Assembly (NCBI RefSeq): GCF_002741105.1
Contig: NZ_NIQU01000007.1
Span: forward strand, 248,001-312,000
Source of the DNA: Pseudomonas sediminis
GTDB taxonomy: Bacteria > Pseudomonadota > Gammaproteobacteria > Pseudomonadales > Pseudomonadaceae
DNA: 64,000 bases
Reading direction: 5' to 3'
Shown: piece after piece, positions 1 to 64,000 of the stretch
Layout of the letters: the number at the start of each line of letters is the position of its first letter
How positions within the stretch are numbered: the first letter of the stretch is position 1
Notes under the pieces: generated by a model
The model's input: only the letters and a program-made list of their open reading frames with translations
Told to the model about the DNA's origin: nothing
Database searches by the model: none
Made by a program: the position numbers and the translations under genes

Positions 1-121
1 TACCCAGCGCCACCAGCGCGGTGCCGAACAGCAGGGCCAACGCATCTTCCCAGAGTGGATGGCGCACGAAGAGTGCAGCGACGGCGCTCGGGCGCTCGTC
101 GACGGGCGATTGCTCAGTCAT
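1..121 (-). CDS. Partial N-terminus of a putative integral membrane protein
   Basis: Only the first 40 codons are inside the window; the gene runs off the left edge. The reading begins MTEQSPVDERPSAVAALFVR and then enters a hydrophobic stretch (ALALLFGTALVALG), so the protein seems to have a short polar N-terminus followed by a first membrane segment. The sequence WEDALALLFGTALVALG resembles the first helix of YitT/DUF161-type membrane proteins of pseudomonads, but this is a family guess from one segment only. It is transcribed away from the window in the same direction as folA, about 110 bp downstream of the folA stop, so it may lie in the same transcript. Confidence 0.5.
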   Translation of the reverse strand, partial: MTEQSPVDERPSAVAALFVRHPLWEDALALLFGTALVALG

Positions 122-232
122 GACAGAACCTGCATCAGGATGCACGAAACACGTTACGGCAGCGGCAAGGCAATGGCCGTCGCGCCGCGCTGGGGAGTCT
201 GGCGGCAGAGATGGCCGGAACGCCAGGCAGGA

Positions 233-763
233 TTATGCGCCGCGGCGCTCCCACACTTCGAAGGCGTAAGACGGTGTCTCGGCTGAAGCCGGGTGCTCGA
301 CGCTGGAGGTCATGCGCCATATGGCCTCGTCGACCTCGGGGAAGAAGGCATCACCTTCGGGATCGAGGCCAACACGCGTCAGGTAGAGGCGATCAGCCTG
401 GGCCAGGCCCAGCTCATAGAGCTGCGCGCCGCCGATCAGCATCAGTTCCTCGGCATTCTCTTCACGCGCCCAGGCGTCGGCTCGTTCGATGGCCGCTTCC
501 AGCGTCGCGAATACCTCGGCACCTTCCAGGGTCAGGCCGGCCTGGCGGCTGACCACGATATTGAGCCGGCCCGGCAACGGGCGCCCGAGCGAATCCCAGG
601 TCTTGCGCCCCATGATGATCGGCTTGCCGAGCGTCATCGCCTTGAAGTGCTTGAGATCCGCCGGCAGGTGCCAGGGCAGTTGGTTGTCGCGGCCAATCAC
701 GCGGTTGTGCGCGAGCGCGGCGATCAGAGAAAGAGGTAGAGTCGTTTTCATGGCCGCGAGCAT
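233..763 (-). CDS. folA: Dihydrofolate reductase
   Basis: FolA reduces dihydrofolate to tetrahydrofolate with NADPH and is the target of trimethoprim. It restores the folate oxidised by thymidylate synthase, whose gene lies about 4 kb away. The protein shows the family core: IAALAHNRVIG near the N-terminus, the PWHLPADL motif with the catalytic Asp, the nucleotide-binding segment IIMGRKTWDSLGRPLPGR, and LMLIGGAQLY near residue 120. The ATG at 763 is chosen because a GAGGG sits 7 nt upstream; the ATG at 751 (MKTTLPLS) would give 172 aa and is the alternative, without a visible Shine-Dalgarno. The length of 176 aa is normal for proteobacterial FolA. Confidence 0.95.
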   Translation of the reverse strand: MLAAMKTTLPLSLIAALAHNRVIGRDNQLPWHLPADLKHFKAMTLGKPIIMGRKTWDSLGRPLPGRLNIVVSRQAGLTLEGAEVFATLEAAIERADAWAREENAEELMLIGGAQLYELGLAQADRLYLTRVGLDPEGDAFFPEVDEAIWRMTSSVEHPASAETPSYAFEVWERRGA

Positions 764-878
764 AACAGAGCCCTCAGCGGCCTCGCAGCCCATCAGTGGC
801 TGCAGCAGCGCTGTCGTCGTATCGTCACATTCGCCGTAGCAGGCTAAGGGCTGATTCTACGAGCAAGGAGCCAGCATC

Positions 879-2021
879 ATGTCGAAATTACTCTCCACCT
901 GGGTATTGGGCGTCACTCTGCTGCCACTGGTGGTCTCCGCCAGCCCGGCTCCGGATAAAGTCCAGGCCGCCATCGATTGGGCCCAGCAGCAACCCAGCGC
1001 CAGGCAAAACCCGAACTGGGACACCAAGACTCCACTGGTGATCGCCCACCGGGGCGCCAGCGGCTACGCGCCCGAGCACACTCTGGCCGCCTATGCGCTG
1101 GCGGCGCTGCAGGGGGCCGACTACATCGAGCCCGACATGGTGATGACCCGCGATGGCCAGTTGGTCGCCCGTCACGACAACGAACTGGGGTTGACCACCG
1201 ACGTGGCGCAGCGCCCCGAATTCGCCGACCGCAAACGCACCCAGAGCGTCGACGGGCGCAGCCTGGAAGGCTGGTTCAGTGAGGACTTCACCCTGGCCGA
1301 GCTGAAAACCCTGCGCGCCATCGAACGTATCCCGCAGCAGCGACCGGGCAATACCCGCTTCGATGGCCAGTTCGAGATTCCCACGCTGCAAGAGATCATC
1401 GATCTGGTGAAACGTCTGGAAGCCCTTCAGCAACGGACCCTGGGTTTGTATCCGGAAACCAAGCACCCCACCCACTTCCAGCGGCTCGACCTGGCCATGG
1501 AGAAACCGCTGCTGGCGGTGCTCGAACGCAACGGCTACGACAGCGCCGACGCACCCGTTTTCATCCAGTCCTTCGAAGTGGCAAACCTCAAGACGCTGAG
1601 CACGCTGACACCGATCCGCCTGGTGCAGCTGCTATGGGTAGAAGGCCAACCCTACGATCAGCAGGTGCTTGGCAGCGGCCTTGGCTACCAACAAATGATC
1701 ACGCCAGAAGGCCTGCAAACCATTGCAAGCTACGCCGACGGCATCGGCCCAGAGAAAGGCATGGTCATCCCGCGCGATGGCGCTGGTAACCTGACCGCAC
1801 CGACCAGCCTGGTAAGCGACGCCCATGCCGCCGGGCTCAAGGTGCACCCCTATACCTTCCGCGCCGAGAACGCCTTCCTGCCCAGCAACCTGCGCCGTGG
1901 CAGCGACCCGAGCGAACGCGGCGACATCGAGACCGAGCTGCGTGCCTTCCTCGCCACCGGTATCGACGGCCTGTTCATCGACCAGCCGGATATCGCCGTA
2001 CGTTTGCGCGAGCAGCGCTGA
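879..2021 (+). CDS. glpQ: Periplasmic glycerophosphodiester phosphodiesterase
   Basis: GlpQ hydrolyses deacylated phospholipids (glycerophosphodiesters) to glycerol 3-phosphate and an alcohol in the periplasm. The first 22 residues form a signal peptide (LLSTWVLGVTLLPLVVSA). The GDPD fold signature is clear: VIAHRGASGYAPEHTL (general base His57 and Glu66), then DYIEPDMVMTRDG with the metal ligands Glu84 and Asp86, and the second catalytic His in VARHDNEL. The C-terminus has the typical GIDGLFIDQPDIA. An AAGGAG box lies 10 nt before the ATG. The 380-aa length fits periplasmic GlpQ rather than the shorter cytoplasmic UgpQ type. A strong hairpin follows the stop codon. Confidence 0.95.
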   Translation: MSKLLSTWVLGVTLLPLVVSASPAPDKVQAAIDWAQQQPSARQNPNWDTKTPLVIAHRGASGYAPEHTLAAYALAALQGADYIEPDMVMTRDGQLVARHDNELGLTTDVAQRPEFADRKRTQSVDGRSLEGWFSEDFTLAELKTLRAIERIPQQRPGNTRFDGQFEIPTLQEIIDLVKRLEALQQRTLGLYPETKHPTHFQRLDLAMEKPLLAVLERNGYDSADAPVFIQSFEVANLKTLSTLTPIRLVQLLWVEGQPYDQQVLGSGLGYQQMITPEGLQTIASYADGIGPEKGMVIPRDGAGNLTAPTSLVSDAHAAGLKVHPYTFRAENAFLPSNLRRGSDPSERGDIETELRAFLATGIDGLFIDQPDIAVRLREQR

Positions 2022-2033
2022 TTCGCACCGAAG

Positions 2034-2065
2034 CGGATCAGGGGTTATTCTCAACCCCTGATCCG
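2034..2065 (+). terminator. Perfect 13-bp hairpin after glpQ
   Basis: The arms CGGATCAGGGGTT (2034-2046) and AACCCCTGATCCG (2053-2065) pair perfectly around a 6-nt loop. It starts 12 nt after the glpQ stop. There is no U-tract on either strand, so it may be a transcript-stabilising or Rho-assisted structure rather than a classical intrinsic terminator. It also sits just upstream of the GTG start of the next gene. Confidence 0.5.
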
Positions 2066-2081
2066 AAAGACGAGACGCCGC

Positions 2082-3473
2082 GTGACAGACGCCTCCTCCC
2101 CTACCTCCTTTCAACGCCTCTGGCTCAGCGAAACCATTCGCCTGCGCGAGGAGCATGCCGGCCCGCTCGAAGACAGTGAGGCCAATCGCCTGGCTCGTGC
2201 TGAACAGGTTGAACTAGCCGAGCGCATCCAGCATCGCGCCCTGCACCTGGCCCGCCGTGATGGCCAGTGGCAGGCGTTGCTGCACTGGCTGCAAGGCGCA
2301 CGCCTGGCCGGTGGGCTGCTAGCGCTGCTGGCCCTGCTCAGCGGCTTCGGCCTGGCCCTGGCCGCGTTGGGTGACGGGCGCCAACCCGTCAATGTGTTCT
2401 GGGCACTGGGCAGCCTGCTTGGGCTCAACCTGCTGATGCTGCTCGGCTGGCTGCTAGGCCTGCTGCTGACCCGCGACCACCCCGGCGCGCTCGGTCGCCT
2501 GTGGCTATGGCTCAGTGAAAACCTGGCACGCGACGCCAGCGCCGCGCAGTTGGCCCCGGCCCTGCTGCTGATGCTGCAACGCCAGCGCCTGACCCGCTGG
2601 GGCCTGGGCCTGATGATCAACGGCCTGTGGACGCTGGCCATGCTCGCGGCATTGGTCACCCTGCTGTTGCTGCTAGCCACGCGCCGCTACGGCTTCGTCT
2701 GGGAAACCACCATTCTGGGTGGCGACACCTTCATCGCCCTGACACAGGCCATCGGCACCCTGCCCGCCCTGCTCGGCTTCAGCCTGCCAGACATCGACGT
2801 CATTCGCGCCAGCGGCGATGCCGCCATCGCCAGCGAAGCAGCCCGGCAGAGCTGGGCCGGTTGGCTGGTCGGCGTGGTGCTGGTCTATGGCCTGCTGCCG
2901 CGCCTGCTGCTGACGCTGCTGTGCCTATGGCGCTGGCAGTCCGGCAAAGGCGCGCTGCGCCTGGATCTTGACCTGCCCGGCTATGGCCTGCTGCGCCAGC
3001 GCCTGCAACCGGACAGCGAACGCCTGGGCATCTGCGACCTGGCGCCCGCCGCCCTGCATCAACCGCAAGGCGGCGCCAGCGCGCAACCTGGCAGCGGCGC
3101 GCTGCTGCTCGGCATCGAACTGGACGAGCGCCGCCCCTGGCCGCCTGCGTCGCTGCCCAAGGGCGTGGCCGATGCCGGGGTGATCGACAGCCGCGAACAG
3201 CGCCGTCAGTTACTCGAACAGCTGACCCGCTTCCCGCCCGAACGCCTGGCCATCGCCTGCGACCCGCGCCGCTCACCGGATCGTGGCACCTTGGCGCTGA
3301 TCGGCGAACTGGCGCGCTCGGCCTCGGCCACGCGCATCTGGCTGCTGCCGCCGACTCCCGGTGAGAGCCTGGACAGCGCCCGCCTGACGGACTGGCACCA
3401 GGCGATCGCCCGCCTGGGGCTGCAGCATGGCGATACGGCGCCCTTGAGCTGGCTGGAGACAGGTCATGACTGA
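2082..3473 (+). CDS. DUF2868 family membrane protein
   Basis: Conserved gammaproteobacterial protein of unknown function (DUF2868), 463 aa. The N-terminus is polar and charged (LWLSETIRLREEHAG, a family hallmark). Four hydrophobic segments follow, at roughly residues 72-95, 105-130, 172-198 and 260-282, so it is an inner-membrane protein. The C-terminal 180 residues are soluble and resemble a Rossmann-like region with no recognisable catalytic motif. The start is a GTG at 2082. Its stop overlaps the next gene by 8 bp. DUF2868 and a DUF3482 GTPase are regularly found as a pair, which suggests a membrane partner for the GTPase; the actual role is unknown. Confidence 0.85.
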   Translation: MTDASSPTSFQRLWLSETIRLREEHAGPLEDSEANRLARAEQVELAERIQHRALHLARRDGQWQALLHWLQGARLAGGLLALLALLSGFGLALAALGDGRQPVNVFWALGSLLGLNLLMLLGWLLGLLLTRDHPGALGRLWLWLSENLARDASAAQLAPALLLMLQRQRLTRWGLGLMINGLWTLAMLAALVTLLLLLATRRYGFVWETTILGGDTFIALTQAIGTLPALLGFSLPDIDVIRASGDAAIASEAARQSWAGWLVGVVLVYGLLPRLLLTLLCLWRWQSGKGALRLDLDLPGYGLLRQRLQPDSERLGICDLAPAALHQPQGGASAQPGSGALLLGIELDERRPWPPASLPKGVADAGVIDSREQRRQLLEQLTRFPPERLAIACDPRRSPDRGTLALIGELARSASATRIWLLPPTPGESLDSARLTDWHQAIARLGLQHGDTAPLSWLETGHD

Positions 3474-4848
3474 GCCACTGAAACTGGCCCTGGTCGGCCA
3501 CACCAACGTCGGCAAGACCTCGCTGTTGCGCACCCTGACCCGCGACATCGACTTCGGCGAAGTCTCACCCCGCGCCAGCACCACGCGCCATGTCGAAGGT
3601 GCGCGTCTGTCGGTGGAGGGCCAGGCGCTGCTGGAGCTGTACGACACCCCCGGCCTGGAAGATGCCATCGCCCTGCTCGACTACCTGGAGCGTCTCGACC
3701 GTCCCGGCGAGCGCTTGGACGGCCCGGCACGTCTGGCGCGTTTTCTCGAAGGTAGCGAAGCACGCCAGCGCTACGAACAGGAAGCCAAGGTACTGCGCCA
3801 GTTGCAGGCCTCCGATGCTGGCCTCTACGTCATCGACGTGCGCGAGCCAGTACTGGCCAAGTACCGCGACGAGCTGGCAGTACTCACCATGTGCGGCCGG
3901 CCGCTGCTGCCGGTGCTCAACTTCGTTGCCAGTGCCAGCCACCGCGAAGGCGAGTGGCGCGAGGCCCTGGCCCGCCTCGGCCTGCATGCCCTGGTGGCGT
4001 TCGACAGCGTGGCACCACCTGCAGACGGCGAACGACGTCTGTACGAAAGCCTGGCCCTGCTACTGGAGCGTTCACGCCCGCAACTGCAACGACTGATTGA
4101 GGATCACGAAGCCCAGCGCCAGGCCCGGCGCCAGGCCGGCAACCGTTTGATCGCCGAGCTGCTGATCGACTGCGCCGCGTGCCGCCGCAGCGTCGCCGCC
4201 CAACCCGTGCTGGAACAGGGCGCCATCAGCGAGCTGCGCACGGCCATTCGCCAGCGCGAGCAGCGTTGCGTCGAGGCCCTGCTACGCCTGTACGCTTTCC
4301 GCAGCAGTGACGCCAAAGCGGCTGACCTGCCGCTGCTCGACGGCCGCTGGGGCGACGATCTGTTCAATCCGGAAACGCTGAAGCAGCTCGGCATCAAGGT
4401 CGGCGGCGGCATGGCAGCCGGCGCCGCCACGGGCGTCGGCGTCGATCTGCTGGTCGGCGGCCTCACCATGGGCGCAGCTGCCGCATTGGGCGCAGTGATC
4501 GGCGGCAGCGCGCAGACCCTGCGTAACTACGGGGAGCGCTTGAAGGGAAAACTCAAGGGCCAGCGCGAACTGACCGTCGACGACGCCGTGCTGCGCCTGC
4601 TCGCCCTGCGTCAGCAGCAACTGCTGGCCGCACTGGACGTGCGCGGACACGCCGCGATGGACGCCATCAGCCTCAACGCCCCGCAGGAAACCCTGTGGCG
4701 TCAGGGCAAGCTACCCGCACCACTGCATGTGGCGCGCGCTCACCCGCAATGGTCGTCACTGAATCCAGGCGCACGCCTGGAAGAGGCCGAACGCGCCGAA
4801 CAGGTAGAGCGCCTGCGCAGCGACCTTTCCATGCAACCGGTGGGCTGA
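3466..4848 (+). CDS. DUF3482 family GTPase
   Basis: P-loop GTPase of the Era/TrmE-like class with a C-terminal DUF3482 domain. The G1 loop GHTNVGKTS is at residues 11-19, the G2 threonines are in RASTTRHVEG, and G3 is DTPG at 60-63. The NKxD motif is degenerate (LNFVAS), so nucleotide specificity cannot be read from it. The C-terminal half contains a glycine/alanine-rich hydrophobic stretch (residues about 307-345) that could insert in a membrane, and basic segments follow. It overlaps the DUF2868 gene by 8 bp, so the two are probably translationally coupled. It is convergent with thyA at only 27 bp. The cellular role is not known. Confidence 0.85.
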   Translation: MTEPLKLALVGHTNVGKTSLLRTLTRDIDFGEVSPRASTTRHVEGARLSVEGQALLELYDTPGLEDAIALLDYLERLDRPGERLDGPARLARFLEGSEARQRYEQEAKVLRQLQASDAGLYVIDVREPVLAKYRDELAVLTMCGRPLLPVLNFVASASHREGEWREALARLGLHALVAFDSVAPPADGERRLYESLALLLERSRPQLQRLIEDHEAQRQARRQAGNRLIAELLIDCAACRRSVAAQPVLEQGAISELRTAIRQREQRCVEALLRLYAFRSSDAKAADLPLLDGRWGDDLFNPETLKQLGIKVGGGMAAGAATGVGVDLLVGGLTMGAAAALGAVIGGSAQTLRNYGERLKGKLKGQRELTVDDAVLRLLALRQQQLLAALDVRGHAAMDAISLNAPQETLWRQGKLPAPLHVARAHPQWSSLNPGARLEEAERAEQVERLRSDLSMQPVG

Positions 4849-4875
4849 AGCGGAAAACGCCCAGCCCCCGCTTGC

Positions 4876-5670
4876 CTACACCGCCACCGGCGCCTTGATA
4901 TGCGGGTGCGCTTCGTAACCCACCAGTTCGAAGTCCTCGAATTTGAAGGCCAACAGGTCCTTCACCTCGGGATTGAGCTTCATGGTCGGTAGCGGCAGCG
5001 GCTGGCGGGTCAGCTGCAGGTCGGTCTGTTCGATGTGGTTGGCGTACAGATGGCAGTCGCCGCCGGTCCAGATGAACTCGCCCGGCTGCAGGCCGCAGAC
5101 CTGCGCCACCATCAGCGTCAGCAGCGCATAGCTGGCGATGTTGAAGGGCACGCCTAGGAAGATGTCTGCCGAGCGCTGATAGAGCTGGCAACTGAGCTTG
5201 CCGTCGGCGACGTAGAACTGGAACAGCGCGTGGCACGGTGGCAGCGCCATCTGCTCGACCAGCGCGGGGTTCCAGGCCGAGACGATCAGGCGACGCGAGT
5301 CCGGGTTCTTCTTGATCATCTCGATCAGCTTAGCGATCTGATCGATGGACTCGCCGTTGGGCGCCGGCCAGCTGCGCCACTGGTATCCGTAGACGGGGCC
5401 CAGGTTGCCGTTCTCGTCGGCCCACTCGTCCCAGATGCTGACGCCGTTGTCCTTGAGGTACTTGATATTGGTGTCACCCTGCAGGAACCACAGCAGCTCG
5501 TGGATGATCGAGCGCAGGTGGCACTTCTTGGTGGTGACGATGGGGAAGCCATCTGCCAGGTCGAAGCGCATCTGGTAGCCGAACACGCTGTAGGTGCCGG
5601 TACCGGTACGGTCTTCCTTGAAGGTGCCGTGCTCACGCACGTGGCGCATCAGGTCGAGGTACTGTTTCAT
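4876..5670 (-). CDS. thyA: Thymidylate synthase
   Basis: ThyA methylates dUMP to dTMP using 5,10-methylenetetrahydrofolate and yields dihydrofolate, which FolA (233-763) recycles. The 264-aa length equals that of the E. coli enzyme. The nucleophile is Cys146 in [12 protein letters not shown]. Also visible are the phosphate-binding RTGTGT (residues 21-26) and [11 protein letters not shown], and the C-terminal KAPVAV ends in the family's conserved tail. The start codon overlaps the lgt stop by one base (TGATG), with an AAGGAG box 7 nt upstream inside lgt, so translation is coupled to lgt. The lgt-thyA order is conserved across gammaproteobacteria. Confidence 0.98.
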
Positions 5671-6470
5671 CAGACGGCTCCTTGTACGGGCTGGCGCTTG
5701 TAGGCGTAGGCAATCAGGCCGATACCGCCGAGGATCATTGGCAGGCAGAGAATCTGACCCATGGTCAGCCAGCCCCAGGCCAGGTAGCCGAGCTGAGCAT
5801 CGGGCACGCGGACGAACTCGACGATGAAGCGGAACACCCCGTAGCAGGCGGCGAACATGCCGGAAACGGCCATGGTCGGGCGCGGTTTGCGCGAGTAGAA
5901 CCAAAGGATGGTGAACAGCGCCACGCCTTCCAGGGCGAATTGATACAGCTGCGACGGATGACGCGCCAACTGCTGCGGGTCGGTAGGGAAGATCATCGCC
6001 CACGGCACGTCGCTGGCCTTGCCCCACAACTCGGCGTTGATGAAGTTACCGATGCGCCCAGCACCCAGACCGATCGGCACCAGCGGTGCGATGAAGTCCA
6101 TCAGCTCGAAGAAGCTCTTGCCGTTGCGCTTGCCGAACCACCAGGTCGCCAGCATCACCCCGATCAGGCCGCCATGGAAGGACATACCGCCCTCCCAAAC
6201 TCGCAGGATCTTCGCCGGTTCGGCGATATAGGCCGCAAAATCATAGAAAAATACGTAGCCCAGACGCCCACCGAGAATCACCCCCATGGCCACCCAGAAC
6301 ACCAGGTCGGACAGCTTGTCCTTGGTCCAGGTCGCATCGAAACGCTCCAGCCGGCGCGATGCCAGTAGCCAGGCACCACCGATGCCGACCAGGTACATCA
6401 GGCCGTACCAATGGATTTTCAGGGGGCCGAGGGCAATGGCCACCGGGTCGATCTGCGGATAAGGCAGCAT
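5670..6470 (-). CDS. lgt: Prolipoprotein diacylglyceryl transferase
   Basis: Lgt transfers diacylglycerol from phosphatidylglycerol to the lipobox cysteine of prolipoproteins, the first step of lipoprotein maturation, in the inner membrane. The 266-aa protein has about seven membrane helices. It carries the Lgt signature [15 protein letters not shown] and the conserved SFHGGLIGV segment with its essential His. [11 protein letters not shown] near the N-terminus is also typical. It is 10 bp downstream of the TauE/SafE-type gene and overlaps thyA by one base, so these three form a likely operon in the order permease, lgt, thyA. Confidence 0.97.
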
Positions 6471-6480
6471 CCAGGACTCC

Positions 6481-7263
6481 TTAGATGAAAAAACTCAGAC
6501 CCACACTAAACAGCAGCAGGGCGAACAGACGCTTGAGCAACAGTGGCGACAGGCGATGGGCCAGGCGCGCACCAAAACGGGCAAAGAACATGCTGGTCAC
6601 GGCAATACCCAGCAACGCCGGGAGGTAGACGAAACCGACGCTCCATGGCGGCAGATGCGCATTCCCCCAGCCAGTGAACATGAAACTCAGCGCACCGGCG
6701 ATGGCGATCGGCAATCCACAAGCCGCCGAAGTGGCCACCGCCTGCTGGATCGGCACGCTGCGCCAGACCAGAAAGGGCACGGTCAACGAACCACCACCGA
6801 TGCCGAAAATTGCCGAGGCCCAGCCAATCACTCCGCCGGCCAACGTCAGCGCCGGCTTGCCTGGGACATCGCGGCTGGCCTTGGGTTTCAGGTCCAGCGC
6901 CATCTGCGCCGCCACGACGATGGCGAACGTACCGATGATCTTCTGCAACAACGGCCCCTGTATCAACGCCGCCGTCATCGCCCCTAACGCTGCACCGAGC
7001 AGGATACCGACGGCCAGCCAACGAAACAGCGGCCAACGCACCGCGCCATTGCGATGATGCTCGAGCAACGAATTGATCGAGGTGAAGACGATGGTCGCCA
7101 GGGACGTGCCCACTGCCAGATGGGTGAGGATTTCCGTTGCCATTCCCTGGGAGGTGAAGCTCAACACCAGCACCGGCACGATGATCAGGCCGCCACCCAC
7201 GCCGAACAGGCCAGCCAGCACACCGGCGGCCGAACCCAGCACCAGGTAGAGCAGCAGTTCCAT
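6481..7263 (-). CDS. TauE/SafE family sulfite/organosulfonate exporter-like permease
   Basis: Member of the TauE/SafE (DUF81) family of anion permeases, 260 aa with about eight membrane segments. The family half-repeats [13 protein letters not shown] (near residue 22) and [16 protein letters not shown] (near residue 150) are both present, as expected for the internal duplication. The substrate cannot be read from the sequence; sulfite, sulfonates or related anions are known for relatives. The ATG at 7263 is preferred because a GGGGGTGT box lies just upstream; an in-frame ATG at 7308 would add 15 residues without such a box. It lies directly upstream of lgt on the same strand. Confidence 0.85.
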
Positions 7264-7392
7264 CGACACCCCCAAAAAACAAAGCGGCATGGTAGCGGAA
7301 ATGCCCACTCAACGGCATACGGGTCGACGGAACGGTTGCCGCCCCTGGCTGAGCTCGCTAGCCTGCCAGACTCCGCCACCGGAGGAATCCGC

Positions 7393-8136
7393 ATGTGCCT
7401 GATCGTCTTTGCCTGGCAGCCCGAAAACCAGACGGTGCTGCGCCTTGCAGCCAATCGCGACGAATTCTACGAGCGCCCCAGCGCCGCACTGGGTGAGTGG
7501 CAGGACGCCCCTGGCGTATTCGCTGGCCGCGACCTGCAGGCCGGCGGCACCTGGCTCGGCGTTACCACGCAAGGTCGCTTCGCGGCGCTGACCAACATCC
7601 GCGACCCCAGGCAGAAAGCCGGGCCACGCTCACGCGGCGCGCTGACGGCTGACTACCTGCTGAGCCAGGAGTCGGCACCGGCCTATCTCGACAGAATCAT
7701 GCGTGACTCGGCAGCCCATGCCGGGTTCAACCTGCTGGTTGGCGACCGCCACCAGCTCTGGCACTTCAACTCTGCGGAAGGCCGGCCCCGGCAACTGCAG
7801 AGCGGCATTTATGGCCTGTCCAATGCCAATCTCGATACGCCCTGGCCGAAGCTGCTGCGTGCCAAGAATGCCTTGAGCGATCAAGTCGAGAGCGGGGATG
7901 AAGCGTTATTGGGGCTGCTGAGCGACAGTAGCCAGCCGGACGATCAGCTGCTGCCGGATACGGGCGTGGGGTTGGCGACGGAGCGGCTGCTGTCGAGTGT
8001 GTTCATCGCGAGCGCCGCCTATGGCACTCGCGCCAGCACGGTGCTGAGCCTTGAGCACAATGGCGACTGGAGCATCATCGAACGCAGCTTCGGCCCGCAT
8101 GGCGCCGTGCTAGGCGAGGTCGCCTTAAGCGGGTAA
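7393..8136 (+). CDS. NRDE/TANGO2 family protein
   Basis: Homologue of the NRDE (Transport and Golgi organisation 2) family, 247 aa. It begins with the diagnostic MCLIVFAW, in which Cys2 is a probable N-terminal nucleophile after Met removal, and has the name-giving motif AANRDEFYERP at about residue 20, followed by AGRDLQAGGTWLGVT and FAALTNIRDP. The Ntn-hydrolase-like layout suggests an amidohydrolase, but no substrate is firmly assigned in bacteria. GGAGGA lies 7 nt upstream of the ATG. It is monocistronic, between a divergent permease and the convergent ptsP, and ends next to a strong palindrome. Confidence 0.88.
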   Translation: MCLIVFAWQPENQTVLRLAANRDEFYERPSAALGEWQDAPGVFAGRDLQAGGTWLGVTTQGRFAALTNIRDPRQKAGPRSRGALTADYLLSQESAPAYLDRIMRDSAAHAGFNLLVGDRHQLWHFNSAEGRPRQLQSGIYGLSNANLDTPWPKLLRAKNALSDQVESGDEALLGLLSDSSQPDDQLLPDTGVGLATERLLSSVFIASAAYGTRASTVLSLEHNGDWSIIERSFGPHGAVLGEVALSG

Positions 8137-8148
8137 GCCGCGCGGTGG

Positions 8149-8205
8149 GAGCGAGCTCTGCTCGCGAATCCTGGTGCACAAAAGCTTCGCGAGCAGAGCT
8201 CGCTC
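8149..8205. repeat. Long palindrome (20-bp perfect arms) between NRDE gene and ptsP
   Basis: The arms GAGCGAGCTCTGCTCGCGAA (8149-8168) and TTCGCGAGCAGAGCTCGCTC (8186-8205) are perfect inverted repeats around a 17-nt loop. It lies between two convergent genes and could act as a bidirectional transcription barrier. The form, a self-complementary arm of GAGC/GCTC units, is that of a Pseudomonas REP-like element. There is no U-tract. Confidence 0.7.
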
Positions 8206-8215
8206 GTACAAGCGA

Positions 8216-10495
8216 TCAGGCCTGGATATTGGACGCTGGATTGATCACCCGACCCAGGCCCAGATTGCGCAACGCCAGATGCAGGGTGCTGTAGATCAGG
8301 TGCGGGTTGTCCATGGTCATCACCTGGCCGAGCAGCTCCTTGGCCTTGCTCTGGGTCACCTGGCGCAGCAGCCATTTCACCTTGGGCAGGTTGGTGGCGT
8401 TCATCGACAGCGAATCGAAGCCCATCGCCAGCAGCAACACGGCCGCCGCCGGATCACCCGCCATCTCGCCGCAGATGCTCACCGGCTTGCCTTCGATGTG
8501 CGCGTCGTTGACCACCTTCTGCAACGCCTGCAGCACCGCCGGATGGAGGAAGTCGTAGAGATCGGCTACACGCGGGTTGTTGCGGTCTACGGCCAGCAGA
8601 TATTGGGTCAGGTCGTTGGAGCCGACCGAAAGGAAGTCCACCTGGCGTGCCAGTTCGCGGGTCTGGTAAACGGCTGCCGGGATCTCGATCATCACGCCGA
8701 TAGGCGGCAACGGCACATCGGTGCCCTCGTCACGTACCTCGCCCCAGGCACGGTGAATCAGGTGCAGCGCCTCCTCCAGCTCCTGCGTGCCGGAAATCAT
8801 CGGCAGCAGGATGCGCAGATTGTTCAGCCCCTCACTGGCCTTGAGCATGGCGCGGGTCTGTACCAGGAAGATTTCCGGGTGATCGAGGGTCACGCGGATG
8901 CCGCGCCAGCCAAGGAAGGGGTTCTCTTCCTTGATCGGGAAGTAGGACAGCGACTTGTCGCCACCGATATCCAGGGTGCGCATGGTCACCGGCAGCGGAT
9001 GGAAGGCCTGCAACTGCTCACGATAGGTGGCGAGTTGTTCCTTCTCGCTGGGGAAGCGCTCATTGATCATGAATGGCACTTCGGTACGGTACAGGCCGAC
9101 GCCCTCGGCGCCGCGTTGCTGGGCGCGCGCCACATCGGCGAGCAGACCGGTGTTGACCCACAGCGGCATGCGATGGCCGTCGAGCGTCTCACACGGCAAC
9201 GCACGCAGGGCATCGAGCCCTTCGGTGAGCTGGCGTTCCTCCTCGACAACCTCAGCGTACTGCTTGCTCAGCAGCTCGCTGGGGTTGGTGAAGACCTCGC
9301 CATGGTAGCCATCGACGATCAGCTTGATCCCGTCGATCTTCGAGTACGGCAGATCGACCACGCCCATCACCGTGGGAATACCCATGGCGCGGGCGAAAAT
9401 CGCCACGTGGGAGTTGCCCGAACCGGTCACCGAGATCAGACCGACCAGTTTGCCTTCCGGCACTTCGCCGAGCATCGCCGGCGACAGCTCCTCGCTGACC
9501 AGGATGGTGTTATCCGGGTAGACCAGCGTGGTTTTGCGTTCTTCCTGCAGATAAGCAAGCAGGCGCCGACCGAGGTCACGCACATCGCTCGCGCGCTCAC
9601 GCAGGTAAGCATCGTCCATCAGTTCGAAGCGATTGACGTGGTCGAGCACCACCTGGCGCAAGGCGCCCTGCGCCCACTGCCCGGTACGGATGACCTTGCG
9701 CACCTCGTTACCCAGCGCAGCATCCTCGAGCATCATCAGGTAGACGTCGAACAGCGCGCGCTCTTCCTTGCGCAGCTGAGTGGCGAGTTTCTCGGACAGC
9801 TCCTGCATGTCCTCGCGTACCCAGCCGAGCGCCTTGTCGAACAGCTCCAGCTCCGCCGTGATGTCATCGACGCTGCGGTCTGGAACTACATTGAGATCGG
9901 CCGGGGGCAGCACCACGACAGCGGTACCGACCGCTGCCCCCGGTGCGCCCGGCACGCCGACGAACTTGGCCTCCTGCACGCCTTTGCCCTGGCGACCCAA
10001 GCCGCGGATCGAGCCAGTCGCCTCGGCATGGGCGATAACGCCAGCGAGCTGCGCGCTCATGGTGACCAGGAAAGCTTCCTCGCCCTCGTCGAACTGGCGG
10101 CGCTCCTTCTGCTGCACAACCAGAACGCCCATCACCCGGCGATGGTGGATGATCGGCGCGCCGAGGAAGGAGGCGTAGCGCTCCTCGCCAGTCTCGGCAA
10201 AATAACGGTAACGGGGATGGCTGGCGGCGTCTTCGAGGTTCAGCGGCTCTTCGCGGCTACCGACCAGGCCGACCAGGCCCTCGCTGGGGGCCATGCTGAC
10301 CTTGCCGATGGAGCGCTTGTTGAGGCCGTTGGTGGCCATCAATACGAAACGGTTGGTTTCCGCATCGAGCAGGTAGACCGAGCAGACCTGGCTGCCCATC
10401 GCTTCCTTGACCCGCTGCACAATGATCGATAGCGCCGCCTTGAGATCCTTGGCGGCGTTTACTTCCTGGACGATCTTGCGCAGCGTATTGAGCAT
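8216..10495 (-). CDS. ptsP: Phosphoenolpyruvate-protein phosphotransferase, nitrogen PTS (EI-Ntr)
   Basis: EI-Ntr takes phosphate from PEP and passes it to NPr (PtsO) and then EIIA-Ntr, a regulatory relay that senses nitrogen status. The 759 aa comprise an N-terminal GAF domain (about 1-165), the PEP-utiliser N domain, the phospho-histidine domain with SGNSHVAIFARAMGIP (active His363), and the C-terminal TIM barrel with GLYRTEVPFM, GGDKSLSYF, SVGSNDLTQYLLAVDRNNP and the CGEMAGDP active-site region. The GAF domain distinguishes it from sugar-PTS enzyme I. It follows rppH by 18 bp in the same direction, the usual rppH-ptsP operon. Confidence 0.97.
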   Translation of the reverse strand: MLNTLRKIVQEVNAAKDLKAALSIIVQRVKEAMGSQVCSVYLLDAETNRFVLMATNGLNKRSIGKVSMAPSEGLVGLVGSREEPLNLEDAASHPRYRYFAETGEERYASFLGAPIIHHRRVMGVLVVQQKERRQFDEGEEAFLVTMSAQLAGVIAHAEATGSIRGLGRQGKGVQEAKFVGVPGAPGAAVGTAVVVLPPADLNVVPDRSVDDITAELELFDKALGWVREDMQELSEKLATQLRKEERALFDVYLMMLEDAALGNEVRKVIRTGQWAQGALRQVVLDHVNRFELMDDAYLRERASDVRDLGRRLLAYLQEERKTTLVYPDNTILVSEELSPAMLGEVPEGKLVGLISVTGSGNSHVAIFARAMGIPTVMGVVDLPYSKIDGIKLIVDGYHGEVFTNPSELLSKQYAEVVEEERQLTEGLDALRALPCETLDGHRMPLWVNTGLLADVARAQQRGAEGVGLYRTEVPFMINERFPSEKEQLATYREQLQAFHPLPVTMRTLDIGGDKSLSYFPIKEENPFLGWRGIRVTLDHPEIFLVQTRAMLKASEGLNNLRILLPMISGTQELEEALHLIHRAWGEVRDEGTDVPLPPIGVMIEIPAAVYQTRELARQVDFLSVGSNDLTQYLLAVDRNNPRVADLYDFLHPAVLQALQKVVNDAHIEGKPVSICGEMAGDPAAAVLLLAMGFDSLSMNATNLPKVKWLLRQVTQSKAKELLGQVMTMDNPHLIYSTLHLALRNLGLGRVINPASNIQA

Positions 10496-10513
10496 GCTCG
10501 GTTGGGGTCCGTA

Positions 10514-10993
10514 TCAGTCGCGCACTATCAGGCGCGGGGCGAGTTCCTTGAGCGCGCGGCGGTAGACCTCGCGTTTGAATGTGACCACCTGACCCAACGG
10601 GTACCAGTAACTGACCCAGCGCCACCCATCGAATTCGGGCTTGCCGGTCAGGTCCATGCGTACGCGGTCTTCAGCTCCGGTCAGACGCAGCAGAAACCAC
10701 TTCTGCTTCTGTCCGATGCACAGCGGCTGGCTGTGCGTGCGCACCAGACGCTGCGGCAAACGATAACGCAACCAGCCTCGGGTGCAGGCGAGGATATTCA
10801 CATCCTGCTCTTCGAGCCCGACCTCTTCATTCAGTTCACGGTAAAGCGCCTCTTCCGGCGATTCACGATCATTAATGCCGCCCTGGGGAAACTGCCACGC
10901 ATCCTGGTTGATACGCCTGGCCCAGAGCACCTGGCCGAAATCATTGGTCAGGATGATGCCGACATTCGGGCGGAAACCATCAGAATCGATCAC
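10514..10993 (-). CDS. rppH: RNA 5'-pyrophosphohydrolase (Nudix)
   Basis: RppH removes pyrophosphate from 5'-triphosphorylated mRNAs and so starts RNase E-dependent decay. The 159-aa protein carries the Nudix box from [16 protein letters not shown] to LNEEVGL (about residues 38-60), preceded by [10 protein letters not shown], which is characteristic of Rpp[21 protein letters not shown] and [15 protein letters not shown] follow as in the family. The GTG at 10993 is taken as the start because it gives the canonical beginning (M/V)[11 protein letters not shown]. Longer in-frame extensions run into unrelated sequence. It is the first gene of the rppH-ptsP operon and divergent from a HAD phosphatase. 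Confidence 0.96.
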
Positions 10994-11137
10994 GGCAAGC
11001 AACCTCGTACACGCAAGTTCCGGCATTGTTCCACAAAGCCGGCGACAGCAGCAACGCGGGTTTAGGTGCAGTTTGAAAGCCCCGGCAAAGCGGCTATTCT
11101 GGCGCGCCTCCCCTTTCCACAGAACAGGTAACGAACC

Positions 11138-11791
11138 GTGCGCTTGGCCCTTTTCGATCTCGACAACACCCTGCTGGCTGGCGACAGCGACCACAGCTGG
11201 GGCGAATTCGTCTGCCAGCGCGGCCTGGTCGACGCAGCCGAGTACCTCGCGCGCAACGATGCCTTCTATGCCGATTACTGTGCCGGCAAACTGGACGTGG
11301 TGGCCTATCAGAATTTCAGCCAGGCCATTCTCGGACGCCACGACATGGCGCAACTGGCGCAGTGGCACCGCGAGTTCATGTCCGAGGTGATCGAGCCGAT
11401 CATTCTGGCCAAGGGCGAGGCACTGCTGGCCGAGCACCGCGCCGCAGGTGACAAGCTGGTGATCATCACTGCCACCAACCGTTTCGTCACCGCGCCCATC
11501 GCCGAACGCTTGGGCGTGGAGACGCTGATCGCCACCGAATGCGGCATGCAGGACGGCCGCTATACCGGGCAGATCACCGGCACGCCGTGCTATCAGGGTG
11601 GCAAGGTGACGCGACTGAACGAGTGGCTGACAGAGACGGGGTACAACCTCGACGGGGCCTACTTCTATAGCGACTCACGCAATGACCTGCCGCTGCTCGA
11701 AGCGGTGGCCAACCCCGTGGCAGTCGACCCGGATGACGTGCTGCGCGCCACCGCCACCGAGCGCGGCTGGCCGGTGATCTCGCTGCGCTGA
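11138..11791 (+). CDS. HAD-IB family phosphatase, candidate histidinol-phosphatase
   Basis: 217-aa HAD superfamily hydrolase of the SerB-like IB subfamily. Motif I is [13 protein letters not shown] (nucleophile Asp7, acid/base Asp9), motif II is VIITATNRF, the Lys motif is in QGGKVTRL and motif III is [15 protein letters not shown]. Such enzymes hydrolyse small phosphomonoesters. The orthologue at this position in P. aeruginosa (PA0335, from memory) has been proposed as the missing histidinol-phosphatase. That fits this genome, whose HisB (44227-44820) is only the dehydratase domain. The assignment here is inference. The start is a GTG with a weak AGGTAA box. It is divergent from rppH by 144 bp. 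Confidence 0.85.
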
Positions 11792-11805
11792 GCGTCACAG
11801 CCAAA

Positions 11806-12050
11806 CGTAGGGCGCCGTGCGCACCGCAAGTTCCAGCGTCAGCCGCCGGTGCGCACAGCCTGGGCGGCCCCGCGACACCCTACCGGGCTGAACACGCAGT
11901 TGTAGGAGCGGCTTCAGCCGCGAAATCTTTGATAGCGGCAATCGCGGCTGAAGCGCAATGCCGCCCAGCCGCCCCTACAGGCGCAAAGCAAGCGCAGCCG
12001 GTAAAACGTAGGGCGGTCTCGCGAGCGAAGCGAGTAGCCCGCAGACCCGC
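11806..12050. repeat. Cluster of GTAGGG-ended palindromes and a REP-like element
   Basis: No gene is seen in this roughly 260-bp gap. It holds three adjacent repeat-like units. The first (11806-11885) starts CGTAGGGCGCC and ends ACACCCTACCG, with an internal GTGCGCACCG / CGGTGCGCAC inverted pair. The second (11901-11980) is a REP-like hairpin with GTAGGAGCGGCTTCAGCCGC at the left, GCGGCTGAAGC in the middle and GCCCCTACAG at the right. The third begins ACGTAGGGCGG at about 12008 and contains GCGAGCGAAGCGAG. Such units are usual in intergenic DNA of pseudomonads. Confidence 0.7.
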
Positions 12051-12491
12051 TCAAGCCGGCTTGGCGCCCATCAACGCCATGATGGCGATCAGCAATACCA
12101 GAATCAGCCCGGCATAGATCAGGCACAGGCGCTTCAACGCTGTTGGCGCTGGCGCATCACCCAGCGCACGCCAGACGGCCAGGCGACCGGCCAGCAGCAA
12201 ACCGAGCAGCATCATCAGCGCATAGAGAATGCTGCCCAGCAGCAGCCAGGTCTGCCCCAGCGGCCAGCCGGCGGTGTCCACCAGCCAGTAGCCAGTGACC
12301 GGCAGGCTCAGCGCCAGCACGGCGAACGCCGGAAAGCTGAACAGCAGAGTCACCCGCAGCTTGCGCGCCAGCACGGCGGAATCGCCACCGCGCTGCGCCT
12401 TGAACAGCATGATGCCATGGGCGATCAGGCCGAGCAGCAGCAACACGCCCGGGGCGCTGTGGAGGATGCGAACCAGCAGGTAGTGTTCCAT
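12051..12491 (-). CDS. DUF2269 family integral membrane protein
   Basis: 146-aa very hydrophobic protein with four predicted membrane segments (about residues 10-30, 48-70, 82-105 and 122-142). The start MEHYLLVRILHSAPGVLLLLGLIAHGIML has a His in the first helix, as in the DUF2269 family of small four-helix membrane proteins. A second polar feature is the GYWLVD turn after helix 2. No catalytic motif is visible and the function is unknown. It is on the same strand as ilvA but 85 bp downstream of it, with a GTAGGGCGGG palindrome between, so cotranscription is doubtful. Confidence 0.8.
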   Translation of the reverse strand: MEHYLLVRILHSAPGVLLLLGLIAHGIMLFKAQRGGDSAVLARKLRVTLLFSFPAFAVLALSLPVTGYWLVDTAGWPLGQTWLLLGSILYALMMLLGLLLAGRLAVWRALGDAPAPTALKRLCLIYAGLILVLLIAIMALMGAKPA

Positions 12492-12518
12492 CGTGGTTTC
12501 CTTTTATTCGGCGATTAA

Positions 12519-12570
12519 GTAGGGCGGGGGCAACTCGCGAGAACGCGGCGGCGGGTTACACCCGCCCTAC
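12519..12570. repeat. GTAGGGCGGG inverted repeat
   Basis: GTAGGGCGGG (12519-12528) and CCCGCCCTAC (12561-12570) are exact inverted repeats separated by 32 nt. The element fills the gap between ilvA and the DUF2269 gene and belongs to the same GTAGGG-ended family seen near 11.8 kb and 28.3 kb. Confidence 0.65.
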
Positions 12571-12576
12571 CCGTGC

Positions 12577-14091
12577 TCAGCCGAGAAACAGCTTGTAGGC
12601 CGGATTCTCGCTTTCATCCCAGTAGGGATACCCGATGGCGTCCAGCGCCGCTGGCACCAGATGGCGTTCGTCCGCTGGCACCTGCAGCGCGGCCAGCACG
12701 CGGCCATCGGCAGCGCCGTGGTTGCGGTAGTGGAACATCGAGATGTTCCAGCGCCCGCCCAGCTTCTGCAGGAAGTTGAACAGTGCACCCGGCCGCTCGG
12801 GGAATTCGAAGCGCAGCACCATCTCGTCACCGACGCCAGCAGCATGACCACCGACCATGTGGCGGATATGCAGCTTGGCCAGTTCGTTATCGGTCAGGTC
12901 CAGCACCGGGAAGCCCTGCGCACGCAGGCCTTCGACCAGCGCCTGGCGTGGGTCATTCTCCGGATGGGTCTGCACACCGACGAAGATGTGCGCTTCGCGA
13001 TCAGTGTGATAGCGATAGTTGAACTCGGTGATCTGGCGCTTGCCAACCGCCTCGCAGAAGGCCTTGAAACTGCCCGGCTGCTCGGGGATGGTCACGGCGA
13101 TGATCGCCTCGCGCTTCTCGCCAAGCTCGGCGCGCTCGGCCACATGACGCAGGCGGTCGAAGTTGACATTGGCGCCGGAATCGATGCCCACCAGCACTTC
13201 GCCGTTGGCACCCTGGCGCTCGACGTACTTCTTGATTCCGGCCACGGCCAGCGCACCGGCCGGCTCGGTGATCGAGCGAGTATCGTCGTAGATGTCCTTG
13301 ATCGCCGCACAGATCTCGTCGGTGCTGACGGTGATCACCTCATCGACGTGATGTTTGCAGATATCGAAGGTGTGCTGGCCGATCTGCGCCACTGCCACGC
13401 CATCGGCGAACAACCCGACCGTCGGCAGCACCACGCGCTCGCCAGCCGCCATCGCCTGCTGCAGGCAGTTGGAGTCATCCGGCTCGACGCCGATCACCTT
13501 GATCTCTGGACGCAGATACTTCACGTAAGCCGCGATACCGGCGATCAAGCCGCCGCCGCCGACCGGGACGAAGATGGCGTCGATATGGCCCTGATGCTGG
13601 CGCAGCACTTCCATGGCCACGGTGCCCTGCCCGGCGATCACCAGCGGATCGTCGTACGGGTGGATATAGGTGTAGCCCTTCTCTTCTACCAGCTTCAGTG
13701 AATGCGCCAGCGCCTCGGGGAAGGCATCGCCGTGCAGCACCACCTTGCCGCCGCGCGAGCGCACGCCCTGCACCTTCAGCTCCGGCGTGGTGCGCGGCAT
13801 GACGATGGTCGCTTTCACGCCCAGGTGCTTGGCCGCCAGGGCCAGGCCCTGCGCATGATTGCCGGCCGAGGCGGTGACAACGCCACGCGCCAGCTCTTCC
13901 GGGGACAGTTGCGCCAGCTTGTTGTAGGCGCCGCGAATCTTGAACGAGTACACCGGCTGCAGATCTTCGCGCTTGAGCCAAATCTGGCTACCCAGCCGCT
14001 CACTGAGCTGACGGGCGGGTTGCAGCGGGGTTTCCACCGCGACGTCATAAACGCGCGAGGTGAGGATCTTCTTCACGTACTGTTCGAGCAT
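12577..14091 (-). CDS. ilvA: Threonine ammonia-lyase, biosynthetic
   Basis: IlvA deaminates threonine to 2-oxobutanoate, the first committed step of isoleucine synthesis, using PLP. The 504-aa length is that of the long, allosteric biosynthetic enzyme. The PLP lysine is Lys51 in [11 protein letters not shown], and the glycine loop that holds the cofactor phosphate is [19 protein letters not shown] is the conserved substrate-loop motif. Two C-terminal ACT-like regulatory domains (from about residue 325 and 420, including [17 protein letters not shown] and [18 protein letters not shown]) bind isoleucine or valine. It is divergent from rpiA, as in other pseudomonads. Confidence 0.97.
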
Positions 14092-14204
14092 GGCGATTTC
14101 GCAGGCGTTCGGGCTTTGAGAGGACTGCCGAGTCTACCCCAGCGCCGCGCCGGACGACCATACGAAAGGCGCGGGTTCTGCCCCGTTAGCACAATACTTG
14201 CGGC

Positions 14205-14210
14205 TATAAT
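14205..14210 (+). promoter_or_regulatory. Consensus -10 box of the rpiA promoter
   Basis: A perfect TATAAT lies about 40 bp before the rpiA ATG, in the 159-bp divergent gap between ilvA and rpiA. The matching -35 region is weak, so only the -10 element is called. Confidence 0.55.
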
Positions 14211-14250
14211 TCGCGGCTTAACTCTCTACCTTCCCAGGCATTCCCCCGCG

Positions 14251-14922
14251 ATGAACCAGGATCAGTTGAAACAGGCCGTGGCCCAGGCCGCCGTCGACCA
14301 CATTCTCCCGCGCCTCGACAGCAAGAGCATCGTCGGCGTAGGCACCGGCTCCACCGCCAACTTCTTCATCGACGCGCTGGCCAAGCACAAGATGGACTTC
14401 GACGGCGCCGTCGCCAGCTCCGAAGCCACCGCCGCACGCCTGAAAGGCCATGGCATCCCGGTCTACGACCTCAACAGCACCGCCGAACTGGAGTTCTACG
14501 TCGACGGCGCCGACGAGAGCGACGAGCGTCTGCACCTGATCAAGGGCGGCGGCGCAGCGCTGACCCGCGAAAAGATCGTCGCCGCCGTGGCCAAGACCTT
14601 CATCTGCATCGCCGACGCCAGCAAACTGGTGCCGGTGCTGGGCAACTTCCCGCTGCCGGTCGAAGTGATCCCCATGGCGCGCAGCCATGTGGCGCGCGAG
14701 CTGGTGAAGCTGGGCGGCGACCCGGTATACCGCGAGGGCGTGCTGACCGACAACGGCAACGTCATCCTTGATGTGCACAACCTGTCGATCACCGATCCGG
14801 TAAAACTGGAGGCGGACATCAACGCCATCGTCGGCGTGGTCACCAATGGCCTGTTCGCCGCCCGCCCGGCCGATCTGCTGCTGCTCGGCACCGCCGAAGG
14901 CGTGAAGACGCTCAAGCGCTGA
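14251..14922 (+). CDS. rpiA: Ribose-5-phosphate isomerase A
   Basis: RpiA interconverts ribose 5-phosphate and ribulose 5-phosphate in the non-oxidative pentose phosphate pathway. The 223-aa length is standard. Family motifs are clear: [13 protein letters not shown] (phosphate loop, about 29-41), [17 protein letters not shown] (active-site Asp residues), [12 protein letters not shown], and the C-terminal GVVTNGLFA. The ATG at 14251 is chosen because it gives the usual N-terminus [16 protein letters not shown]; upstream in-frame sequence is intergenic and contains the TATAAT box. The gene ends in front of a hairpin of the GTAGCCCGGAT type. Confidence 0.97.
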
Positions 14923-14943
14923 GACGCCAGCAGTCGCGTCAAT

Positions 14944-14970
14944 CGTAGCCCGGATCGCATCCGGGCTACG
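14944..14970. repeat. CGTAGCCCGGAT hairpin after rpiA
   Basis: The arms CGTAGCCCGGAT (14944-14955) and ATCCGGGCTACG (14959-14970) are a perfect 12-bp inverted repeat with a 3-nt loop. It lies between the convergent rpiA and DUF3703 genes and may stop or buffer transcription. A related CCCGGATTGCATCCGGGC tract occurs at about 24631. No U-tract is present. Confidence 0.65.
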
Positions 14971-14989
14971 GAGCCTGCCAATGCGCCGC

Positions 14990-15325
14990 CTACTCCAACA
15001 GGCGACGCAGCTCCTCACTCATCGGCATGGGTTGAAAAGCACTGACCCGCGCCCGCCCAGTGTTGCCGATGGGCACCCAGATGCGCGAGAACAACAGCGC
15101 TGCCAGGATGCGCGGCATTTGCCCCAGCACCTCACGCATATCCCCTTGTTGCCAGCCTGCCTGCAGCATCAGCCAGTGCGAACGCGCATGCAGCCACGGG
15201 CGCCGCTGAGTGAGGATGTGTGCACGTTCCAGCCAGACCAGCGCTGCGGCGCTGCGATGAGCGCGAAGTTCGCGTTGCGCCTGAGTGAAAGCTTCGTCGA
15301 TGGCGGCTTGCAGTTCCATGTTCAT
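14990..15325 (-). CDS. DUF3703 family protein, heavy-metal cassette associated
   Basis: 111-aa soluble protein of the DUF3703 family, which is typically encoded beside MerR regulators and metal exporters. Family features seen are LVWLERAHILTQRRPWLHARSHWLML (about residues 29-54) and the C-terminal GNTGRARVSAFQPMPMSEEL. Its sequence is helical and TPR-like, with several His and Arg residues, but no metal-binding cluster is evident. The ATG at 15325 has an AAGGCG box just upstream. It starts 11 bp after the cadA stop in the same direction, so it is the distal gene of a cadA operon. The biochemical role is unknown. Confidence 0.82.
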   Translation of the reverse strand: MNMELQAAIDEAFTQAQRELRAHRSAAALVWLERAHILTQRRPWLHARSHWLMLQAGWQQGDMREVLGQMPRILAALLFSRIWVPIGNTGRARVSAFQPMPMSEELRRLLE

Positions 15326-15336
15326 ATCGCCTTCCT

Positions 15337-17556
15337 TCATTTGCGCAACAAGCGCAGGCCGTTGAACACCACCATCAGGCTCACGCCCATGTCGGCGAAC
15401 ACGGCCATCCACATGGTCGCCTCCCCCGTTAGCGTCATGGCTAGGAAAACAGCCTTTATCCCCAGCGCCAGGACGATGTTCTGCACCAGGATGGCGTGGG
15501 TCTGCCGCGACAGGCGCACGAAGGCCGGAATCTTGCGCAGGTCGTCATCCATCAGCGCGACATCTGCGGTTTCGATGGCCGTGTCGGTGCCGGCGGCGCC
15601 CATGGCGAAGCCGATCTCGGCCTTGGCCAGCGCCGGCGCATCGTTGATGCCATCGCCAACCATGCCCACCACCTTGTCCTGCGCCTGGCGCGCCTCGACC
15701 CAGGCCAGCTTGTCCGCAGGTAGCAGGTCGCCACGCGCCTCGTCGACGCCGACCTGCTCGGCGATGACTGCCGCGGTGTGGGCGTTGTCACCAGTGAGCA
15801 TGCAGGTGCGTACGCCCAGTTCGTGCAGTTCGGCGACCGCCTCGCGGCTGGTCTGACGCACCGTGTCTGCGACGGCGAAAAGCATCAGCGCGCGCTGTTC
15901 GTCGCACAACACCACCACGCTCTTGCCCTGACGCTCCAGCGCCTCCAGACGCTCTTCCAGCTGCATAGAGCAGAGCCCGAGGTCTTCGACCAGGCGATGG
16001 TTGCCTATATAAAGCAGCGTGCCATCGACCATGCCCTTGGTGCCGCGCCCTGGCAGCGCCTCGAAGCCCTCGACCTCATGCAGCGCCTGCCCTTGCTCTG
16101 CGGCGTGCTGAGCCAATGCCCGGGAAACCGGATGGTCGGAGCGCGCGGCCAGGCTCGCTGCCCAGGCGGCGTGCAGCGGCTCATCCACTTCCAGCAGGTG
16201 GAGAATGTCGGTTTGCACCGGTTTGCCGTGAGTCAGGGTGCCGGTCTTGTCCAAGGCCAGCAGCGCCAGATGCCGGCCGTTCTCCAGATACACGCCGCCC
16301 TTGATCAGGATGCCCTTGCGCGCAGCGGCTGCCAGGCCGCTGACGATGGTCACCGGCGTGGAGATCACCAGTGCGCAGGGGCACGCCACCACCAGCAGCA
16401 CCAGGGCACGATAGACCCAGTCGAGCCAGGCACCGCCCATCAGCAACGGCGGCAGCACGGCAACCACCAGGGCGAAAGCGAACACTGCCGGGGTATAGAT
16501 GCGCGAGAACTGATCGACGAAACGCTGGGTAGGCGCGCGCGAACCCTGCGCCTCTTCGACCGCATGGATGATGCGCGCCAGGGTGGTGTCGCGTGCCGCC
16601 GCCGTTACGCGGAACTCCAGCGAACCGGCCTCGTTGATGGTGCCCGCGAACACCGGATCGCCCACACCCTTCTCTACCGGCAGGCTTTCTCCGGTGATCG
16701 GCGCCTGATTGACCGTTGACGAGCCGCCGACCACCTCACCATCGAGGCTGATGCGTTCACCGGGTCGCACACGCACCACGGCGCCCAGTCCGATGGACTG
16801 CACGTCCACTTCCTGCCAAGCACAATCGGCCTGTTTCACCGTCGCGCGAGGTGGCGCCAGATCCATCAGCACGCGAATCGCATTGCGCGCCCGGTCCAGC
16901 GAGCGCGCCTCGATCAGTTCGGCCAGGGTGAACAGCACCATCACCATCGCCGCTTCTGGCCACTGGCCGATCAGCACGGCGCCGGTCACGGCGATGCTCA
17001 TCAGCGCATTGATGTTGAGGTTGCGATTCTTCAGGGCGATCCAGCCCTTCTTGTAGGTGTTCAGCCCGCACACCAGGATGGCGGCCACCGCCAGCAGTGC
17101 CACCAGCCAGTCCGGACCGAGCTCGGCAAAATGCACGACCTCGGAAGCGGTCGCCACCACCCCGGCCAACGCCAGCGGCCACCAGGGCTTTTGCACGGGA
17201 GCGGCGACCGGCTGCTGAGCGGTGTTCTCATCCTGCAACTGCGGCGTGAAGCCCAGAGCCTCGATGGCAGGCAGAACCTGGGCCAGCGCCCCCTCGTCGT
17301 GACTGACGGTAAGCACGCGCTGCAGCAGGTTGAATTGCAGGCCCGCCACGCCCGGTAGCCGACCCAGTGCATCACGGATCAGGCGTTCTTCCGTGGGACA
17401 GTCCATCTGCTCGATACGAATGCGGGTGTTCAGCGGGCCACTCAGCGGCTCGTCAACGGACTGCTGATGAGCATCGTGATCATGCCCGGCGTGGCCGTGG
17501 GCATGTTCGTGGTGGGCAGGCGGCTGTTCGTGCGAGTGGTCGCAGCAACGGCTCAT
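15337..17556 (-). CDS. cadA: Cd/Zn/Pb-translocating P-type ATPase
   Basis: P1B-type ATPase that pumps Zn2+, Cd2+ and Pb2+ out of the cytoplasm. The 739 aa begin with a His-rich tail (HSHEQPPAHHEHAHGHAGHD) followed by one HMA domain whose metal motif is MDCPTEE. Transmembrane helix 6 has the CPC motif in VVACPCALVIST, and the phosphorylation site is DKTGTLT. TGES, the HP motif (RSDHPVSRAL) and MVGDGINDAPAL complete the catalytic set. CPC with a CPTEE HMA points to divalent Zn/Cd/Pb rather than Cu. It is divergently transcribed from cadR through a MerR-type promoter and followed by the DUF3703 gene. Confidence 0.95.
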   Translation of the reverse strand: MSRCCDHSHEQPPAHHEHAHGHAGHDHDAHQQSVDEPLSGPLNTRIRIEQMDCPTEERLIRDALGRLPGVAGLQFNLLQRVLTVSHDEGALAQVLPAIEALGFTPQLQDENTAQQPVAAPVQKPWWPLALAGVVATASEVVHFAELGPDWLVALLAVAAILVCGLNTYKKGWIALKNRNLNINALMSIAVTGAVLIGQWPEAAMVMVLFTLAELIEARSLDRARNAIRVLMDLAPPRATVKQADCAWQEVDVQSIGLGAVVRVRPGERISLDGEVVGGSSTVNQAPITGESLPVEKGVGDPVFAGTINEAGSLEFRVTAAARDTTLARIIHAVEEAQGSRAPTQRFVDQFSRIYTPAVFAFALVVAVLPPLLMGGAWLDWVYRALVLLVVACPCALVISTPVTIVSGLAAAARKGILIKGGVYLENGRHLALLALDKTGTLTHGKPVQTDILHLLEVDEPLHAAWAASLAARSDHPVSRALAQHAAEQGQALHEVEGFEALPGRGTKGMVDGTLLYIGNHRLVEDLGLCSMQLEERLEALERQGKSVVVLCDEQRALMLFAVADTVRQTSREAVAELHELGVRTCMLTGDNAHTAAVIAEQVGVDEARGDLLPADKLAWVEARQAQDKVVGMVGDGINDAPALAKAEIGFAMGAAGTDTAIETADVALMDDDLRKIPAFVRLSRQTHAILVQNIVLALGIKAVFLAMTLTGEATMWMAVFADMGVSLMVVFNGLRLLRK

Positions 17557-17585
17557 GGCAAGTCTCCGTCAGGTATCTGTTGCCG

Positions 17586-17616
17586 AGTACACACCCTGTA
17601 GTCACTATAGGGTCAA
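17586..17616 (-). promoter_or_regulatory. MerR-type cadA promoter with long spacer and CadR operator
   Basis: On the cadA strand a -35 TTGACC (17616-17611) and a -10 TGTACT (17591-17586) are separated by 19 bp, the overlong spacing typical of MerR-family activated promoters. The spacer region is filled by the 21-bp dyad ACCCTRTAGTSACTAYAGGGT (17593-17613). CadR binding there would untwist the promoter when metal is bound and also repress cadR, which reads out in the other direction. Confidence 0.82.
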
Positions 17617-17636
17617 GCACTCGCGGAGGCGAACCC

Positions 17637-18089
17637 ATGAAAATCGGAGAATTGGCGAAAAAGGCCGGCTGCCAGGTGGAAACCGTGCGCTATTACGAGC
17701 GTGAAGGGTTACTCCCGGCGCCCGCACGCAGCGAAGGCAACTACCGCCTGTATGGCGCTCCGCACCTGGAGCGCCTGGTATTCATCCGCAACTGCCGGAC
17801 GCTGGACATGACCCTAGAAGAAATCCAGCGGCTGCTGGCTCTGCGTGACCTGCCGCATGAGAGCTGCGCCGGCATCAACAGCCTGGTGGACGAACATATC
17901 GAGCACGTCGAGGCACGCATAAACAGCCTGCAGGCGCTACGCGGCCAACTCACCGAGTTGCGCGACCGCTGCAACGGCCCCAAGGAGGCGGAAGACTGCG
18001 GTATCCTGCGCCAGCTCAACGTCAGCGGTGGCGTGCAACCGCTGCCGGACGACGGCCATACCCATGTTGGCAAGAGCCACTCGCATTGA
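17637..18089 (+). CDS. cadR: Cd(II)/Pb(II)-responsive MerR-family regulator
   Basis: 150-aa MerR-type activator. The winged-helix HTH is MKIGELAKKAGCQVETVRYYEREGLL, followed by the long dimerisation helix. Metal-binding cysteines Cys77 (HESCAGI), Cys112 (RDRCNGP) and Cys121 (EDCGIL) match the CadR arrangement, and the C-terminus ends in a His-rich tail (DDGHTHVGKSHSH), a CadR hallmark. A GGAGG box lies 6 nt upstream of the ATG. It is divergent from cadA across an 80-bp region that carries the overlong-spacer promoter and dyad, so it should activate cadA on cadmium, zinc or lead exposure. Confidence 0.94.
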   Translation: MKIGELAKKAGCQVETVRYYEREGLLPAPARSEGNYRLYGAPHLERLVFIRNCRTLDMTLEEIQRLLALRDLPHESCAGINSLVDEHIEHVEARINSLQALRGQLTELRDRCNGPKEAEDCGILRQLNVSGGVQPLPDDGHTHVGKSHSH

Positions 18090-18149
18090 TGAACTAAGCT
18101 TGCTGGGCACCGCTCCGGTATCTCACCGGACACTCAGGGAGAAACGAAA

Positions 18150-18485
18150 ATGGCTGGAAAATTCGAACTGAAGAAGGCCAAAGACGGCCAGTTCCACTTC
18201 AACCTGCTGGCGAGCAATGGCCAGGTCATCCTCAGCAGTGAGATGTACAAGGCCAAGGATTCAGCGCTCAACGGCATCGAGTCGGTGAAGAAGAACTCAC
18301 AACGCGACGGCGCCTTCGAGAGCAAAACCTCGAGCAACGACAAACACTACTTCCTGCTCATGGCCACCAACGGCCAAGTGGTCGGGCAAAGTCAGATGTA
18401 TGCCAGTGCCGCCAGTTGCAAGAATGGCATCGAGTCGGTGCAAAACAATGCACCGGGCGCGCCGACCGACGACCAGACGAATTAG
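18150..18485 (+). CDS. YegP family protein (two DUF1508 repeats)
   Basis: 111-aa small protein made of two DUF1508 repeats: FELKKAKDGQFHFNLLASNG..GIESVKKNS (about 5-49) and FESKTSSNDKHYFLLMATNG..GIESVQNNA (about 55-101). This is the YegP fold, a tandem alpha/beta domain of unknown function that is common in pseudomonads. The start has a strong GGGAGAAACG box. It is 60 bp downstream of cadR in the same direction, but this may be coincidental. Its last 4 bases overlap the end of the convergent beta-propeller gene. Confidence 0.88.
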   Translation: MAGKFELKKAKDGQFHFNLLASNGQVILSSEMYKAKDSALNGIESVKKNSQRDGAFESKTSSNDKHYFLLMATNGQVVGQSQMYASAASCKNGIESVQNNAPGAPTDDQTN

Positions 18486-19396
18486 TCGCTCTGCTTCCTG
18501 AACACGTAGAACAGATTCGGCTCGCTGATCAGATACAGGTTGCCATCGTCGTCCGTTGCCACGCCCTCGGCCTGCGGCACACCGCGCTGCAGGCCATGTT
18601 GCCCACGCAGCAGCGACAGGGTGCTGACCGGCTTGCCGTCGGCGTTCAGCTCGATCACTAGGCGAGATTCATCCGACAGCGCCAGCATGTGGCCCGTCGC
18701 CGCATCGAAATCAAGGCTGGAAAGATCGCGCACGAACAAGCGGGCATCACGCTTCGGGTCGGTATTGACCTGCAGCGCCAGCGGCTTGCTCTCGTCGACA
18801 TGGGGGAAACCCAACACTTCGAAAATGCGCACCGGGTCGCGCTCCTTGGCTACCAGCAGACGCTGGTTCTTTGCATCGTAAGCCAGGCCCTCGAAACCCT
18901 TGTTGCCGTTGCGGCCGATCCCCAGGGAAAGCTGCTGGAAGTCGGCGGCATCGATCACTCGCGTGGCGTCGTCTATGCGTACCTTGACCAGACGCTGCTC
19001 GCGCTCGTCGGCGATCACGTAGACACCGGGCGCCACATACTCGATAGCCTCAGGATCACCAAAACCCTCGAGGTCGATAGTGCGCTTGAGCTCACCGTCC
19101 AGGCTCATCTCGATCACCTTGGCCGGCTTATTGGTGACACTGAACAGGCTGCGCCGATCCGGATCGTAGGTCAGCGCCGAAACATCACTGATATCGGCAA
19201 TAGGCTTGGCCTCGATCACCACGCGGTAGTCGCCTAGCCACAGTGACTGCTCGCGCCACTGCGCACCGTGCTGCCACTCTTGCACGGAGAACCAGGCTCG
19301 CTCGAACAATCGATACTGCTGGCCCAGCACGGCTCCAATCAACAGCACGAACAACAGCAGATAAAGCCAGGGGTTGATGGAGAGCAGACGACGCAT
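18482..19396 (-). CDS. SdiA-regulated family beta-propeller protein, CarP-like (paralogue 1)
   Basis: 304-aa protein with one N-terminal membrane anchor (INPWLYLLLFVLLIGAVLG, residues 7-25) and a large periplasmic domain of the SdiA-regulated family, a beta-propeller with repeated blades such as DVSALTYDPDRRSLFSVTN, GDPEAIEYVAPGVYVIADE and NKGFEGLAYDAKNQRLLVAKE. In P. aeruginosa a protein of this family, CarP (PA0327, from memory), is a calcium-regulated target of the CarSR two-component system. The assignment here rests on family and on the neighbouring carO homologue. It is separated from carO by a terminator and so may have its own promoter. It is paralogous to 19918-20835. Confidence 0.82.
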   Translation of the reverse strand: MRRLLSINPWLYLLLFVLLIGAVLGQQYRLFERAWFSVQEWQHGAQWREQSLWLGDYRVVIEAKPIADISDVSALTYDPDRRSLFSVTNKPAKVIEMSLDGELKRTIDLEGFGDPEAIEYVAPGVYVIADEREQRLVKVRIDDATRVIDAADFQQLSLGIGRNGNKGFEGLAYDAKNQRLLVAKERDPVRIFEVLGFPHVDESKPLALQVNTDPKRDARLFVRDLSSLDFDAATGHMLALSDESRLVIELNADGKPVSTLSLLRGQHGLQRGVPQAEGVATDDDGNLYLISEPNLFYVFRKQSD

Positions 19397-19419
19397 GATG
19401 AGTTTCTCTGACTACCACG

Positions 19420-19450
19420 GAAAAGCCCGCCACGGGCTTAACGTGGCGGG
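19420..19450 (-). terminator. Intrinsic terminator of the carO-like gene
   Basis: On the minus strand GCCCGCCACG (19450-19441) pairs perfectly with CGTGGCGGGC (19433-19424) around a 7-nt loop, followed by TTTT (19423-19420). It lies 18 bp after the carO-like stop codon and before the downstream carP-like start, so the two are at least partly separate transcription units. Confidence 0.82.
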
Positions 19451-19467
19451 CGGGCGGGATATCGCGA

Positions 19468-19815
19468 TCAGTTGATCAGCTCAACGCGATCGACATCGAT
19501 CTCGCGGCTGTTGAAGTCCTTGTCGACTTCACCGGTCAGGCGCACCTTGGCGGTTTCCGAGACTTTCTGGCCCGGCCAGTCTTCGTCGTCGATTTCAACC
19601 TGGATGGTGCCGGTGGCGTCCTTGAACTCGTAGAGTTCATCTTGCAGACGCTTGACGATCTGACCTTCAAGAACAACATGGGTGTCGTCAGCAGCTTCCA
19701 GCGCAGCAGCCACGGTGGTGACCTGCGGGGTGGCGCCAGGGCCGGTGTAACCGGTGGCGAAAGCAGCGGTGCTGAGCAGCGGCAGAACCATCAGAGCGAG
19801 AGCGGTACGTTTCAT
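19468..19815 (-). CDS. carO: CarO-like periplasmic OB-fold (BOF/YgiW family) protein
   Basis: 115-aa secreted protein. Residues 1-21 are a signal peptide (MKRTALALMVLPLLSTAAFA), and the rest is a BOF/YgiW OB-fold domain with VVLEGQIVKRLQDELYEFKDATGTIQVEIDDEDW and VRLTGEVDKDFNSREIDVDRVEL. In P. aeruginosa the orthologous OB-fold protein CarO (PA0320, from memory) helps keep cytosolic Ca2+ low and is induced by Ca2+ through CarSR. The name is given by family and context: it is flanked by two CarP-like propeller genes on the same strand. Four phased TTMAG boxes lie about 50-90 bp upstream, which is the strongest regulatory evidence. Confidence 0.82.
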   Translation of the reverse strand: MKRTALALMVLPLLSTAAFATGYTGPGATPQVTTVAAALEAADDTHVVLEGQIVKRLQDELYEFKDATGTIQVEIDDEDWPGQKVSETAKVRLTGEVDKDFNSREIDVDRVELIN

Positions 19816-19865
19816 GGTGTGAACCTCGTTGTTCGTAAGTGACGGGGTCAGATTAGTGTCGCTAG

Positions 19866-19903
19866 CTGAAGCCAGACTGAATCGACGCTTAAGCGAAACT
19901 GAA
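19866..19903 (-). promoter_or_regulatory. Four tandem TTMAG boxes at 11-bp period upstream of carO-like gene
   Basis: Read on the carO strand, the boxes are TTCAG (19903-19899), TTAAG (19892-19888), TTCAG (19881-19877) and TTCAG (19870-19866), each separated by exactly 6 nt. OmpR/PhoB-class response regulators bind such 11-bp direct repeats, and TTAAG-N6-TTAAG is the reported site of BqsR/CarR in P. aeruginosa. The array lies 51-88 bp before the start codon, consistent with activation from just upstream of a promoter. Binding is inferred. Confidence 0.75.
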
Positions 19904-19917
19904 TCCGTCACGGGCGC

Positions 19918-20835
19918 TCATCCGGCATCCGGCGCCGGTTTACTGAAGACATAGAACAGGTTGGGCTCGGCGACGATATAGATGTTGCCCTCTTCATCCA
20001 TAGCCACCCCCTCGGCCTGCTTGATGCCTTGCTCCAGACCATTGAAGCCCGCATTGAGGCTGAGGAAGCTGACCGGCTGACCAGCGCGATCGATCTCCAG
20101 CAACATGCGCGACTCATCGGAGAGCACCAGTACGTGGCCCGTGCGCTCATCGACGCTCAACGAGGAAATGTCGCGTAGGCCGAGGTTAGCGGATGCCAAC
20201 GGGTGCAAGACCCCAACGTCATCGTCAGCTCCAGGGAACGGCATGCTGAACAACCCCAGTGGACTGCGCTCCTTGCCAAGCAGCAGGCTATGGCTACGTG
20301 AGTCCCAACCCAGCCCTTCGAAACCCTTGTTGCCTGACTCGGCGAACCCCAGGTCGAAGCCGGGGAAATCGGCCGCATTCAATTCGAGATCATCGTCGCC
20401 CAGGGTGAACGTGGTGAGCTGGCGACGCCGCTCATCGACGATGGCCATCAGACCGTTGTCCATCATCTCCACGCCCTCAGGGTCAGCGAAACCCTTGAGC
20501 TCGATGCGCCGTAGGACTTCACCCTCACGCGACAGCTCCACTAGCAGAGGATTCTTGCCGGTGACGGTGAACAAGGTGCCGGTCTGCGGGTTATAGGTCA
20601 GCCCCGAGGTCTCGTCCTTTTCCAGGCCGGCCAGCGCCTTGGCCTGGATCACCGCGCGGTAACCCGGCAACCAGACACTGGCCAGGCGATCAACCAATGG
20701 CGTCGAGCGTTCCTGCAGCCATAACTGGGCGCGGTCATCCCAGTGCTGGGTCTGCGCCAGTGCACCCAAGGCGACGACTGCCAGGCCTGAAAGCCAGTAG
20801 CGGGGGCGGCGAATCTTACGAAGGAGAGCGGACAT
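19918..20835 (-). CDS. SdiA-regulated family beta-propeller protein, CarP-like (paralogue 2)
   Basis: 305-aa paralogue of the 18482-19396 product: an N-terminal anchor (YWLSGLAVVALGALA, about 14-28) and an SdiA-regulated propeller with ETSGLTYNPQTGTLFTVTG, ADPEGVEMMDNGLMAIVDE, NKGFEGLGWDSRSHSLLLGKE and the terminal IKQAEGVAMDEEGNIYIVAEPNLFYVF. The two paralogues share the same architecture and closing blade, indicating a local duplication around carO. The gene lies upstream of the carO-like gene on the same strand. The TTMAG array lies in the 102-bp gap between them, so carO probably has its own promoter there. Function is inferred from family, namely calcium homeostasis or stress. Confidence 0.8.
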   Translation of the reverse strand: MSALLRKIRRPRYWLSGLAVVALGALAQTQHWDDRAQLWLQERSTPLVDRLASVWLPGYRAVIQAKALAGLEKDETSGLTYNPQTGTLFTVTGKNPLLVELSREGEVLRRIELKGFADPEGVEMMDNGLMAIVDERRRQLTTFTLGDDDLELNAADFPGFDLGFAESGNKGFEGLGWDSRSHSLLLGKERSPLGLFSMPFPGADDDVGVLHPLASANLGLRDISSLSVDERTGHVLVLSDESRMLLEIDRAGQPVSFLSLNAGFNGLEQGIKQAEGVAMDEEGNIYIVAEPNLFYVFSKPAPDAG

Positions 20836-20946
20836 CGGCTACGGCTCGGCTGCATGATGGCAATCCGACATCCGCTGTCGAGAGGAGTTCCGCCGTCCAG
20901 AGAGGAGGACGGCGACCGACTTCAGCGCTCAGGCGCTGAGCGCGTC

Positions 20947-21612
20947 TTATAGCACGCGGCTGGTGAAGCGACTGTGACCGACCAGCTCCAAAACCAGCTC
21001 GTCGCCCTTGTTCAGCGCACCCACGCCGACCGGCGTACCGGTGAGGATGACGTCGCCAGGCTGCAGGGCAAAGTGCACGGCCATGTGCTGGATCATCGAC
21101 ACGATGGGGTTGAGCATGTCGCGGCTATTGCCGTCCTGGCGGGTTTCACCATTGATCACAAGGCGAATGCCGATATCGGCCAGATCCTCGATGGCATCGC
21201 CCGGCACGAAGGGCGCCAGCACGCAGGCACCGTCGAAGCTCTTGGCGATTTCCCAGGGATAGCCCTTCTCCTTGAGCTTGGCCTGCACATCGCGCAGGGT
21301 CAGATCCAGCGCGGGGGCGAAGCCGCTGATGGCGTCTCGCACCTCCTCGGCATCCGGCTTCTTCGACAGCGGCTTGCCGATCAGTACGGCGATCTCCGCC
21401 TCGTAATGCACCGAACCGCGATCATCGGGAATGGCGAAACCGCCATCGAGCGGCACCACACAGGAGCCCGGTTTGATGAACAGCAAGGGTTCGCTGGGCA
21501 CCGGGTTGTTCAGTTCCTTGGCGTGCTCGGCGTAGTTACGGCCGATGCACACGACCTTGCCAAGGGGAAAGTGGACGGTGGTTCCGTCGACGTACTGGTG
21601 CTGATAGCTCAT
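20947..21612 (-). CDS. Fumarylacetoacetate hydrolase family protein
   Basis: 221-aa FAH-fold enzyme. The metal site is seen in YEAEIAVLIGKPL (ExE), and the family motifs KVVCIGRNYAEHAKEL, PLLFIKPGSC and the C-terminal LQPGDVILTGTPVGVGAL are intact. Members of this size are acylpyruvases or oxaloacetate decarboxylases (FAHD1-like, YcgM-type); the substrate cannot be fixed from the sequence. ATG 21612 is preferred because AGGAG lies 6 nt upstream; a GTG at 21615 is adjacent. It follows the D-2-hydroxyglutarate dehydrogenase gene on the same strand but behind that gene's terminator. Confidence 0.9.
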   Translation of the reverse strand: MSYQHQYVDGTTVHFPLGKVVCIGRNYAEHAKELNNPVPSEPLLFIKPGSCVVPLDGGFAIPDDRGSVHYEAEIAVLIGKPLSKKPDAEEVRDAISGFAPALDLTLRDVQAKLKEKGYPWEIAKSFDGACVLAPFVPGDAIEDLADIGIRLVINGETRQDGNSRDMLNPIVSMIQHMAVHFALQPGDVILTGTPVGVGALNKGDELVLELVGHSRFTSRVL

Positions 21613-21693
21613 CACCGACTCCTGTGTTGTTTATATTGTGGGCATGGCGGCTTGTGGCCGGTGCCGTACCTTAACCGACGCGGGGCCGGATAC

Positions 21694-21719
21694 GAAAACG
21701 CCCGCTGTCAGGCGGGCGT
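21694..21719 (-). terminator. Intrinsic terminator of the D-2-hydroxyglutarate dehydrogenase gene
   Basis: On the minus strand ACGCCCGC (21719-21712) pairs with GCGGGCGT (21705-21698) around a 6-nt loop, followed by TTTTC. It begins 7 bp after the stop codon of the FAD-linked dehydrogenase. Confidence 0.75.
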
Positions 21720-21725
21720 CTGCGA

Positions 21726-23117
21726 TCAGGCGAAGATCTTGCCGGGGTTCATGATCCCGTTGGGATCGAACACCGCCTTGATCGCCTTCATATACGCAAT
21801 CTCGGCCGCCGAGCGGCTGTATTGCAGATAATCGCGCTTGGTCATGCCAACACCGTGTTCGGCACTGATCGAGCCGTTGTACTTCTCGACGATCTCGAAC
21901 ACCCACTTGTTGACCACCGCGCACTTGGCGAAGAAGTCTTCCTTGGCCAGCGCTTCGGGCTTGAGGATGTTCAGGTGCAGGTTGCCGTCACCGATATGGC
22001 CGTACCAGAGCACGTCGAAATCCGGGTAGTTGGCCGAAACGATATCGTCGATGTCCTTGAGGAAGGCCGGTACCTGGCCGACGGTGACGGAGATGTCGTT
22101 CTTGTAGGGAACCCAGTGGCTGATGGTCTCGGAGATGTACTCGCGCAGCTTCCACAGGTTCTGCAGTTGCTGCTCACTCTGGCTCATCACGCCGTCGAGC
22201 ACCCAGCCCTGCTCGACGCAGTGCTCGAAGGTCGCCAACGCTTCGTTGGCCACATCCTCGTTCAGCGCCTCGAACTCCAGCAGGGCATAGAACGGCGTGC
22301 GGCTCTCGAACGGCGCCGGCACGTCACCACGGCCGAGGATTTTCTCCAGGCAGCGGTCGGAGAAGAACTCGAAGGCGGTCAGGTCGAGCTTGCCCTGGAA
22401 GGCGTGCAGCACCGGCATGATCGAATCGAAATCCGGCGTGCCGAGCACCATCGCGGTGAGGTTCTTCGGCGCACGCTCCAGGCGCATGGTGGCCTCGACG
22501 ACGAAGCCCAGCGTGCCTTCGGCGCCGATGAACAGCTGGCGCAGGTCGTAGCCGGTGGCGTTCTTGATCAGGTCGCGGTTCAGCTCAAGCAGTTCGCCGG
22601 TGCCGGTGACCACTTTCAGGCCGGCGACCCAGTTACGGGTCATGCCGTAGCGAATCACCTTGATTCCACCGGCATTGGTGCCGATGTTGCCACCAATCTG
22701 GCTGGAACCGCTTGAGGCGAAATCCACCGGGTAATAAAGGCCCTTCTCTTCAGCGAACAGTTGCAGCTGCTTGGTTACCACGCCCGGCTGGCAGACGACG
22801 GTGCGGTCGTACTCGTTGAACTCGACGATGCGGTTCATGTAGTCGAACGACACCACCACCTCGCCATTGGCGGCCACAGCAGCGGCGGACAGACCCGTGC
22901 GGCCGCCCGACGGCACCAGGGCGATCTTGTGCTGATTGGCCCAGCGCACGATGGCCTGCACCTGCTCGGTGGTCTTGGGGAAGACGATGGCCGAAGGTGC
23001 CGGAGCGAACTGCTTGGTCCAATCCTTGCCGTAGGTTTCCAGGGAATCGGCGTCGGTCGATACCTTGCCTGGTTCAACCAGGGTCTTCAGCTCTTCGATC
23101 TGGGCAGGGGTGGTCAT
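21726..23117 (-). CDS. FAD-linked D-2-hydroxyglutarate dehydrogenase (GlcD family)
   Basis: 463-aa FAD-binding oxidoreductase of the GlcD/D2HGDH group. The FAD-binding PCMH domain is in the N-terminal half (LVPSGGRTGLSAAAV, QIGGNIGTNAGGIKVIRYG, GAEGTLGFVVEATMRL). The C-terminal half carries the GHIGDGNLHLNIL metal-site motif and ISAEHGVGMTKRDYLQ. In Pseudomonas the orthologue oxidises D-2-hydroxyglutarate made by SerA from 2-oxoglutarate, pulling serine synthesis forward. Its gene is divergent from serA here (181 bp apart), exactly the context expected for that coupling. D-lactate or other 2-hydroxyacids remain possible substrates. Confidence 0.9.
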   Translation of the reverse strand: MTTPAQIEELKTLVEPGKVSTDADSLETYGKDWTKQFAPAPSAIVFPKTTEQVQAIVRWANQHKIALVPSGGRTGLSAAAVAANGEVVVSFDYMNRIVEFNEYDRTVVCQPGVVTKQLQLFAEEKGLYYPVDFASSGSSQIGGNIGTNAGGIKVIRYGMTRNWVAGLKVVTGTGELLELNRDLIKNATGYDLRQLFIGAEGTLGFVVEATMRLERAPKNLTAMVLGTPDFDSIMPVLHAFQGKLDLTAFEFFSDRCLEKILGRGDVPAPFESRTPFYALLEFEALNEDVANEALATFEHCVEQGWVLDGVMSQSEQQLQNLWKLREYISETISHWVPYKNDISVTVGQVPAFLKDIDDIVSANYPDFDVLWYGHIGDGNLHLNILKPEALAKEDFFAKCAVVNKWVFEIVEKYNGSISAEHGVGMTKRDYLQYSRSAAEIAYMKAIKAVFDPNGIMNPGKIFA

Positions 23118-23298
23118 CTACTGAACTCTCAAAGGATTCATGGTCGCCCTGAGAACCATTCAGGTCGCAACCGAGCATTGAAAAAGGCGAACATGCTAGC
23201 ATACGCACCCCGTGAATCGAGCTATGCGGTGATCTACGGGCGCTGGCTGAGCTTCTCAGCCCTTCCCTGAAAACATCCCTGGGACAACAGGTACTCCG

Positions 23299-24528
23299 AT
23301 GAGCAAGACCTCTCTCGACAAGAGCAAGATCAAGTTCCTTCTTCTCGAAGGCGTCCACCAGAATGCCGTAGACACGCTGAAGGCAGCCGGCTACAGCAAC
23401 ATCGAGTACCTCAAGGGCGCGCTGTCAGGCGAAGAGCTGAAAGAAAAGATCGCCGATGCCCACTTCATCGGTATTCGCTCGCGCACCCAGCTGACCGCCG
23501 AGGTCTTCGACTGTGCGAAGAAGCTGGTCGCCGTCGGTTGCTTCTGCATCGGTACCAACCAGGTCGACCTTGACGCCGCCCGCGAGCGCGGTATCGCCGT
23601 ATTCAACGCGCCTTACTCCAACACCCGCTCGGTGGCCGAGCTGGTACTGGCCCAGGCCATCCTGCTGCTGCGCGGCATTCCCGAGAAGAACGCCTCCTGC
23701 CACCGTGGTGGCTGGATCAAGTCGGCGGCCAACTCCTTCGAGATCCGCGGCAAGAAGCTGGGCATCGTCGGCTATGGTTCCATCGGCACCCAGCTCTCGG
23801 TACTGGCCGAGGCCCTCGGCATGCAGGTGTTCTTCTACGACACCGTGACCAAGCTGCCGCTGGGTAACGCCACGCAGATCGGCGACCTGTACGATTTGCT
23901 GGGTCTATGCGACATCGTCTCGCTGCACGTGCCTGAGCTGCCATCCACCCAGTGGATGATCGGCGAGAAGGAAATCCGTGCAATGAAGAAGGGCGGCATC
24001 CTGATCAACGCCGCACGCGGCACCGTGGTCGAGTTGGATCACCTGGCCAATGCGATCAAGGACGAGCATCTGATCGGTGCGGCCATCGACGTGTTCCCGG
24101 TCGAGCCCAAGTCCAACGACGAAGAGTTCGAAAGCCCGCTGCGTGGCCTGGATCGCGTGATCCTGACCCCGCACATCGGTGGTTCCACCGCCGAAGCGCA
24201 GGCCAACATCGGCCTGGAAGTAGCCGAGAAGCTGGTCAAGTACAGCGACAACGGCACCTCGGTGTCCTCGGTCAACTTCCCTGAAGTGGCCCTGCCGGCG
24301 CACCCGGGCAAGCACCGCCTGCTGCATATCCACGAGAACGTTCCGGGTGTGATGAGCGAGATCAACAAGGTGTTCGCCGACAACGGCATCAACATCTCCG
24401 GCCAGTTCCTGCAGACCAACGACAAGGTCGGCTACGTGGTGATCGACGTCGACGCCGAGTACTCCGACCTGGCGCTGGAGAAACTGCAGCACGTCAACGG
24501 CACGATCCGCAGCCGCGTTCTGTTCTAA
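23299..24528 (+). CDS. serA: D-3-phosphoglycerate dehydrogenase
   Basis: SerA oxidises 3-phosphoglycerate to 3-phosphohydroxypyruvate, the first step of serine synthesis. The 409 aa comprise an N-terminal substrate domain (LLLEGVHQNAVDTLK, GIRSRTQLTAEV), the NAD-binding Rossmann domain (LGIVGYGSIGTQL), the catalytic NAARGTVV and ILTPHIGGSTAEAQANIG (His/Glu pair), and a C-terminal ACT domain (HENVPGVMSEINKVFADNGIN) for serine feedback. The length matches the E. coli type. It is divergent from the D-2-hydroxyglutarate dehydrogenase gene, whose product removes the 2-hydroxyglutarate side product. A strong terminator follows. Confidence 0.97.
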   Translation: MSKTSLDKSKIKFLLLEGVHQNAVDTLKAAGYSNIEYLKGALSGEELKEKIADAHFIGIRSRTQLTAEVFDCAKKLVAVGCFCIGTNQVDLDAARERGIAVFNAPYSNTRSVAELVLAQAILLLRGIPEKNASCHRGGWIKSAANSFEIRGKKLGIVGYGSIGTQLSVLAEALGMQVFFYDTVTKLPLGNATQIGDLYDLLGLCDIVSLHVPELPSTQWMIGEKEIRAMKKGGILINAARGTVVELDHLANAIKDEHLIGAAIDVFPVEPKSNDEEFESPLRGLDRVILTPHIGGSTAEAQANIGLEVAEKLVKYSDNGTSVSSVNFPEVALPAHPGKHRLLHIHENVPGVMSEINKVFADNGINISGQFLQTNDKVGYVVIDVDAEYSDLALEKLQHVNGTIRSRVLF

Positions 24529-24567
24529 ACCGGAGCTGCTGCGCGTCGGCGGTATGCAGAAATGAAC

Positions 24568-24591
24568 AAAGGGAGGCTTCGGCCTCCCTTT
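24568..24591 (+). terminator. Intrinsic terminator of serA
   Basis: AAAGGGAGGC (24568-24577) and GCCTCCCTTT (24582-24591) form a perfect 10-bp stem with a TTCG tetraloop, ending in TTTC. It lies 39 bp after the serA stop and could work on both strands. Confidence 0.88.
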
Positions 24592-24649
24592 CTCATTCCG
24601 TAGGGTGCGCCGCGCGCACCACCGTGCCCCGGATTGCATCCGGGCTACC

Positions 24650-25141
24650 TCAATCCCGCTCCAACCGCGCCAACTCGGCGGCCGCTTCGTCCAACTGCAT
24701 TTCGTTGTACACCTTCACCCCTGCTCGCTTCAGCAGGGCTGCTGTCACACCCTCGCCCGGCACCCGCACACCACTGAAGCTGCCGTCGTAGTTTTCAAGA
24801 TTGCCGCACGAAGGGCTGCGCGCCTTGAGCAGGGCGATCTGGATGCCGTGCTCACGTACCAGCGCCAGTGCCTGCTCGGCGCCATCGACGAACGCGGCGG
24901 TCACGTCTTCGCCTTCGATCGTCAGCACAGGCAGACGGCCATCCAACACCGCACCACCCTGGCCACCGCGAATTTCCGCAGGTGGGCGCGGCGTCGGCAA
25001 ACCGCCCGCCACTTCCGGGCACAGCGCCACCACCCGCCCCTCGTCCAGCCACTGCTGAAGCTGATCGAAGGGACCGTGAGCACCGCCGTCATAACGCACC
25101 CGATGCCCGAGCAGGCAGCGACTGACCAATATCTTGTGCAT
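24650..25141 (-). CDS. DUF523 family protein
   Basis: 163-aa member of DUF523, a family of small cysteine-rich proteins of unknown function. The N-terminal ILVSRCLLGHRVRYDGG and VVALCPEVAGGLPTPRPPAEI and the central LLKARSPSCGN motifs are diagnostic; the three conserved Cys (RCLLG, LCPEV, SPSCG) could bind an Fe-S cluster or metal, but this is inference. ATG 25141 is chosen because GGAGAGAG lies just upstream. It is 28 bp downstream of the 2OG-Fe(II) oxygenase gene in the same direction, so both are probably cotranscribed. Confidence 0.88.
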   Translation of the reverse strand: MHKILVSRCLLGHRVRYDGGAHGPFDQLQQWLDEGRVVALCPEVAGGLPTPRPPAEIRGGQGGAVLDGRLPVLTIEGEDVTAAFVDGAEQALALVREHGIQIALLKARSPSCGNLENYDGSFSGVRVPGEGVTAALLKRAGVKVYNEMQLDEAAAELARLERD

Positions 25142-25169
25142 CAGCTCTCTCCATGACCGCGCACAGGAC

Positions 25170-25793
25170 TCATAGTAGCGCGTCACCTCGACGCCGGAAC
25201 CAGCCGGTCAACGACAGCCGTTCGCGGGTGGCCGGCAGCACTTCGTGAGGCATGTCCCCGGACAGAAACAGTGCCAGGGTGCCCGCCAGGGGCAACACGT
25301 CATGCTCGCGTCCGTCATTGAGATACAGGCGCAATGCACCACCCTGCTCGGCCTGCCAGCTGTCGTTCAGATAGAGCACCGCCGACACCGCGCGGCGATC
25401 GTCATCGCGAAAGCGGTCGAGATGGCGTCGGTAGAACGCCCCTGGCTCGTAGCAAGCGAAATGGCACTCGTAGTCCTCCAGTCCCAGAAACAGCTCCTGG
25501 TTCAGGGCCTGCCGCAGGTCATCCATCAGTTGCAGGTACTGGTCACAGGCCTGGTTCTGACCAGGCTCCAGCCATTGAATGCGATCACCACGAATCCCTT
25601 CCTGTATCTGCTGCGCGCCCCCACGACCAACGCTGGCGGCATTGAGTTCGCCATTGCGCGCACGTGTGCGGCACTCGGCGGCCAGTTCGCGGGTCAGAAC
25701 TTCTGGGGCGAACAGCGCCCGTTGCGACCAACCCTGGCTGGCAAGGTCGTCGATAAGGCCGGAGAAGAGGTCTTGCGGGCGGGGTTCGGTCAT
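25170..25793 (-). CDS. 2-oxoglutarate/Fe(II)-dependent oxygenase (prolyl 4-hydroxylase-like)
   Basis: 207-aa protein with a C-terminal double-stranded beta-helix domain of the 2OG-Fe(II) oxygenase superfamily. The iron ligands are seen as HLD in FYRRHLDRFRDDDRR and the distal His in SGDMPHEVLPATRERLSLTGWF, whose Arg would bind 2-oxoglutarate. YLNDSWQAEQGGALRLYL is the conserved strand motif of the prolyl hydroxylase-like (PiuC/Ofd-type) group. The substrate is not predictable. It appears to be the first gene of a two-gene unit with DUF523 and is divergent from the DUF2059 gene. Confidence 0.9.
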   Translation of the reverse strand: MTEPRPQDLFSGLIDDLASQGWSQRALFAPEVLTRELAAECRTRARNGELNAASVGRGGAQQIQEGIRGDRIQWLEPGQNQACDQYLQLMDDLRQALNQELFLGLEDYECHFACYEPGAFYRRHLDRFRDDDRRAVSAVLYLNDSWQAEQGGALRLYLNDGREHDVLPLAGTLALFLSGDMPHEVLPATRERLSLTGWFRRRGDALL

Positions 25794-25915
25794 GGCGGCG
25801 ATTGTACAGCGCCGGCTAGCCGCTAGACATAGCTCGACAAGCCCCTTTCAGCCACCGAAAATAGCGGGCCGCAGCACCCTGCGGCCGGCCAGGAAAGTTT
25901 GCCAAGGAGTTCTCG

Positions 25916-26683
25916 ATGCGCGTTCTGTTTGCCCTGTTGCTGATTGGCCTGACCTTGCCGGCCCTGGCAGACGACCACCTGCGCCTGTATCAGGCTGCCG
26001 GTTGGCCGCAACAGCGCGAACATTTCAACCAGGCACTCGATGCCGCTCAGCAGCGCTACCGCAGCACCCTGCCACCGGCGGTATTCCAGGCCCTGGTAGA
26101 TAACAGCAATCGCCGCTTCGCCGCTGCCGCCATCGACCAACGCGCGCAGCACAGCCTGGGCATGGAACTGGCCGACCCGCAGCCGGCGCTGGCCTTCTTC
26201 GAATCCGAACTGGGGCGCAAGATCGTCGCCGCCGAAACGCTGGCCACGCGTCGCGACCAGTTGGCCAAGTACGAGAATGGCCTGCCGCGCACCGACGCGG
26301 ATGCCACCCGACGCCTGCTGATTCGCCATCTGGCGCAGGCACTGCCAGCCAAGGAAGCCGGCGCCGAAGTCAGCCTGGCGCTGGCCGGCGTGGCGGCCGA
26401 CAGCCTCAGCCAGATGCTTCCCGGCCTGCTCGGTGGCGGCCAGGCCCAGGGGTTGCTCAATGGCCAGCGCGAACGCCTGATGACGCAGATCGAACAAGAC
26501 CTCGACAACACCCTGCTGCATGTCTACCGCGAATTGAGCGACCCCGAGCTGGAGCAGTTCGTCGAATTCGCCCAGTCGGATGCGGGCAAAGCCTATTACC
26601 AGGCCGCGCTGCAGGCGCTGCGTGCCGGCCTCGCCGTGGGCATGAGTACCAATGAGCTTGCGCCAGCGCCGCAGGGCATCTAA
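25916..26683 (+). CDS. Secreted DUF2059 family protein
   Basis: 255-aa protein with a signal peptide (MRVLFALLLIGLTLPALADD, cleavage near residue 18), followed by a helical region and a C-terminal DUF2059 domain (YRELSDPELEQFVEFAQSDAGKAYYQAALQAL, about residues 203-234). DUF2059 proteins are periplasmic or secreted and of unknown function. An AAGGAGTT box lies 5 nt upstream of the ATG. The last 4 bp overlap the end of the convergent hydrolase gene. No catalytic motif is seen. Confidence 0.82.
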   Translation: MRVLFALLLIGLTLPALADDHLRLYQAAGWPQQREHFNQALDAAQQRYRSTLPPAVFQALVDNSNRRFAAAAIDQRAQHSLGMELADPQPALAFFESELGRKIVAAETLATRRDQLAKYENGLPRTDADATRRLLIRHLAQALPAKEAGAEVSLALAGVAADSLSQMLPGLLGGGQAQGLLNGQRERLMTQIEQDLDNTLLHVYRELSDPELEQFVEFAQSDAGKAYYQAALQALRAGLAVGMSTNELAPAPQGI

Positions 26684-27621
26684 GCCAGGCGCTCGCGCAG
26701 AAAATCGAAGTACCGCTGGCGCAACCCCTCGTTCTCATTGGCCAAATGGTGACGTGCCTCTGTCAGGCGCAGGATCTGCGGCTGATTGAACTTGCTCTGC
26801 AGCACCTCGAGGTTGTAGCGCCAGTCCACCGTCATGTCCGCCTCACCCTGAATGATCAACGGGCTGTGCGTGCTGCGCCCGGCCGCCTCGATATGCGGCA
26901 CCCACTTGGCCAACGCCCCCACCCAGGCCGTGGGCAAACTGCGTGGCTGCAGGGGGTCGAGGTTGTGTACGAAGTCAATGAAGGTGGCGTCGCTGGAGTT
27001 ATCGCTGAAGCGCCGAGGAATTTCCCGCACGAACCGGCTGAGCACCCGATAGCTGAGTTTCGACCAGCCCCAGGCACGCGGTCGCACCAGCGGCGCCAGG
27101 AGAATGCTCTGCCCCAGCTCCGGACGCTTGCCGTCCGCGAGCAGATAGTCCAACAGGATCGCCCCGCCGGTGCTCTGCCCGCACAGGTGCCAGGGCTGCG
27201 GCAGCCCCAGCTCGCTGGCCTGCTCGAACAAGCCGCCCAGCACCTGCTGATATTCGGCAAAGTCACCGATGCTGGCGCGCGCGCCGCTGGACAGTCCGTG
27301 CCCCGGCAGGTCGCAGGCGAGCACGGCGAAGTTCATGCTCAGCGCCCAGTCGACCACATGCCGGTACAAGCCCATATGGTCGTAATAGCCGTGCAACAGC
27401 AGCAGCGTACCGCGCGGCTCGGCTGGCGCCCACAGCTGAACGGCGATCTGGTAGCCGGCGGCATTGAAGCTGCCGAGGCGGTTGTCCAACCCGGCAAAAC
27501 GTGCAGCCAGGTCAAAACCGTAGAAGCTGCGGTACGCCTGCAGCGCCGGCAAGTCCAGACGCGCTGCGGCCAAGGGTCGCAGCAGGGGGCGCAATTGATC
27601 GGGCTGAAACGGCTCTGACAT
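26680..27621 (-). CDS. Alpha/beta hydrolase, lysophospholipase-like
   Basis: 313-aa serine hydrolase of the Hydrolase_4 (monoacylglycerol lipase/lysophospholipase) group. The oxyanion region is LLLLHGYYDHMGLYRHVVDW, the nucleophile elbow is CGQSTGG (Ser in GQSTG), and the remaining triad residues are probably Asp in LIIQGEADMTVDW and His in TEARHHLANE. Another family feature is DLPGHGLSSG. No signal peptide is present. ATG 27621 (MSEPFQPD) has a GGAAAG box upstream; an ATG at 27633 is the alternative. It is divergent from the DUF6436 gene. The physiological substrate is unknown. Confidence 0.88.
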   Translation of the reverse strand: MSEPFQPDQLRPLLRPLAAARLDLPALQAYRSFYGFDLAARFAGLDNRLGSFNAAGYQIAVQLWAPAEPRGTLLLLHGYYDHMGLYRHVVDWALSMNFAVLACDLPGHGLSSGARASIGDFAEYQQVLGGLFEQASELGLPQPWHLCGQSTGGAILLDYLLADGKRPELGQSILLAPLVRPRAWGWSKLSYRVLSRFVREIPRRFSDNSSDATFIDFVHNLDPLQPRSLPTAWVGALAKWVPHIEAAGRSTHSPLIIQGEADMTVDWRYNLEVLQSKFNQPQILRLTEARHHLANENEGLRQRYFDFLRERLA

Positions 27622-27746
27622 AGGGCTTTCCATAAGTTGCGCGAGGCGCGCGGTCGATACCGGCGCCATCGTCTCGAATGCTGCGATATTCAGCTGCCCG
27701 ACGCATCGTGGCAAGCTACACGCCCTTTTTACCCCCGGCCCGCGCC

Positions 27747-28328
27747 ATGCCCCGCCTGTCACGCAAGAACCTGCTCATCATCCTGCTCGCCCTGGCCTGG
27801 CTGGCCGGCATGGTGCTGGCCTACCGCTGGTTCGAAACGCGTTACCTGCGCACCTTCGACGAACGCGCGGCGGTGTTCTCCGGCGCCGAACTGCAATTGC
27901 CCGACGAGCTGAGCGGCCCCGGTGCGATCCGCCTGGTGCATTTCTGGGACCCGGCCTGCCCATGCAATGTCGGCAACCAGCAGCACCTGGCCGAGCTGAT
28001 CGAACACTACACGCCACAAGGCGTGCAATTTCACGTCGTCCAGAAGCCCGGCAGCCAGGGCCGCCTGCCCGCCGAACTGGTCGCGCTACAGGCCATCGAT
28101 GAGCTGCCCGGCAGCGCCAACCTGCCAGCCAGCCCCGCCGTGGCGATCTGGGACAAACAGGGCCAGCTGGCCTACTTCGGCCCCTATAGCGAAGGCCTGG
28201 TCTGCAACTCGAGCAACAGCTTCATCGAACCCATACTCGAAGCGCTCTCGGCTGGGCGCAAGGTGAATGCCAGCAATACCCTGGCAGTGGGCTGCTTCTG
28301 CGAATGGGCCGCGCCGACCAGCAACTGA
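27747..28328 (+). CDS. Membrane-anchored thioredoxin-like DUF6436 protein
   Basis: 193-aa protein with one N-terminal membrane helix (NLLIILLALAWLAGMVLAYRWF, residues 8-29) and a periplasmic thioredoxin-like domain. The expected CxxC site is replaced by a CPC in FWDPACPCNVGNQQHL, and two further cysteine motifs, GLVCNSSNSF and GCFCEWA, lie towards the C-terminus. Several cysteines suggest redox or metal function, but the fold assignment is by pattern only. It is the only gene between a divergent hydrolase and a convergent AraC regulator. It ends before a GTAGG-ended palindrome. Confidence 0.7.
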   Translation: MPRLSRKNLLIILLALAWLAGMVLAYRWFETRYLRTFDERAAVFSGAELQLPDELSGPGAIRLVHFWDPACPCNVGNQQHLAELIEHYTPQGVQFHVVQKPGSQGRLPAELVALQAIDELPGSANLPASPAVAIWDKQGQLAYFGPYSEGLVCNSSNSFIEPILEALSAGRKVNASNTLAVGCFCEWAAPTSN

Positions 28329-28342
28329 CGAGGCCCGAGCAA

Positions 28343-28416
28343 CGTAGGTTGGGTTAACCGCCTGCCGCGTTTACCGGCCGATCAGCTCTGTGTGATGCGG
28401 CATAACCCACCCTACG
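28343..28416. repeat. GTAGG-ended inverted repeat between convergent genes
   Basis: CGTAGGTTGGGTTA (28343-28356) and TAACCCACCCTACG (28403-28416) are inverted repeats with one mismatch, 46 nt apart. The element fills most of the gap between the DUF6436 gene and the AraC regulator and belongs to the same GTAGGG-type family as the repeats near 11.8 and 12.5 kb. Confidence 0.65.
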
Positions 28417-28424
28417 AACGCTCT

Positions 28425-29453
28425 TCACTCGCCAGTCGATCCGTGGCGCGATACCAGACCGCGCGGCGTGCCGCCCTGCCAGCGGCGAAACGCCCGGTAA
28501 AACGGCGACAACTCTGCAAAACCGCAGGCCCGCGCCACCTCGCGTACGCCCAGGCCCTGGTCCAGCAGGCGCAACGCGCGCAAACGCCGCACTTCGTCGT
28601 GCAATGCACGGAAGCTGCTGCCCTGCTCGCTCAATGAGCGCTGCAATGCACTGCGATTGCTACCCAGAGCAAGCGCACAGGCCTCGAGGCTACAAGTAGC
28701 AGTACCCAGATTGACCTCCAGCCAGTAGCGCACCCGCACCAGCAACTGATTCTCCACCAAACCAGCCAACTGCCTCTCGGCTTCCTCACTGAGCACCTCG
28801 AACAGTCGCGGGCTGGCACTGCGCGAGGGCCGCGAGAGCAGCGCCCGCGGCAGGATCAGCACGTCGTGAGGCCGCGAGAAACACGGCTCGACACCGAGCA
28901 GGCGACGATGCTCGGCAAGTTTGCGCGGCGCGCGATGGCGAAACTCCACTCCCTGCAGCGGCAGCTCGCCGCCCGCGGACGCCAGCATCTTGCTCAGCAG
29001 CACGGCCAGACATTCCATCTGCTGACGCAACGAGCCAACCTCGCGGTAGTTGAGGTCGATCACCAGCCGCGCTTCATCGCCCTGCTCCTCCAGCCGTGCG
29101 GCAAAACCGCCTGAGAGGATGTGCTGGAAGCGCACGAAAGCCTGCAAGCCCTGGCGCAGATCACGCGCCGCCAACAGCAGGTAGCTGACCACATCCATCG
29201 GCCGTGGCTGCATCACCTCACCCAGGTGCAGGCCGATGTCGGCATCCCCGCTGATGCCCTCCAGCGCCTGCCAGAAGCGCGGCGCGTTGTCGTGCTCCTC
29301 TCGCGCCTCCAGCAGCGGTGCCGCCAGCGCCACGCCGGCGTAGGCGCGGCGGTAGGTGTCGGTCGGGTCGAACCCCAACGCGGCCAACGCCTCGTAGAGC
29401 AGGCGGCGCAAGGTCGAAGAATGCGTGAGGGCGACGAAGGCGTTATCGGGCAT
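28425..29453 (-). CDS. AraC-family transcriptional regulator
   Basis: 342-aa regulator. The N-terminal ~200 residues are the Arabinose_bd-type ligand domain found in OruR/ArgR-like AraC proteins (GDADIGLHLGEVMQPRPMD, followed by CFSRPHDVLILPRALLSRP). The C-terminal 100 residues are the double-HTH AraC domain, with CSLEACALALGSNRSALQRSL and GVREVARACGFAELSPFYRAFRRWQGGTPRGL. The ligand cannot be predicted. ATG 29453 gives the usual N-terminus without the upstream intergenic extension. It is divergent from the acylase gene 29573 by 119 bp, so it may regulate it. Confidence 0.9.
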   Translation of the reverse strand: MPDNAFVALTHSSTLRRLLYEALAALGFDPTDTYRRAYAGVALAAPLLEAREEHDNAPRFWQALEGISGDADIGLHLGEVMQPRPMDVVSYLLLAARDLRQGLQAFVRFQHILSGGFAARLEEQGDEARLVIDLNYREVGSLRQQMECLAVLLSKMLASAGGELPLQGVEFRHRAPRKLAEHRRLLGVEPCFSRPHDVLILPRALLSRPSRSASPRLFEVLSEEAERQLAGLVENQLLVRVRYWLEVNLGTATCSLEACALALGSNRSALQRSLSEQGSSFRALHDEVRRLRALRLLDQGLGVREVARACGFAELSPFYRAFRRWQGGTPRGLVSRHGSTGE

Positions 29454-29572
29454 AAGGATTCCAGCAGGCTTTGACCATAGACTTTCAGCATCGAGGCATA
29501 TGGTCAATGCCGACGCCAGGACGCCCGCGCAAAATGCTCGCACGCTTGCCCCACAACAATAAGGATCGCTGG

Positions 29573-31951
29573 ATGAAACGCTCCCTGACCGCCCTTGCCC
29601 TGCTGGTTGCCGCCGCGGCAGGCGGCCTGACCTGGTACCTGCACGACAAGCAACCGCAGCGCGATGGCGAGTTGGTGCTCGCCGCCCTGCAGGCGCCGGT
29701 CACGGTCGACTACGACGAACGCGGCGTGCCGCACATCCGCGCCGAGAGCGAGGCGGACATGTACCGCGCTCTGGGTTTCGTGCACGCCCAGGATCGTCTG
29801 TTCCAGATGGAGCTGCTGCGGCGTCTGGCGCGCGGTGAGTTGGCCGAAGTGCTCGGCGAAAAGCTGGTGCCCACTGACCGTCTGTTCCGTACCCTGGAAA
29901 TCGGCCGCCATGCCGATGCCTATGCCGCTCGGCTGGATCCCAACAGCCCGTCCACCCAGGCGCTGAATCACTATCTGGAAGGGGTCAACCAGTACCAGGC
30001 CAGCCGCCCACGGCCACTGGAGTTCGACCTGCTAGGCATCGAGCCACGTCCGTTCACCGCAGCCGATACGCTCAGCGTCGCCGGTTACATGGCCTACAGC
30101 TTCGCCGCAGCCCTGCGCACCGAACCGCTGATGACCCATATTCGTGACGAGCTGGGCGCGGACTATCTCAAGCTGTTCGACCTCGACTGGCATCCGCAGG
30201 GCGTGCTTGGCACCTCCCTGGCTGCCGGCGACTGGCAGGATCTTTCCGCCATCGCCCAACTCAGCAGCAGCGCTCTGGAGGGCACCGGTCTGCCGCAGTT
30301 CGAAGGCAGTAACGCCTGGGTGATATCCGGCAGCCGCACCGCCAGCGGCAAACCGCTGCTTGCAGGCGACCCGCACATTCGCTTCTCGCTGCCGGCCGTC
30401 TGGTACGAAGCGCACCTGCAGGCGCCCAGTTACGAGCTGTATGGCTACCACCACGCACTGATTCCCAGCGCCATGCTTGGCCACAATCGTGACTTTGCCT
30501 GGAGCCTGACCATGTTCCAGAACGACGACCTCGACCTGATCGCCGAGCGCACCAATCCAGACAACCCCAACCAGGTCTGGTACCAGGGCAACTGGGTCGA
30601 CCTCGAACAACGTATGGAGAGCATCAAGGTCAAGGGCGCCGAGCCGGTGAAAATCACTCTGCGCCGCTCGCCGCACGGGCCGATCATCAACGATGCTCTG
30701 GGCCAGACCAGCGGCAGCACGCCGATCGCCATGTGGTGGGCCTTCCTCGAAACCGACAACCCGATGCTCGACGCTTTCTACCAGTTGGGCCGCGCCGACA
30801 GCCTGGACAAGGCCCGCACCGCCGTCGAGAAGATCGAGGCCCCCGGCCTCAACGTGCTCTGGGCCGGCGCCAGGGGTGACATCGCCTGGTGGGCCGCGGC
30901 CAAGCTGCCGCTGCGCCCGGATGGCGTCAACCCGACCTTCATCCTCGATGGCGCCAGCGCTGAAGCGGACAAACTCGGCTATCACCCCTTCAGCACCAAC
31001 CCGCAGGAAGAGAACCCCGAGCGCGGCTATATCCTCTCGGCCAACTACCAGCCCGTGCCGGCCAGCGGCATCGAGATTCCCGGTTACTACAACCTGCCTG
31101 ATCGCGGTCAGCGCCTCAACCAGCGCCTGAGCGATGCCTCGGTGAAATGGGACACGCAAAACAGCCAGGCGCTGCAGCTCGATCCTGGTACCGGCTATGG
31201 TCCGCGTCTGCTGGCGCCGATCCTCGACGAGCTGCGCGCAGCAGCGGCGAACGATGAGGAGCGCGCACTGGTGGAGCAACTGGCCAAGTGGAATGGCGAC
31301 CACGAGCTCGACTCCGTGGCCGCCACCCTGTTCAACCAGCTGACCTATCAGCTTGCCCACGAAGCCATGGCCGACGAGCTGGGCGAGGTGTTCTTCGACA
31401 GCCTGCTGCAGACCCGCGTGCTCGACACTGCCTTGCCGCGCCTGACCGCCAATGCCAACTCGCCCTGGTGGAATCGCCAGGGCAGCGAGCAACGCGAGAG
31501 CCGCGCTCAGATCGTCGCCGACGCCTGGCGCGCCAGCCTGGACCATCTGCGCAGCGTTCTCGGCGATGATCCCGCAGCCTGGACCTGGGGCCGTGGTCAT
31601 ACCCTTACTCATAGCCACCCGCTCGGCCAACAGCAGCCACTGGCCTGGCTGCTGAACGTTGGCCCGATGGCGGCTCCGGGCGGCCATGAGACGCCGAACA
31701 ACCTGTCGCACAAGGTAGGGCCGGCGCCCTGGCCGGTGGTTTACGGACCCTCGACCCGGCGTCTGGTCGACCTGGGTGATGCCGGCAAGGCCCTGGGTGG
31801 CATCCCTGTGGGCCAGAGCGGCGTACCGTTCGATGCCCACTATGGCGATCAGGCGACCGCCCACGTAACTGGCGAGTATCAGCCACAGCACCTGAGCGAC
31901 GCCGACGTCAAAGCCAACAGTCAGGCCACCCTGCAGCTCCTGCCGCGCTAA
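29573..31951 (+). CDS. hacB: Penicillin acylase family hydrolase, HacB-type acyl-homoserine lactone acylase
   Basis: 792-aa Ntn hydrolase. It has an N-terminal signal peptide (SLTALALLVAAAAGGLTW), an alpha subunit region, and the autoprocessing site FEG|SNAWV, where Ser246 becomes the beta-chain N-terminal nucleophile. GKPLLAGDPHIRFSLPAVWYE and LGHNRDFAWSLTMFQND are typical of the family. HacB (PA0305) degrades long-chain acyl-homoserine lactones and sits in the same neighbourhood in P. aeruginosa. Orthology here is by position and family, so other amide substrates are possible. AAGGA is upstream of the ATG. It is the last gene of the PA0350-PA0305-like block. Confidence 0.82.
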   Translation: MKRSLTALALLVAAAAGGLTWYLHDKQPQRDGELVLAALQAPVTVDYDERGVPHIRAESEADMYRALGFVHAQDRLFQMELLRRLARGELAEVLGEKLVPTDRLFRTLEIGRHADAYAARLDPNSPSTQALNHYLEGVNQYQASRPRPLEFDLLGIEPRPFTAADTLSVAGYMAYSFAAALRTEPLMTHIRDELGADYLKLFDLDWHPQGVLGTSLAAGDWQDLSAIAQLSSSALEGTGLPQFEGSNAWVISGSRTASGKPLLAGDPHIRFSLPAVWYEAHLQAPSYELYGYHHALIPSAMLGHNRDFAWSLTMFQNDDLDLIAERTNPDNPNQVWYQGNWVDLEQRMESIKVKGAEPVKITLRRSPHGPIINDALGQTSGSTPIAMWWAFLETDNPMLDAFYQLGRADSLDKARTAVEKIEAPGLNVLWAGARGDIAWWAAAKLPLRPDGVNPTFILDGASAEADKLGYHPFSTNPQEENPERGYILSANYQPVPASGIEIPGYYNLPDRGQRLNQRLSDASVKWDTQNSQALQLDPGTGYGPRLLAPILDELRAAAANDEERALVEQLAKWNGDHELDSVAATLFNQLTYQLAHEAMADELGEVFFDSLLQTRVLDTALPRLTANANSPWWNRQGSEQRESRAQIVADAWRASLDHLRSVLGDDPAAWTWGRGHTLTHSHPLGQQQPLAWLLNVGPMAAPGGHETPNNLSHKVGPAPWPVVYGPSTRRLVDLGDAGKALGGIPVGQSGVPFDAHYGDQATAHVTGEYQPQHLSDADVKANSQATLQLLPR

Positions 31952-31967
31952 CAGCGGGAACACAGCG

Positions 31968-32006
31968 TGGTGCGCCAACGGTGCATCACGCTGCACGCTG
32001 GTGCAC
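31968..32006. promoter_or_regulatory. Cluster of GTGC/GCAC half-sites, possible NtrC enhancer
   Basis: Five TGGTGC, GGTGCA and TGCAC motifs occur within 40 bp, about 85-125 bp upstream of the sigma-54 promoter at 32091. NtrC sites have the form TGCACC..GGTGCA. TGCGCC-AAC-GGTGCA (31971-31985) and TGCAC-GCTG-GTGCA (31992-32005) are close but have shorter spacing than the consensus, so binding is a guess supported by position only. Confidence 0.4.
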
Positions 32007-32029
32007 AGCGGCGCTGAAAATAGCGCCGC

Positions 32030-32049
32030 AGGCCCTCGCCCGAGGGCCT
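32030..32049 (+). terminator. GC hairpin downstream of hacB
   Basis: AGGCCCTCG (32030-32038) and CGAGGGCCT (32041-32049) form a perfect 9-bp stem closed by a 2-nt loop, which would fray to a larger loop. It lies 79 bp after the hacB stop and upstream of the sRNA promoter. No U-tract follows, so termination is not certain. Confidence 0.45.
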
Positions 32050-32090
32050 CAACCCCGAAAAACCGCGACTTGCGGCGCTGGTAATAAAAC

Positions 32091-32106
32091 TGGCACACGC
32101 CCTGCA
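32091..32106 (+). promoter_or_regulatory. Sigma-54 (RpoN) promoter
   Basis: TGGCAC-N5-CTGCA has the invariant GG and GC separated by exactly 10 bp, as required for RpoN promoters. The predicted start site is near 32117, 8 bp before the first 48-bp module. It faces the repeat pair and no coding gene on that strand begins within 600 bp (trmL at 32719 is far and has its own ribosome binding site). Confidence 0.75.
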
Positions 32107-32124
32107 TAGGCTAAGGCAATCCCA

Positions 32125-32172
32125 GTTTCGGGGACCTTGGTACAGGCAGGCCGGGGAATCCCCTTCTTTATT
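32125..32172 (+). repeat. 48-bp direct repeat, copy 1
   Basis: Begins GTTTCGGGGACCTTGG and ends CCCCTTCTTTATT. Identical over 48 bp to copy 2, offset by 109 bp. Near the 3' end GGGG (32153-32156) can pair with CCCC (32160-32163), or a GGGGA at 32130-32134 can pair with TCCCC, giving two alternative folds, followed by a T-rich tract. Confidence 0.92.
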
Positions 32173-32233
32173 CGACGCCACCGCGCGTCATGTGTAACGC
32201 GCCATTGCTCGGCCAACGAGCGCGGCGCCACCC

Positions 32234-32281
32234 GTTTCGGGGACCTTGGTACAGGCAGGCCGGGGAATCCCCTTCTTTATT
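32234..32281 (+). repeat. 48-bp direct repeat, copy 2
   Basis: Exact copy of the 32125-32172 module. Its T-rich tail overlaps the stop codon region of the minus-strand gene 32277-32720, so it also forms the shared 3' boundary of both transcripts. Confidence 0.92.
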
Positions 32282-32720
32282 TGGGACGCAGTGCCAGTCG
32301 TGCACGCCAACGTCCATCCTCTTGCGCACCGCGCCACTCCCCGTCCAGCGGACGGGGCGATACCAGCACCAGCAGCAGATCCCGCCCGTCGCGCTCCACC
32401 CGCCAGTTCACCAGGCCCAGCGGCAGTTTCAGCTGCCCCTCGCGCACCCGCCCGTAGGCATCTTCGTAGCGATACACCAGAGCGCCGTCGACATGCTCGG
32501 CCTGGGCTTGCGGCTCACGGTTGAACCAGAGCTGCAACCCCTGCTCCCAGGCCCCGACATCCTCGATACGCAGACGCGGAGGATCGAACACCCGGCCAAT
32601 CATCATGCCGACGAGAAAGGCGATCAGCATCACCGATGCCATGAAACGCCAGCGCAAACGCGGCCGTGGATCTTCAGGCGGCGTAGAATGGCGCTCGTCC
32701 CAGCGCTCGGAGTGTTGCAT
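32277..32720 (-). CDS. Small single-pass membrane protein, PA5126-like, unknown function
   Basis: 147-aa protein (or 151 aa if the ATG at 32732 is used) that I do not recognise as a named family. It has an Arg/Pro-rich cytoplasmic N-terminus, one membrane helix (MASVMLIAFLVGMMIGRVF, about 27-45) and a periplasmic region with alternating hydrophobic and charged residues (LQLWFNREPQAQ, LVYRYEDAYGRVREGQLKLPLG, DLLLVLVSPRPLDGEW) suggesting a beta-rich domain. It starts head-to-head with trmL: the two ATGs overlap, so one of them, probably this one, may start further downstream (ATG at 32642 would leave only the helix and domain). A corresponding gene sits between ntrC and the tRNA methylase in P. 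aeruginosa. Confidence 0.65.
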   Translation of the reverse strand: MQHSERWDERHSTPPEDPRPRLRWRFMASVMLIAFLVGMMIGRVFDPPRLRIEDVGAWEQGLQLWFNREPQAQAEHVDGALVYRYEDAYGRVREGQLKLPLGLVNWRVERDGRDLLLVLVSPRPLDGEWRGAQEDGRWRARLALRPK

Positions 32721-33183
32721 GTTCCAAGTCATCCTCTTTCAACCGGAAATTCCACCCAATACCGGCAACATTATCAGGCTGTGCGCCAACAGCGGCTGCC
32801 AGCTGCATTTGATCGAGCCACTGGGCTTCGAGCTGGACGACAAGCGCCTGCGCCGCGCCGGCCTGGATTATCACGAATACGCCACGCTCAAGCGCCACCC
32901 GGACCTGCAGAGTTGCCTCGAGAGCCTCGGCCAGCCGCGCGTTTTCGCCTTCACCACCAAGGGTTCGCAACCGTTCCACGAGATCGCCTACCAGCCCGGC
33001 GACGCCTTCCTGTTCGGCCCGGAAAGCTGCGGCCTGCCAGAAGAGGTGCGCAACGCCCTGCCACCCGAGCAGCGCGTACGCCTACCCATGCGCGCCGGTT
33101 GCCGCAGTCTGAATCTATCCAATACCGTGGCCGTCACCGTTTACGAAGCCTGGCGGCAGAACGGCTTCGGTGGCGCCGACTAA
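32719..33183 (+). CDS. trmL: tRNA (cytidine/uridine-2'-O)-methyltransferase TrmL
   Basis: TrmL methylates the 2'-OH of the wobble nucleotide 34 in tRNA-Leu isoacceptors. The 154-aa SPOUT enzyme has the standard length. Motif 1 is in ILFQPEIPPNTGNIIRLCANSG, motif 2 is FLFGPESCGLP and motif 3 is RLPMRAGCRSLNLSNTVAVTVYEAWR, the knot region that binds AdoMet. GGAG lies 7 nt upstream of the ATG. Its start overlaps head-to-head with the ATG of the minus-strand membrane protein. A bidirectional terminator separates it from the convergent secB. Confidence 0.95.
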   Translation: MFQVILFQPEIPPNTGNIIRLCANSGCQLHLIEPLGFELDDKRLRRAGLDYHEYATLKRHPDLQSCLESLGQPRVFAFTTKGSQPFHEIAYQPGDAFLFGPESCGLPEEVRNALPPEQRVRLPMRAGCRSLNLSNTVAVTVYEAWRQNGFGGAD

Positions 33184-33200
33184 GGCCGCGAGCGGACACA

Positions 33201-33226
33201 AAAAAGCGCCCCGAGGGGCGCTTTTT
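33201..33226. terminator. Bidirectional terminator between trmL and secB
   Basis: AAAAAGCGCCCC (33201-33212) and GGGGCGCTTTTT (33215-33226) form a perfect 12-bp stem with a 2-nt loop and T-tracts on both strands. It serves the convergent genes trmL (+) and secB (-). Confidence 0.93.
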
Positions 33227-33244
33227 CATGCAACCGAGCCGCGC

Positions 33245-33730
33245 TTAGTGCGCAGTGCTCTCGCCGGCTTGCTGCATGCGCTGCAGCTCCTGGGCGTACA
33301 GTGCGTCGAAGTTCACCGGCGACAGCATCAGCGCCGGGAACGAGCCACGGGTCACCAGGCTGTCCAGCGCTTCGCGAGCGTAAGGGAACAGGATGTTCGG
33401 GCAGAACGCGCCGAGGGTGTGGCTCATCGATGCAGCGTCAAGGCCCTTGATCAGGAAGATGCCAGCCTGCTGCACTTCAGCGATGAAAGCGACTTCTTCG
33501 CCATTTTTCACGGTCACCGACAGGGTCAGCACCACTTCGTGGAAGTCGCCTTCCAGCGCTTTCTGGCGGGTGTTCAGGTCCAGGCCAACGCTCGGCGTCC
33601 ACTCCTGGCGGAAGATTTCCGGGCTCTTCGGCGCTTCGAAGGACAGGTCCTTGACGTAGATGCGCTGCAGGGAGAATTGCGGATTCTGCGATTCGTCAGC
33701 GGCTGCGCCGCTGTTGGCTTGCTCGGTCAT
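33245..33730 (-). CDS. secB: Protein-export chaperone SecB
   Basis: SecB keeps preproteins unfolded and delivers them to SecA at the SecYEG translocon. The 161-aa protein has the family core: [87 protein letters not shown]. The ATG at 33730 is taken for its N-terminus [17 protein letters not shown], typical of pseudomonads. It is 28 bp downstream of grx and in the same direction, giving a rhodanese-grx-secB operon that is conserved in gammaproteobacteria. Confidence 0.97.
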
Positions 33731-33758
33731 GGCGTTTGCCTTCCTTAACGTTGAGGTT

Positions 33759-34019
33759 TCAAGCGGGGCTCTGCAGCAGCGCATCGAGCTTGCCGGCGCG
33801 CTCCAGGGCATAGAGGTCGTCACAGCCACCCACGTGGGTGCTGCCGATCCAGATTTGCGGCACCGAGGTGCGCCCGGCCTTGCGGGTCATCTCCGCGCGG
33901 ATGGCCGGCTGGCCGTCGACGCGGATTTCCTCGAAGTCCACCCCTTTGCTGGCCAGCAGTTGCTTGGCACGCATGCAGTAGGGGCACCAATCGCTGGAGT
34001 AGACGACCACGCTGGCCAT
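33759..34019 (-). CDS. grxC: Glutaredoxin 3
   Basis: 86-aa dithiol glutaredoxin that reduces protein disulfides and mixed disulfides with glutathione. The active site CPYC is in [15 protein letters not shown], the cis-Pro is in [10 protein letters not shown], and the glutathione-binding [10 protein letters not shown] follows. The length equals GrxC. It sits between the rhodanese-like gene (1 bp upstream) and secB (28 bp downstream) on the same strand, so translation is probably coupled to the upstream gene. Confidence 0.96.
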
Positions 34020-34020
34020 A

Positions 34021-34434
34021 TCACTTCACCAGCGGCAGGTTGTCGCCACGCCAGGTGGCAATACCACCGGACAGCTTGGCAGCGGTGAAACCGGCCTTTT
34101 TCAGTTCGCGGGCGATGCTGCCGGCGTGCTGCCCCATGGCGTCGACCACGACAATGGTCTTGGTCTTGTGCTTCTCCAGCTCGGCGATGCGTGCGACCAC
34201 CTTGTCGTAGGGGATGTGCAGGGAATCGACGATATGGCCGGCGGAGAAATCCTTCTGCGCACGCACGTCGAGCACCACGCCCTTGTCGCTGTTGACCAGC
34301 GCAGTGAGCTCGCGGCTCGACAGGCTCTGCCCGCCCTTGCGCATTTCGGTGACGATCAGCAACACCAGCAGAACGGCGAACATTCCACTCAGTACGTAGT
34401 GGTTGATGATGAATTCAATCAGGTTGGCGAACAT
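34021..34434 (-). CDS. Membrane-anchored rhodanese-like protein (YibN family), lacking the catalytic Cys
   Basis: 137-aa protein with one N-terminal membrane segment (MFANLIEFIINHYVLSGMFAVLLVLLIVTE) and a C-terminal rhodanese fold (VVLDVRAQKDFSAGHIVDSLHIPY, followed by GGIATWRGDNLP). Active rhodaneses have a Cys in the loop after the strand ending IVVV; here the loop reads VDAMGQHAGSIA with no Cys, so sulfurtransferase activity is unlikely. It is the first gene of the rhodanese-grxC-secB run and divergent from gpmI. The function in this context is unknown, perhaps in protein export or membrane protein assembly. Confidence 0.9.
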   Translation of the reverse strand: MFANLIEFIINHYVLSGMFAVLLVLLIVTEMRKGGQSLSSRELTALVNSDKGVVLDVRAQKDFSAGHIVDSLHIPYDKVVARIAELEKHKTKTIVVVDAMGQHAGSIARELKKAGFTAAKLSGGIATWRGDNLPLVK

Positions 34435-34581
34435 CTATATGGCCCAGGACGGTAAAATGCCGGCCAGTATACACAGGCCCACAGGTCGGCCAAACCCCGT
34501 CTGGCAGTGACGCGCCAGGCGCTTGGCCCTAAAATGCCGGGCTGTTCCATTGCCCCCTCAGACGCAGAGCGAGCCAGTTTA

Positions 34582-36114
34582 ATGAGTGCCACGCCAAAAC
34601 CCTTGGTTCTGATCATCCTCGACGGCTTCGGTCACAGCGACAAACCCGAGTACAACGCCATCTACGCTGCCAACACGCCGGTGTACGACCGCCTGCGCGC
34701 CAACTACCCGCACGGCCTGATCTCCGGCAGCGGCATGGACGTCGGCCTGCCGGACGGGCAGATGGGCAACTCCGAAGTCGGCCACATGAACCTCGGCGCT
34801 GGCCGCGTGGTGTACCAGGACTTCACTCGCGTGACCAAGGCGATTCGTGACGGCGAGTTCTTCGACAACGCCACGATCAACCAGGCCGTGGACAAGGCCG
34901 TGACCGCCGGCAAGGCCGTGCACATCCTCGGCCTGCTCTCCGATGGTGGCGTGCACAGCCACCAGGATCATATCGTCGCCATGGCCGAACTGGCCGCCAA
35001 GCGCGGCGCCGAGAAGATCTACCTGCACGCCTTCCTGGATGGCCGCGACACCCCACCGAAAAGCGCGCAGCCATCCATCGAACTGCTCGACGCAGCCTTC
35101 GCCCGCCTCGGCAAGGGCCGTATCGCCAGCCTCACCGGCCGCTACTTCGCCATGGATCGCGACAACCGCTGGGATCGCGTACAGCAAGCCTACGAGCTGA
35201 TCGTCGACGGCAATGGCCAGTTCAACACCGCCACTGCCGTTGAAGGCCTGCAGGCCGCCTATGAGCGCGGCGAGAGCGACGAGTTCGTTAAGGCCACCAC
35301 CGTCGGCACGCCGGTACAGGTCGAGGACGGCGACGCCGTGGTGTTCATGAACTTCCGCGCCGACCGTGCCCGCGAGCTGACTCGCGCCTTCGTCGAGCCC
35401 GGCTTCAAGGAGTTCGAGCGCAAGCGCGCACCGCAGGTCGGTTTCGTCATGCTCACCCAGTACGCGGCGAGCATCAAAGCGCCCAGCGCCTTCGCCCCGG
35501 AAGCGCTGACCAACGTGCTCGGCGAATACCTGGCGAAGAACGGCAAGACCCAACTGCGCATCGCCGAGACCGAGAAATACGCCCACGTCACCTTCTTCTT
35601 CTCCGGCGGCCGCGAAGAGCCGTTCGAGGGTGAAGAACGCATCCTGATTCCGTCGCCGAACGTCGCCACCTACGACCTGCAGCCAGAAATGAGCGCACCG
35701 GCAGTCACCGACAAGATCGTCGATGCCATCGAAAATCAGCGCTATGACGTGATCATCGTCAACTACGCCAACGGCGATATGGTTGGCCACACCGGCGTAT
35801 TCGAGGCAGCAGTCAAGGCTGTGGAAACCCTCGACAGTTGCGTCGGCCGCATCACCGAGGCGCTGGCGAAGGTCGGCGGCGAAGCGCTGATCACCGCCGA
35901 TCACGGCAACGTCGAGCAGATGGAAGACGAGTGCACCGGCCAGGCGCACACTGCGCATACCTGCGAGCCGGTGCCATTCATCTACGTCGGCGAACGTCCG
36001 GCACGCATCCGCGAAGGCGGTGTACTGGCCGACGTGGCGCCAACCCTGCTCAAGCTGATGGGCATGGAAAAACCGGCCGAAATGACCGGCAAGACTATCG
36101 TCGAGCTGCAGTAA
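34582..36114 (+). CDS. gpmI: Cofactor-independent phosphoglycerate mutase
   Basis: GpmI interconverts 3- and 2-phosphoglycerate without 2,3-bisphosphoglycerate. The 510-aa length is standard. The nucleophile Ser is in [15 protein letters not shown] (about residues 60-75), preceded by the metal-binding [11 protein letters not shown]. Further metal ligands lie in HGNVEQM and [10 protein letters not shown] near the C-terminus, and [14 protein letters not shown] is typical. The ATG at 34582 is taken because the earlier in-frame ATG at 34507 would add an atypical 25-aa tail. A strong terminator follows the stop. Confidence 0.97.
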
Positions 36115-36129
36115 TCGACAGAAAACAAG

Positions 36130-36166
36130 AAACGCCCCGCGCCATCAGGCCTGGGGCGTTTTTTTT
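36130..36166 (+). terminator. Intrinsic terminator of gpmI
   Basis: AAACGCCCC (36130-36138) pairs with GGGGCGTTT (36153-36161) around a 14-nt loop and is followed by a run of T (eight in total including the stem end). It lies 16 bp after the gpmI stop. Confidence 0.88.
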
Positions 36167-36221
36167 GCCCGGCAGCGCGGGCATACTAGGCCTCAATTCG
36201 CCCTCCGGTGTCGCCTCGCCC

Positions 36222-37472
36222 ATGCTTCGCATCCTTGTCCTGATTCTGCTCAGCAGCCTGATCGCTCCGGCCATCGCCGACGAGCGTGCCGATACCCAGC
36301 GCCAGCTGGAAGCAGCACGCCAGGACGTGGCCGAGTTGCAGAAACTGCTGAAAAAACTGCAGCAGGAAAAATCCGGTGTGCAGCAGCAGTTGAAGAAGAC
36401 CGAGACCGAGATGGGCGACCTGGAAGGTCAGGTCAAGGAACTGCAGCGCGAGCTCAAGGGCAGCGAGCAAGAAATCCAGCGCCTGGATCAGGAGAAAAAA
36501 AAACTCCAGGGCGCGCGCACTGAACAGCAGCGGCTGATCGCCATCCAGGCCCGCGCCGCCTATCAGAGCGGCCGCCAGGAGTACGTCAAGCTGCTGCTCA
36601 ACCAGCAGAACCCGGAAAAATTCTCGCGCACCCTCACCTATTACGACTACCTCAGTCAGGCTCGCCTCGAGCAGCTCGCAGCATTCAACGAGACTCTGCG
36701 CCAGCTGGCCAACGTCGAGCAGGAAATCACTAGCCATCAGGCCCAGTTGCAGGCGCAGAAGGCCGGCCTGGACGAACGTCACGCCAAGCTTGCCGAGGCG
36801 CGCAAGGAGCGCCAGCAGGCCCTGGCCAAGCTAAACAGCGACTTCGCCACCCGCGACCAGCGACTCAAGGCGCGCCAGCAGGAGCAGGCCGAACTGGGCC
36901 GTGTACTGAAGACCATCGAGGAAACCCTGGCCCGCCAGGCGCGTGAAGCCGAGGAAGCGCGCAAGCGCGCCCTGGCAGCGCAGCAGGCAGAGCAGGCGCG
37001 GCCTGGCAGACAGCAGAGCAGCCAACCAAGCGGTCCGTTGGTGACGTCCGGCGCTATCTACGGCGGACCTTTCGCCAGTGCACGCGGCAAGCTGCCGTGG
37101 CCCGTCGATGGCCGATTGGTAGCACGCTACGGAACCCCACGTGGCGGCGACGCTCGTACTAAATGGGACGGCGTGCTGATCGGCGCACCCGCCGGCAGCC
37201 AGGTACGCGCCGTGCATGGTGGTCGAGTGGTATTCGCCGACTGGTTGCGTGGCGCCGGTCTGTTGGTCATTCTCGACCATGGCAATGGTTATCTGAGCCT
37301 ATATGGCCACAACCAGAACCTGCTCAAGAGTGCCGGAGATGTGGTCAAAGCCGGCGAGCCCATCGCCACCGTTGGTAGCAGCGGTGGTCAGGAAACATCG
37401 GCACTGTACTTCGCCATTCGCCAGAACGGTCGTCCGAGTGATCCGGCACAGTGGTGCCGCGCGCAGGGATAA
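36222..37472 (+). CDS. EnvC-like murein hydrolase activator (coiled coil plus degenerate LytM)
   Basis: 416-aa periplasmic protein. It has a signal peptide (MLRILVLILLSSLIAPAIAD), then a long coiled coil (residues about 20-265, with QRQLEAARQDVAELQKLLKKLQQEK and similar heptads) and a C-terminal LytM/M23 domain (about 300-416; LVILDHGNGYLSLYGHNQNLL). The zinc ligands of active M23 peptidases are not in place: the first His position is Trp in TKWDGVLIG, and the final HxH motif is ALYFAIR. That is the EnvC condition, a degenerate domain that activates cell-wall amidases (AmiA/B) at the septum. It is 46 bp upstream of ctpA in the same direction. Confidence 0.9.
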   Translation: MLRILVLILLSSLIAPAIADERADTQRQLEAARQDVAELQKLLKKLQQEKSGVQQQLKKTETEMGDLEGQVKELQRELKGSEQEIQRLDQEKKKLQGARTEQQRLIAIQARAAYQSGRQEYVKLLLNQQNPEKFSRTLTYYDYLSQARLEQLAAFNETLRQLANVEQEITSHQAQLQAQKAGLDERHAKLAEARKERQQALAKLNSDFATRDQRLKARQQEQAELGRVLKTIEETLARQAREAEEARKRALAAQQAEQARPGRQQSSQPSGPLVTSGAIYGGPFASARGKLPWPVDGRLVARYGTPRGGDARTKWDGVLIGAPAGSQVRAVHGGRVVFADWLRGAGLLVILDHGNGYLSLYGHNQNLLKSAGDVVKAGEPIATVGSSGGQETSALYFAIRQNGRPSDPAQWCRAQG

Positions 37473-37518
37473 TCAGGCCGAGAGCCTGATAGCGCCTCAT
37501 CCATTTAGGAGTTTTTTC

Positions 37519-38835
37519 ATGTCTCATCGCTTCCGCCCCACCTGCCTGGCCCTGGCCCTCGGGCTGCTGCTCGGCGCTCCAGCCCTGCACGCCGCCGAGC
37601 CTGCCCCCGCGCCAGCACAGGCGGCGAGCGGCAAGGCCCCTCTGCCGCTGGATGATCTGCGTACCTTCGCCGAGGTTATGGACCGCATCAAGGCCGCTTA
37701 CGTCGAGCCAGTCAGCGACAAGACCCTGCTGGAAAATGCCATCAAGGGCATGCTCAGCAACCTCGACCCGCATTCGGCCTACCTCGAGCCGGAAGCCTTC
37801 GCCGAGCTGCAGGAAAGCACCAGCGGTGAATTCGGCGGCCTGGGCATCGAGGTCGGCATGGAGGACGGCTTCGTCAAGGTGGTTTCGCCCATCGACGACA
37901 CGCCCGCCTCGAAAGCCGGCATCCAGCCTGGCGACCTGATCGTCAAGATCGACGGCCAGCCGACCAAGGGCCTGTCGATGATGGAAGCCGTGGACAAGAT
38001 GCGCGGCAAGGCCGGCAGCAAGATCGAGCTGACCCTGGTGCGTGACGGCGGTCGCCCGTTCGACCTGACCCTGACCCGTGCGGTGATCAAGGTGCGCAGC
38101 GTGAAGAGCCAGATACTCGAAGACGGCTACGGCTATCTGCGCATCTCGCAATTCCAGGTCAACACCGGCGAGGAAGTGGGCAAGGCACTGACCAAACTGC
38201 GCCAGGAAAACGGCAACAAGAAGCTGCGCGGCCTGGTCATGGACCTGCGCAACAACCCGGGCGGTGTGCTGCAGGCAGCCGTGGAAGTGACCGACCACTT
38301 CCTCAAGAGCGGCCTGATCGTCTACACCGAAGGCCGCCTGGCCAACTCCGAACTGCGCTTCAACGCCGACCCGGCCGATGCCAGCGAAGGCGTACCGCTG
38401 GTGGTGCTGATCAACGGCGGCAGCGCCTCGGCGTCGGAGATCGTCGCTGGTGCACTGCAGGATCACAAGCGCGCGGTACTGATGGGCACCGACAGCTTCG
38501 GCAAGGGTTCGGTACAGACCGTGCTGCCGCTGAACAACGATCGCGCCCTGAAGCTCACCACGGCGCTGTACTTCACCCCTAACGGCCGCTCGATCCAGGC
38601 TCAGGGCATCATCCCTGACATCGAAGTAGCGCGCGCCAAGCTCACCCGCGAGCAGGACAGCGAGGGCATCAAGGAAGCGGATCTGCAGGGCCACCTGGGC
38701 AATGGCAACGGCGGCGCGGATCGCCCGAGCAAGGCCGCCCAGGCCGCACGCGCCGAGCGCCCGCAGGACGACGACTACCAACTGAGCCAGGCACTGAACC
38801 TGCTCAAGGGGCTGAGCGTCACACGCGGTAACTGA
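37519..38835 (+). CDS. ctpA: Carboxy-terminal processing protease CtpA
   Basis: Periplasmic S41 serine protease. The 438-aa length and the signal peptide (CLALALGLLLGAPALHA) suit CtpA. The N-terminal part is followed by a PDZ domain (FGGLGIEVGMEDGFVKVV to GDLIVKIDGQPT). The catalytic pair is Ser304 in NGGSASASEIVAGA and Lys329 in DSFGKGSVQTV, 25 residues apart as in other Ctp proteases. In P. aeruginosa CtpA acts with an adaptor lipoprotein to degrade murein endopeptidases. A strong AGGAG lies 8 nt upstream of the ATG. The envC-like gene is just upstream, so the two may be cotranscribed. A perfect 14-bp terminator follows. Confidence 0.95.
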   Translation: MSHRFRPTCLALALGLLLGAPALHAAEPAPAPAQAASGKAPLPLDDLRTFAEVMDRIKAAYVEPVSDKTLLENAIKGMLSNLDPHSAYLEPEAFAELQESTSGEFGGLGIEVGMEDGFVKVVSPIDDTPASKAGIQPGDLIVKIDGQPTKGLSMMEAVDKMRGKAGSKIELTLVRDGGRPFDLTLTRAVIKVRSVKSQILEDGYGYLRISQFQVNTGEEVGKALTKLRQENGNKKLRGLVMDLRNNPGGVLQAAVEVTDHFLKSGLIVYTEGRLANSELRFNADPADASEGVPLVVLINGGSASASEIVAGALQDHKRAVLMGTDSFGKGSVQTVLPLNNDRALKLTTALYFTPNGRSIQAQGIIPDIEVARAKLTREQDSEGIKEADLQGHLGNGNGGADRPSKAAQAARAERPQDDDYQLSQALNLLKGLSVTRGN

Positions 38836-38852
38836 GGCGATACGGCAATATG

Positions 38853-38882
38853 AAAAAGCCCGGACAACTGTCCGGGCTTTTT
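38853..38882. terminator. Terminator of ctpA
   Basis: AAAAAGCCCGGACA (38853-38866) and TGTCCGGGCTTTTT (38869-38882) form a perfect 14-bp stem with a 2-nt loop and T-tracts on both strands. It follows the ctpA stop by 17 bp and faces the convergent binding-protein gene. Confidence 0.92.
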
Positions 38883-38977
38883 CATGTCAACGCGCTTTGC
38901 GGCGACTTACACACCTCGTAGGGTGCGCCATGCGCACCGAGCCCGACGCCAGGGTCGGAGCTCTAGAGCCACAGAGG

Positions 38978-39733
38978 TTACAGATAGTTCTCGGTAATAT
39001 CGTCGATGAAGCCTTCGCTGCGCAGCTCGTCCAACGCCTTCTGCAGGCGCTCGACCACCTCGTCCGGAGTGTCCTTGTTCAGGGCCAGGTACAGCTCGGC
39101 CTCCCTGAAGCGCAGCACGGTATTGAGACCGGTGACGTCTTCCTGCTTGGCCAGATAACGGCCAACCGGGTCGGTAGTGGCCCACAGGTCGATTTGCCCA
39201 CGCACCAGCTTCTTCACGTTCTCCTGATCACGCAGGGCGTTGATCGGCGCCAGGCCCTGGCTCTCCAGGTTCTGGCTGACGGCATCGTTCTTGTAGGCAC
39301 CGATACGGTACTTGGCCGCGTCCTGCAGGCTCGACACCTTGATGTCGTTACCCGGCGCGGCAAGCAGCACCCAGCCGGTCTTGGCGATCGGACCGACCCA
39401 TTTGAACAGCGGCTTGCGCTCCTCGGTGTAAGTGGTGGAGAACAGACCGTAGTTGGGTTTGTCCAGCGTCAGGCGATACAGGCGGTCCCAGGGGAAACGC
39501 AGGGTCAGGGTGTAGTCGATACCGGCACGCTTGAACATCTCGCGCACGATGTCGGCGCTGATGCCGTCGATGCCGTCGTCACGGGCGAAGTTCTTGTCGT
39601 CCACCGCCATGTTGAAGGGCGGGAAATTCTCGGTCAGCAGCACCACCTTGTAATCCTGCGGCAACTCCGCATGCGCGGAACCGCAGAGCATGAACAAGGC
39701 GACAAACAGGCTTTTCTTCAGAGTATTCAGCAT
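38978..39733 (-). CDS. Periplasmic amino acid binding protein (SBP_bac_3), paralogue C
   Basis: 251-aa protein with a signal peptide (MLNTLKKSLFVALFMLCGSAHA) and a type 3 solute-binding domain. Visible family features are VVLLTENFPPFNMAV, GISADIVREMFKRAGIDYTLTLRFPWDRLY, and the DQENVKKLVRGQIDLWATTD segment. It is the third of three adjacent genes on the minus strand that share this architecture (38978-39733, 39867-40622, 40707-41441), each with its own signal peptide. No permease or ATPase is encoded next to them. The ligand is unknown. The start at 39733 is preferred over two upstream ATGs because it gives the same signal peptide pattern as the paralogues. Confidence 0.88.
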   Translation of the reverse strand: MLNTLKKSLFVALFMLCGSAHAELPQDYKVVLLTENFPPFNMAVDDKNFARDDGIDGISADIVREMFKRAGIDYTLTLRFPWDRLYRLTLDKPNYGLFSTTYTEERKPLFKWVGPIAKTGWVLLAAPGNDIKVSSLQDAAKYRIGAYKNDAVSQNLESQGLAPINALRDQENVKKLVRGQIDLWATTDPVGRYLAKQEDVTGLNTVLRFREAELYLALNKDTPDEVVERLQKALDELRSEGFIDDITENYL

Positions 39734-39866
39734 AAGACGTACCGCTCGCATGATTTTGGTTATGGCTAGCGACATCCTTGCATGGGCCCGAGCCCGATCA
39801 TTGGCACTCAGTGGCTCTGCCATCCATGGCAAGCGACCGGCTCGTGGCCGGTCGCGTGTTCGGTGC

Positions 39867-40622
39867 TTACAGGTAGTTGTTCAGCGTCGCGTCGACGAAG
39901 CCTTCGCTGCGCATCTGATCCAGCGCCGCCTGCAGCTTGGCGACGATCTCGTCAGGCATTTCCTTGTTCAGCGCCAGGTACAGCTCGGCGCTGTCGAAGC
40001 GCAACACCGTGCGCAGACCGGAGACACCTTCTTGCTTGGCCAGGTAGCGGCCAGCAGGGTCGCCCGTGGCCCAGAGGTCGATTTGCCCGGCCACCAGCTT
40101 GCGTGCATTTTCCTGGTCACGCAACGAGGTGCTGTGCTCCACGCCCTTGTCGGTCAGGTATTCGGAGATGGCATCGCCTTTATAGGCACCGATGCGATAC
40201 TGCTTGGCCTCATCCAGACTGGTCAGATTGATCGAGCTGTCAGCCTTGGCCAGCAGTACCCAGTCGTCAGGACCGATAGGGCCAACCCATTTGAACAGTT
40301 GCTCACGCTCCGGCAGGCGCGCGGTAACGAACACGCCATAACCCGGTTTTTCCAGCGCCAGCTTGTAGATGCGATCCCAGGGGAAACGCAGGGTCAGGTT
40401 GTACTTGATCCCGGCACGCTTGAACATCTCTCTGACCACATCCGCGGCAATGCCGTCGATATTGTCTTCCTGAGCGAAGTTCTTACCGTTGATCGCCATG
40501 TTGTAGGGCGGGAAGTTCTCGGTCAGCAGGACCACGGTGTAGTTCGGGTCCACTTCGGCGCGCACCGCACCAGCGAGCACCATAAGGGTGCCAGCGAACG
40601 CGGTCAGCAGACGTTTGAACAT
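39867..40622 (-). CDS. Periplasmic amino acid binding protein (SBP_bac_3), paralogue B
   Basis: 251-aa middle member of the tandem trio. Signal peptide MFKRLLTAFAGTLMVLAGAVRA, then VVLLTENFPPYNMAINGKNF, GIAADVVREMFKRAGIKYNLTLRFPWDRIY and LRDQENARKLVAGQIDLWATGDPAGRYLAKQEGV. These blocks align closely with those of paralogue C, so the pair arose by recent duplication. A 133-bp gap separates it from paralogue C and 84 bp from paralogue A. The ligand is not predictable; the absence of a neighbouring transporter suggests either a sensor role or use of a distant permease. Confidence 0.88.
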   Translation of the reverse strand: MFKRLLTAFAGTLMVLAGAVRAEVDPNYTVVLLTENFPPYNMAINGKNFAQEDNIDGIAADVVREMFKRAGIKYNLTLRFPWDRIYKLALEKPGYGVFVTARLPEREQLFKWVGPIGPDDWVLLAKADSSINLTSLDEAKQYRIGAYKGDAISEYLTDKGVEHSTSLRDQENARKLVAGQIDLWATGDPAGRYLAKQEGVSGLRTVLRFDSAELYLALNKEMPDEIVAKLQAALDQMRSEGFVDATLNNYL

Positions 40623-40706
40623 GACATTTCTCTTTCTGTGAAAAGGCAGACCGCATCAGGATAACCGCCGTGCCCTCCCCGGCCCAGCGATTACTGGCAG
40701 TTTGCC

Positions 40707-41441
40707 TCAGTAGCGCGCCTCGATATTCTTCAGCGCACCCTCGGCTCGCAGCGAATCCAGTGCACTTTGCAACTTCTGCACCAGCTCGTCAGAGGTCTGC
40801 AGGTTGAGCGCCAGGTAGAGATCGGCAGTGTGAAGCTTCTGCACCATCTTGAGGTTCTCCACGCCTTCTTGGCGCGCGACGAAACGCCCCGCCTGATCAG
40901 AAGTGACCCACAGATCGATCTGCCCGCGCTCCAGTTTGCGCACGTTCTCGGTATCACGCAGCGCTGTTTGCACCTCTATGCCCTTGTCGAGCAAAAAACG
41001 AGTCTTGGCATCGCCCTTGTAGCCACCAATGCGGTAACGCCGGGCATCCTCCAGCGAGCCCAACTGGATGGTGCTGTCACCCTTGGCGAACAGCACCCAA
41101 TCGTTGCTCGCGATCGGCCCGACCCACTTGAATAGCTTTTCACGCTCGGCCGTGCGCGCCGTCGAGAACAGACCATAACCGGCATCATCCAGGGTCTGCT
41201 GGTAAACGCGCTGCCAGGGGAAACGCAGGATCAGTTTGCAATCGACTTCGGCTCGCTCGCAGACGGCGCGCAGGATATCGGCACTGATACCGGTAACGTT
41301 GTCGTCACGGGCGAAGTTGTTGCCAGCGACCGACATGTTGAACGGCGGCAGGTTCTCTGTAAGCAGTACCAGCGACTCTGCGCGCGCAAGGCTGAGGCCG
41401 CAGGTGAGGGCCAGGATGGTCACGAATCGAAGAAGGAACAT
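40707..41441 (-). CDS. Periplasmic amino acid binding protein (SBP_bac_3), paralogue A
   Basis: 244-aa member of the trio and the most divergent. Signal peptide MFLLRFVTILALTCGLSLARA, then LVLLTENLPPFNMSVAGNNFARDD, GISADILRAVCERAEVDCKLILRFPWQRVY and DTENVRKLERGQIDLWVTSDQAGRFVARQEGV. It has two cysteines (in VCERAEVDCK) that could form a disulfide, absent from the other two. GGAG lies 6 nt before the ATG. It is the first of the three genes in transcription order, downstream of a 196-bp gap that follows hisF. Confidence 0.87.
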   Translation of the reverse strand: MFLLRFVTILALTCGLSLARAESLVLLTENLPPFNMSVAGNNFARDDNVTGISADILRAVCERAEVDCKLILRFPWQRVYQQTLDDAGYGLFSTARTAEREKLFKWVGPIASNDWVLFAKGDSTIQLGSLEDARRYRIGGYKGDAKTRFLLDKGIEVQTALRDTENVRKLERGQIDLWVTSDQAGRFVARQEGVENLKMVQKLHTADLYLALNLQTSDELVQKLQSALDSLRAEGALKNIEARY

Positions 41442-41637
41442 GCAGACTCCGTGTCGAAAATGCTCAGCAAAAGATGACCCTCCGCAATCGCGGGAGCCAA
41501 GGATTCAGGGATGTGAAGTCAATGGTAGCCAGATCGCTGGCACTTTGCCGTCGACTCGCCCGCAGCTTTGCCCGAAAGCAGCGTCATTCGGGCGATACGG
41601 GGCGCTCAGAGCCGCTTGCAGCCCGAGCGCCTACCGA

Positions 41638-42408
41638 TCAGCGCACCACGATGCCGCGACTGGCCAGGTAGGCCTTGGCTTCCGGCACGGAGTACTCGCC
41701 GAAATGGAAGATGCTTGCGGCCAGCACAGCATCGGCCTTGCCTTCGAGGATGCCATCGGCCAGGTGCTGCAGGTTGCCGACGCCACCGGAGGCGATCACC
41801 GGTACGCGCACGGCCTCGCTGATGGCGCGGGTCACGCCCAGGTCGTAGCCGCTCTTGACGCCGTCCTGATCCATGCTGGTGAGCAGAATCTCACCGGCGC
41901 CCAGCTCTTCCATCTTGCGCGCCCACATCACAGCATCCAGGCCGGTCGGCTTGCGCCCGCCATGGGTGAAGATTTCCCAGCGGCCCAGCTCGCCCGGCGC
42001 AGACACGCGCTTGGCATCGATGGCGACGACGATGCACTGCGAGCCGAAGCGTGCAGCGGCTTCACCGACGAACTCAGGGTTGAATACGGCGGCAGTGTTG
42101 ATCGAGACCTTGTCGGCACCAGCATTGAGCAGGTTGCGAATGTCCTGCACGGTGCGCACGCCGCCACCGACGGTCAGCGGGATGAACACCTGGCTGGCCA
42201 TGCGCTCGACGGTGTGCAGGGTGGTGTCGCGGCCATCGACGCTGGCGGTGATGTCGAGGAAGGTGATCTCGTCGGCGCCCTGCTCATCGTAGCGACGAGC
42301 GATTTCCACCGGGTCACCGGCATCGCGGATGTTCTCGAACTTGACGCCCTTGACCACGCGGCCGTTGTCCACGTCCAGGCAAGGAATGATGCGTTTGGCC
42401 AATGCCAT
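41638..42408 (-). CDS. hisF: Imidazole glycerol phosphate synthase, cyclase subunit
   Basis: HisF takes PRFAR and ammonia from HisH to give imidazole glycerol phosphate and AICAR. The 256-aa TIM barrel has the canonical start [24 protein letters not shown] (catalytic Asp in CLDVD), then [40 protein letters not shown] (catalytic Asp) and [14 protein letters not shown]. It lies downstream of hisA on the same strand across a 150-bp gap filled by a large inverted repeat. It works with HisH (43588-44226) as a heterodimer. Confidence 0.98.
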
Positions 42409-42452
42409 GCTGAAACCCTCTCTAACCGGCTGCGCCGCACATCCGCGGCGTT

Positions 42453-42549
42453 GCGTGGCGCTCGCTCCTCGCCGTACTACAGTACTGTCTCGTCGCTGCG
42501 CGCCACGCGCCTTGCGTCTGAAGCGGCTCGCTCGCTTAGCGAGGGCTTC
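42453..42549. repeat. Large imperfect inverted repeats in the hisA-hisF gap
   Basis: GCGTGGCG (42453-42460) and CGCCACGC (42501-42508) enclose a partly paired region whose tip is GTACT-AC-AGTAC (42474-42485). A second hairpin (42520-42549) has GAAGC..GCTTC around CTCGC-TTA-GCGAG. The gap between the two his genes is 150 bp and shows no coding sequence. The element resembles other large GC-rich intergenic repeats of pseudomonads. Confidence 0.65.
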
Positions 42550-42558
42550 AGAGCGTGC

Positions 42559-43296
42559 TTAACCCTTGAAGTTGTCGCAGAAGGCCTGCGCCTCGGCCAC
42601 ATCCAGGGTGCCTTCGTAGATGGCACGGCCGGTGATGGCGCCGATGATGCCGGGCGAACGCGCCAGCAGCAGCTTCTCGATATCACCGAGGTTATGGATA
42701 CCACCGGAAGCGATCACAGGGATGCGGCTGGCGGCAGCCAGTGCAGCAGTGGCTTCGACGTTGCAGCCCTGCATCATGCCGTCTTTGGCGATGTCGGTAT
42801 AAACGATGGCGGATACACCGTCAGCCTCGAAGCGCTTGGCCAGGTCGGTCGCCTGCACGCTGGACACTTCCGCCCAACCGTCGGTGGCGACGAAACCGTC
42901 CTTGGCATCCAGGCCGACGATCACCTTGCCAGGGAAGGCCTTGCACGCTTCGGCGACGAACTCGGGCTCTTTGACCGCCTTGGTGCCGATGATCACGTAG
43001 CTGACGCCCGCGCGCACGTAGTGCTCGATGGTCTCCAGGGTACGGATGCCGCCGCCGATCTGGATCGGCAGGGTCGGATAGCGCTTGGCGATGGCGGTGA
43101 CCACTTCACCATTGACCGGCTGGCCTTCGAAGGCGCCGTTGAGGTCGACCAAGTGCAGACGGCGGCAACCGCCCTCGACCCACTTGGCGGCCATGCTCAC
43201 CGGATCATCGGAGAACACCGTGGAGTCTTCCATACGGCCCTGACGCAGACGCACGCAAGCGCCGTCCTTCAGATCGATAGCGGGGATAATCAGCAT
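42559..43296 (-). CDS. hisA: ProFAR isomerase (phosphoribosylformimino-5-aminoimidazole carboxamide ribotide isomerase)
   Basis: HisA isomerises ProFAR to PRFAR, the substrate of HisF. The 245-aa TIM barrel begins [22 protein letters not shown] (catalytic Asp in AIDLKDG), and contains [52 protein letters not shown] (second catalytic Asp) and [11 protein letters not shown]. It is 37 bp downstream of the DUF2164 gene on the same strand, so hisB-hisH-DUF2164-hisA form one unit and hisF follows after the inverted repeat. Confidence 0.98.
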
Positions 43297-43333
43297 CGGT
43301 TGAACCTGCTCAAGTTTGAATTCGGTAAGGCGC

Positions 43334-43588
43334 TCAGCTCTTCTCGAGCGCCCAGAGGTCGCTCTCGATGCTCTCGAACCTGTCTTTCAGGTGCGCCTGC
43401 ACATCAAGAATCGCCTTGTTGTAATAGTGCGGCGCCAGCTCGCGAGTGATCTGGTCGAGGACTTCCTGCACTTCGAAGGTGCCCAGCTGCAACTCGAAAC
43501 GCTCATCGAGAAAGCGCTGCAGCATCAGCAACGCGGCCTGCTCCTGGGCGGGCTCGAGCGCGAGACTGGGGACCTTGGCACGAGCCAT
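43334..43588 (-). CDS. DUF2164 family small protein inside the his cluster
   Basis: 84-aa acidic, helical protein of the DUF2164 family ([55 protein letters not shown]). Its ATG overlaps the hisH stop by one base (TAATG), so it is translationally coupled to hisH. Function is unknown. Its position within the his operon between hisH and hisA is conserved in pseudomonads as far as I recall, but no histidine role has been assigned. No catalytic motif is visible. Confidence 0.85.
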
Positions 43589-44226
43589 TACCAGCGACCA
43601 TCCCAGGCGGCGAAGTTCTGCAGCAACTGCAGGCCGTGGGTATGGCTCTTCTCCGGGTGGAACTGCACGGCGAAGCGCGAGCCTTCGGCCAGCGCCGCAG
43701 CGAAGTCCTTGCCATAGTGACCGCGACCGACCACCTGCTGCGGCTTGCCGGCTTCGATGTAATAGCTGTGCACGAAGTAGAAGCGCGCGTGGTCGGGAAT
43801 GTCGTGCCACAGCGGATGCTTGACCGCCTGCGCCACTTCGTTCCAGCCCATGTGCGGCACCTTCAGGCGTTCGCCTTCCTCGGCCAGGTCCTTGCCGAAG
43901 AAGCGTACCTGGCCGGGAAACAGGCCGATGCAATCGACGCCGTCGTTCTCCTCGCTGCGCTCGAGCAGCGCCTGCATGCCGACGCAAATACCGAGGAATG
44001 GGCGGTCGGCACTGACTTCACGCACCAGCTCATCGAAGCCCAGGCGCTTGATCTCGGCCATGCAATCGCGGATCGCGCCGACACCGGGGAATACCACGCG
44101 GTCCGCTTCGCGGATCACTTTGGCATCGGAGGTCACCAGCACGCGACCAGCGCCGACGTGCTCCAGCGCCTTGGCCACCGAGTGCAGGTTGCCCATGCCA
44201 TAGTCGATTACGGCTACCGTCTGCAT
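43588..44226 (-). CDS. hisH: Imidazole glycerol phosphate synthase, glutaminase subunit
   Basis: HisH hydrolyses glutamine and channels ammonia to HisF. The 212-aa class I glutamine amidotransferase has the nucleophile Cys in [14 protein letters not shown] and the His-x-Glu pair in [21 protein letters not shown]. It starts [17 protein letters not shown], with [12 protein letters not shown] holding the oxyanion strand. It begins immediately after hisB (adjacent stop and start) and overlaps the DUF2164 gene by one base. Confidence 0.98.
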
Positions 44227-44820
44227 TTACAGGCAGCCCTTGGTCGACGGCATCTGCCCGGCCATGCGCGGGTCCAGCTCGACAGCCATGCGCAGCGCGC
44301 GGCCGAAGGCCTTGAACACGGTCTCGATCTGGTGGTGGGTGTTGTGCCCACGCAGGTTGTCGATATGCAGGCTGACCAGGGCGTGGTTGACGAAGCCCTG
44401 GAAGAATTCCTGGAACAGGTCGACATCGAAGTTACCGACCACCGCACGGGTGAATGGTACGTGCATCTGCAGGCCGGGGCGACCGGAGAAGTCGATCACC
44501 ACGCGCGACAGCGCTTCGTCCAGCGGCACGTAGGAATGGCCGTAACGGGTCATGCCCTTCTTGTCGCCAATGGCCTTGGTAAAGGCCTGGCCGAGGGTAA
44601 TACCGACGTCCTCGACGGTGTGGTGGTCGTCGATATGCAGATCGCCCTTGCACTCGATATCGAGGTCAATCAGACCATGACGGGCGATCTGATCGAGCAT
44701 GTGCTCGAGAAAAGGCACACCAATGTCAAACTTGGCCTTGCCGGTGCCATCCAGGTTGATCGAGACCTTGACCTGGGTTTCCAGGGTGTTGCGCTCGACG
44801 AATGCCGTACGTTCGGCCAT
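44227..44820 (-). CDS. hisB: Imidazoleglycerol-phosphate dehydratase
   Basis: HisB (IGPD) dehydrates imidazole glycerol phosphate to imidazole acetol phosphate. The 197-aa length means it is the monofunctional dehydratase; there is no N-terminal histidinol-phosphatase domain as in the E. coli bifunctional protein. The Mn-binding HHTVEDVG and the matching HNTHHQIE, plus [13 protein letters not shown], are present. The ATG at 44820 ([12 protein letters not shown]) is chosen over 44832 because GGAG lies 6 nt upstream. It is the first gene of the his cluster. The histidinol-phosphatase must therefore be encoded elsewhere, plausibly at 11138-11791. Confidence 0.98.
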
Positions 44821-44915
44821 CACCAGCTCCACGAATTACTAACGGAAAAAGGCCAGCATTATAGGCGTGCCGGGGCGGCAACGGCTACCGGCGATGGTCG
44901 GACGGGCAGAAACGA

Positions 44916-44952
44916 AAAAGCCCGCGCAGGCACCAGGCCTGCGCGGGCTTTT
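44916..44952 (-). terminator. Terminator of the OFA-type transporter gene
   Basis: AAAAGCCCGCGCAGGC (44916-44931) and GCCTGCGCGGGCTTTT (44937-44952) form a perfect 16-bp stem with a 5-nt loop and T-tract on the minus strand. It lies just after the transporter stop at 44966 and upstream of hisB. Confidence 0.92.
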
Positions 44953-44965
44953 CACAAGCACGACG

Positions 44966-46624
44966 TTACTGGAACAGCACGACGGTCTTCTGCAGGGTGA
45001 TCCACACACCCCAGGCCAGCGGAATGCCCACCACCAGCCAGGCAGCGACTGCCACCGGCTTGCTCGACGGGTCAGCCGACCACTCCAGCTCGCTCGCTGC
45101 CGGTGCCGATTTCTCGCCATGGGCGCGTTCTGCGGCCAGCTCGGCCTCGGTCATGAAGTACTTCGGCGCCACCGGACGTACCAGGGCGTTGCAGATGAAG
45201 CCCAGCACCAGCAAGCCGGCGAGGATGTACAGGGTGATGTCGTAGGCCGCGGCCTTCTCCACACCGATGCTCAGCTGGTACTCGCGCAGGTAGTTGACCA
45301 GCACCGGACCGAGCACACCTGCAACGGCCCAGGCAGTCAGCAGGCGACCGTGGATCGCGCCGACCATCTGCGTGCCGAACAGGTCAGCCAGGTAAGCCGG
45401 CACGGTGGCAAAACCACCGCCGTACATCGACAGGATGATGCAGAACGCCAGCACGAACAGCGCCAGGCTGCCCAGGTGACCCAGCATCGGTACCGCGGCG
45501 TAGAGCGCGAAGCCCAGGCCGAAGAACACGAAGTAGGTGCCCTTGCGGCCGATGAAGTCCGAGCAGGAGGCCCAGAAGAAGCGGCCGCCGATGTTGAACA
45601 GGCTGAGCAGACCAGTGAAGCCAGCGGCAATCGCGGCGATCTCGGCCAGTTGCGCGGCGTTCAATTCGTTGAATGCCAGGTCGATACCGATCAGCTTGCC
45701 GGCGAAGACTTCCTGCAGCAGCGGCGAGGCCATGCCGATGATGCCGATACCCGCCGACACGTTCAGGCACAGCACAGCCCAGACCAGCCAGAACTGCGGA
45801 GTCTTCCACGCGGTATTAACGTGCACGTGACCCTTGGTGATCATCGCGTTGTTGGCTTTGGCTGCCGGCGCGGTCCAGCCTGCCGGCTTCCAGCCGGTTG
45901 GCGGTACGCGGTAGGACAGCGCGCCACCCATCATGAAGATGAAGTAGATCACCGCCATGACCACGAAGCTCTGCCACACGCCAACACCTTCAGCCGAGGC
46001 GAAGTGATTCATCAGGATTGCCGCCAGCGGCGCACCGACCATCGCACCACCGCCGAAGCCCATGATCGCCATGCCGGTGGCCATGCCACGCTTGTCCGGG
46101 AACCACTTGATCAGGGTCGATACTGGCGAGATGTAGCCCAGGCCCAAGCCGATACCGCCGATTACCCCCGAGCCCAGCCATAGCAGCCAGATCTGATGGG
46201 TATAGATACCCAGCGCGGAAATCAGCAGACCGCCGCACCAGCACAGCGCGGAAACCACACCCGCCTTGCGCGGGCCAGCGTGCTCCAGCCAGCCACCCCA
46301 GATGGCAGCCGAGCAGCCGAGGAAAACGAAGAACAGGGTGTAGATCCAGCCGAGCATGGAGATCTGCCAGTCGCAGTTGCTGGCGAAGATCTGCTCGAAG
46401 AAGCCCATTTCCGGGGCACAAGCCGTGGCAGCGGTGATACCGACCGCCTTGGAGAGCGGCAGCCAGAATACCGAGAAGCCGTAGGCCATGCCGATACACA
46501 GGTGAATGGCGAGAGCGGCTGGCGGAACCAGCCAACGGTTGAAACCGGGGCGCGCGATGATGCGTTCCTTGGACAGGAATGCCGGCTTCGCAGCAGCACC
46601 ATCCAATGCAAAGGCGTCAGTCAT
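44966..46624 (-). CDS. OFA-family MFS transporter
   Basis: 552-aa inner-membrane transporter with about 12 helices. It belongs to the oxalate/formate antiporter-like (OFA) branch of the MFS, seen in WGGWLEHAGPRKAGVVSALCW (loop 2-3 motif A variant), GGIGLGLGYISPVSTLIKWFPDKRGMATGMAIMGFGGGAM and GRFFWASCSDFIGRKGTYFVFF. The C-terminus has a hydrophilic segment (EAELAAERAHGEKSAPAASELEW) followed by one more hydrophobic stretch. Substrates in the family are small monocarboxylates or dicarboxylates; the actual one is not predictable. MTDAFALDG at 46624 is the chosen start. No other gene shares its transcript. Confidence 0.88.
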   Translation of the reverse strand: MTDAFALDGAAAKPAFLSKERIIARPGFNRWLVPPAALAIHLCIGMAYGFSVFWLPLSKAVGITAATACAPEMGFFEQIFASNCDWQISMLGWIYTLFFVFLGCSAAIWGGWLEHAGPRKAGVVSALCWCGGLLISALGIYTHQIWLLWLGSGVIGGIGLGLGYISPVSTLIKWFPDKRGMATGMAIMGFGGGAMVGAPLAAILMNHFASAEGVGVWQSFVVMAVIYFIFMMGGALSYRVPPTGWKPAGWTAPAAKANNAMITKGHVHVNTAWKTPQFWLVWAVLCLNVSAGIGIIGMASPLLQEVFAGKLIGIDLAFNELNAAQLAEIAAIAAGFTGLLSLFNIGGRFFWASCSDFIGRKGTYFVFFGLGFALYAAVPMLGHLGSLALFVLAFCIILSMYGGGFATVPAYLADLFGTQMVGAIHGRLLTAWAVAGVLGPVLVNYLREYQLSIGVEKAAAYDITLYILAGLLVLGFICNALVRPVAPKYFMTEAELAAERAHGEKSAPAASELEWSADPSSKPVAVAAWLVVGIPLAWGVWITLQKTVVLFQ

Positions 46625-46793
46625 AGGTAGGTCTCTTCTTATGGTTACGAGCAAGCAAGGGCAATAGCGTCAGCTCGACGAGGCAAAAGCTTGCGGAGAG
46701 TAGCACCAGGGCGCGACAAATCGCCGCGCAAGAAGTCAATTTTTATCAAAACATGCAGATTTATTGTTTTTTTCGCAAAAACCCAAAAGGCCT

Positions 46794-46813
46794 CATCTAT
46801 TGCATGATAGATG
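46794..46813. promoter_or_regulatory. AT-rich inverted repeat upstream of OFA transporter
   Basis: CATCTAT (46794-46800) and ATAGATG (46807-46813) are perfect 7-bp inverted half-sites with a TGCATG centre. It lies 170 bp upstream of the transporter start, in a strikingly AT-rich stretch (46735-46815) for this genome, between the transporter and the divergent asmA-like gene. This may be a dimeric regulator operator; the regulator is unknown. Confidence 0.4.
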
Positions 46814-46942
46814 GCGTCGATACACACACTGGTCCGTTGCAGGCCGCAGCTTCGGGGAACCGCTCGAACCTATTCCGATCCAAGCTCGAGCCGATCCCCA
46901 TTCAACGCCTCAAGCAGGCGCCTGGGCATAGCAGCATGACGC

Positions 46943-46948
46943 TATAAT
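46943..46948 (+). promoter_or_regulatory. -10 box upstream of the AsmA-family gene
   Basis: TATAAT lies 53 bp upstream of the asmA-like ATG within the 376-bp intergenic region that also holds the inverted repeat at 46794. The -35 element is not clear. Confidence 0.45.
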
Positions 46949-47000
46949 CGGCAGTCGTCTGCACACCGCCATTCCAGCTCTCAAAACCAAGGACCCGTCC

Positions 47001-49226
47001 ATGAAAGCGCTAGGCAAGATCCTGGGCCTTTTCTTTCTCGGCTTGCTGCTGATCGTAGTGGCGCTGCTATTCGCCCTGACCCATCTGTTCGACCCTAACG
47101 ACTACAAGGACGAAATCCGCCAGATCGCCCACGACAAGGCCAATCTCGACCTGCAGCTCAGGGGCGACATCGGCTGGAGCCTGTTCCCCTGGCTGGGCCT
47201 GGAACTGACCGACGCCACTCTGGCCAGCGCCGACACCCCGGACAAGCCCTTCGCTGACCTGCGCATGATCGGCCTGTCAGTGCGCGTGATGCCACTGCTG
47301 CGCAAGGAAGTGCAGATGAGCGACATCCGCGTCGATGGCCTCAACCTCAATCTGCAGCGTGACGACAAAGGCCATGGCAACTGGGAAGGTGTCGGCCGCC
47401 CCGCTCAGGCCAGTGCGCCACAGCAAACGCCCAGCGAGCCGGCGCCGAGCGAAACTACGCCGCCTACCCAGCCGAGCGACAAACCGGCCGGCCAACCGCT
47501 CAAGCTGGACATCGACAGCCTGACCCTGAGCAACTCGCGCGTCGACTACAGCGATGCTCAAAAGGGCCAGCAATTCACCGTCGAGAATATCGAGCTGAAA
47601 ACCGGCGCCATCCGCGAAGGCGCCAGCATCCCGGTCAAGCTCAGCGCCTTCTTCGGCACCAACCAGCCAGTACTGCGCGCACGCAGCGAGGTTGAAGGCC
47701 AACTGCGCTTTGATCGCGCACTCAAGCGCTATCAATTCGAGGACCTCAAGCTGGCCGGCGAAGCCTCGGGGGAACCGCTCAAAGGCAAGACCCTCAACTT
47801 CTCCGCCCAGGGCCAGTTGCTGCTCGACCAGGCAGCCAATATCGCCGAATGGAACGGCCTGAAGCTATCGGCCAACCAATTGCGCGCCCTCGGCGAAATC
47901 AAAGCACGCGAGCTGGACAAGGACGCCAAGATCTCCGGCGGGCTATCCATTGCCTCGCTCAACCTGCGCGAGTTCCTCGAAGGTGTCGGCGTTGAACTGC
48001 CCGCCATGCAGGCCAGCGATAGCCTCAGCCAGTTCGAACTGGTCAGCCGCCTGAACGGCTCGAGCCAGGGCATGATGTTCGAAGAGCTCAACCTCAAGCT
48101 CGACGGCAGCACCTTCACTGGCCAGCTCGGCGTGGCCGATGTCAGCAAACAGGCGCTGCGCGTCGACCTCAAGGGCGACAAGCTCGACCTGAACCGCTAC
48201 CTGCCACCCAAAACCCTGGACAGCGCCGCTGCTGCACGCAAGGCCGAAGTCAAGGACAGCATCGCCGACGCCGGCAAGGATGGCTCTACCCCACTACCCA
48301 AAAAACCCACCCAGCAGGCCTGGAGCGACGAGAAAGTGCTGCCGGTGGATCAGCTGCGCAAGCTCGACATGCAACTGGCGCTCAGCCTCGCCCAGCTCAC
48401 CTACGACAAGCATCAGCTCAGCGACGTCAATCTCAAGGCAAACGGTCGTGGCGGCCTGATCACGGTGGAAGAGGCGCGTGGCAAACTGCAGGGTGGCAGC
48501 TTCGTCGGCAACGGCCGTATCGACGTGCGCCAGGCCGAGCCTATGCTCAGCCTGGAACAACGCCTCAGTCGCATGCCGCTGGAGCCATTACTGAAGAAGG
48601 ATGATCAACCCTCGCCGATCAAGGGTCTGCTCGACCTCGACGCCAAGTTCAACACGCGCGGCAACAGCCAGAAGGCCTGGATCGAAGCGCTCAATGGCAA
48701 CGCCAGCTTCGTCCTCAACGACGGCGTGCTGGTCGACGCCAACCTCGAACAGCAGCTATGCCGTGGCATCGCCATCCTCAACCGCAAGACACTGAGCAAC
48801 CCGCCGACCGGCAAGGACACCCCCTTCCGCGAACTCAAGGGCAGCCTCAGCGTGCGCGATGGCGTCGCCCATAACCCGGACCTCAAGGCCCAGGTGCCGG
48901 GCCTGGCAGTCAGCGGCAACGGTGATCTCGACCTGCGCGTGCTCGGCCTCGACTACAAGGTTGGCATCACCCTGGAAGGCGACCAGCGCGAAATGCCGGA
49001 CCCGGCCTGCCAGGTCAACGAGCGCTACGTCGGCATCGAATGGCCGCTGCGCTGCCGTGGCCCGCTGGAGCTCGGCGCCAAGGCCTGCCGCCTGGATCAG
49101 GACGGCCTCGGCAAGATCGCCGCACGCCTGGCCGGCAACAAGCTGACCGAGAAGCTGGAAGAGAAGCTCGGCGACAAGGTCAGCCCGGAACTGAAAGACG
49201 CACTCAAGGGCCTGTTCAACCGATGA
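47001..49226 (+). CDS. AsmA-family outer-membrane biogenesis protein
   Basis: 741-aa protein with one N-terminal membrane helix ([23 protein letters not shown], about 8-30) and a long periplasmic AsmA domain rich in beta structure. Family marks are the start [42 protein letters not shown] and the C-terminal [56 protein letters not shown] Pro/Ser/Thr-rich linker lies near residues 135-165. AsmA proteins are proposed to move phospholipids between membranes. Overlaps mutY by 4 bp at its stop (ATGA), so mutY is coupled to it. Confidence 0.88.
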
Positions 49227-50290
49227 GCCCCGAGCAATTCAACGGCGCCGTACTGGCCTGGTACGACCAGCACGGGCGCAAGGATCTGCCCTGGCAGCAG
49301 AACATCACGCCCTACCGCGTATGGGTCTCGGAGATCATGCTGCAACAGACCCAGGTCAGCACCGTGCTCGGCTACTTCGACCGCTTCATGGCCGCCTTGC
49401 CGACCGTGAAAGACCTGGCCGAAGCGCCGGAAGACGAAGTGCTGCACCTGTGGACCGGCCTGGGTTACTACACCCGCGCGCGCAACCTGCAGAAGACCGC
49501 GCAGATAGTCATGCGTGAGCACGGTGGCGAGTTCCCGCGCAGCGTCGAGGCGCTCAGCGAACTGCCCGGCATCGGCCGCTCCACCGCCGGCGCCATCGCC
49601 AGCCTGAGCATGGGCGTACGCGCGCCCATCCTCGACGGCAACGTCAAACGCGTGCTGGCGCGCTACGTGGCACAAGAAGGCTACCCAGACGAGCCCAAAG
49701 TAGCCAAACAACTGTGGGACGTAGCCGAGCGCTTTACCCCGCACGAACGGGTCAACCACTACACCCAGGCGATGATGGACCTCGGCGCCACCCTCTGCAC
49801 CCGCAGCAAACCCACCTGCCTGCTGTGCCCGGTGCGCAGCGGCTGTCAGGCCCATCTGCTCGGCCTGGAAATCCGCTACCCGGTGTCCAAGCCGCGCAAG
49901 ACACTGCCACAGAAACGCACCCTGATGCCGCTGCTGGTCAACGCTGCTGGTGACATCCTGCTCTATCGCCGCCCATCGACAGGCCTGTGGGGCGGACTCT
50001 GGAGCCTACCGGAGCTGGATGACCTGTCTCAGCTCGACGAGCTCGGCCAGCAGCAACAGCTCACACTCGGCGAACGCCGCGAACTGGAAGGCCTGACCCA
50101 CACTTTCAGCCACTTCCAACTGGCCATCGAACCCTGGCTGGTCGAGGCAACCGAACAGCCGGGCCGCGTGGCCGAGGCCGACTGGCTCTGGTATAACCTC
50201 GCCACCCCGCCGCGCCTGGGCCTCGCCGCCCCGGTGAAGAAGCTGCTGAAACGCGCGGCGCAAGCCATTACCGCTGGAGAACCGACATGA
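49223..50290 (+). CDS. mutY: Adenine DNA glycosylase
   Basis: MutY removes adenine paired with 8-oxoguanine. The 355-aa protein has the helix-hairpin-helix ([21 protein letters not shown]) with the catalytic Asp in [13 protein letters not shown], and the iron-sulfur cluster ligands spaced C-x6-C-x2-C-x5-C in [17 protein letters not shown]. The C-terminal Nudix-like domain ([34 protein letters not shown]) recognises the 8-oxoG strand. It overlaps the AsmA gene at its start and the yggX gene at its end, as in the conserved mutY-yggX operon. Confidence 0.97.
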
Positions 50291-50559
50291 CCCGCACCGT
50301 ACAGTGCCGCAAATACAAACAGGAACTGCCCGGCCTGGATCGCGCGCCCTACCCTGGCCCCAAAGGCGAAGACATCTTCACCAACGTTTCCAAGCAAGCT
50401 TGGGACGAGTGGCAGAAGCACCAGACCATGCTGATCAACGAGCGTCGCCTGAACATGATGAACGCCGAGGACCGCAAGTTCCTGCAGACCGAGATGGACA
50501 AGTTCCTCTCAGGCGAGGAATACGCCCAGGCCGAAGGCTATGTACCGCCGAGCGAGTGA
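50287..50559 (+). CDS. yggX: YggX, oxidative-damage protection protein
   Basis: 90-aa Fe(II)-trafficking family protein that protects Fe-S clusters from superoxide in enteric bacteria. It begins [33 protein letters not shown] (with the conserved Cys7), followed by [29 protein letters not shown]. The ATG overlaps the mutY stop by 4 bp, giving coupled expression. The order mutY-yggX is widely conserved. Confidence 0.97.
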
Positions 50560-50706
50560 CGACACCTGCGGGAGGGGCTTTAGCCGCGACAAGGACTGGT
50601 AACTCTGCACACCGGCCGCCGGGCTCTCGATAGCGGTGCGCACGGCGCACCCTACCCCTCACGAACCTAAGCGCCCGAAATAATTAAATATTTTTCAAAC
50701 CTGCGC

Positions 50707-50735
50707 TTGACACTGATCCTTCAAATCCGTCTAAT
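50707..50735 (+). promoter_or_regulatory. Sigma-70 promoter of tRNA-Phe
   Basis: TTGACA (50707-50712) and TCTAAT (50730-50735) are separated by 17 bp, 12 bp before the tRNA start. The region just after the -10 box is GC-rich (GCGCCCC), like stringently controlled stable-RNA promoters. Confidence 0.85.
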
Positions 50736-50747
50736 AGCGCCCCGTTG

Positions 50748-50823
50748 GCCCAGGTAGCTCAGTTGGTAGAGCAGGGGATTGAAAATCCCCGTGTCGGCGG
50801 TTCGATTCCGTCCCTGGGCACCA
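50748..50823 (+). tRNA. pheT: tRNA-Phe (anticodon GAA)
   Basis: 76-nt cloverleaf with encoded CCA. Acceptor stem GCCCAGG pairs with CCTGGGC; the D-arm GCTC..GAGC and T-arm TTCGATT are standard. The anticodon stem-loop GGGGA-TTGAAAA-TCCCC carries GAA at 50781-50783. It stands at the left edge of the restriction-modification island, but no repeat of its 3' end was found at the right edge. Confidence 0.97.
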
Positions 50824-50857
50824 CTGATTTAACAAGCGATGCAAATCGCTTGAAAAG

Positions 50858-50882
50858 AACCGGCCTCTGAGCCGGTTTTTTA
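50858..50882 (+). terminator. Terminator of tRNA-Phe
   Basis: AACCGGC (50858-50864) pairs with GCCGGTT (50871-50877), followed by TTTTT. A smaller AAGCGAT/ATCGCTT hairpin (50834-50851) precedes it. Confidence 0.85.
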
Positions 50883-51024
50883 TTGCCTGCATTTCCTCCC
50901 TTCCACACCGTCAGCCTCCACTCCGCTGTCGCCAGCACCTCTTCCCCTCGGCATAATCCCGTAGATTCGTCCCCAGCAACACGTTCTCGTTTTGCCAGGA
51001 AGCTGTACACAAGGATCAAGCCCC

Positions 51025-52860
51025 ATGAACCAACAAGCCCTGCCCGCCTTTATCTGGTCGGTTGCCGACCTGCTGCGCGGTGATTACCGCCAGTCCGAAT
51101 ACGGCAAGGTAATCCTGCCCTTCACCGTGCTGCGCCGCCTGGACTGCGTGCTGGAGAAGACCAAGGCAGCGGTGCTGGCCGAACAGACCGAGAAGATGAA
51201 GTTGGTGGCCAACCCAGAGCCCTTCCTGCTGCGCAAGGCTGGGCAGAGCTTCTACAACATCTCGCCGCTGGACATGGCCACGCTGATGGGCGACCCCGAC
51301 CATATCCGCGAGAACCTCTATAGCTATATCCAGGGCTTCTCCCTGCCGGTGCGCGATATCTTCGAGCGCTTCGACTTCCTGACGCAGATCGACCGCCTGC
51401 ACAAATGCGGGCTGCTCTACCAGGTGGCCGAACGCTTCGCCCAGATCGACCTGCACCCAGAAGCCGTGGACAACATGCAGATGGGCCTGGTGTTCGAGGA
51501 GCTGATTCGCAAGTTCGCGGAAATCTCCAACGAAACCGCCGGGGAGCACTTCACCCCGCGTGAAGTGATCCGCCTGATGGTCAACCTGATCTTCATCGAA
51601 GACGACGAGGTGCTGACCAACCCTGGCGTGGTGCGCAACCTGTATGACCCAACAGCGGGTACCGGCGGCATGCTGTCGATCGCCGAAGAGTACCTGGTCG
51701 AGCACAATCCCCAAGCGCGCCTCAATCTGCATGGCCAGGAGCTCAACGACGAGTCCTACGCCATCTGCAAGGCGGACATGCTGATCAAGGGCCAGGAAGT
51801 GGCCAATATCAAAGCCGGCAACACCCTTAGCGACGATGGCCATGCCGGCAAGCGCTTCGATTACATGCTGTCCAACCCGCCGTTTGGCGTGGAGTGGAAG
51901 AAGGTCGAGAAGGTCATCCGCCAGGAGCACGAGCAGCAAGGCTTCAACGGCCGTTTCGGCCCCGGCCTGCCGCGCGTTTCCGACGGCTCACTGCTGTTTC
52001 TGATGCACCTGATCGCCAAGATGCGCCCCGCCAACGAGGGCGGCAGCCGCTTTGCCATCGTGCTCAACGGCTCGCCGCTGTTTACCGGCGGTGCCGGCTC
52101 CGGCGAAAGCGAGATCCGCCGCTATGTGCTGGAGAACGATCTGGTCGAGGCGATCATCGGCCTGCCCACCGATATGTTCTACAACACCGGCATCAGCACC
52201 TATATATGGGTGCTGACCAACCGCAAGCCGGCCCAGCGCAAGGGCCTGGTGCAGTTGATCGATGCATCGAGCTTCTGGCAGAAGATGCGCAAGAGCCTCG
52301 GTTCCAAGCGCAAGGAAATGCCCGACAGCGCCATCGAAGAAATCACCCAGCTGTTCGGCCAGTGCGTCGAGGCGCGCCTCGCCACCGTGCTGGATGCCGA
52401 CGGCAAGGAAGTCGCCCGGCAGATTCTGCGTGACGGCGAGGCCGAGCCCAGCATACCGGCTGGCGGCAAGGTCAAACTCGCCCCACTGTCACGCCTGCTG
52501 CCCAACCAGGCCTTCGGCTACCAGACCATCACCGTCGAACGCCCGCTACGCGATGAGCACGGCGCCATCGTTATCGGCCAGAAGGGCAAACAGAAGGGCA
52601 AACCACAGCCTGACAGCAGCCTGCGCGACACGGAAAACGTGCCGCTCGGCGAAGACGTGCAGGCCTACTTCAAACGCGAAGTGCTGCCCCACGCCCCGGA
52701 CGCCTGGATCGACCACGACAAAACCAAGGTCGGCTACGAGATTCCGTTTAACCGGCATTTCTATGTATTCGAACCACCACGGCCGCTGGCCGAGATCGAT
52801 GCCGAACTGAAAGGCGTGACCGACCGCATTCTGGCGATGATCGGGAGGCTGTCGGCATGA
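51025..52860 (+). CDS. hsdM: Type I restriction-modification system, DNA methyltransferase subunit
   Basis: HsdM is the N6-adenine methylase subunit of a type I restriction complex. The 611 aa have an N-terminal HsdM helical domain (1-150), the AdoMet-binding motif [10 protein letters not shown] (about 208-216) and catalytic motif IV NPPF (284-287). A specific feature is the long C-terminal region (about 430-611) with [26 protein letters not shown], seen in a subgroup with separate HsdS. AAGGA lies 8 nt upstream of the ATG. Its stop overlaps the hsdS start by 4 bp. It is the first gene of the island after tRNA-Phe. Confidence 0.94.
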
Positions 52861-54143
52861 GTTTTCCGCGTTATCCCGAGTACAAAGACTCTGGAGTGGA
52901 GTGGTTGGAGAAGGTGCCGGGGCATTGGGATATTTCCGCTTTAAAACGGGTGGCATATCTACATAGTGGCGAGTCAATAACTGCTGAAAGCATTGATACC
53001 GAAGGTCAATATCCTGTTTTTGGTGGCAATGGCTTGAGGGGGTATACCGACTCCTTTACCCATGAAGGGCACTACGCATTAATTGGCCGACAAGGCGCGC
53101 TCTGCGGAAATATCAATTACGCCAAGGGACAGTTTTGGGCATCTGAACATGCAGTAGTTGCAACACCGGTTCGATCTATAAGTACGGTGTGGCTCGGAGA
53201 GCTGATGCGGGCGATGGACCTTAACCAATACTCTGTGTCTGCGGCCCAACCTGGACTCTCGGTTGAAATCGTCTCCAATCTCCGCATACCAGTTCCTCCG
53301 CTAAGCGAGCAGAACGCAATCGCTGCGTTCCTGAGTCACGAAACTGCCAAGATCGAAGGCCTGATGGCCGAGAAGGAAAAGCTGATCGCACTGCTGAAGG
53401 AAAAGCGTCAGGCGGTGATTTCCCATGCAGTGACCAAGGGGCTCGATCCGACGGCGCCGATGAAGGACTCCGGAGTTGAATGGCTGGGCGAGGTGCCGGC
53501 GCACTGGGAAGTTTCGCAACTAAAGTACGTAGCCCGAGACGGCACGAGCATCACCTATGGCATTGTCCAAGCGGGACCTCATGTTGAAGGTGGCATTCCC
53601 TACATCAAAACGAGCGATATGTCTGGTGAATCATTACCCCTGGAGGGCTATTCAAGGACATCAAGAGAAATAGACCAGTCGTACTCACGCTCAAAGGTTT
53701 TCTTTGGTGATCTGGTAATTGCGATTCGCGCAAGTGTAGGTAAGTGCCTCCCCCTGCCAGAAGAACTGGATGGGGCAAATTTGACTCAAGGTACGGCCAA
53801 GATTTCACCGGGAGAATGTGTCGAGCGGGACTACTTGCTTAACCTAATTAACTCCACGGGCCTGCAGGTCTACTTTGACTCAATGGCCAAGGGAGCGACA
53901 TTCAAGGAAATAACCTTGGATATGCTGCGACGCACGCCAGTGCTCATCCCTCCACTTGCCGAGCAACGGGACATTGCTCGATATCTCGCAACAGAGCTGA
54001 AGTCCTTCCAAAATTTGCTTCAGGAAACAGAAAAAGCTATTTCCCTACTCAAAGAACGCCGCACCGCCCTAATCTCCGCCGCCGTTACCGGCCAGATCGA
54101 TGTACGCGGGCCAGTCAAGGATGAACAGGAGCAAGCCGCATGA
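52857..54143 (+). CDS. hsdS: Type I restriction-modification specificity subunit
   Basis: HsdS sets the recognition sequence through two target recognition domains (TRDs). The 428-aa protein has an internal duplication: the motif KDSGVEWL.x.VP.HW opens each half (about residues 10-23 and 201-217), and each TRD is followed by a coiled-coil spacer of the [19 protein letters not shown] type. TRD1 (about 23-150) and TRD2 (about 215-370) have lower GC and more AT-rich codons than the flanks, the usual sign of rapid exchange. It overlaps hsdM and the next nuclease gene by 4 bp each, so it is co-expressed with both. Confidence 0.93.
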
Positions 54144-55066
54144 GCGATATCCAGCTATTTCGCCTAGGCGCTAATGGCTCCGCCTGCGAACTACCCGGCC
54201 GCGCCGTGGCGGTGGAAAAGCAGCTGCAAAGCCTGATCGAGGCGCAGATGGAGTGTTTTCTCGGCGTGCGCTTTCTCGCCAGTGAATACGCCACCGGCAA
54301 GACCCATAAGGGCCGTATAGACTCCCTGGGCCTGGACGAGAACGGCTGCCCGGTCATCATCGAGTACAAGCGCCATAGCAACGAGAACGTGATCAACCAG
54401 GGCCTGTTCTACCTAGATTGGTTGCTCGACCATCAGGCCGAGTTCCGCTGGCTGGTGATGGAAAAGCTCGGCAAGCAGGCCGCCGAGCAGATCGAATGGG
54501 CCGGCACCCGACTGCTGTGCATCGCCGCCGACTTCACTCGCTACGACCAGCACGCCGTGCAGCTGATCCAGCGCAATATCGAGCTGATCCGCTACAAGCT
54601 GTTTGGCGATGACTTGTTGCTGCTGGAGCTGGTCAACTCGGTCAGCGCGGCCAGCACCCTGATCACCGCCCCAACGGCCGAGGCCGAAGTGGGCAAGCCG
54701 GCAGCAGCGAGCAAAGACAAGACCTGGCAGGAACAACTGGCGCTGGCTCCGGCGGAGATCGCCGCGCTGTTCGAGCAGACCAGCAGCTACCTGCATTCGC
54801 TCGGCGACGATGTGCAGGAAAAGCCTCTCAAGCTCTATTTGGCCTTCCGGCGGTTAAAGAACTTCGCCAGCATCGTGGTGCAATCCAAACGCCTGCAGCT
54901 GTACCTCAAGCTCAATCCGGACTCGGTCGAGCTGGTCGAGGACTTCAGCCGCGACGTACGTACCATCGGCCACTGGGGCACGGGCGACCTGGAGTTGAGC
55001 CTGCGCACACCGGCCGACCTGGAGCGCGCCAAGCACCTGATCGAGCGTAGCTATCAGGAAAACTAG
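54140..55066 (+). CDS. PD-(D/E)XK nuclease-like protein with C-terminal DUF5655
   Basis: 308-aa protein. The N-terminal half has a PD-(D/E)XK arrangement: Asp61 in GRIDSLGLDENGC, then VIIEYKRHSNE with Glu75 and Lys77, and Gln87 in INQGLFYLDWL. The C-terminal about 100 residues (LYLKLNPDSVELVEDFSRDVRTIGHWGTGDLELSLR) match DUF5655, a fold found with predicted nucleases. It overlaps hsdS by 4 bp (ATGA), so it is translated together with the RM complex. It is not part of classical type I systems. It may be a nuclease that assists restriction or an unrelated defence factor; activity is inferred from motifs only. Confidence 0.8.
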   Translation: MSDIQLFRLGANGSACELPGRAVAVEKQLQSLIEAQMECFLGVRFLASEYATGKTHKGRIDSLGLDENGCPVIIEYKRHSNENVINQGLFYLDWLLDHQAEFRWLVMEKLGKQAAEQIEWAGTRLLCIAADFTRYDQHAVQLIQRNIELIRYKLFGDDLLLLELVNSVSAASTLITAPTAEAEVGKPAAASKDKTWQEQLALAPAEIAALFEQTSSYLHSLGDDVQEKPLKLYLAFRRLKNFASIVVQSKRLQLYLKLNPDSVELVEDFSRDVRTIGHWGTGDLELSLRTPADLERAKHLIERSYQEN

Positions 55067-55142
55067 GATAGGCTGCACTGTGCGCACCGGCACATGGGTA
55101 ATGGATAGCGTCGATGAACACCAACAACCGCCTGGAGGCTGA

Positions 55143-56609
55143 ATGACCCTGGATCGCGATGAAAGCTATCTGGTCGGCCTGGTGCGCGAGCTGTGCAAGC
55201 TCCCGGCGGAAACGACCTGGGTGGAGTTCAAGGAGAACAATAGCGATCCCGCCGAAATTGGCGAGTATCTGTCGGCCCTGTCCAACGCCGCCGCCCTGGA
55301 CGGCAAGAGCAACGCCTACCTGCTCTGGGGCATCAGCAATAACGGCCATGAGGTGGTCGGCACCCAGTTCAACCCGCACGCCGCCCGCAAGGGCAACGAA
55401 GAGCTGGAAAGCTGGTTGCTGCGCTCACTGAGCCCACGCCTGCACTTTCGCTTCCATCGCCTGATGGTCGATGACAAGCCCGTAGTCATTCTTGAAATTC
55501 CCCGCGCCTCGGGTCGGCCGACCCAGTTCGAGGGTCGCGAATTCATTCGCATCGGCTCCTACAAGAAGCCACTCAAGGATTTCCCGGATCAGGAGCGCTC
55601 GCTGTGGCGCATCTTCGACCTGACGCCCTTCGAGGCCCAGTTGGCGGCAACCCAGCTGAGCGCCAATGAAGTACTGGCGCTGCTCGACTACCCGGCGTAT
55701 TTCGATCTGCGCAATTTACCGCTGCCCACCGATCAAGTCGGCATCCTGGCGCGCCTGAGCGATGAGGCCATGCTGGTGCGTAACCAGGCAGGCAGTTGGG
55801 ACATTACCAACCTGGGCGCCATCCTGTTCGCCAAGGACCTTCATCGCTTCAAAAGCCTCTCGCGCAAGGCTGTGCGGGTGATCGTTTATGAGGGCAAAGG
55901 CCGTCTGAAAACCCTGCGCGAGCAGGAGGGCCACAAGGGCTATGCCTCGGGGTTTCTGGGCCTGATCGACTACATCAGCGCCCTGCTGCCGCGCAACGAG
56001 GTAGTCGGCAAAGCCATCCGCAAGGACGTGCCCATGTACCCCGACCTGGCGGTACGCGAGCTGGTGGCCAACGCGCTGATCCATCAGGACTTCTCGATCA
56101 CCGGGATGGGGCCAACCGTGGAGGTGTTCGCTGACCGCATGGAAATCACCAACCCAGGTGTGCCATTGGTCAGCACGGCGCGCTTTCTCGACAGTCCTCC
56201 CCGCTCGCGCAACGAATCACTGGCATCGTTCATGCGCTTGGTGGGCATCTGTGAAGAGCGTGGCAGCGGCGTGGACAAGGTGGTCTTCGAGACGGAGCTC
56301 TACCAATTGCCGGCTCCGCGTTTTGAAACCGAGGATCATGCGACCCGCGTGATGCTGTTCGCGCACCGCGCGCTCAAGGATATGGATCGCAACGACCGCG
56401 TACACGCCTGCTACATGCACGCTTGCCTGCGCTGCGTTGAACAAGACCCCATGACCAACGCCAGCCTGCGCGAGCGCTTCGGCATTGAGGCCCATAACAG
56501 CGCCATTGCCTCACGAATCATCAGGGATGCGCTGGAGGCTCAACAGATCAAGCCTTACGACCCCGATCAAGGTAATCGCAACGCTCGCTACCTACCCTGG
56601 TGGGCATGA
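55143..56609 (+). CDS. ATP-binding protein with AlbA_2/Schlafen domain and HATPase_c_4-like domain
   Basis: 488-aa protein. The N-terminal about 150 residues form an AlbA_2 (Schlafen-like, formerly AAA_4) domain: TWVEFKENNSDPAEIGEYLSALSNAAAL, then YLLWGISNN and IRIGSYKKPLKDFP. The middle carries a GHKL ATPase-like region with the N-box RELVANALIHQDFS and downstream EITNPG and EERGSGVDKVV. A winged-helix-like C-terminus follows (LRERFGIEAHNSAIASRIIRDAL). Such proteins are frequent in type I RM loci and other defence islands. It starts 76 bp after the nuclease gene. Role unknown, possibly regulatory or RNA-targeting. Confidence 0.82.
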   Translation: MTLDRDESYLVGLVRELCKLPAETTWVEFKENNSDPAEIGEYLSALSNAAALDGKSNAYLLWGISNNGHEVVGTQFNPHAARKGNEELESWLLRSLSPRLHFRFHRLMVDDKPVVILEIPRASGRPTQFEGREFIRIGSYKKPLKDFPDQERSLWRIFDLTPFEAQLAATQLSANEVLALLDYPAYFDLRNLPLPTDQVGILARLSDEAMLVRNQAGSWDITNLGAILFAKDLHRFKSLSRKAVRVIVYEGKGRLKTLREQEGHKGYASGFLGLIDYISALLPRNEVVGKAIRKDVPMYPDLAVRELVANALIHQDFSITGMGPTVEVFADRMEITNPGVPLVSTARFLDSPPRSRNESLASFMRLVGICEERGSGVDKVVFETELYQLPAPRFETEDHATRVMLFAHRALKDMDRNDRVHACYMHACLRCVEQDPMTNASLRERFGIEAHNSAIASRIIRDALEAQQIKPYDPDQGNRNARYLPWWA

Positions 56610-56622
56610 GGGTTTATTTGAT

Positions 56623-56642
56623 CGTTAATTGACGAATTAACG
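56623..56642. promoter_or_regulatory. AT-rich inverted repeat in the hsdR upstream gap
   Basis: CGTTAATT (56623-56630) and AATTAACG (56635-56642) are perfect 8-bp arms around GACG, 13 bp after the stop of the AlbA gene. TTATTTGAT occurs at 56614, 56700 and, as GTTATTTGATGG, at 56711. The 217-bp gap probably holds an hsdR promoter or operator, or a weak terminator. Confidence 0.5.
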
Positions 56643-56826
56643 CTTTCTCGCCCCGGCGGGTAGCAGAGCCCAGCAAATACGGGCGCTACAGGCCGGTGAT
56701 TTATTTGATGGTTATTTGATGGATGGGCTCAATCGGAGCCCACCGGCCCCCGACTGAAGTCAGGAAGGCAAGCATCCTCCCTTCAGCCTCGCGGCCAATC
56801 AGACCTAGGCAAAGGATAAGTACAGC

Positions 56827-59800
56827 ATGAGCCTGCATAAGGAAGTGTCCTTCGAGAACGAGATCTGCGAACAGCTGGCCGCTAGTGGCTGGCTACATTC
56901 CGCAGGCGACGCGCAGGCCTATGACCGTGCGCGGGCGCTATTCCCTGCCGACCTGCTGGACTGGGTCAAGCACACCCAGCCCAAGGCCTGGGAGGCGCTG
57001 AGCAAGAACCATGGCGCGGCAGCCGAGGCGGTGCTGCTCGATCGCTTGCGTAAATCCCTCGACGAGCGCGGCACTCTCGACGTGTTGCGCCAGGGCATCG
57101 AGTTGCTGGGGCTGCGTCAGCCGCTGCAACTGGCGCAGTTCAAGCCGGCACTGAACATGAACCCGGAGTTGACCGCCAGGTACGCGGCCAATCGCCTGCG
57201 CGCGGTGCGCCAGGTGCGCTACTCGCTGGCCTGCGAGAACTCCATCGATCTGGTGCTGTTCCTTAACGGCATCCCGGTCGCGACCTGCGAGCTGAAAACC
57301 GATTTCACTCAGTCGGTGCAGGATGCAGTGGATCAATATCGCTTCGACCGCGAGCCAAAGCCCAAGGGCCGAGCAGAGCCGTTGCTGAGCTTCCCAGCAG
57401 GTGCGCTGGTGCACTTCGCCGTGAGCAACCGCGAAGTGCAGATGACCACTCGCCTGGACGGCGCGGCAACGCGCTTCTTGCCGTTCAACCTGGGTAACGA
57501 CGGCGGTGCAGGTAACCCGCTCAACCCAGATGGCCATGCCACGGCCTACCTCTGGCAACAGGTGTGGCAACGCGACAGCTGGCTGGAGATCATCGCCCGC
57601 TACCTGGTGGCGCAGAAGGACAAAAAGAAGCAGCTCAAGTCGATCATCTTCCCGCGCTATCACCAGCTCGATGCCACCCGCAAACTGGTGGCCAAAGTGC
57701 TGGAGGAAGGGCCGGGCGGCAAGTTCCTGATTCAGCACTCGGCCGGCTCCGGCAAGACCAACTCGATTGCCTGGGCAGCGCACTTTCTCGCAGACCTGCA
57801 TGACGCCGAGCAGCACAAGCTGTTCCAGTCGGTGCTGGTGGTGTCTGATCGCACCGTTCTGGACGCACAACTGCAGGAGGCGATTTTCAGCTTCGAGCGC
57901 ACCACTGGGGTGGTGGCGACCATCACTGGTGAGTCGGCGAGCAAGAGCGGTGAGCTGGCCAAGGCGCTGGCCGGCGGCAAGAAGATCGTGGTGTGCACCA
58001 TCCAGACCTTCCCCTTTGCCCTGAAGGCAGTGCAAGAGTTAGCTGCCACCGAAGGCAAGCGCTTCGCGGTAATCGCCGATGAGGCGCACTCGTCGCAGAC
58101 CGGCGAAGCCGCATCCAAGCTCAAGCAGGTGCTGTCCATCGAGGAGCTGCAAGAGCTGGCCGATGGCGGCGAAGCGAGTACCGAGGACATCCTGGCGGCG
58201 CAGATGAGCGCACGTTCTACCGAGAGCGGCATCACCTACGTAGCCTTTACCGCCACACCCAAGGCCAAAACCCTTGAGCTGTTCGGCCGGCGGCCGAACC
58301 CTGAGCTGGCGGCATCGAGCAGCAACCTGCCGGCGCCGTTTCATGTGTACTCCATGCGCCAGGCTATCGAGGAAGGCTTTATCCTCGACGTGCTGCAGAA
58401 CTACACGGCGTACAAGACCGCCTTCAAGCTGGCGCACAACGGTGAAGAGCTGAGCGACGCCGAGGTGGAGCGCAGCCAGGCACTGAAAGGCATCATGCGC
58501 TGGGTGAAGCTGCACCCCTACAACATCGCGCAGAAAGTGCAGGTGGTCATCGAGCACTTCCGCGAAAACGTGCAGCCGCTGCTGGAAGGCAAGGCCAAAG
58601 CCATGGTGGTGGTTTCCAGCCGTCAGGAGGCGGTGCGCTGGCAACTGGCAATCGACCAGTATGTAAAGCACCAGGGCTACCCGATCGGCACCCTGGTGGC
58701 GTTCTCCGGCGAAGTGAATGATCCCGAGTCCGGCCCCGATCCTTTCACTGAAACCAACCAGGCGCTGAACCCGCACCTGCGTGGCCGCGATATCCGCGAA
58801 GCGTTCAGCGGCGATGAGTACCAAATCCTGCTGGTCGCCAATAAATTCCAGACCGGCTTCGACCAGCCACTGCTCTGCGGCATGTATGTGGACAAAAAGC
58901 TGGGCGGTATCCAGGCGGTGCAAACGCTATCGCGGCTAAACCGTGCCCATCCGAAGAAAGACACCACCTACGTGCTGGACTTCGTCAACGAGCCGGACGA
59001 GATTCTCACGGCCTTCAAGGCTTACTACAGCACCGCAGAGCTGGAGAACGTGACTGACCCAAATCTGGTCTTCGACCTGCGCACCAAGCTGGACAGCGCC
59101 GGGCACTACGACCAGTTCGAGGTCGAGCGGGTGGTAGCGGTATTGCTCAATCCGGCAGCCCGCCAGAGCGAGCTGAGCGCAGCATTGGAGCCAGTAGCAA
59201 ACCGTCTGCTGGTGCGCTATCGCATCGCTCAGGAAGAGTTGCGCGCTGCCGAAGCGAACGGCGATGGCCAGACAATCAAAGAGGCCAAGGATGAAATGGA
59301 TGCACTGGTGCTGTTCAAGCGCGACATGGGCAGCTTCCAGCGCCTTTATGCCTTCCTCTCGCAGATTTTCGACTACGGCAATACCGATATCGAGAAGCGC
59401 CAGCTGTTCTTCAAACATCTGCTGCCACTGATCGAGTTCGGCCGCGAGCGCGAAGGCGTGGATCTGTCGCGCCTGGAACTGGTGCGCTACAAGCTCAAGG
59501 ATAAAGGCACACGTGACCTGCCGCTGGTAAACGGCAAATACCCGAAACTGCAACCGATGAGCGCCACCGGCAGCGGCCAGGTGCAGGAGAAGGAAAAGCT
59601 CTATCTCAGCCAGATCGTCGAGAAGGTCAACGAGCTGTTCGGCGCAGACACCACCGACGGCGACAAGCTGTCCTGGCTCAACAGCCAACGCGAGAAGTTG
59701 CTGGAATCCGAAGTACTGGCGCAGCAGGCGGCGAACAACACCAAGGAACAGTTCGCCAGCTCGCCCGACCTGACGCGGGTGTTTATCGATGCTCTGATCG

Positions 59801-59937
59801 ACAGCCATTCGGCGCAGAGCAATTTGAGTTTGCAGGCACTGAATTCAGAGCAGATCCAGCGCGAGGTGATCAATCTCTTGCTGGGGCCGGCGCGGCTGTA
59901 TGAAGCGTTGCGCGGGCAATCTAGCCAGCAAAGCTAA
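56827..59937 (+). CDS. hsdR: Type I restriction-modification endonuclease subunit
   Basis: HsdR translocates DNA with ATP and cuts it when stalled. The 1036-aa protein has an N-terminal PD-(D/E)XK nuclease (Asp141, Glu155-Leu-Lys157 in TCELKTDF, and the QxxxY motif in DAVDQYRFD), then the SF2 motor with Walker A HSAGSGKTNS (GSGKT 307-311) and DEAH box (418-421), and helicase motifs through FQTGFDQPLLCGMYVDKKL and AVQTLSRLNRAHPKK. The C-terminal part is helical and mediates binding to HsdM. The nuclease, motor and specificity parts are all intact, so the system is likely active. It is separated from the AlbA gene by 217 bp and has its own ribosome binding site region. Confidence 0.95.
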   Translation: MSLHKEVSFENEICEQLAASGWLHSAGDAQAYDRARALFPADLLDWVKHTQPKAWEALSKNHGAAAEAVLLDRLRKSLDERGTLDVLRQGIELLGLRQPLQLAQFKPALNMNPELTARYAANRLRAVRQVRYSLACENSIDLVLFLNGIPVATCELKTDFTQSVQDAVDQYRFDREPKPKGRAEPLLSFPAGALVHFAVSNREVQMTTRLDGAATRFLPFNLGNDGGAGNPLNPDGHATAYLWQQVWQRDSWLEIIARYLVAQKDKKKQLKSIIFPRYHQLDATRKLVAKVLEEGPGGKFLIQHSAGSGKTNSIAWAAHFLADLHDAEQHKLFQSVLVVSDRTVLDAQLQEAIFSFERTTGVVATITGESASKSGELAKALAGGKKIVVCTIQTFPFALKAVQELAATEGKRFAVIADEAHSSQTGEAASKLKQVLSIEELQELADGGEASTEDILAAQMSARSTESGITYVAFTATPKAKTLELFGRRPNPELAASSSNLPAPFHVYSMRQAIEEGFILDVLQNYTAYKTAFKLAHNGEELSDAEVERSQALKGIMRWVKLHPYNIAQKVQVVIEHFRENVQPLLEGKAKAMVVVSSRQEAVRWQLAIDQYVKHQGYPIGTLVAFSGEVNDPESGPDPFTETNQALNPHLRGRDIREAFSGDEYQILLVANKFQTGFDQPLLCGMYVDKKLGGIQAVQTLSRLNRAHPKKDTTYVLDFVNEPDEILTAFKAYYSTAELENVTDPNLVFDLRTKLDSAGHYDQFEVERVVAVLLNPAARQSELSAALEPVANRLLVRYRIAQEELRAAEANGDGQTIKEAKDEMDALVLFKRDMGSFQRLYAFLSQIFDYGNTDIEKRQLFFKHLLPLIEFGREREGVDLSRLELVRYKLKDKGTRDLPLVNGKYPKLQPMSATGSGQVQEKEKLYLSQIVEKVNELFGADTTDGDKLSWLNSQREKLLESEVLAQQAANNTKEQFASSPDLTRVFIDALIDSHSAQSNLSLQALNSEQIQREVINLLLGPARLYEALRGQSSQQS

Positions 59938-60187
59938 TGTGCACAGCAACTAACGATTGCCTCAGCCATTCGCGGGGCCTTTCGCTTTCTACCCCCGGCA
60001 ATTTTCTCGTGCCATTATTTCGCCTGCGCGACAAGCAACTGTAACCAGGCGACACCTGCGACCCAGCGACCCTCTATCGCCCAGCAAACGGCTTGGCGGT
60101 CACGGAAACGCTATGCTAGCTTGGCCGCCAGCCAGGACGGCCCGCCGTACGCCGGAGCGCATTCGAAGAAGAAGAGGACCCCACCCC

Positions 60188-60961
60188 ATGGCCGAGGCGA
60201 CGCCCGCGCTGGAAATCCGCAACCTGCACAAACGCTACGGCGATCTCGAAGTGCTCAAGGGTATTTCCCTGACGGCCAAAGACGGCGACGTCATCTCGAT
60301 TCTCGGCTCCTCCGGTTCCGGCAAATCCACCTTCCTGCGCTGCATCAATCTGCTGGAAAACCCGCATCAGGGTCAGATTTTCGTCGCCGGCGAGGAGCTC
60401 AAGCTCAAGGCCGCGAAGAATGGCGATCTGGTTGCTGCCGACAACAAGCAGATCAACCGCCTGCGCAGCGAGATCGGCTTCGTCTTCCAGAACTTCAATC
60501 TGTGGCCGCACATGAGCGTGCTCGACAACATCATCGAGGCGCCGCGCCGCGTGCTCGGCCAGAGCAAGGCCGAGGCCATCGAGATCGCTGAGGCGCTGCT
60601 GGCCAAGGTCGGCATCGCCGACAAACGCCATGTTTATCCCAACCAGCTTTCCGGCGGCCAGCAGCAGCGCGCGGCCATCGCTCGCACCCTGGCCATGCAG
60701 CCGAAGGTAATCCTGTTCGATGAGCCAACTTCTGCCCTCGACCCGGAGATGGTACAAGAAGTGCTTAATGTGATTCGCGCGCTTGCCGATGAGGGCCGCA
60801 CCATGCTGCTGGTGACCCATGAGATGAGTTTCGCTCGCCAGGTTTCCAGTGAGGTGGTGTTCCTCCACCAGGGCCTGGTCGAGGAACAGGGGCCACCCGC
60901 CCAGGTGTTCGACAACCCGAACTCGGCACGCTGTAAACAATTCATGTCCAGCAATCGCTAA
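60188..60961 (+). CDS. Basic amino acid ABC transporter, ATP-binding protein
   Basis: 257-aa HisP/AotP-type ATPase. Walker A GSSGSGKST (residues 40-48), Q-loop FVFQNFNLWPHMSVLDN, signature LSGGQQQR, Walker B VILFDEPTSALDPE and the switch His in LLVTHEMSFAR are intact. It powers uptake of arginine, ornithine, lysine or histidine; the exact ligand is set by the binding protein. It is the first gene of a four-gene operon: ATPase, binding protein, two permeases (60188-63165). The upstream 250 bp separates it from the hsd island and shows no gene. Confidence 0.93.
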   Translation: MAEATPALEIRNLHKRYGDLEVLKGISLTAKDGDVISILGSSGSGKSTFLRCINLLENPHQGQIFVAGEELKLKAAKNGDLVAADNKQINRLRSEIGFVFQNFNLWPHMSVLDNIIEAPRRVLGQSKAEAIEIAEALLAKVGIADKRHVYPNQLSGGQQQRAAIARTLAMQPKVILFDEPTSALDPEMVQEVLNVIRALADEGRTMLLVTHEMSFARQVSSEVVFLHQGLVEEQGPPAQVFDNPNSARCKQFMSSNR

Positions 60962-60976
60962 CACGGAGCAACATGC

Positions 60977-61729
60977 ATGCAGAACTATAAGAAGATCCTG
61001 CTGGCCGCAGCCGCTACTCTGGCTTTCGGCACCAGCGCTGTCGCAGCTGACAAACTGAAACTCGGCACCGAAGGCGCCTACCCGCCCTTCAACCTGATCG
61101 ACGCTAGCGGTAAGGTCACTGGTTTCGATATCGAAATCGGCCAGGCACTGTGCGCCAAGATGCAGGCAGAGTGCGAAGTGGTCACCTCCGACTGGGATGG
61201 CATCATCCCGGCTCTGAACGCCAAGAAGTTCGATTTCCTGATCGCCTCGATGTCGATCACCGAAGAGCGTCAGGCCGCGGTCGACTTCACCGAGCCCTAC
61301 TACACCAACAAACTGCAGTTCATCGCACCGAAGTCGGCTGACTTCAAGACCGATGCCGCCAGCCTCAAAGGCAAGGTAATCGGCGCCCAGCGCGCCACCA
61401 TCGCCGGCACCTGGCTGGAAGACAACATGGGCAAGGTGGTCGACATCAAGCTGTATGACACTCAGGAAAACGCCTACCTCGACCTGGCCTCCGGTCGCCT
61501 CGACGGCGTTCTGGCCGACACCTTCGTCAACTGGGAATGGCTCAAGAGCGACGCCGGCAAAGAGTTCGAATTCAAGGGCGACCCTGTATTCGACAACGAC
61601 AAGATCGGTATCGCCGTACGCAAGGGCGACCCGCTGCGCGAGAAGCTGAACGCCGCTCTGCAAGCCATCGTCGAAGACGGCACCTACAAGCAGATCAACG
61701 ACAAGTACTTCCCGTTCAGCATCTACTGA
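60977..61729 (+). CDS. Basic amino acid ABC transporter, periplasmic binding protein
   Basis: 250-aa protein. Signal peptide MQNYKKILLAAAATLAFGTSAVAA, then the SBP_bac_3 domain of the lysine/arginine/ornithine (ArgT/HisJ/AotJ) type: KLGTEGAYPPFNLIDASGKVTGFDIEIGQAL, with the ligand-binding Asp/Arg region DFLIASMSITEERQAAVDFTEPYY. Starts 15 bp after the ATPase gene. A 54-bp gap with a GCCGCCCATTGGGCGGC hairpin follows before the first permease, which may attenuate permease expression relative to this abundant protein. Confidence 0.93.
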   Translation: MQNYKKILLAAAATLAFGTSAVAADKLKLGTEGAYPPFNLIDASGKVTGFDIEIGQALCAKMQAECEVVTSDWDGIIPALNAKKFDFLIASMSITEERQAAVDFTEPYYTNKLQFIAPKSADFKTDAASLKGKVIGAQRATIAGTWLEDNMGKVVDIKLYDTQENAYLDLASGRLDGVLADTFVNWEWLKSDAGKEFEFKGDPVFDNDKIGIAVRKGDPLREKLNAALQAIVEDGTYKQINDKYFPFSIY

Positions 61730-61741
61730 TGACCTGAAGGC

Positions 61742-61764
61742 ACCGCGCCGCCCATTGGGCGGCG
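61742..61764 (+). terminator. Internal hairpin after the binding-protein gene
   Basis: GCGCCGCCCA (61745-61754) and TGGGCGGCGC (61755-61764) form a near-perfect inverted repeat without U-tract, 15 bp after the stop. Such structures often protect the upstream mRNA of abundant binding proteins and reduce read-through. Confidence 0.6.
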
Positions 61765-61783
61765 CAGTTGCCCGAGCCCTCCG

Positions 61784-62479
61784 ATGATTTTTGACCTCCA
61801 CGGATTCGGCCCCGCCCTGGCCGCCGGCACCCTGATGACCATCAAACTGGCGCTGTCCGCGCTGGCTGTGGGTCTTGTGCTTGGCCTGCTCGGCGCGCTG
61901 GCCAAGACTTCGCCGTACAAGCCGCTGCAGTGGCTCGGCGGCAGCTATTCCACCCTGGTGCGGGGTATCCCCGAACTGCTCTGGGTACTGCTGATCTATT
62001 TCGGCACGGTCGGTCTGATGCGCAGCCTGGCCGATCTGCTTGGTGTCGAGAGCCTGGAGCTCTCCGCCTTCGCTGCGGGCACCATCGCCCTCGGCCTGTG
62101 CTTCGGTGCCTATGCCACCGAAGTGTTCCGCGGCGCCATCCTTGCCATCCCCAAGGGCCACCGCGAAGCCGGCCAGGCGCTCGGTATGTCCAAGGGTCGC
62201 ATTCTCTGGAAGCTGATCCTGCCGCAGATGTGGCGCATCGCCCTGCCCGGCCTGGGTAACCTGTTCATGATTCTGATGAAGGACACCGCACTGGTGTCGG
62301 TAATTGGCCTGGAAGAGATCATGCGCCGGTCGCAGATCGCCGTGACCGCCAGCAAAGAGCCTTTCACCTTCTACATGGTCGCCGCCTTCATCTATCTGGG
62401 CCTGACCGTTCTCGCCATGATCGGCATGCACTTCCTTGAAAAGCGCGCCAGCCGCGGCTTCGTCCGGAGCGCCTCATGA
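61784..62479 (+). CDS. Basic amino acid ABC transporter, permease (HisQ type)
   Basis: 231-aa inner-membrane protein of the HisQ/AotQ family with about five helices. The cytoplasmic EAA loop with the conserved Gly reads GHREAGQALGMSKGRILWKLILPQMWRIALPGLGN, and the N-terminal AAGTLMTIKLALSALAVGLVLGLLGAL is the usual first helix. It pairs with the next gene product as a heterodimer. Its stop overlaps the next start by 4 bp. Confidence 0.93.
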   Translation: MIFDLHGFGPALAAGTLMTIKLALSALAVGLVLGLLGALAKTSPYKPLQWLGGSYSTLVRGIPELLWVLLIYFGTVGLMRSLADLLGVESLELSAFAAGTIALGLCFGAYATEVFRGAILAIPKGHREAGQALGMSKGRILWKLILPQMWRIALPGLGNLFMILMKDTALVSVIGLEEIMRRSQIAVTASKEPFTFYMVAAFIYLGLTVLAMIGMHFLEKRASRGFVRSAS

Positions 62480-63165
62480 ATTGGGAAGTTATTATCAAAT
62501 GGCTGCCACGCCTGTCCGAAGGCGCGATGCTGACCCTCGAACTGGTGGCCATCGCTGTCGTCGCCGGACTCATCCTCGCACTGCCGATGGGCATCGCCCG
62601 CGCATCCAAGCACTGGTATGTGCGCGCCCTGCCCTATGGCTACATTTTCTTCTTCCGCGGCACACCGCTGCTGGTGCAGCTGTTCCTGATCTATTACGGC
62701 CTGGCCCAGTTCGATGCCGTCCGCCAGGGCCCACTGTGGCCCTACCTGCGCGACCCGTACTGGTGCGCCGTATTGACCATGACGCTGCACACCGCCGCCT
62801 ATATTGCCGAGATCCTGCGCGGCGCCATTCAGGCCGTGCCACCCGGCGAGATCGAAGCGGCACGGGCGCTGGGCATGTCACGACCGCAGGCGATGCTTTA
62901 CATCATCCTGCCACGCGCGGCTCGCATCGGCTTGCCGGCGTACAGCAACGAAGTGATCCTGATGCTCAAGGCCAGCGCCCTGGCCAGCACGGTGACACTG
63001 CTGGAACTGACCGGTATGGCCCGGACCATCATCGCTCGCACCTATTTGCCAGTGGAGATCTTCTTCGCCGCTGCGATGTTCTACCTGGCGATAACCTTCG
63101 TGCTGGTACAGGCCTTCCGCCTGCTCGAACGCTGGCTACGCGTCGACGCCTGCCAGGGTCGCTAA
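62476..63165 (+). CDS. Basic amino acid ABC transporter, permease (HisM type)
   Basis: 229-aa second permease of the HisM/AotM family. The EAA loop is PPGEIEAARALGMSRPQAMLYIILPRAARIGLPAYSNE. FFFRGTPLLVQLFLIYYGLAQFD is characteristic. It overlaps the first permease by 4 bp. The four-gene order, ATPase, binding protein, HisQ, HisM, is that of the P. aeruginosa PA5152-5155 transporter. Confidence 0.93.
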   Translation: MNWEVIIKWLPRLSEGAMLTLELVAIAVVAGLILALPMGIARASKHWYVRALPYGYIFFFRGTPLLVQLFLIYYGLAQFDAVRQGPLWPYLRDPYWCAVLTMTLHTAAYIAEILRGAIQAVPPGEIEAARALGMSRPQAMLYIILPRAARIGLPAYSNEVILMLKASALASTVTLLELTGMARTIIARTYLPVEIFFAAAMFYLAITFVLVQAFRLLERWLRVDACQGR

Positions 63166-63222
63166 GCTACCGGGCAGCCCCCTTGATGCGGGCCGCCCGG
63201 CTCAACCAGACGCATACGCACC

Positions 63223-64000
63223 ATGTCCGAGCCCATTCTTACCTCAGGCGATCTGCTCGCTCGCTTCCAGGCCCTGGACAGTTTTCTTCTGCAGCATCAG
63301 GCGCTCTGGCGCCCTCGGCCGTTTCATTACCTGCAACTGCCATGGGAAAGCGAGCTGCCAGAGCTCGCCGCCTGGCTACGCAGCCGCTCCCTGGAACAGG
63401 CCGAGGCCAGGGACAACAGCCCCTTCGCCCTCTCTGCACCAGCGCCCTTTCCTGAGCTGGCCCACCGAGCGCAAGCGCTTAGCCAGCTGGGCGAGATCCC
63501 AAGCCAGGACAGTCCCCCGCGTGCGCATACCTTCAGCGTCGATGTACCCGGCAGAAAGCTGGCGCAGATCCAGGCCTTCGCCAGTCACCTGCAGTTTCGC
63601 CAGCGCCCCGCGCACTGGCTCGACTGGTGTTCCGGCAAAGGCCACCTCGGTCGCTGGCTGACTCAGGGTGACCAGCACCTGACCTGCCTGGAGTACGATC
63701 CGGCACTGATTGACTCCGGTAGCGCACTGAGCAAGCGCCTGGGATTGGCTGCCGCCCATCTACAGCAGGATGTGCTGGCCGATGATTGCAGCGAGCACCT
63801 GCGCAAAGAGCACACGCCAGTGGCGCTGCACGCCTGCGGCGACCTGCACGTACGCCTGCTGCAACTGGCTAGTCGCAACGGCTGCACCCAATTGGCGGTC
63901 GCGCCCTGCTGCTACAACCGTATCGCCGGCCAGCAGTACCAACCGCTGTCAGCAGCGGCGCAGGGCTCAAGCCTGCAGCTATCACGTGACGACCTCGGCC
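63223..64000 (+). CDS. Partial methyltransferase, Methyltransf_32-like
   Basis: The reading frame is open from ATG 63223 to the window end (259 codons seen), so the C-terminus is missing. The N-terminal 120 residues are helical and acidic. The second half contains an AdoMet-binding pattern: WLDWCSGKGHLGRWLTQ (motif I, DxCxGxGxxG type), LTCLEYDPALI (motif II), VALHACGDLHVRLLQ (motif III/IV) and LAVAPCCYNRI, a PCC(Y/F) motif typical of the Methyltransf_32 group (GSTCD-like). The substrate is unknown. It is 57 bp after the transporter operon, in the same direction. Confidence 0.8.
   Translation, partial: MSEPILTSGDLLARFQALDSFLLQHQALWRPRPFHYLQLPWESELPELAAWLRSRSLEQAEARDNSPFALSAPAPFPELAHRAQALSQLGEIPSQDSPPRAHTFSVDVPGRKLAQIQAFASHLQFRQRPAHWLDWCSGKGHLGRWLTQGDQHLTCLEYDPALIDSGSALSKRLGLAAAHLQQDVLADDCSEHLRKEHTPVALHACGDLHVRLLQLASRNGCTQLAVAPCCYNRIAGQQYQPLSAAAQGSSLQLSRDDLG

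Follow-up and report, generated by a model that had tools for sequence, protein, structure and literature searches.

The region between an acylase gene and a PA5126-like gene in the window, that is, the whole 64,000-nucleotide stretch of DNA analysed here, very probably encodes NrsZ, a nitrogen-stress small RNA (sRNA) that would be induced under nitrogen limitation, fold into two hairpins of the same sequence and pair with target mRNAs through the loop ACAGGCAG that each of them displays. The first-pass annotation had put the region forward as an NrsZ candidate, and this identity is borne out by a match above cut-off to the Rfam model RF02695, a conserved sigma-54 promoter, modules carrying ACAGGCAG, and the PA5126-like, SpoU-methylase (trmL-like) and secB genes nearby. 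The predicted RNA runs from 32117 to 32282 on the plus strand and is probably about 166 nt long, with two modules. Its start is placed about 12 bases past the GC of the -12 box, the Rfam match beginning at 32119, and its end is placed by the second U tract.

NrsZ of P. aeruginosa is dependent on RpoN and NtrBC, is processed, has a length of 226 nt of which the first 60 nt are functional, carries the ACAGGCAG motif and activates rhlA, according to the accessible passages of two papers (PMC8395346, PMC9308961). The window locus shares with this RNA (PA5125.1, RF02695) the model match, the sigma-54 promoter, the tandem ACAGGCAG modules and the PA5126-like gene downstream, but it has two modules and a predicted length of about 166 nt rather than 226 nt, and an acylase gene replaces ntrC upstream. 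The P. aeruginosa RNA reportedly contains three similar short modules, as stated in the 2014 abstract of Wenner and co-workers. GlnZ of enterobacteria is, like NrsZ, a nitrogen-stress sRNA encoded with the glnA-ntrBC genes, as described in the available part of the source (PMC9731577), but it comes from the glnA 3'UTR without a sigma-54 promoter of its own, and the two are likened by description, not by sequence.

Positions 32119-32347 of the plus strand match the NrsZ covariance model RF02695 over its whole length (1-236) with 100.6 bits against a cut-off of 76.9, in the Rfam search that the first-pass annotation had recommended. The 3' part of the match, where the posterior digits are mostly 5-8 of 9, overlaps the antisense PA5126-like gene; in this part of the model the consensus has a third unit, GUUU-GGG ... 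CCC-CUUUUAUU, and no third module is found in the window by the module profile. A search of other Pseudomonas, likewise recommended, covered 59 genomes of the genus (own genome included); RF02695 was recovered at E ≤ 0.001 in 58 of them and above the cut-off in 40, and none of the 14 control genomes had a match. The whole-genome search gave a single nrsZ locus in the own genome, and the plasmid search returned no match. Rfam matches to rpfG (20.3 bits) and P11 (17.3 bits) were set aside as far under their own cut-offs.

The comparison across relatives was based on 147 loci, consisting of the window, the 30 best RF02695 matches (L002-L031) and 116 of the 120 pattern matches listed (L032-L151). 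L042, L047, L136 and L149 were dropped as chance matches in records not labelled Pseudomonas, and L134, labelled Paucimonas, was kept on account of its ntrC match of 92%. The pattern for L032-L151 demands GTACAGGCAGGC, some genomes are present in both sets, and all of the loci are related.

A sigma-54 (-24/-12) promoter, TGGCACACGCCCTGCA, at 32091-32106 on the plus strand is well supported by sequence comparison. The site, described at first reading as a near-perfect RpoN promoter, is real: it has the form TGGCAC-N5-CTGCA with GG at 32092-32093 and GC at 32104-32105, 10 bases apart, and it scores 10 of 12 against the sigma-54 consensus TGGCACG-N4-TTGCW. Such a score alone is not rare, since four GG-N10-GC sites scoring at least 10, the nrsZ site included, occur on the two strands of the 64-kb window, and the promoter is convincing because it is conserved across loci, not by its score. 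An equivalent site of at least 9 of 12 is present in all 140 of the 147 loci that have at least 60 nt upstream (window included; related and partly redundant), and in 136 of these it reaches at least 10, whereas dinucleotide-shuffled upstream regions reach 9 in 147 of 2800 cases and 10 in 32 of 2800. The GC of the site lies 15-39 nt before the module profile, the commonest distances being 18, 19 or 32. Among 17 more distant loci, taken from 20 stretches, 12 have a sigma-54 site scoring 10 or 11, and the scores below 10 are those of L283 (9), L280 (8), L281 (6), L271 (6) and L279 (5).

Further upstream, a cluster of GTGC/GCAC half-sites at 31967-32010, read in the sequence without a strand assignment and kept in relatives, forms a putative NtrC enhancer 81-124 bases upstream of the first base of the -24 box. 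NtrC-like half-sites had earlier been noted 85-125 bp upstream, and this description stands for their position and clustering but less so for the resemblance to NtrC sites, which is weak: against the strict E. coli-type NtrC consensus TGCACC-N5-GGTGCA the window scores 9 of 12, a value that 303 of 2620 shuffled sequences also reach. Across the loci, the same consensus is matched at 10 or 11 in 72 of 131, compared with 34 of 2620 shuffles, and the GTGC/GCAC starts in 130 non-independent loci are concentrated at -190 to -110, with 417 in nine ten-base bins there, 94 in the seven bins further up and 54 in the seven bins further down. The 44-base half-site block is identical at 44/44 positions in P. 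mendocina FFL34 (L109), 40/44 in Pseudomonas sp. 8O (L123) and 41/44 in P. oleovorans DSM 1045 (L127), and the stretch between the block and the -24 box at 77/79, 65/83 and 64/84, respectively. The conservation of the block supports its reading as an enhancer, within which the putative NtrC sites are plausible. The spacing GCAC-N7-GTGC was rejected as an NtrC site: 18 of 131 loci have it, and all six of the window's group lack it. Between the half-site block and the promoter, at 32008-32050, inspection by eye showed two inverted repeats that are short and GC-rich, with arms of 8-9 bases, in a region where no inverted repeats with arms of at least 12 are listed; no T run follows them, and they are perhaps the end of the acylase transcript.

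Downstream of the promoter, the modules at 32122-32172 and 32231-32281 are identical in 50 of 51 bases at a spacing of 109, and the identical 48-bp duplication reported at first reading is confirmed, with 48 consecutive bases shared between 32125-32172 and 32234-32281. Within these stretches on the plus strand, module 1 (32130-32172) comprises a hairpin at 32130-32163 with the loop ACAGGCAG at 32142-32149 and a U-rich tail at 32164-32172, and module 2 (32239-32281) comprises a hairpin at 32239-32272 with its loop at 32251-32258 and a U-rich tail at 32273-32281, a predicted terminator. The predicted module fold is one 12-bp hairpin, which reads GGGGA-CCUUGGU, the loop ACAGGCAG, GCCGGGG, an AA bulge and UCCCC, followed by UUCUUUAUU; in this stem, around the 8-nt loop, the predicted partners are CCUUGGU and GCCGGGG and, farther out, GGGGA and UCCCC. 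Each module had been described as ending in GGGG-AAT-CCCC and a T-rich tract, which is accurate as letters but not as a small hairpin, the predicted fold pairing these bases otherwise. The spacer between the modules (32173-32230, plus strand) is predicted to form two hairpins (-26.7 kcal/mol, z -1.55), and in the fold of the full-length RNA module 1 and module 2 pair with each other. The stability of the single hairpin was rejected as evidence with z near -1: module 1 folds at -18.6 kcal/mol with z -0.88 versus shuffles, the second module has z -0.66, and the single-module range is -0.66 to -1.04. Because the fold energy is not notably below that of shuffles, the module structure rests on comparison.

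For that comparison, 95 distinct modules were aligned, of which two are those of the window and 93 were picked from 110 listed (141 thinned from 232). Standard pairs occupy 91.9% of the stem cells, and 26 stem cells are changed on both sides compared with a shuffle mean of 7.4, a number as high being seen in 0 of 500 shuffles; 16 of the 26 double changes are from G-C to A-U in the pair adjoining the loop-closing U-G. When the 3' arm is slid by 1-3 columns, 40.0-76.9% of the cells are paired and covariation is 0.064-0.215, versus 0.253 unslid. At three positions of the stem the pair is missing in 23, 26 and 35 of the 95 rows, partly because modules of other length were aligned without gaps. The loop with its preceding U, UACAGGCAG, is invariant in 95 of 95 aligned modules, although the selection is partly responsible for this invariance: in each locus found by pattern, one module was chosen by a pattern that includes the loop. 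The other modules of a locus, like the loci of the 99-genome family search, were found by the profile only, and since that search required likeness to the profile, copies with a changed loop may be under-counted. The exceptions seen are the second locus L267 (ACAAGCAG), the last module of L269 (CCAGGCAG), an extra base in L282 and L285, and the loop UUUAGGCAG of L271 and L279, which have no ntrC or trmL match nearby.

The number of modules has changed often, as judged on a weakly supported tree. Among the 147 loci, 53 have one module, 13 two, 57 three, 14 four, eight five and two eight, so that the copy number in relatives ranges from 1 to 8 among the matches listed. In the family search, 77 of 99 genomes and 15 of 19 genera carry at least one module by the module profile. 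The tree was built from 75 of 122 loci considered, namely those in which the TrmL and SecB matches span 140 residues or more and at least 60 nt of upstream sequence is present, and it requires 21 changes of module number, a rough figure because the tree was drawn from 325 columns and has good support for only 10 of 72 inner branches; shuffled labels require a mean of 40.2 and a minimum of 34 changes (200 draws). When each unit and its spacer were compared with the next one along, 13 of 117 comparisons gave a likeness of at least 90%, including one of complete identity, an indication that duplication or conversion is still going on. The longest arrays seen, the eight-module arrays of L052 and L077, mix G-C and A-U forms of the loop-near pair within the array. 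Second, dispersed single-module NrsZ-like copies were noted at L265 (G071:C8:60354-64405) and L267 (G100:C49:21950-24313), both with sigma-54-like sites by eye; in L267, which is near a contig end, the loop is changed and the 3' arm broken. The papers listed in the literature searches, to which the primary paper did not belong, included none on variation in the copy number of NrsZ.

The arrangement of the window itself had been thought to be a new one, which proved incorrect: both modules are 49/49 identical in P. mendocina FFL34, P. oleovorans DSM 1045 and Pseudomonas sp. 8O, and because the identical pair is present in three other species, it is neither new nor recent. These loci also share the spacing of 109, the acylase gene upstream and the PA5126-like gene downstream, and they differ from the window by few spacer changes (identity 58, 55 and 56 of 60 in L109, L123 and L127), by changes to the half-site block in two of them and by more changes between the block and the promoter. 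The nearest locus in the sample is that of P. mendocina FFL34, 98% identical over the TrmL and SecB columns. At the other extreme, a distant genus (g5) has a profile match with a single module in eight of 10 genomes searched (L270, L272-L278). Many letters of its stem differ, the two loci folded pair fully (e.g., GGUGACUCUGGU with GCCAGAGUCGCC), and the loop keeps CAGGCAGG and reads UCAGGCAG-G in all eight loci, with a sigma-54 site of 10 or 11 of 12 just upstream, and ntrC upstream and TrmL downstream in 8/8. An NrsZ-like RNA in this genus suggests that the family is old.

The 3' end of the array has a conserved anchor. The stop codon of the facing PA5126-like gene lies inside the last tail in 117 of 123 loci, with the same offset in 112, and in the window it occupies 32277-32279 in the tail of module 2. 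The first ten tail bases contain 6.6 T in last modules, 6.5 in single modules and 5.0 in internal ones (60, 36 and 148 distinct sequences, respectively), and within loci the last tail is above the internal mean in 79 of 91, equal in eight and lower in four, although a p-value for this difference is not to be taken at face value because the loci are related. These 91 were paired out of 94 multi-module loci, after the exclusion of L116, which contains runs of N, and L138, which is truncated at the end of the locus. The stop codon itself could preserve TTA in the last tail. Six three-module loci with no PA5126-like match (L015, L020, L023, L025, L027 and L056) show a run of four T in the last tail and of three T in the internal tails, which speaks against the stop codon as the whole reason, but the six are mutually similar and a diverged facing gene could be missed. 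L038 has no tail difference, though its last module may lie past the stretch compared. A tentative reading, to which we assign somewhat less than an even chance, is that NrsZ consists of terminator hairpins strung together, all nearly identical and each bearing the seed, with the dose set by their number; the last would be the true terminator at the facing stop codon, and the internal ones would have weakened U tracts that allow polymerase read-through into longer chains. In the window, the first tail, TTCTTTATTC, is nearly as T-rich as the last, TTCTTTATTT, and because the first module of the window's group keeps a strong-looking tail, the chain-of-terminators reading predicts two RNAs with ends near 32172 and 32281.

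It is improbable that the hairpins are mainly a sponge for an RNA-binding protein (Hfq, Rsm or other), with the loop as a protein site and not an antisense seed. Rsm proteins need GGA, which the 8-nt loop ACAGGCAG does not contain, and the single module of 53 of the 147 loci would make a poor sponge, although the presence of one loop in 95 of 95 aligned modules and the variable copy number would suit titration. The accessible part of a CLIP-seq study lists NrsZ among the RNAs that are more Hfq-enriched in planktonic cells, not significantly (PMC6890931), whereas the activation of rhlA reported for P. aeruginosa in the available passages (PMC8395346, PMC9308961) argues against a sponge. Considerably less likely still are repeats that act only as transcription terminators, either of the acylase gene or of leftward and rightward transcription, with no regulatory RNA. 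Each module does have the look of an intrinsic terminator, U-rich tail included, and the last overlaps the facing stop codon, but a terminator needs neither the conserved loop nor a sigma-54 site in 140 of 140 loci, the region matches the Rfam NrsZ model, and the gene on the upstream side is not the same in all lineages. A DNA repeat, whether REP-like or mobile, or an assembly artefact, as the two near-identical copies and the dispersed second loci in G071 and G100 might suggest, is hardly credible in view of the single locus in the own genome and of the same module spacing in three species with species-specific spacer changes.

The genes around the locus are in keeping with an identity as NrsZ. 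The convergent ORF at 32277-32732 on the minus strand, which has no Pfam match, presumably holds the place of PA5126, by synteny with the trmL-like and secB genes, and a PA5126-like gene is thus immediately downstream as first described. Such a gene lies beside nrsZ in 124 of the 147 loci, and 111 of the 129 loci whose downstream sequence reaches 1100 bases or more have a TrmL match in it. On the upstream side, the window has a penicillin-amidase-family (acylase) ORF at 29471-31951 on the plus strand (PF01804, E 1.1e-215). Where the upstream sequence is at least 1400 bases long (120 loci), it contains ntrC on the same strand in 91, the acylase in five and neither within reach of the comparison in 24; 67 of the 102 loci for which both flanks are available have ntrC as well as TrmL. 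Six loci have the acylase on the upstream side (the window, L030, L063, L109, L123 and L127), five of which form a well-supported set in the tree, L030 being outside the tree. The synteny junction recognised in the first-pass annotation is real: ntrC is not directly upstream of nrsZ in the own genome but at G000:C15:178971-180341, about 100 kb from nrsZ at C15:280119, and the acylase is upstream here and in five relatives. In the stretch around ntrC (L264, G000:C15:177000-186000), ntrC is followed by a TM2-like ORF and later by two PilT/PilU-like ORFs, named by reading their translations. These neighbours suggest a rearrangement that joined ntrC to another region, with the break between ntrC and the upstream region of nrsZ. 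The loss of ntrC as a neighbour is not special, because 24 of the 120 loci show neither ntrC nor the acylase upstream.

In the mechanism that we propose, phosphorylated NtrC bound near 31967-32010 would activate sigma-54 RNA polymerase at 32091-32106 when nitrogen is limiting, and the RNA would begin at about 32117 and contain two copies of one hairpin displaying ACAGGCAG in its loop. The U-rich tail after the hairpin could end transcription and could bind Hfq, the transcript may be processed, and the loop would, on the model of P. aeruginosa, pair with target mRNAs at sites resembling CUGCCUGU. Since nearly all copies share the loop, extra copies should raise the dose and not add targets. The own genome has 12 non-self CCTGCCTGTA sites, and the pattern CTGCCTGT-N(0-30)-ATG has 65 matches there versus 19 for the reversed control pattern; when candidate sites were checked by ORF and third-position GC, many appeared to lie inside coding regions. 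The site upstream of msbA was rejected, its 7-base core (CTGCCTG or TGCCTGT) being kept in one of 25 loci returned (26/26 genomes matched). At the hisB-hisH junction, CTGCCTGTAAATG at 44224-44236 of the window (minus strand) lies immediately ahead of the hisH start and could pair with the loop of NrsZ; it too was rejected, since its 7-base core, found in 18 of 30 loci returned (36/39 genomes matched), is explained by the hisB coding end. Neither among the own-genome sites nor at the two pre-start sites compared across relatives was a conserved NrsZ target found. Loop-complementary sites were also noticed inside gltB-like and nitrite-reductase-like coding regions, named from a reading of the translations.

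The window locus is one more NrsZ in a family already represented in Rfam. In the group to which the window belongs, NrsZ keeps its promoter after a genome rearrangement that appears to have parted it from ntrC. Across the relatives, the hairpin has been copied 1 to 8 times with a loop that is nearly always the same, and this variation would provide a natural test of dose control by an sRNA.
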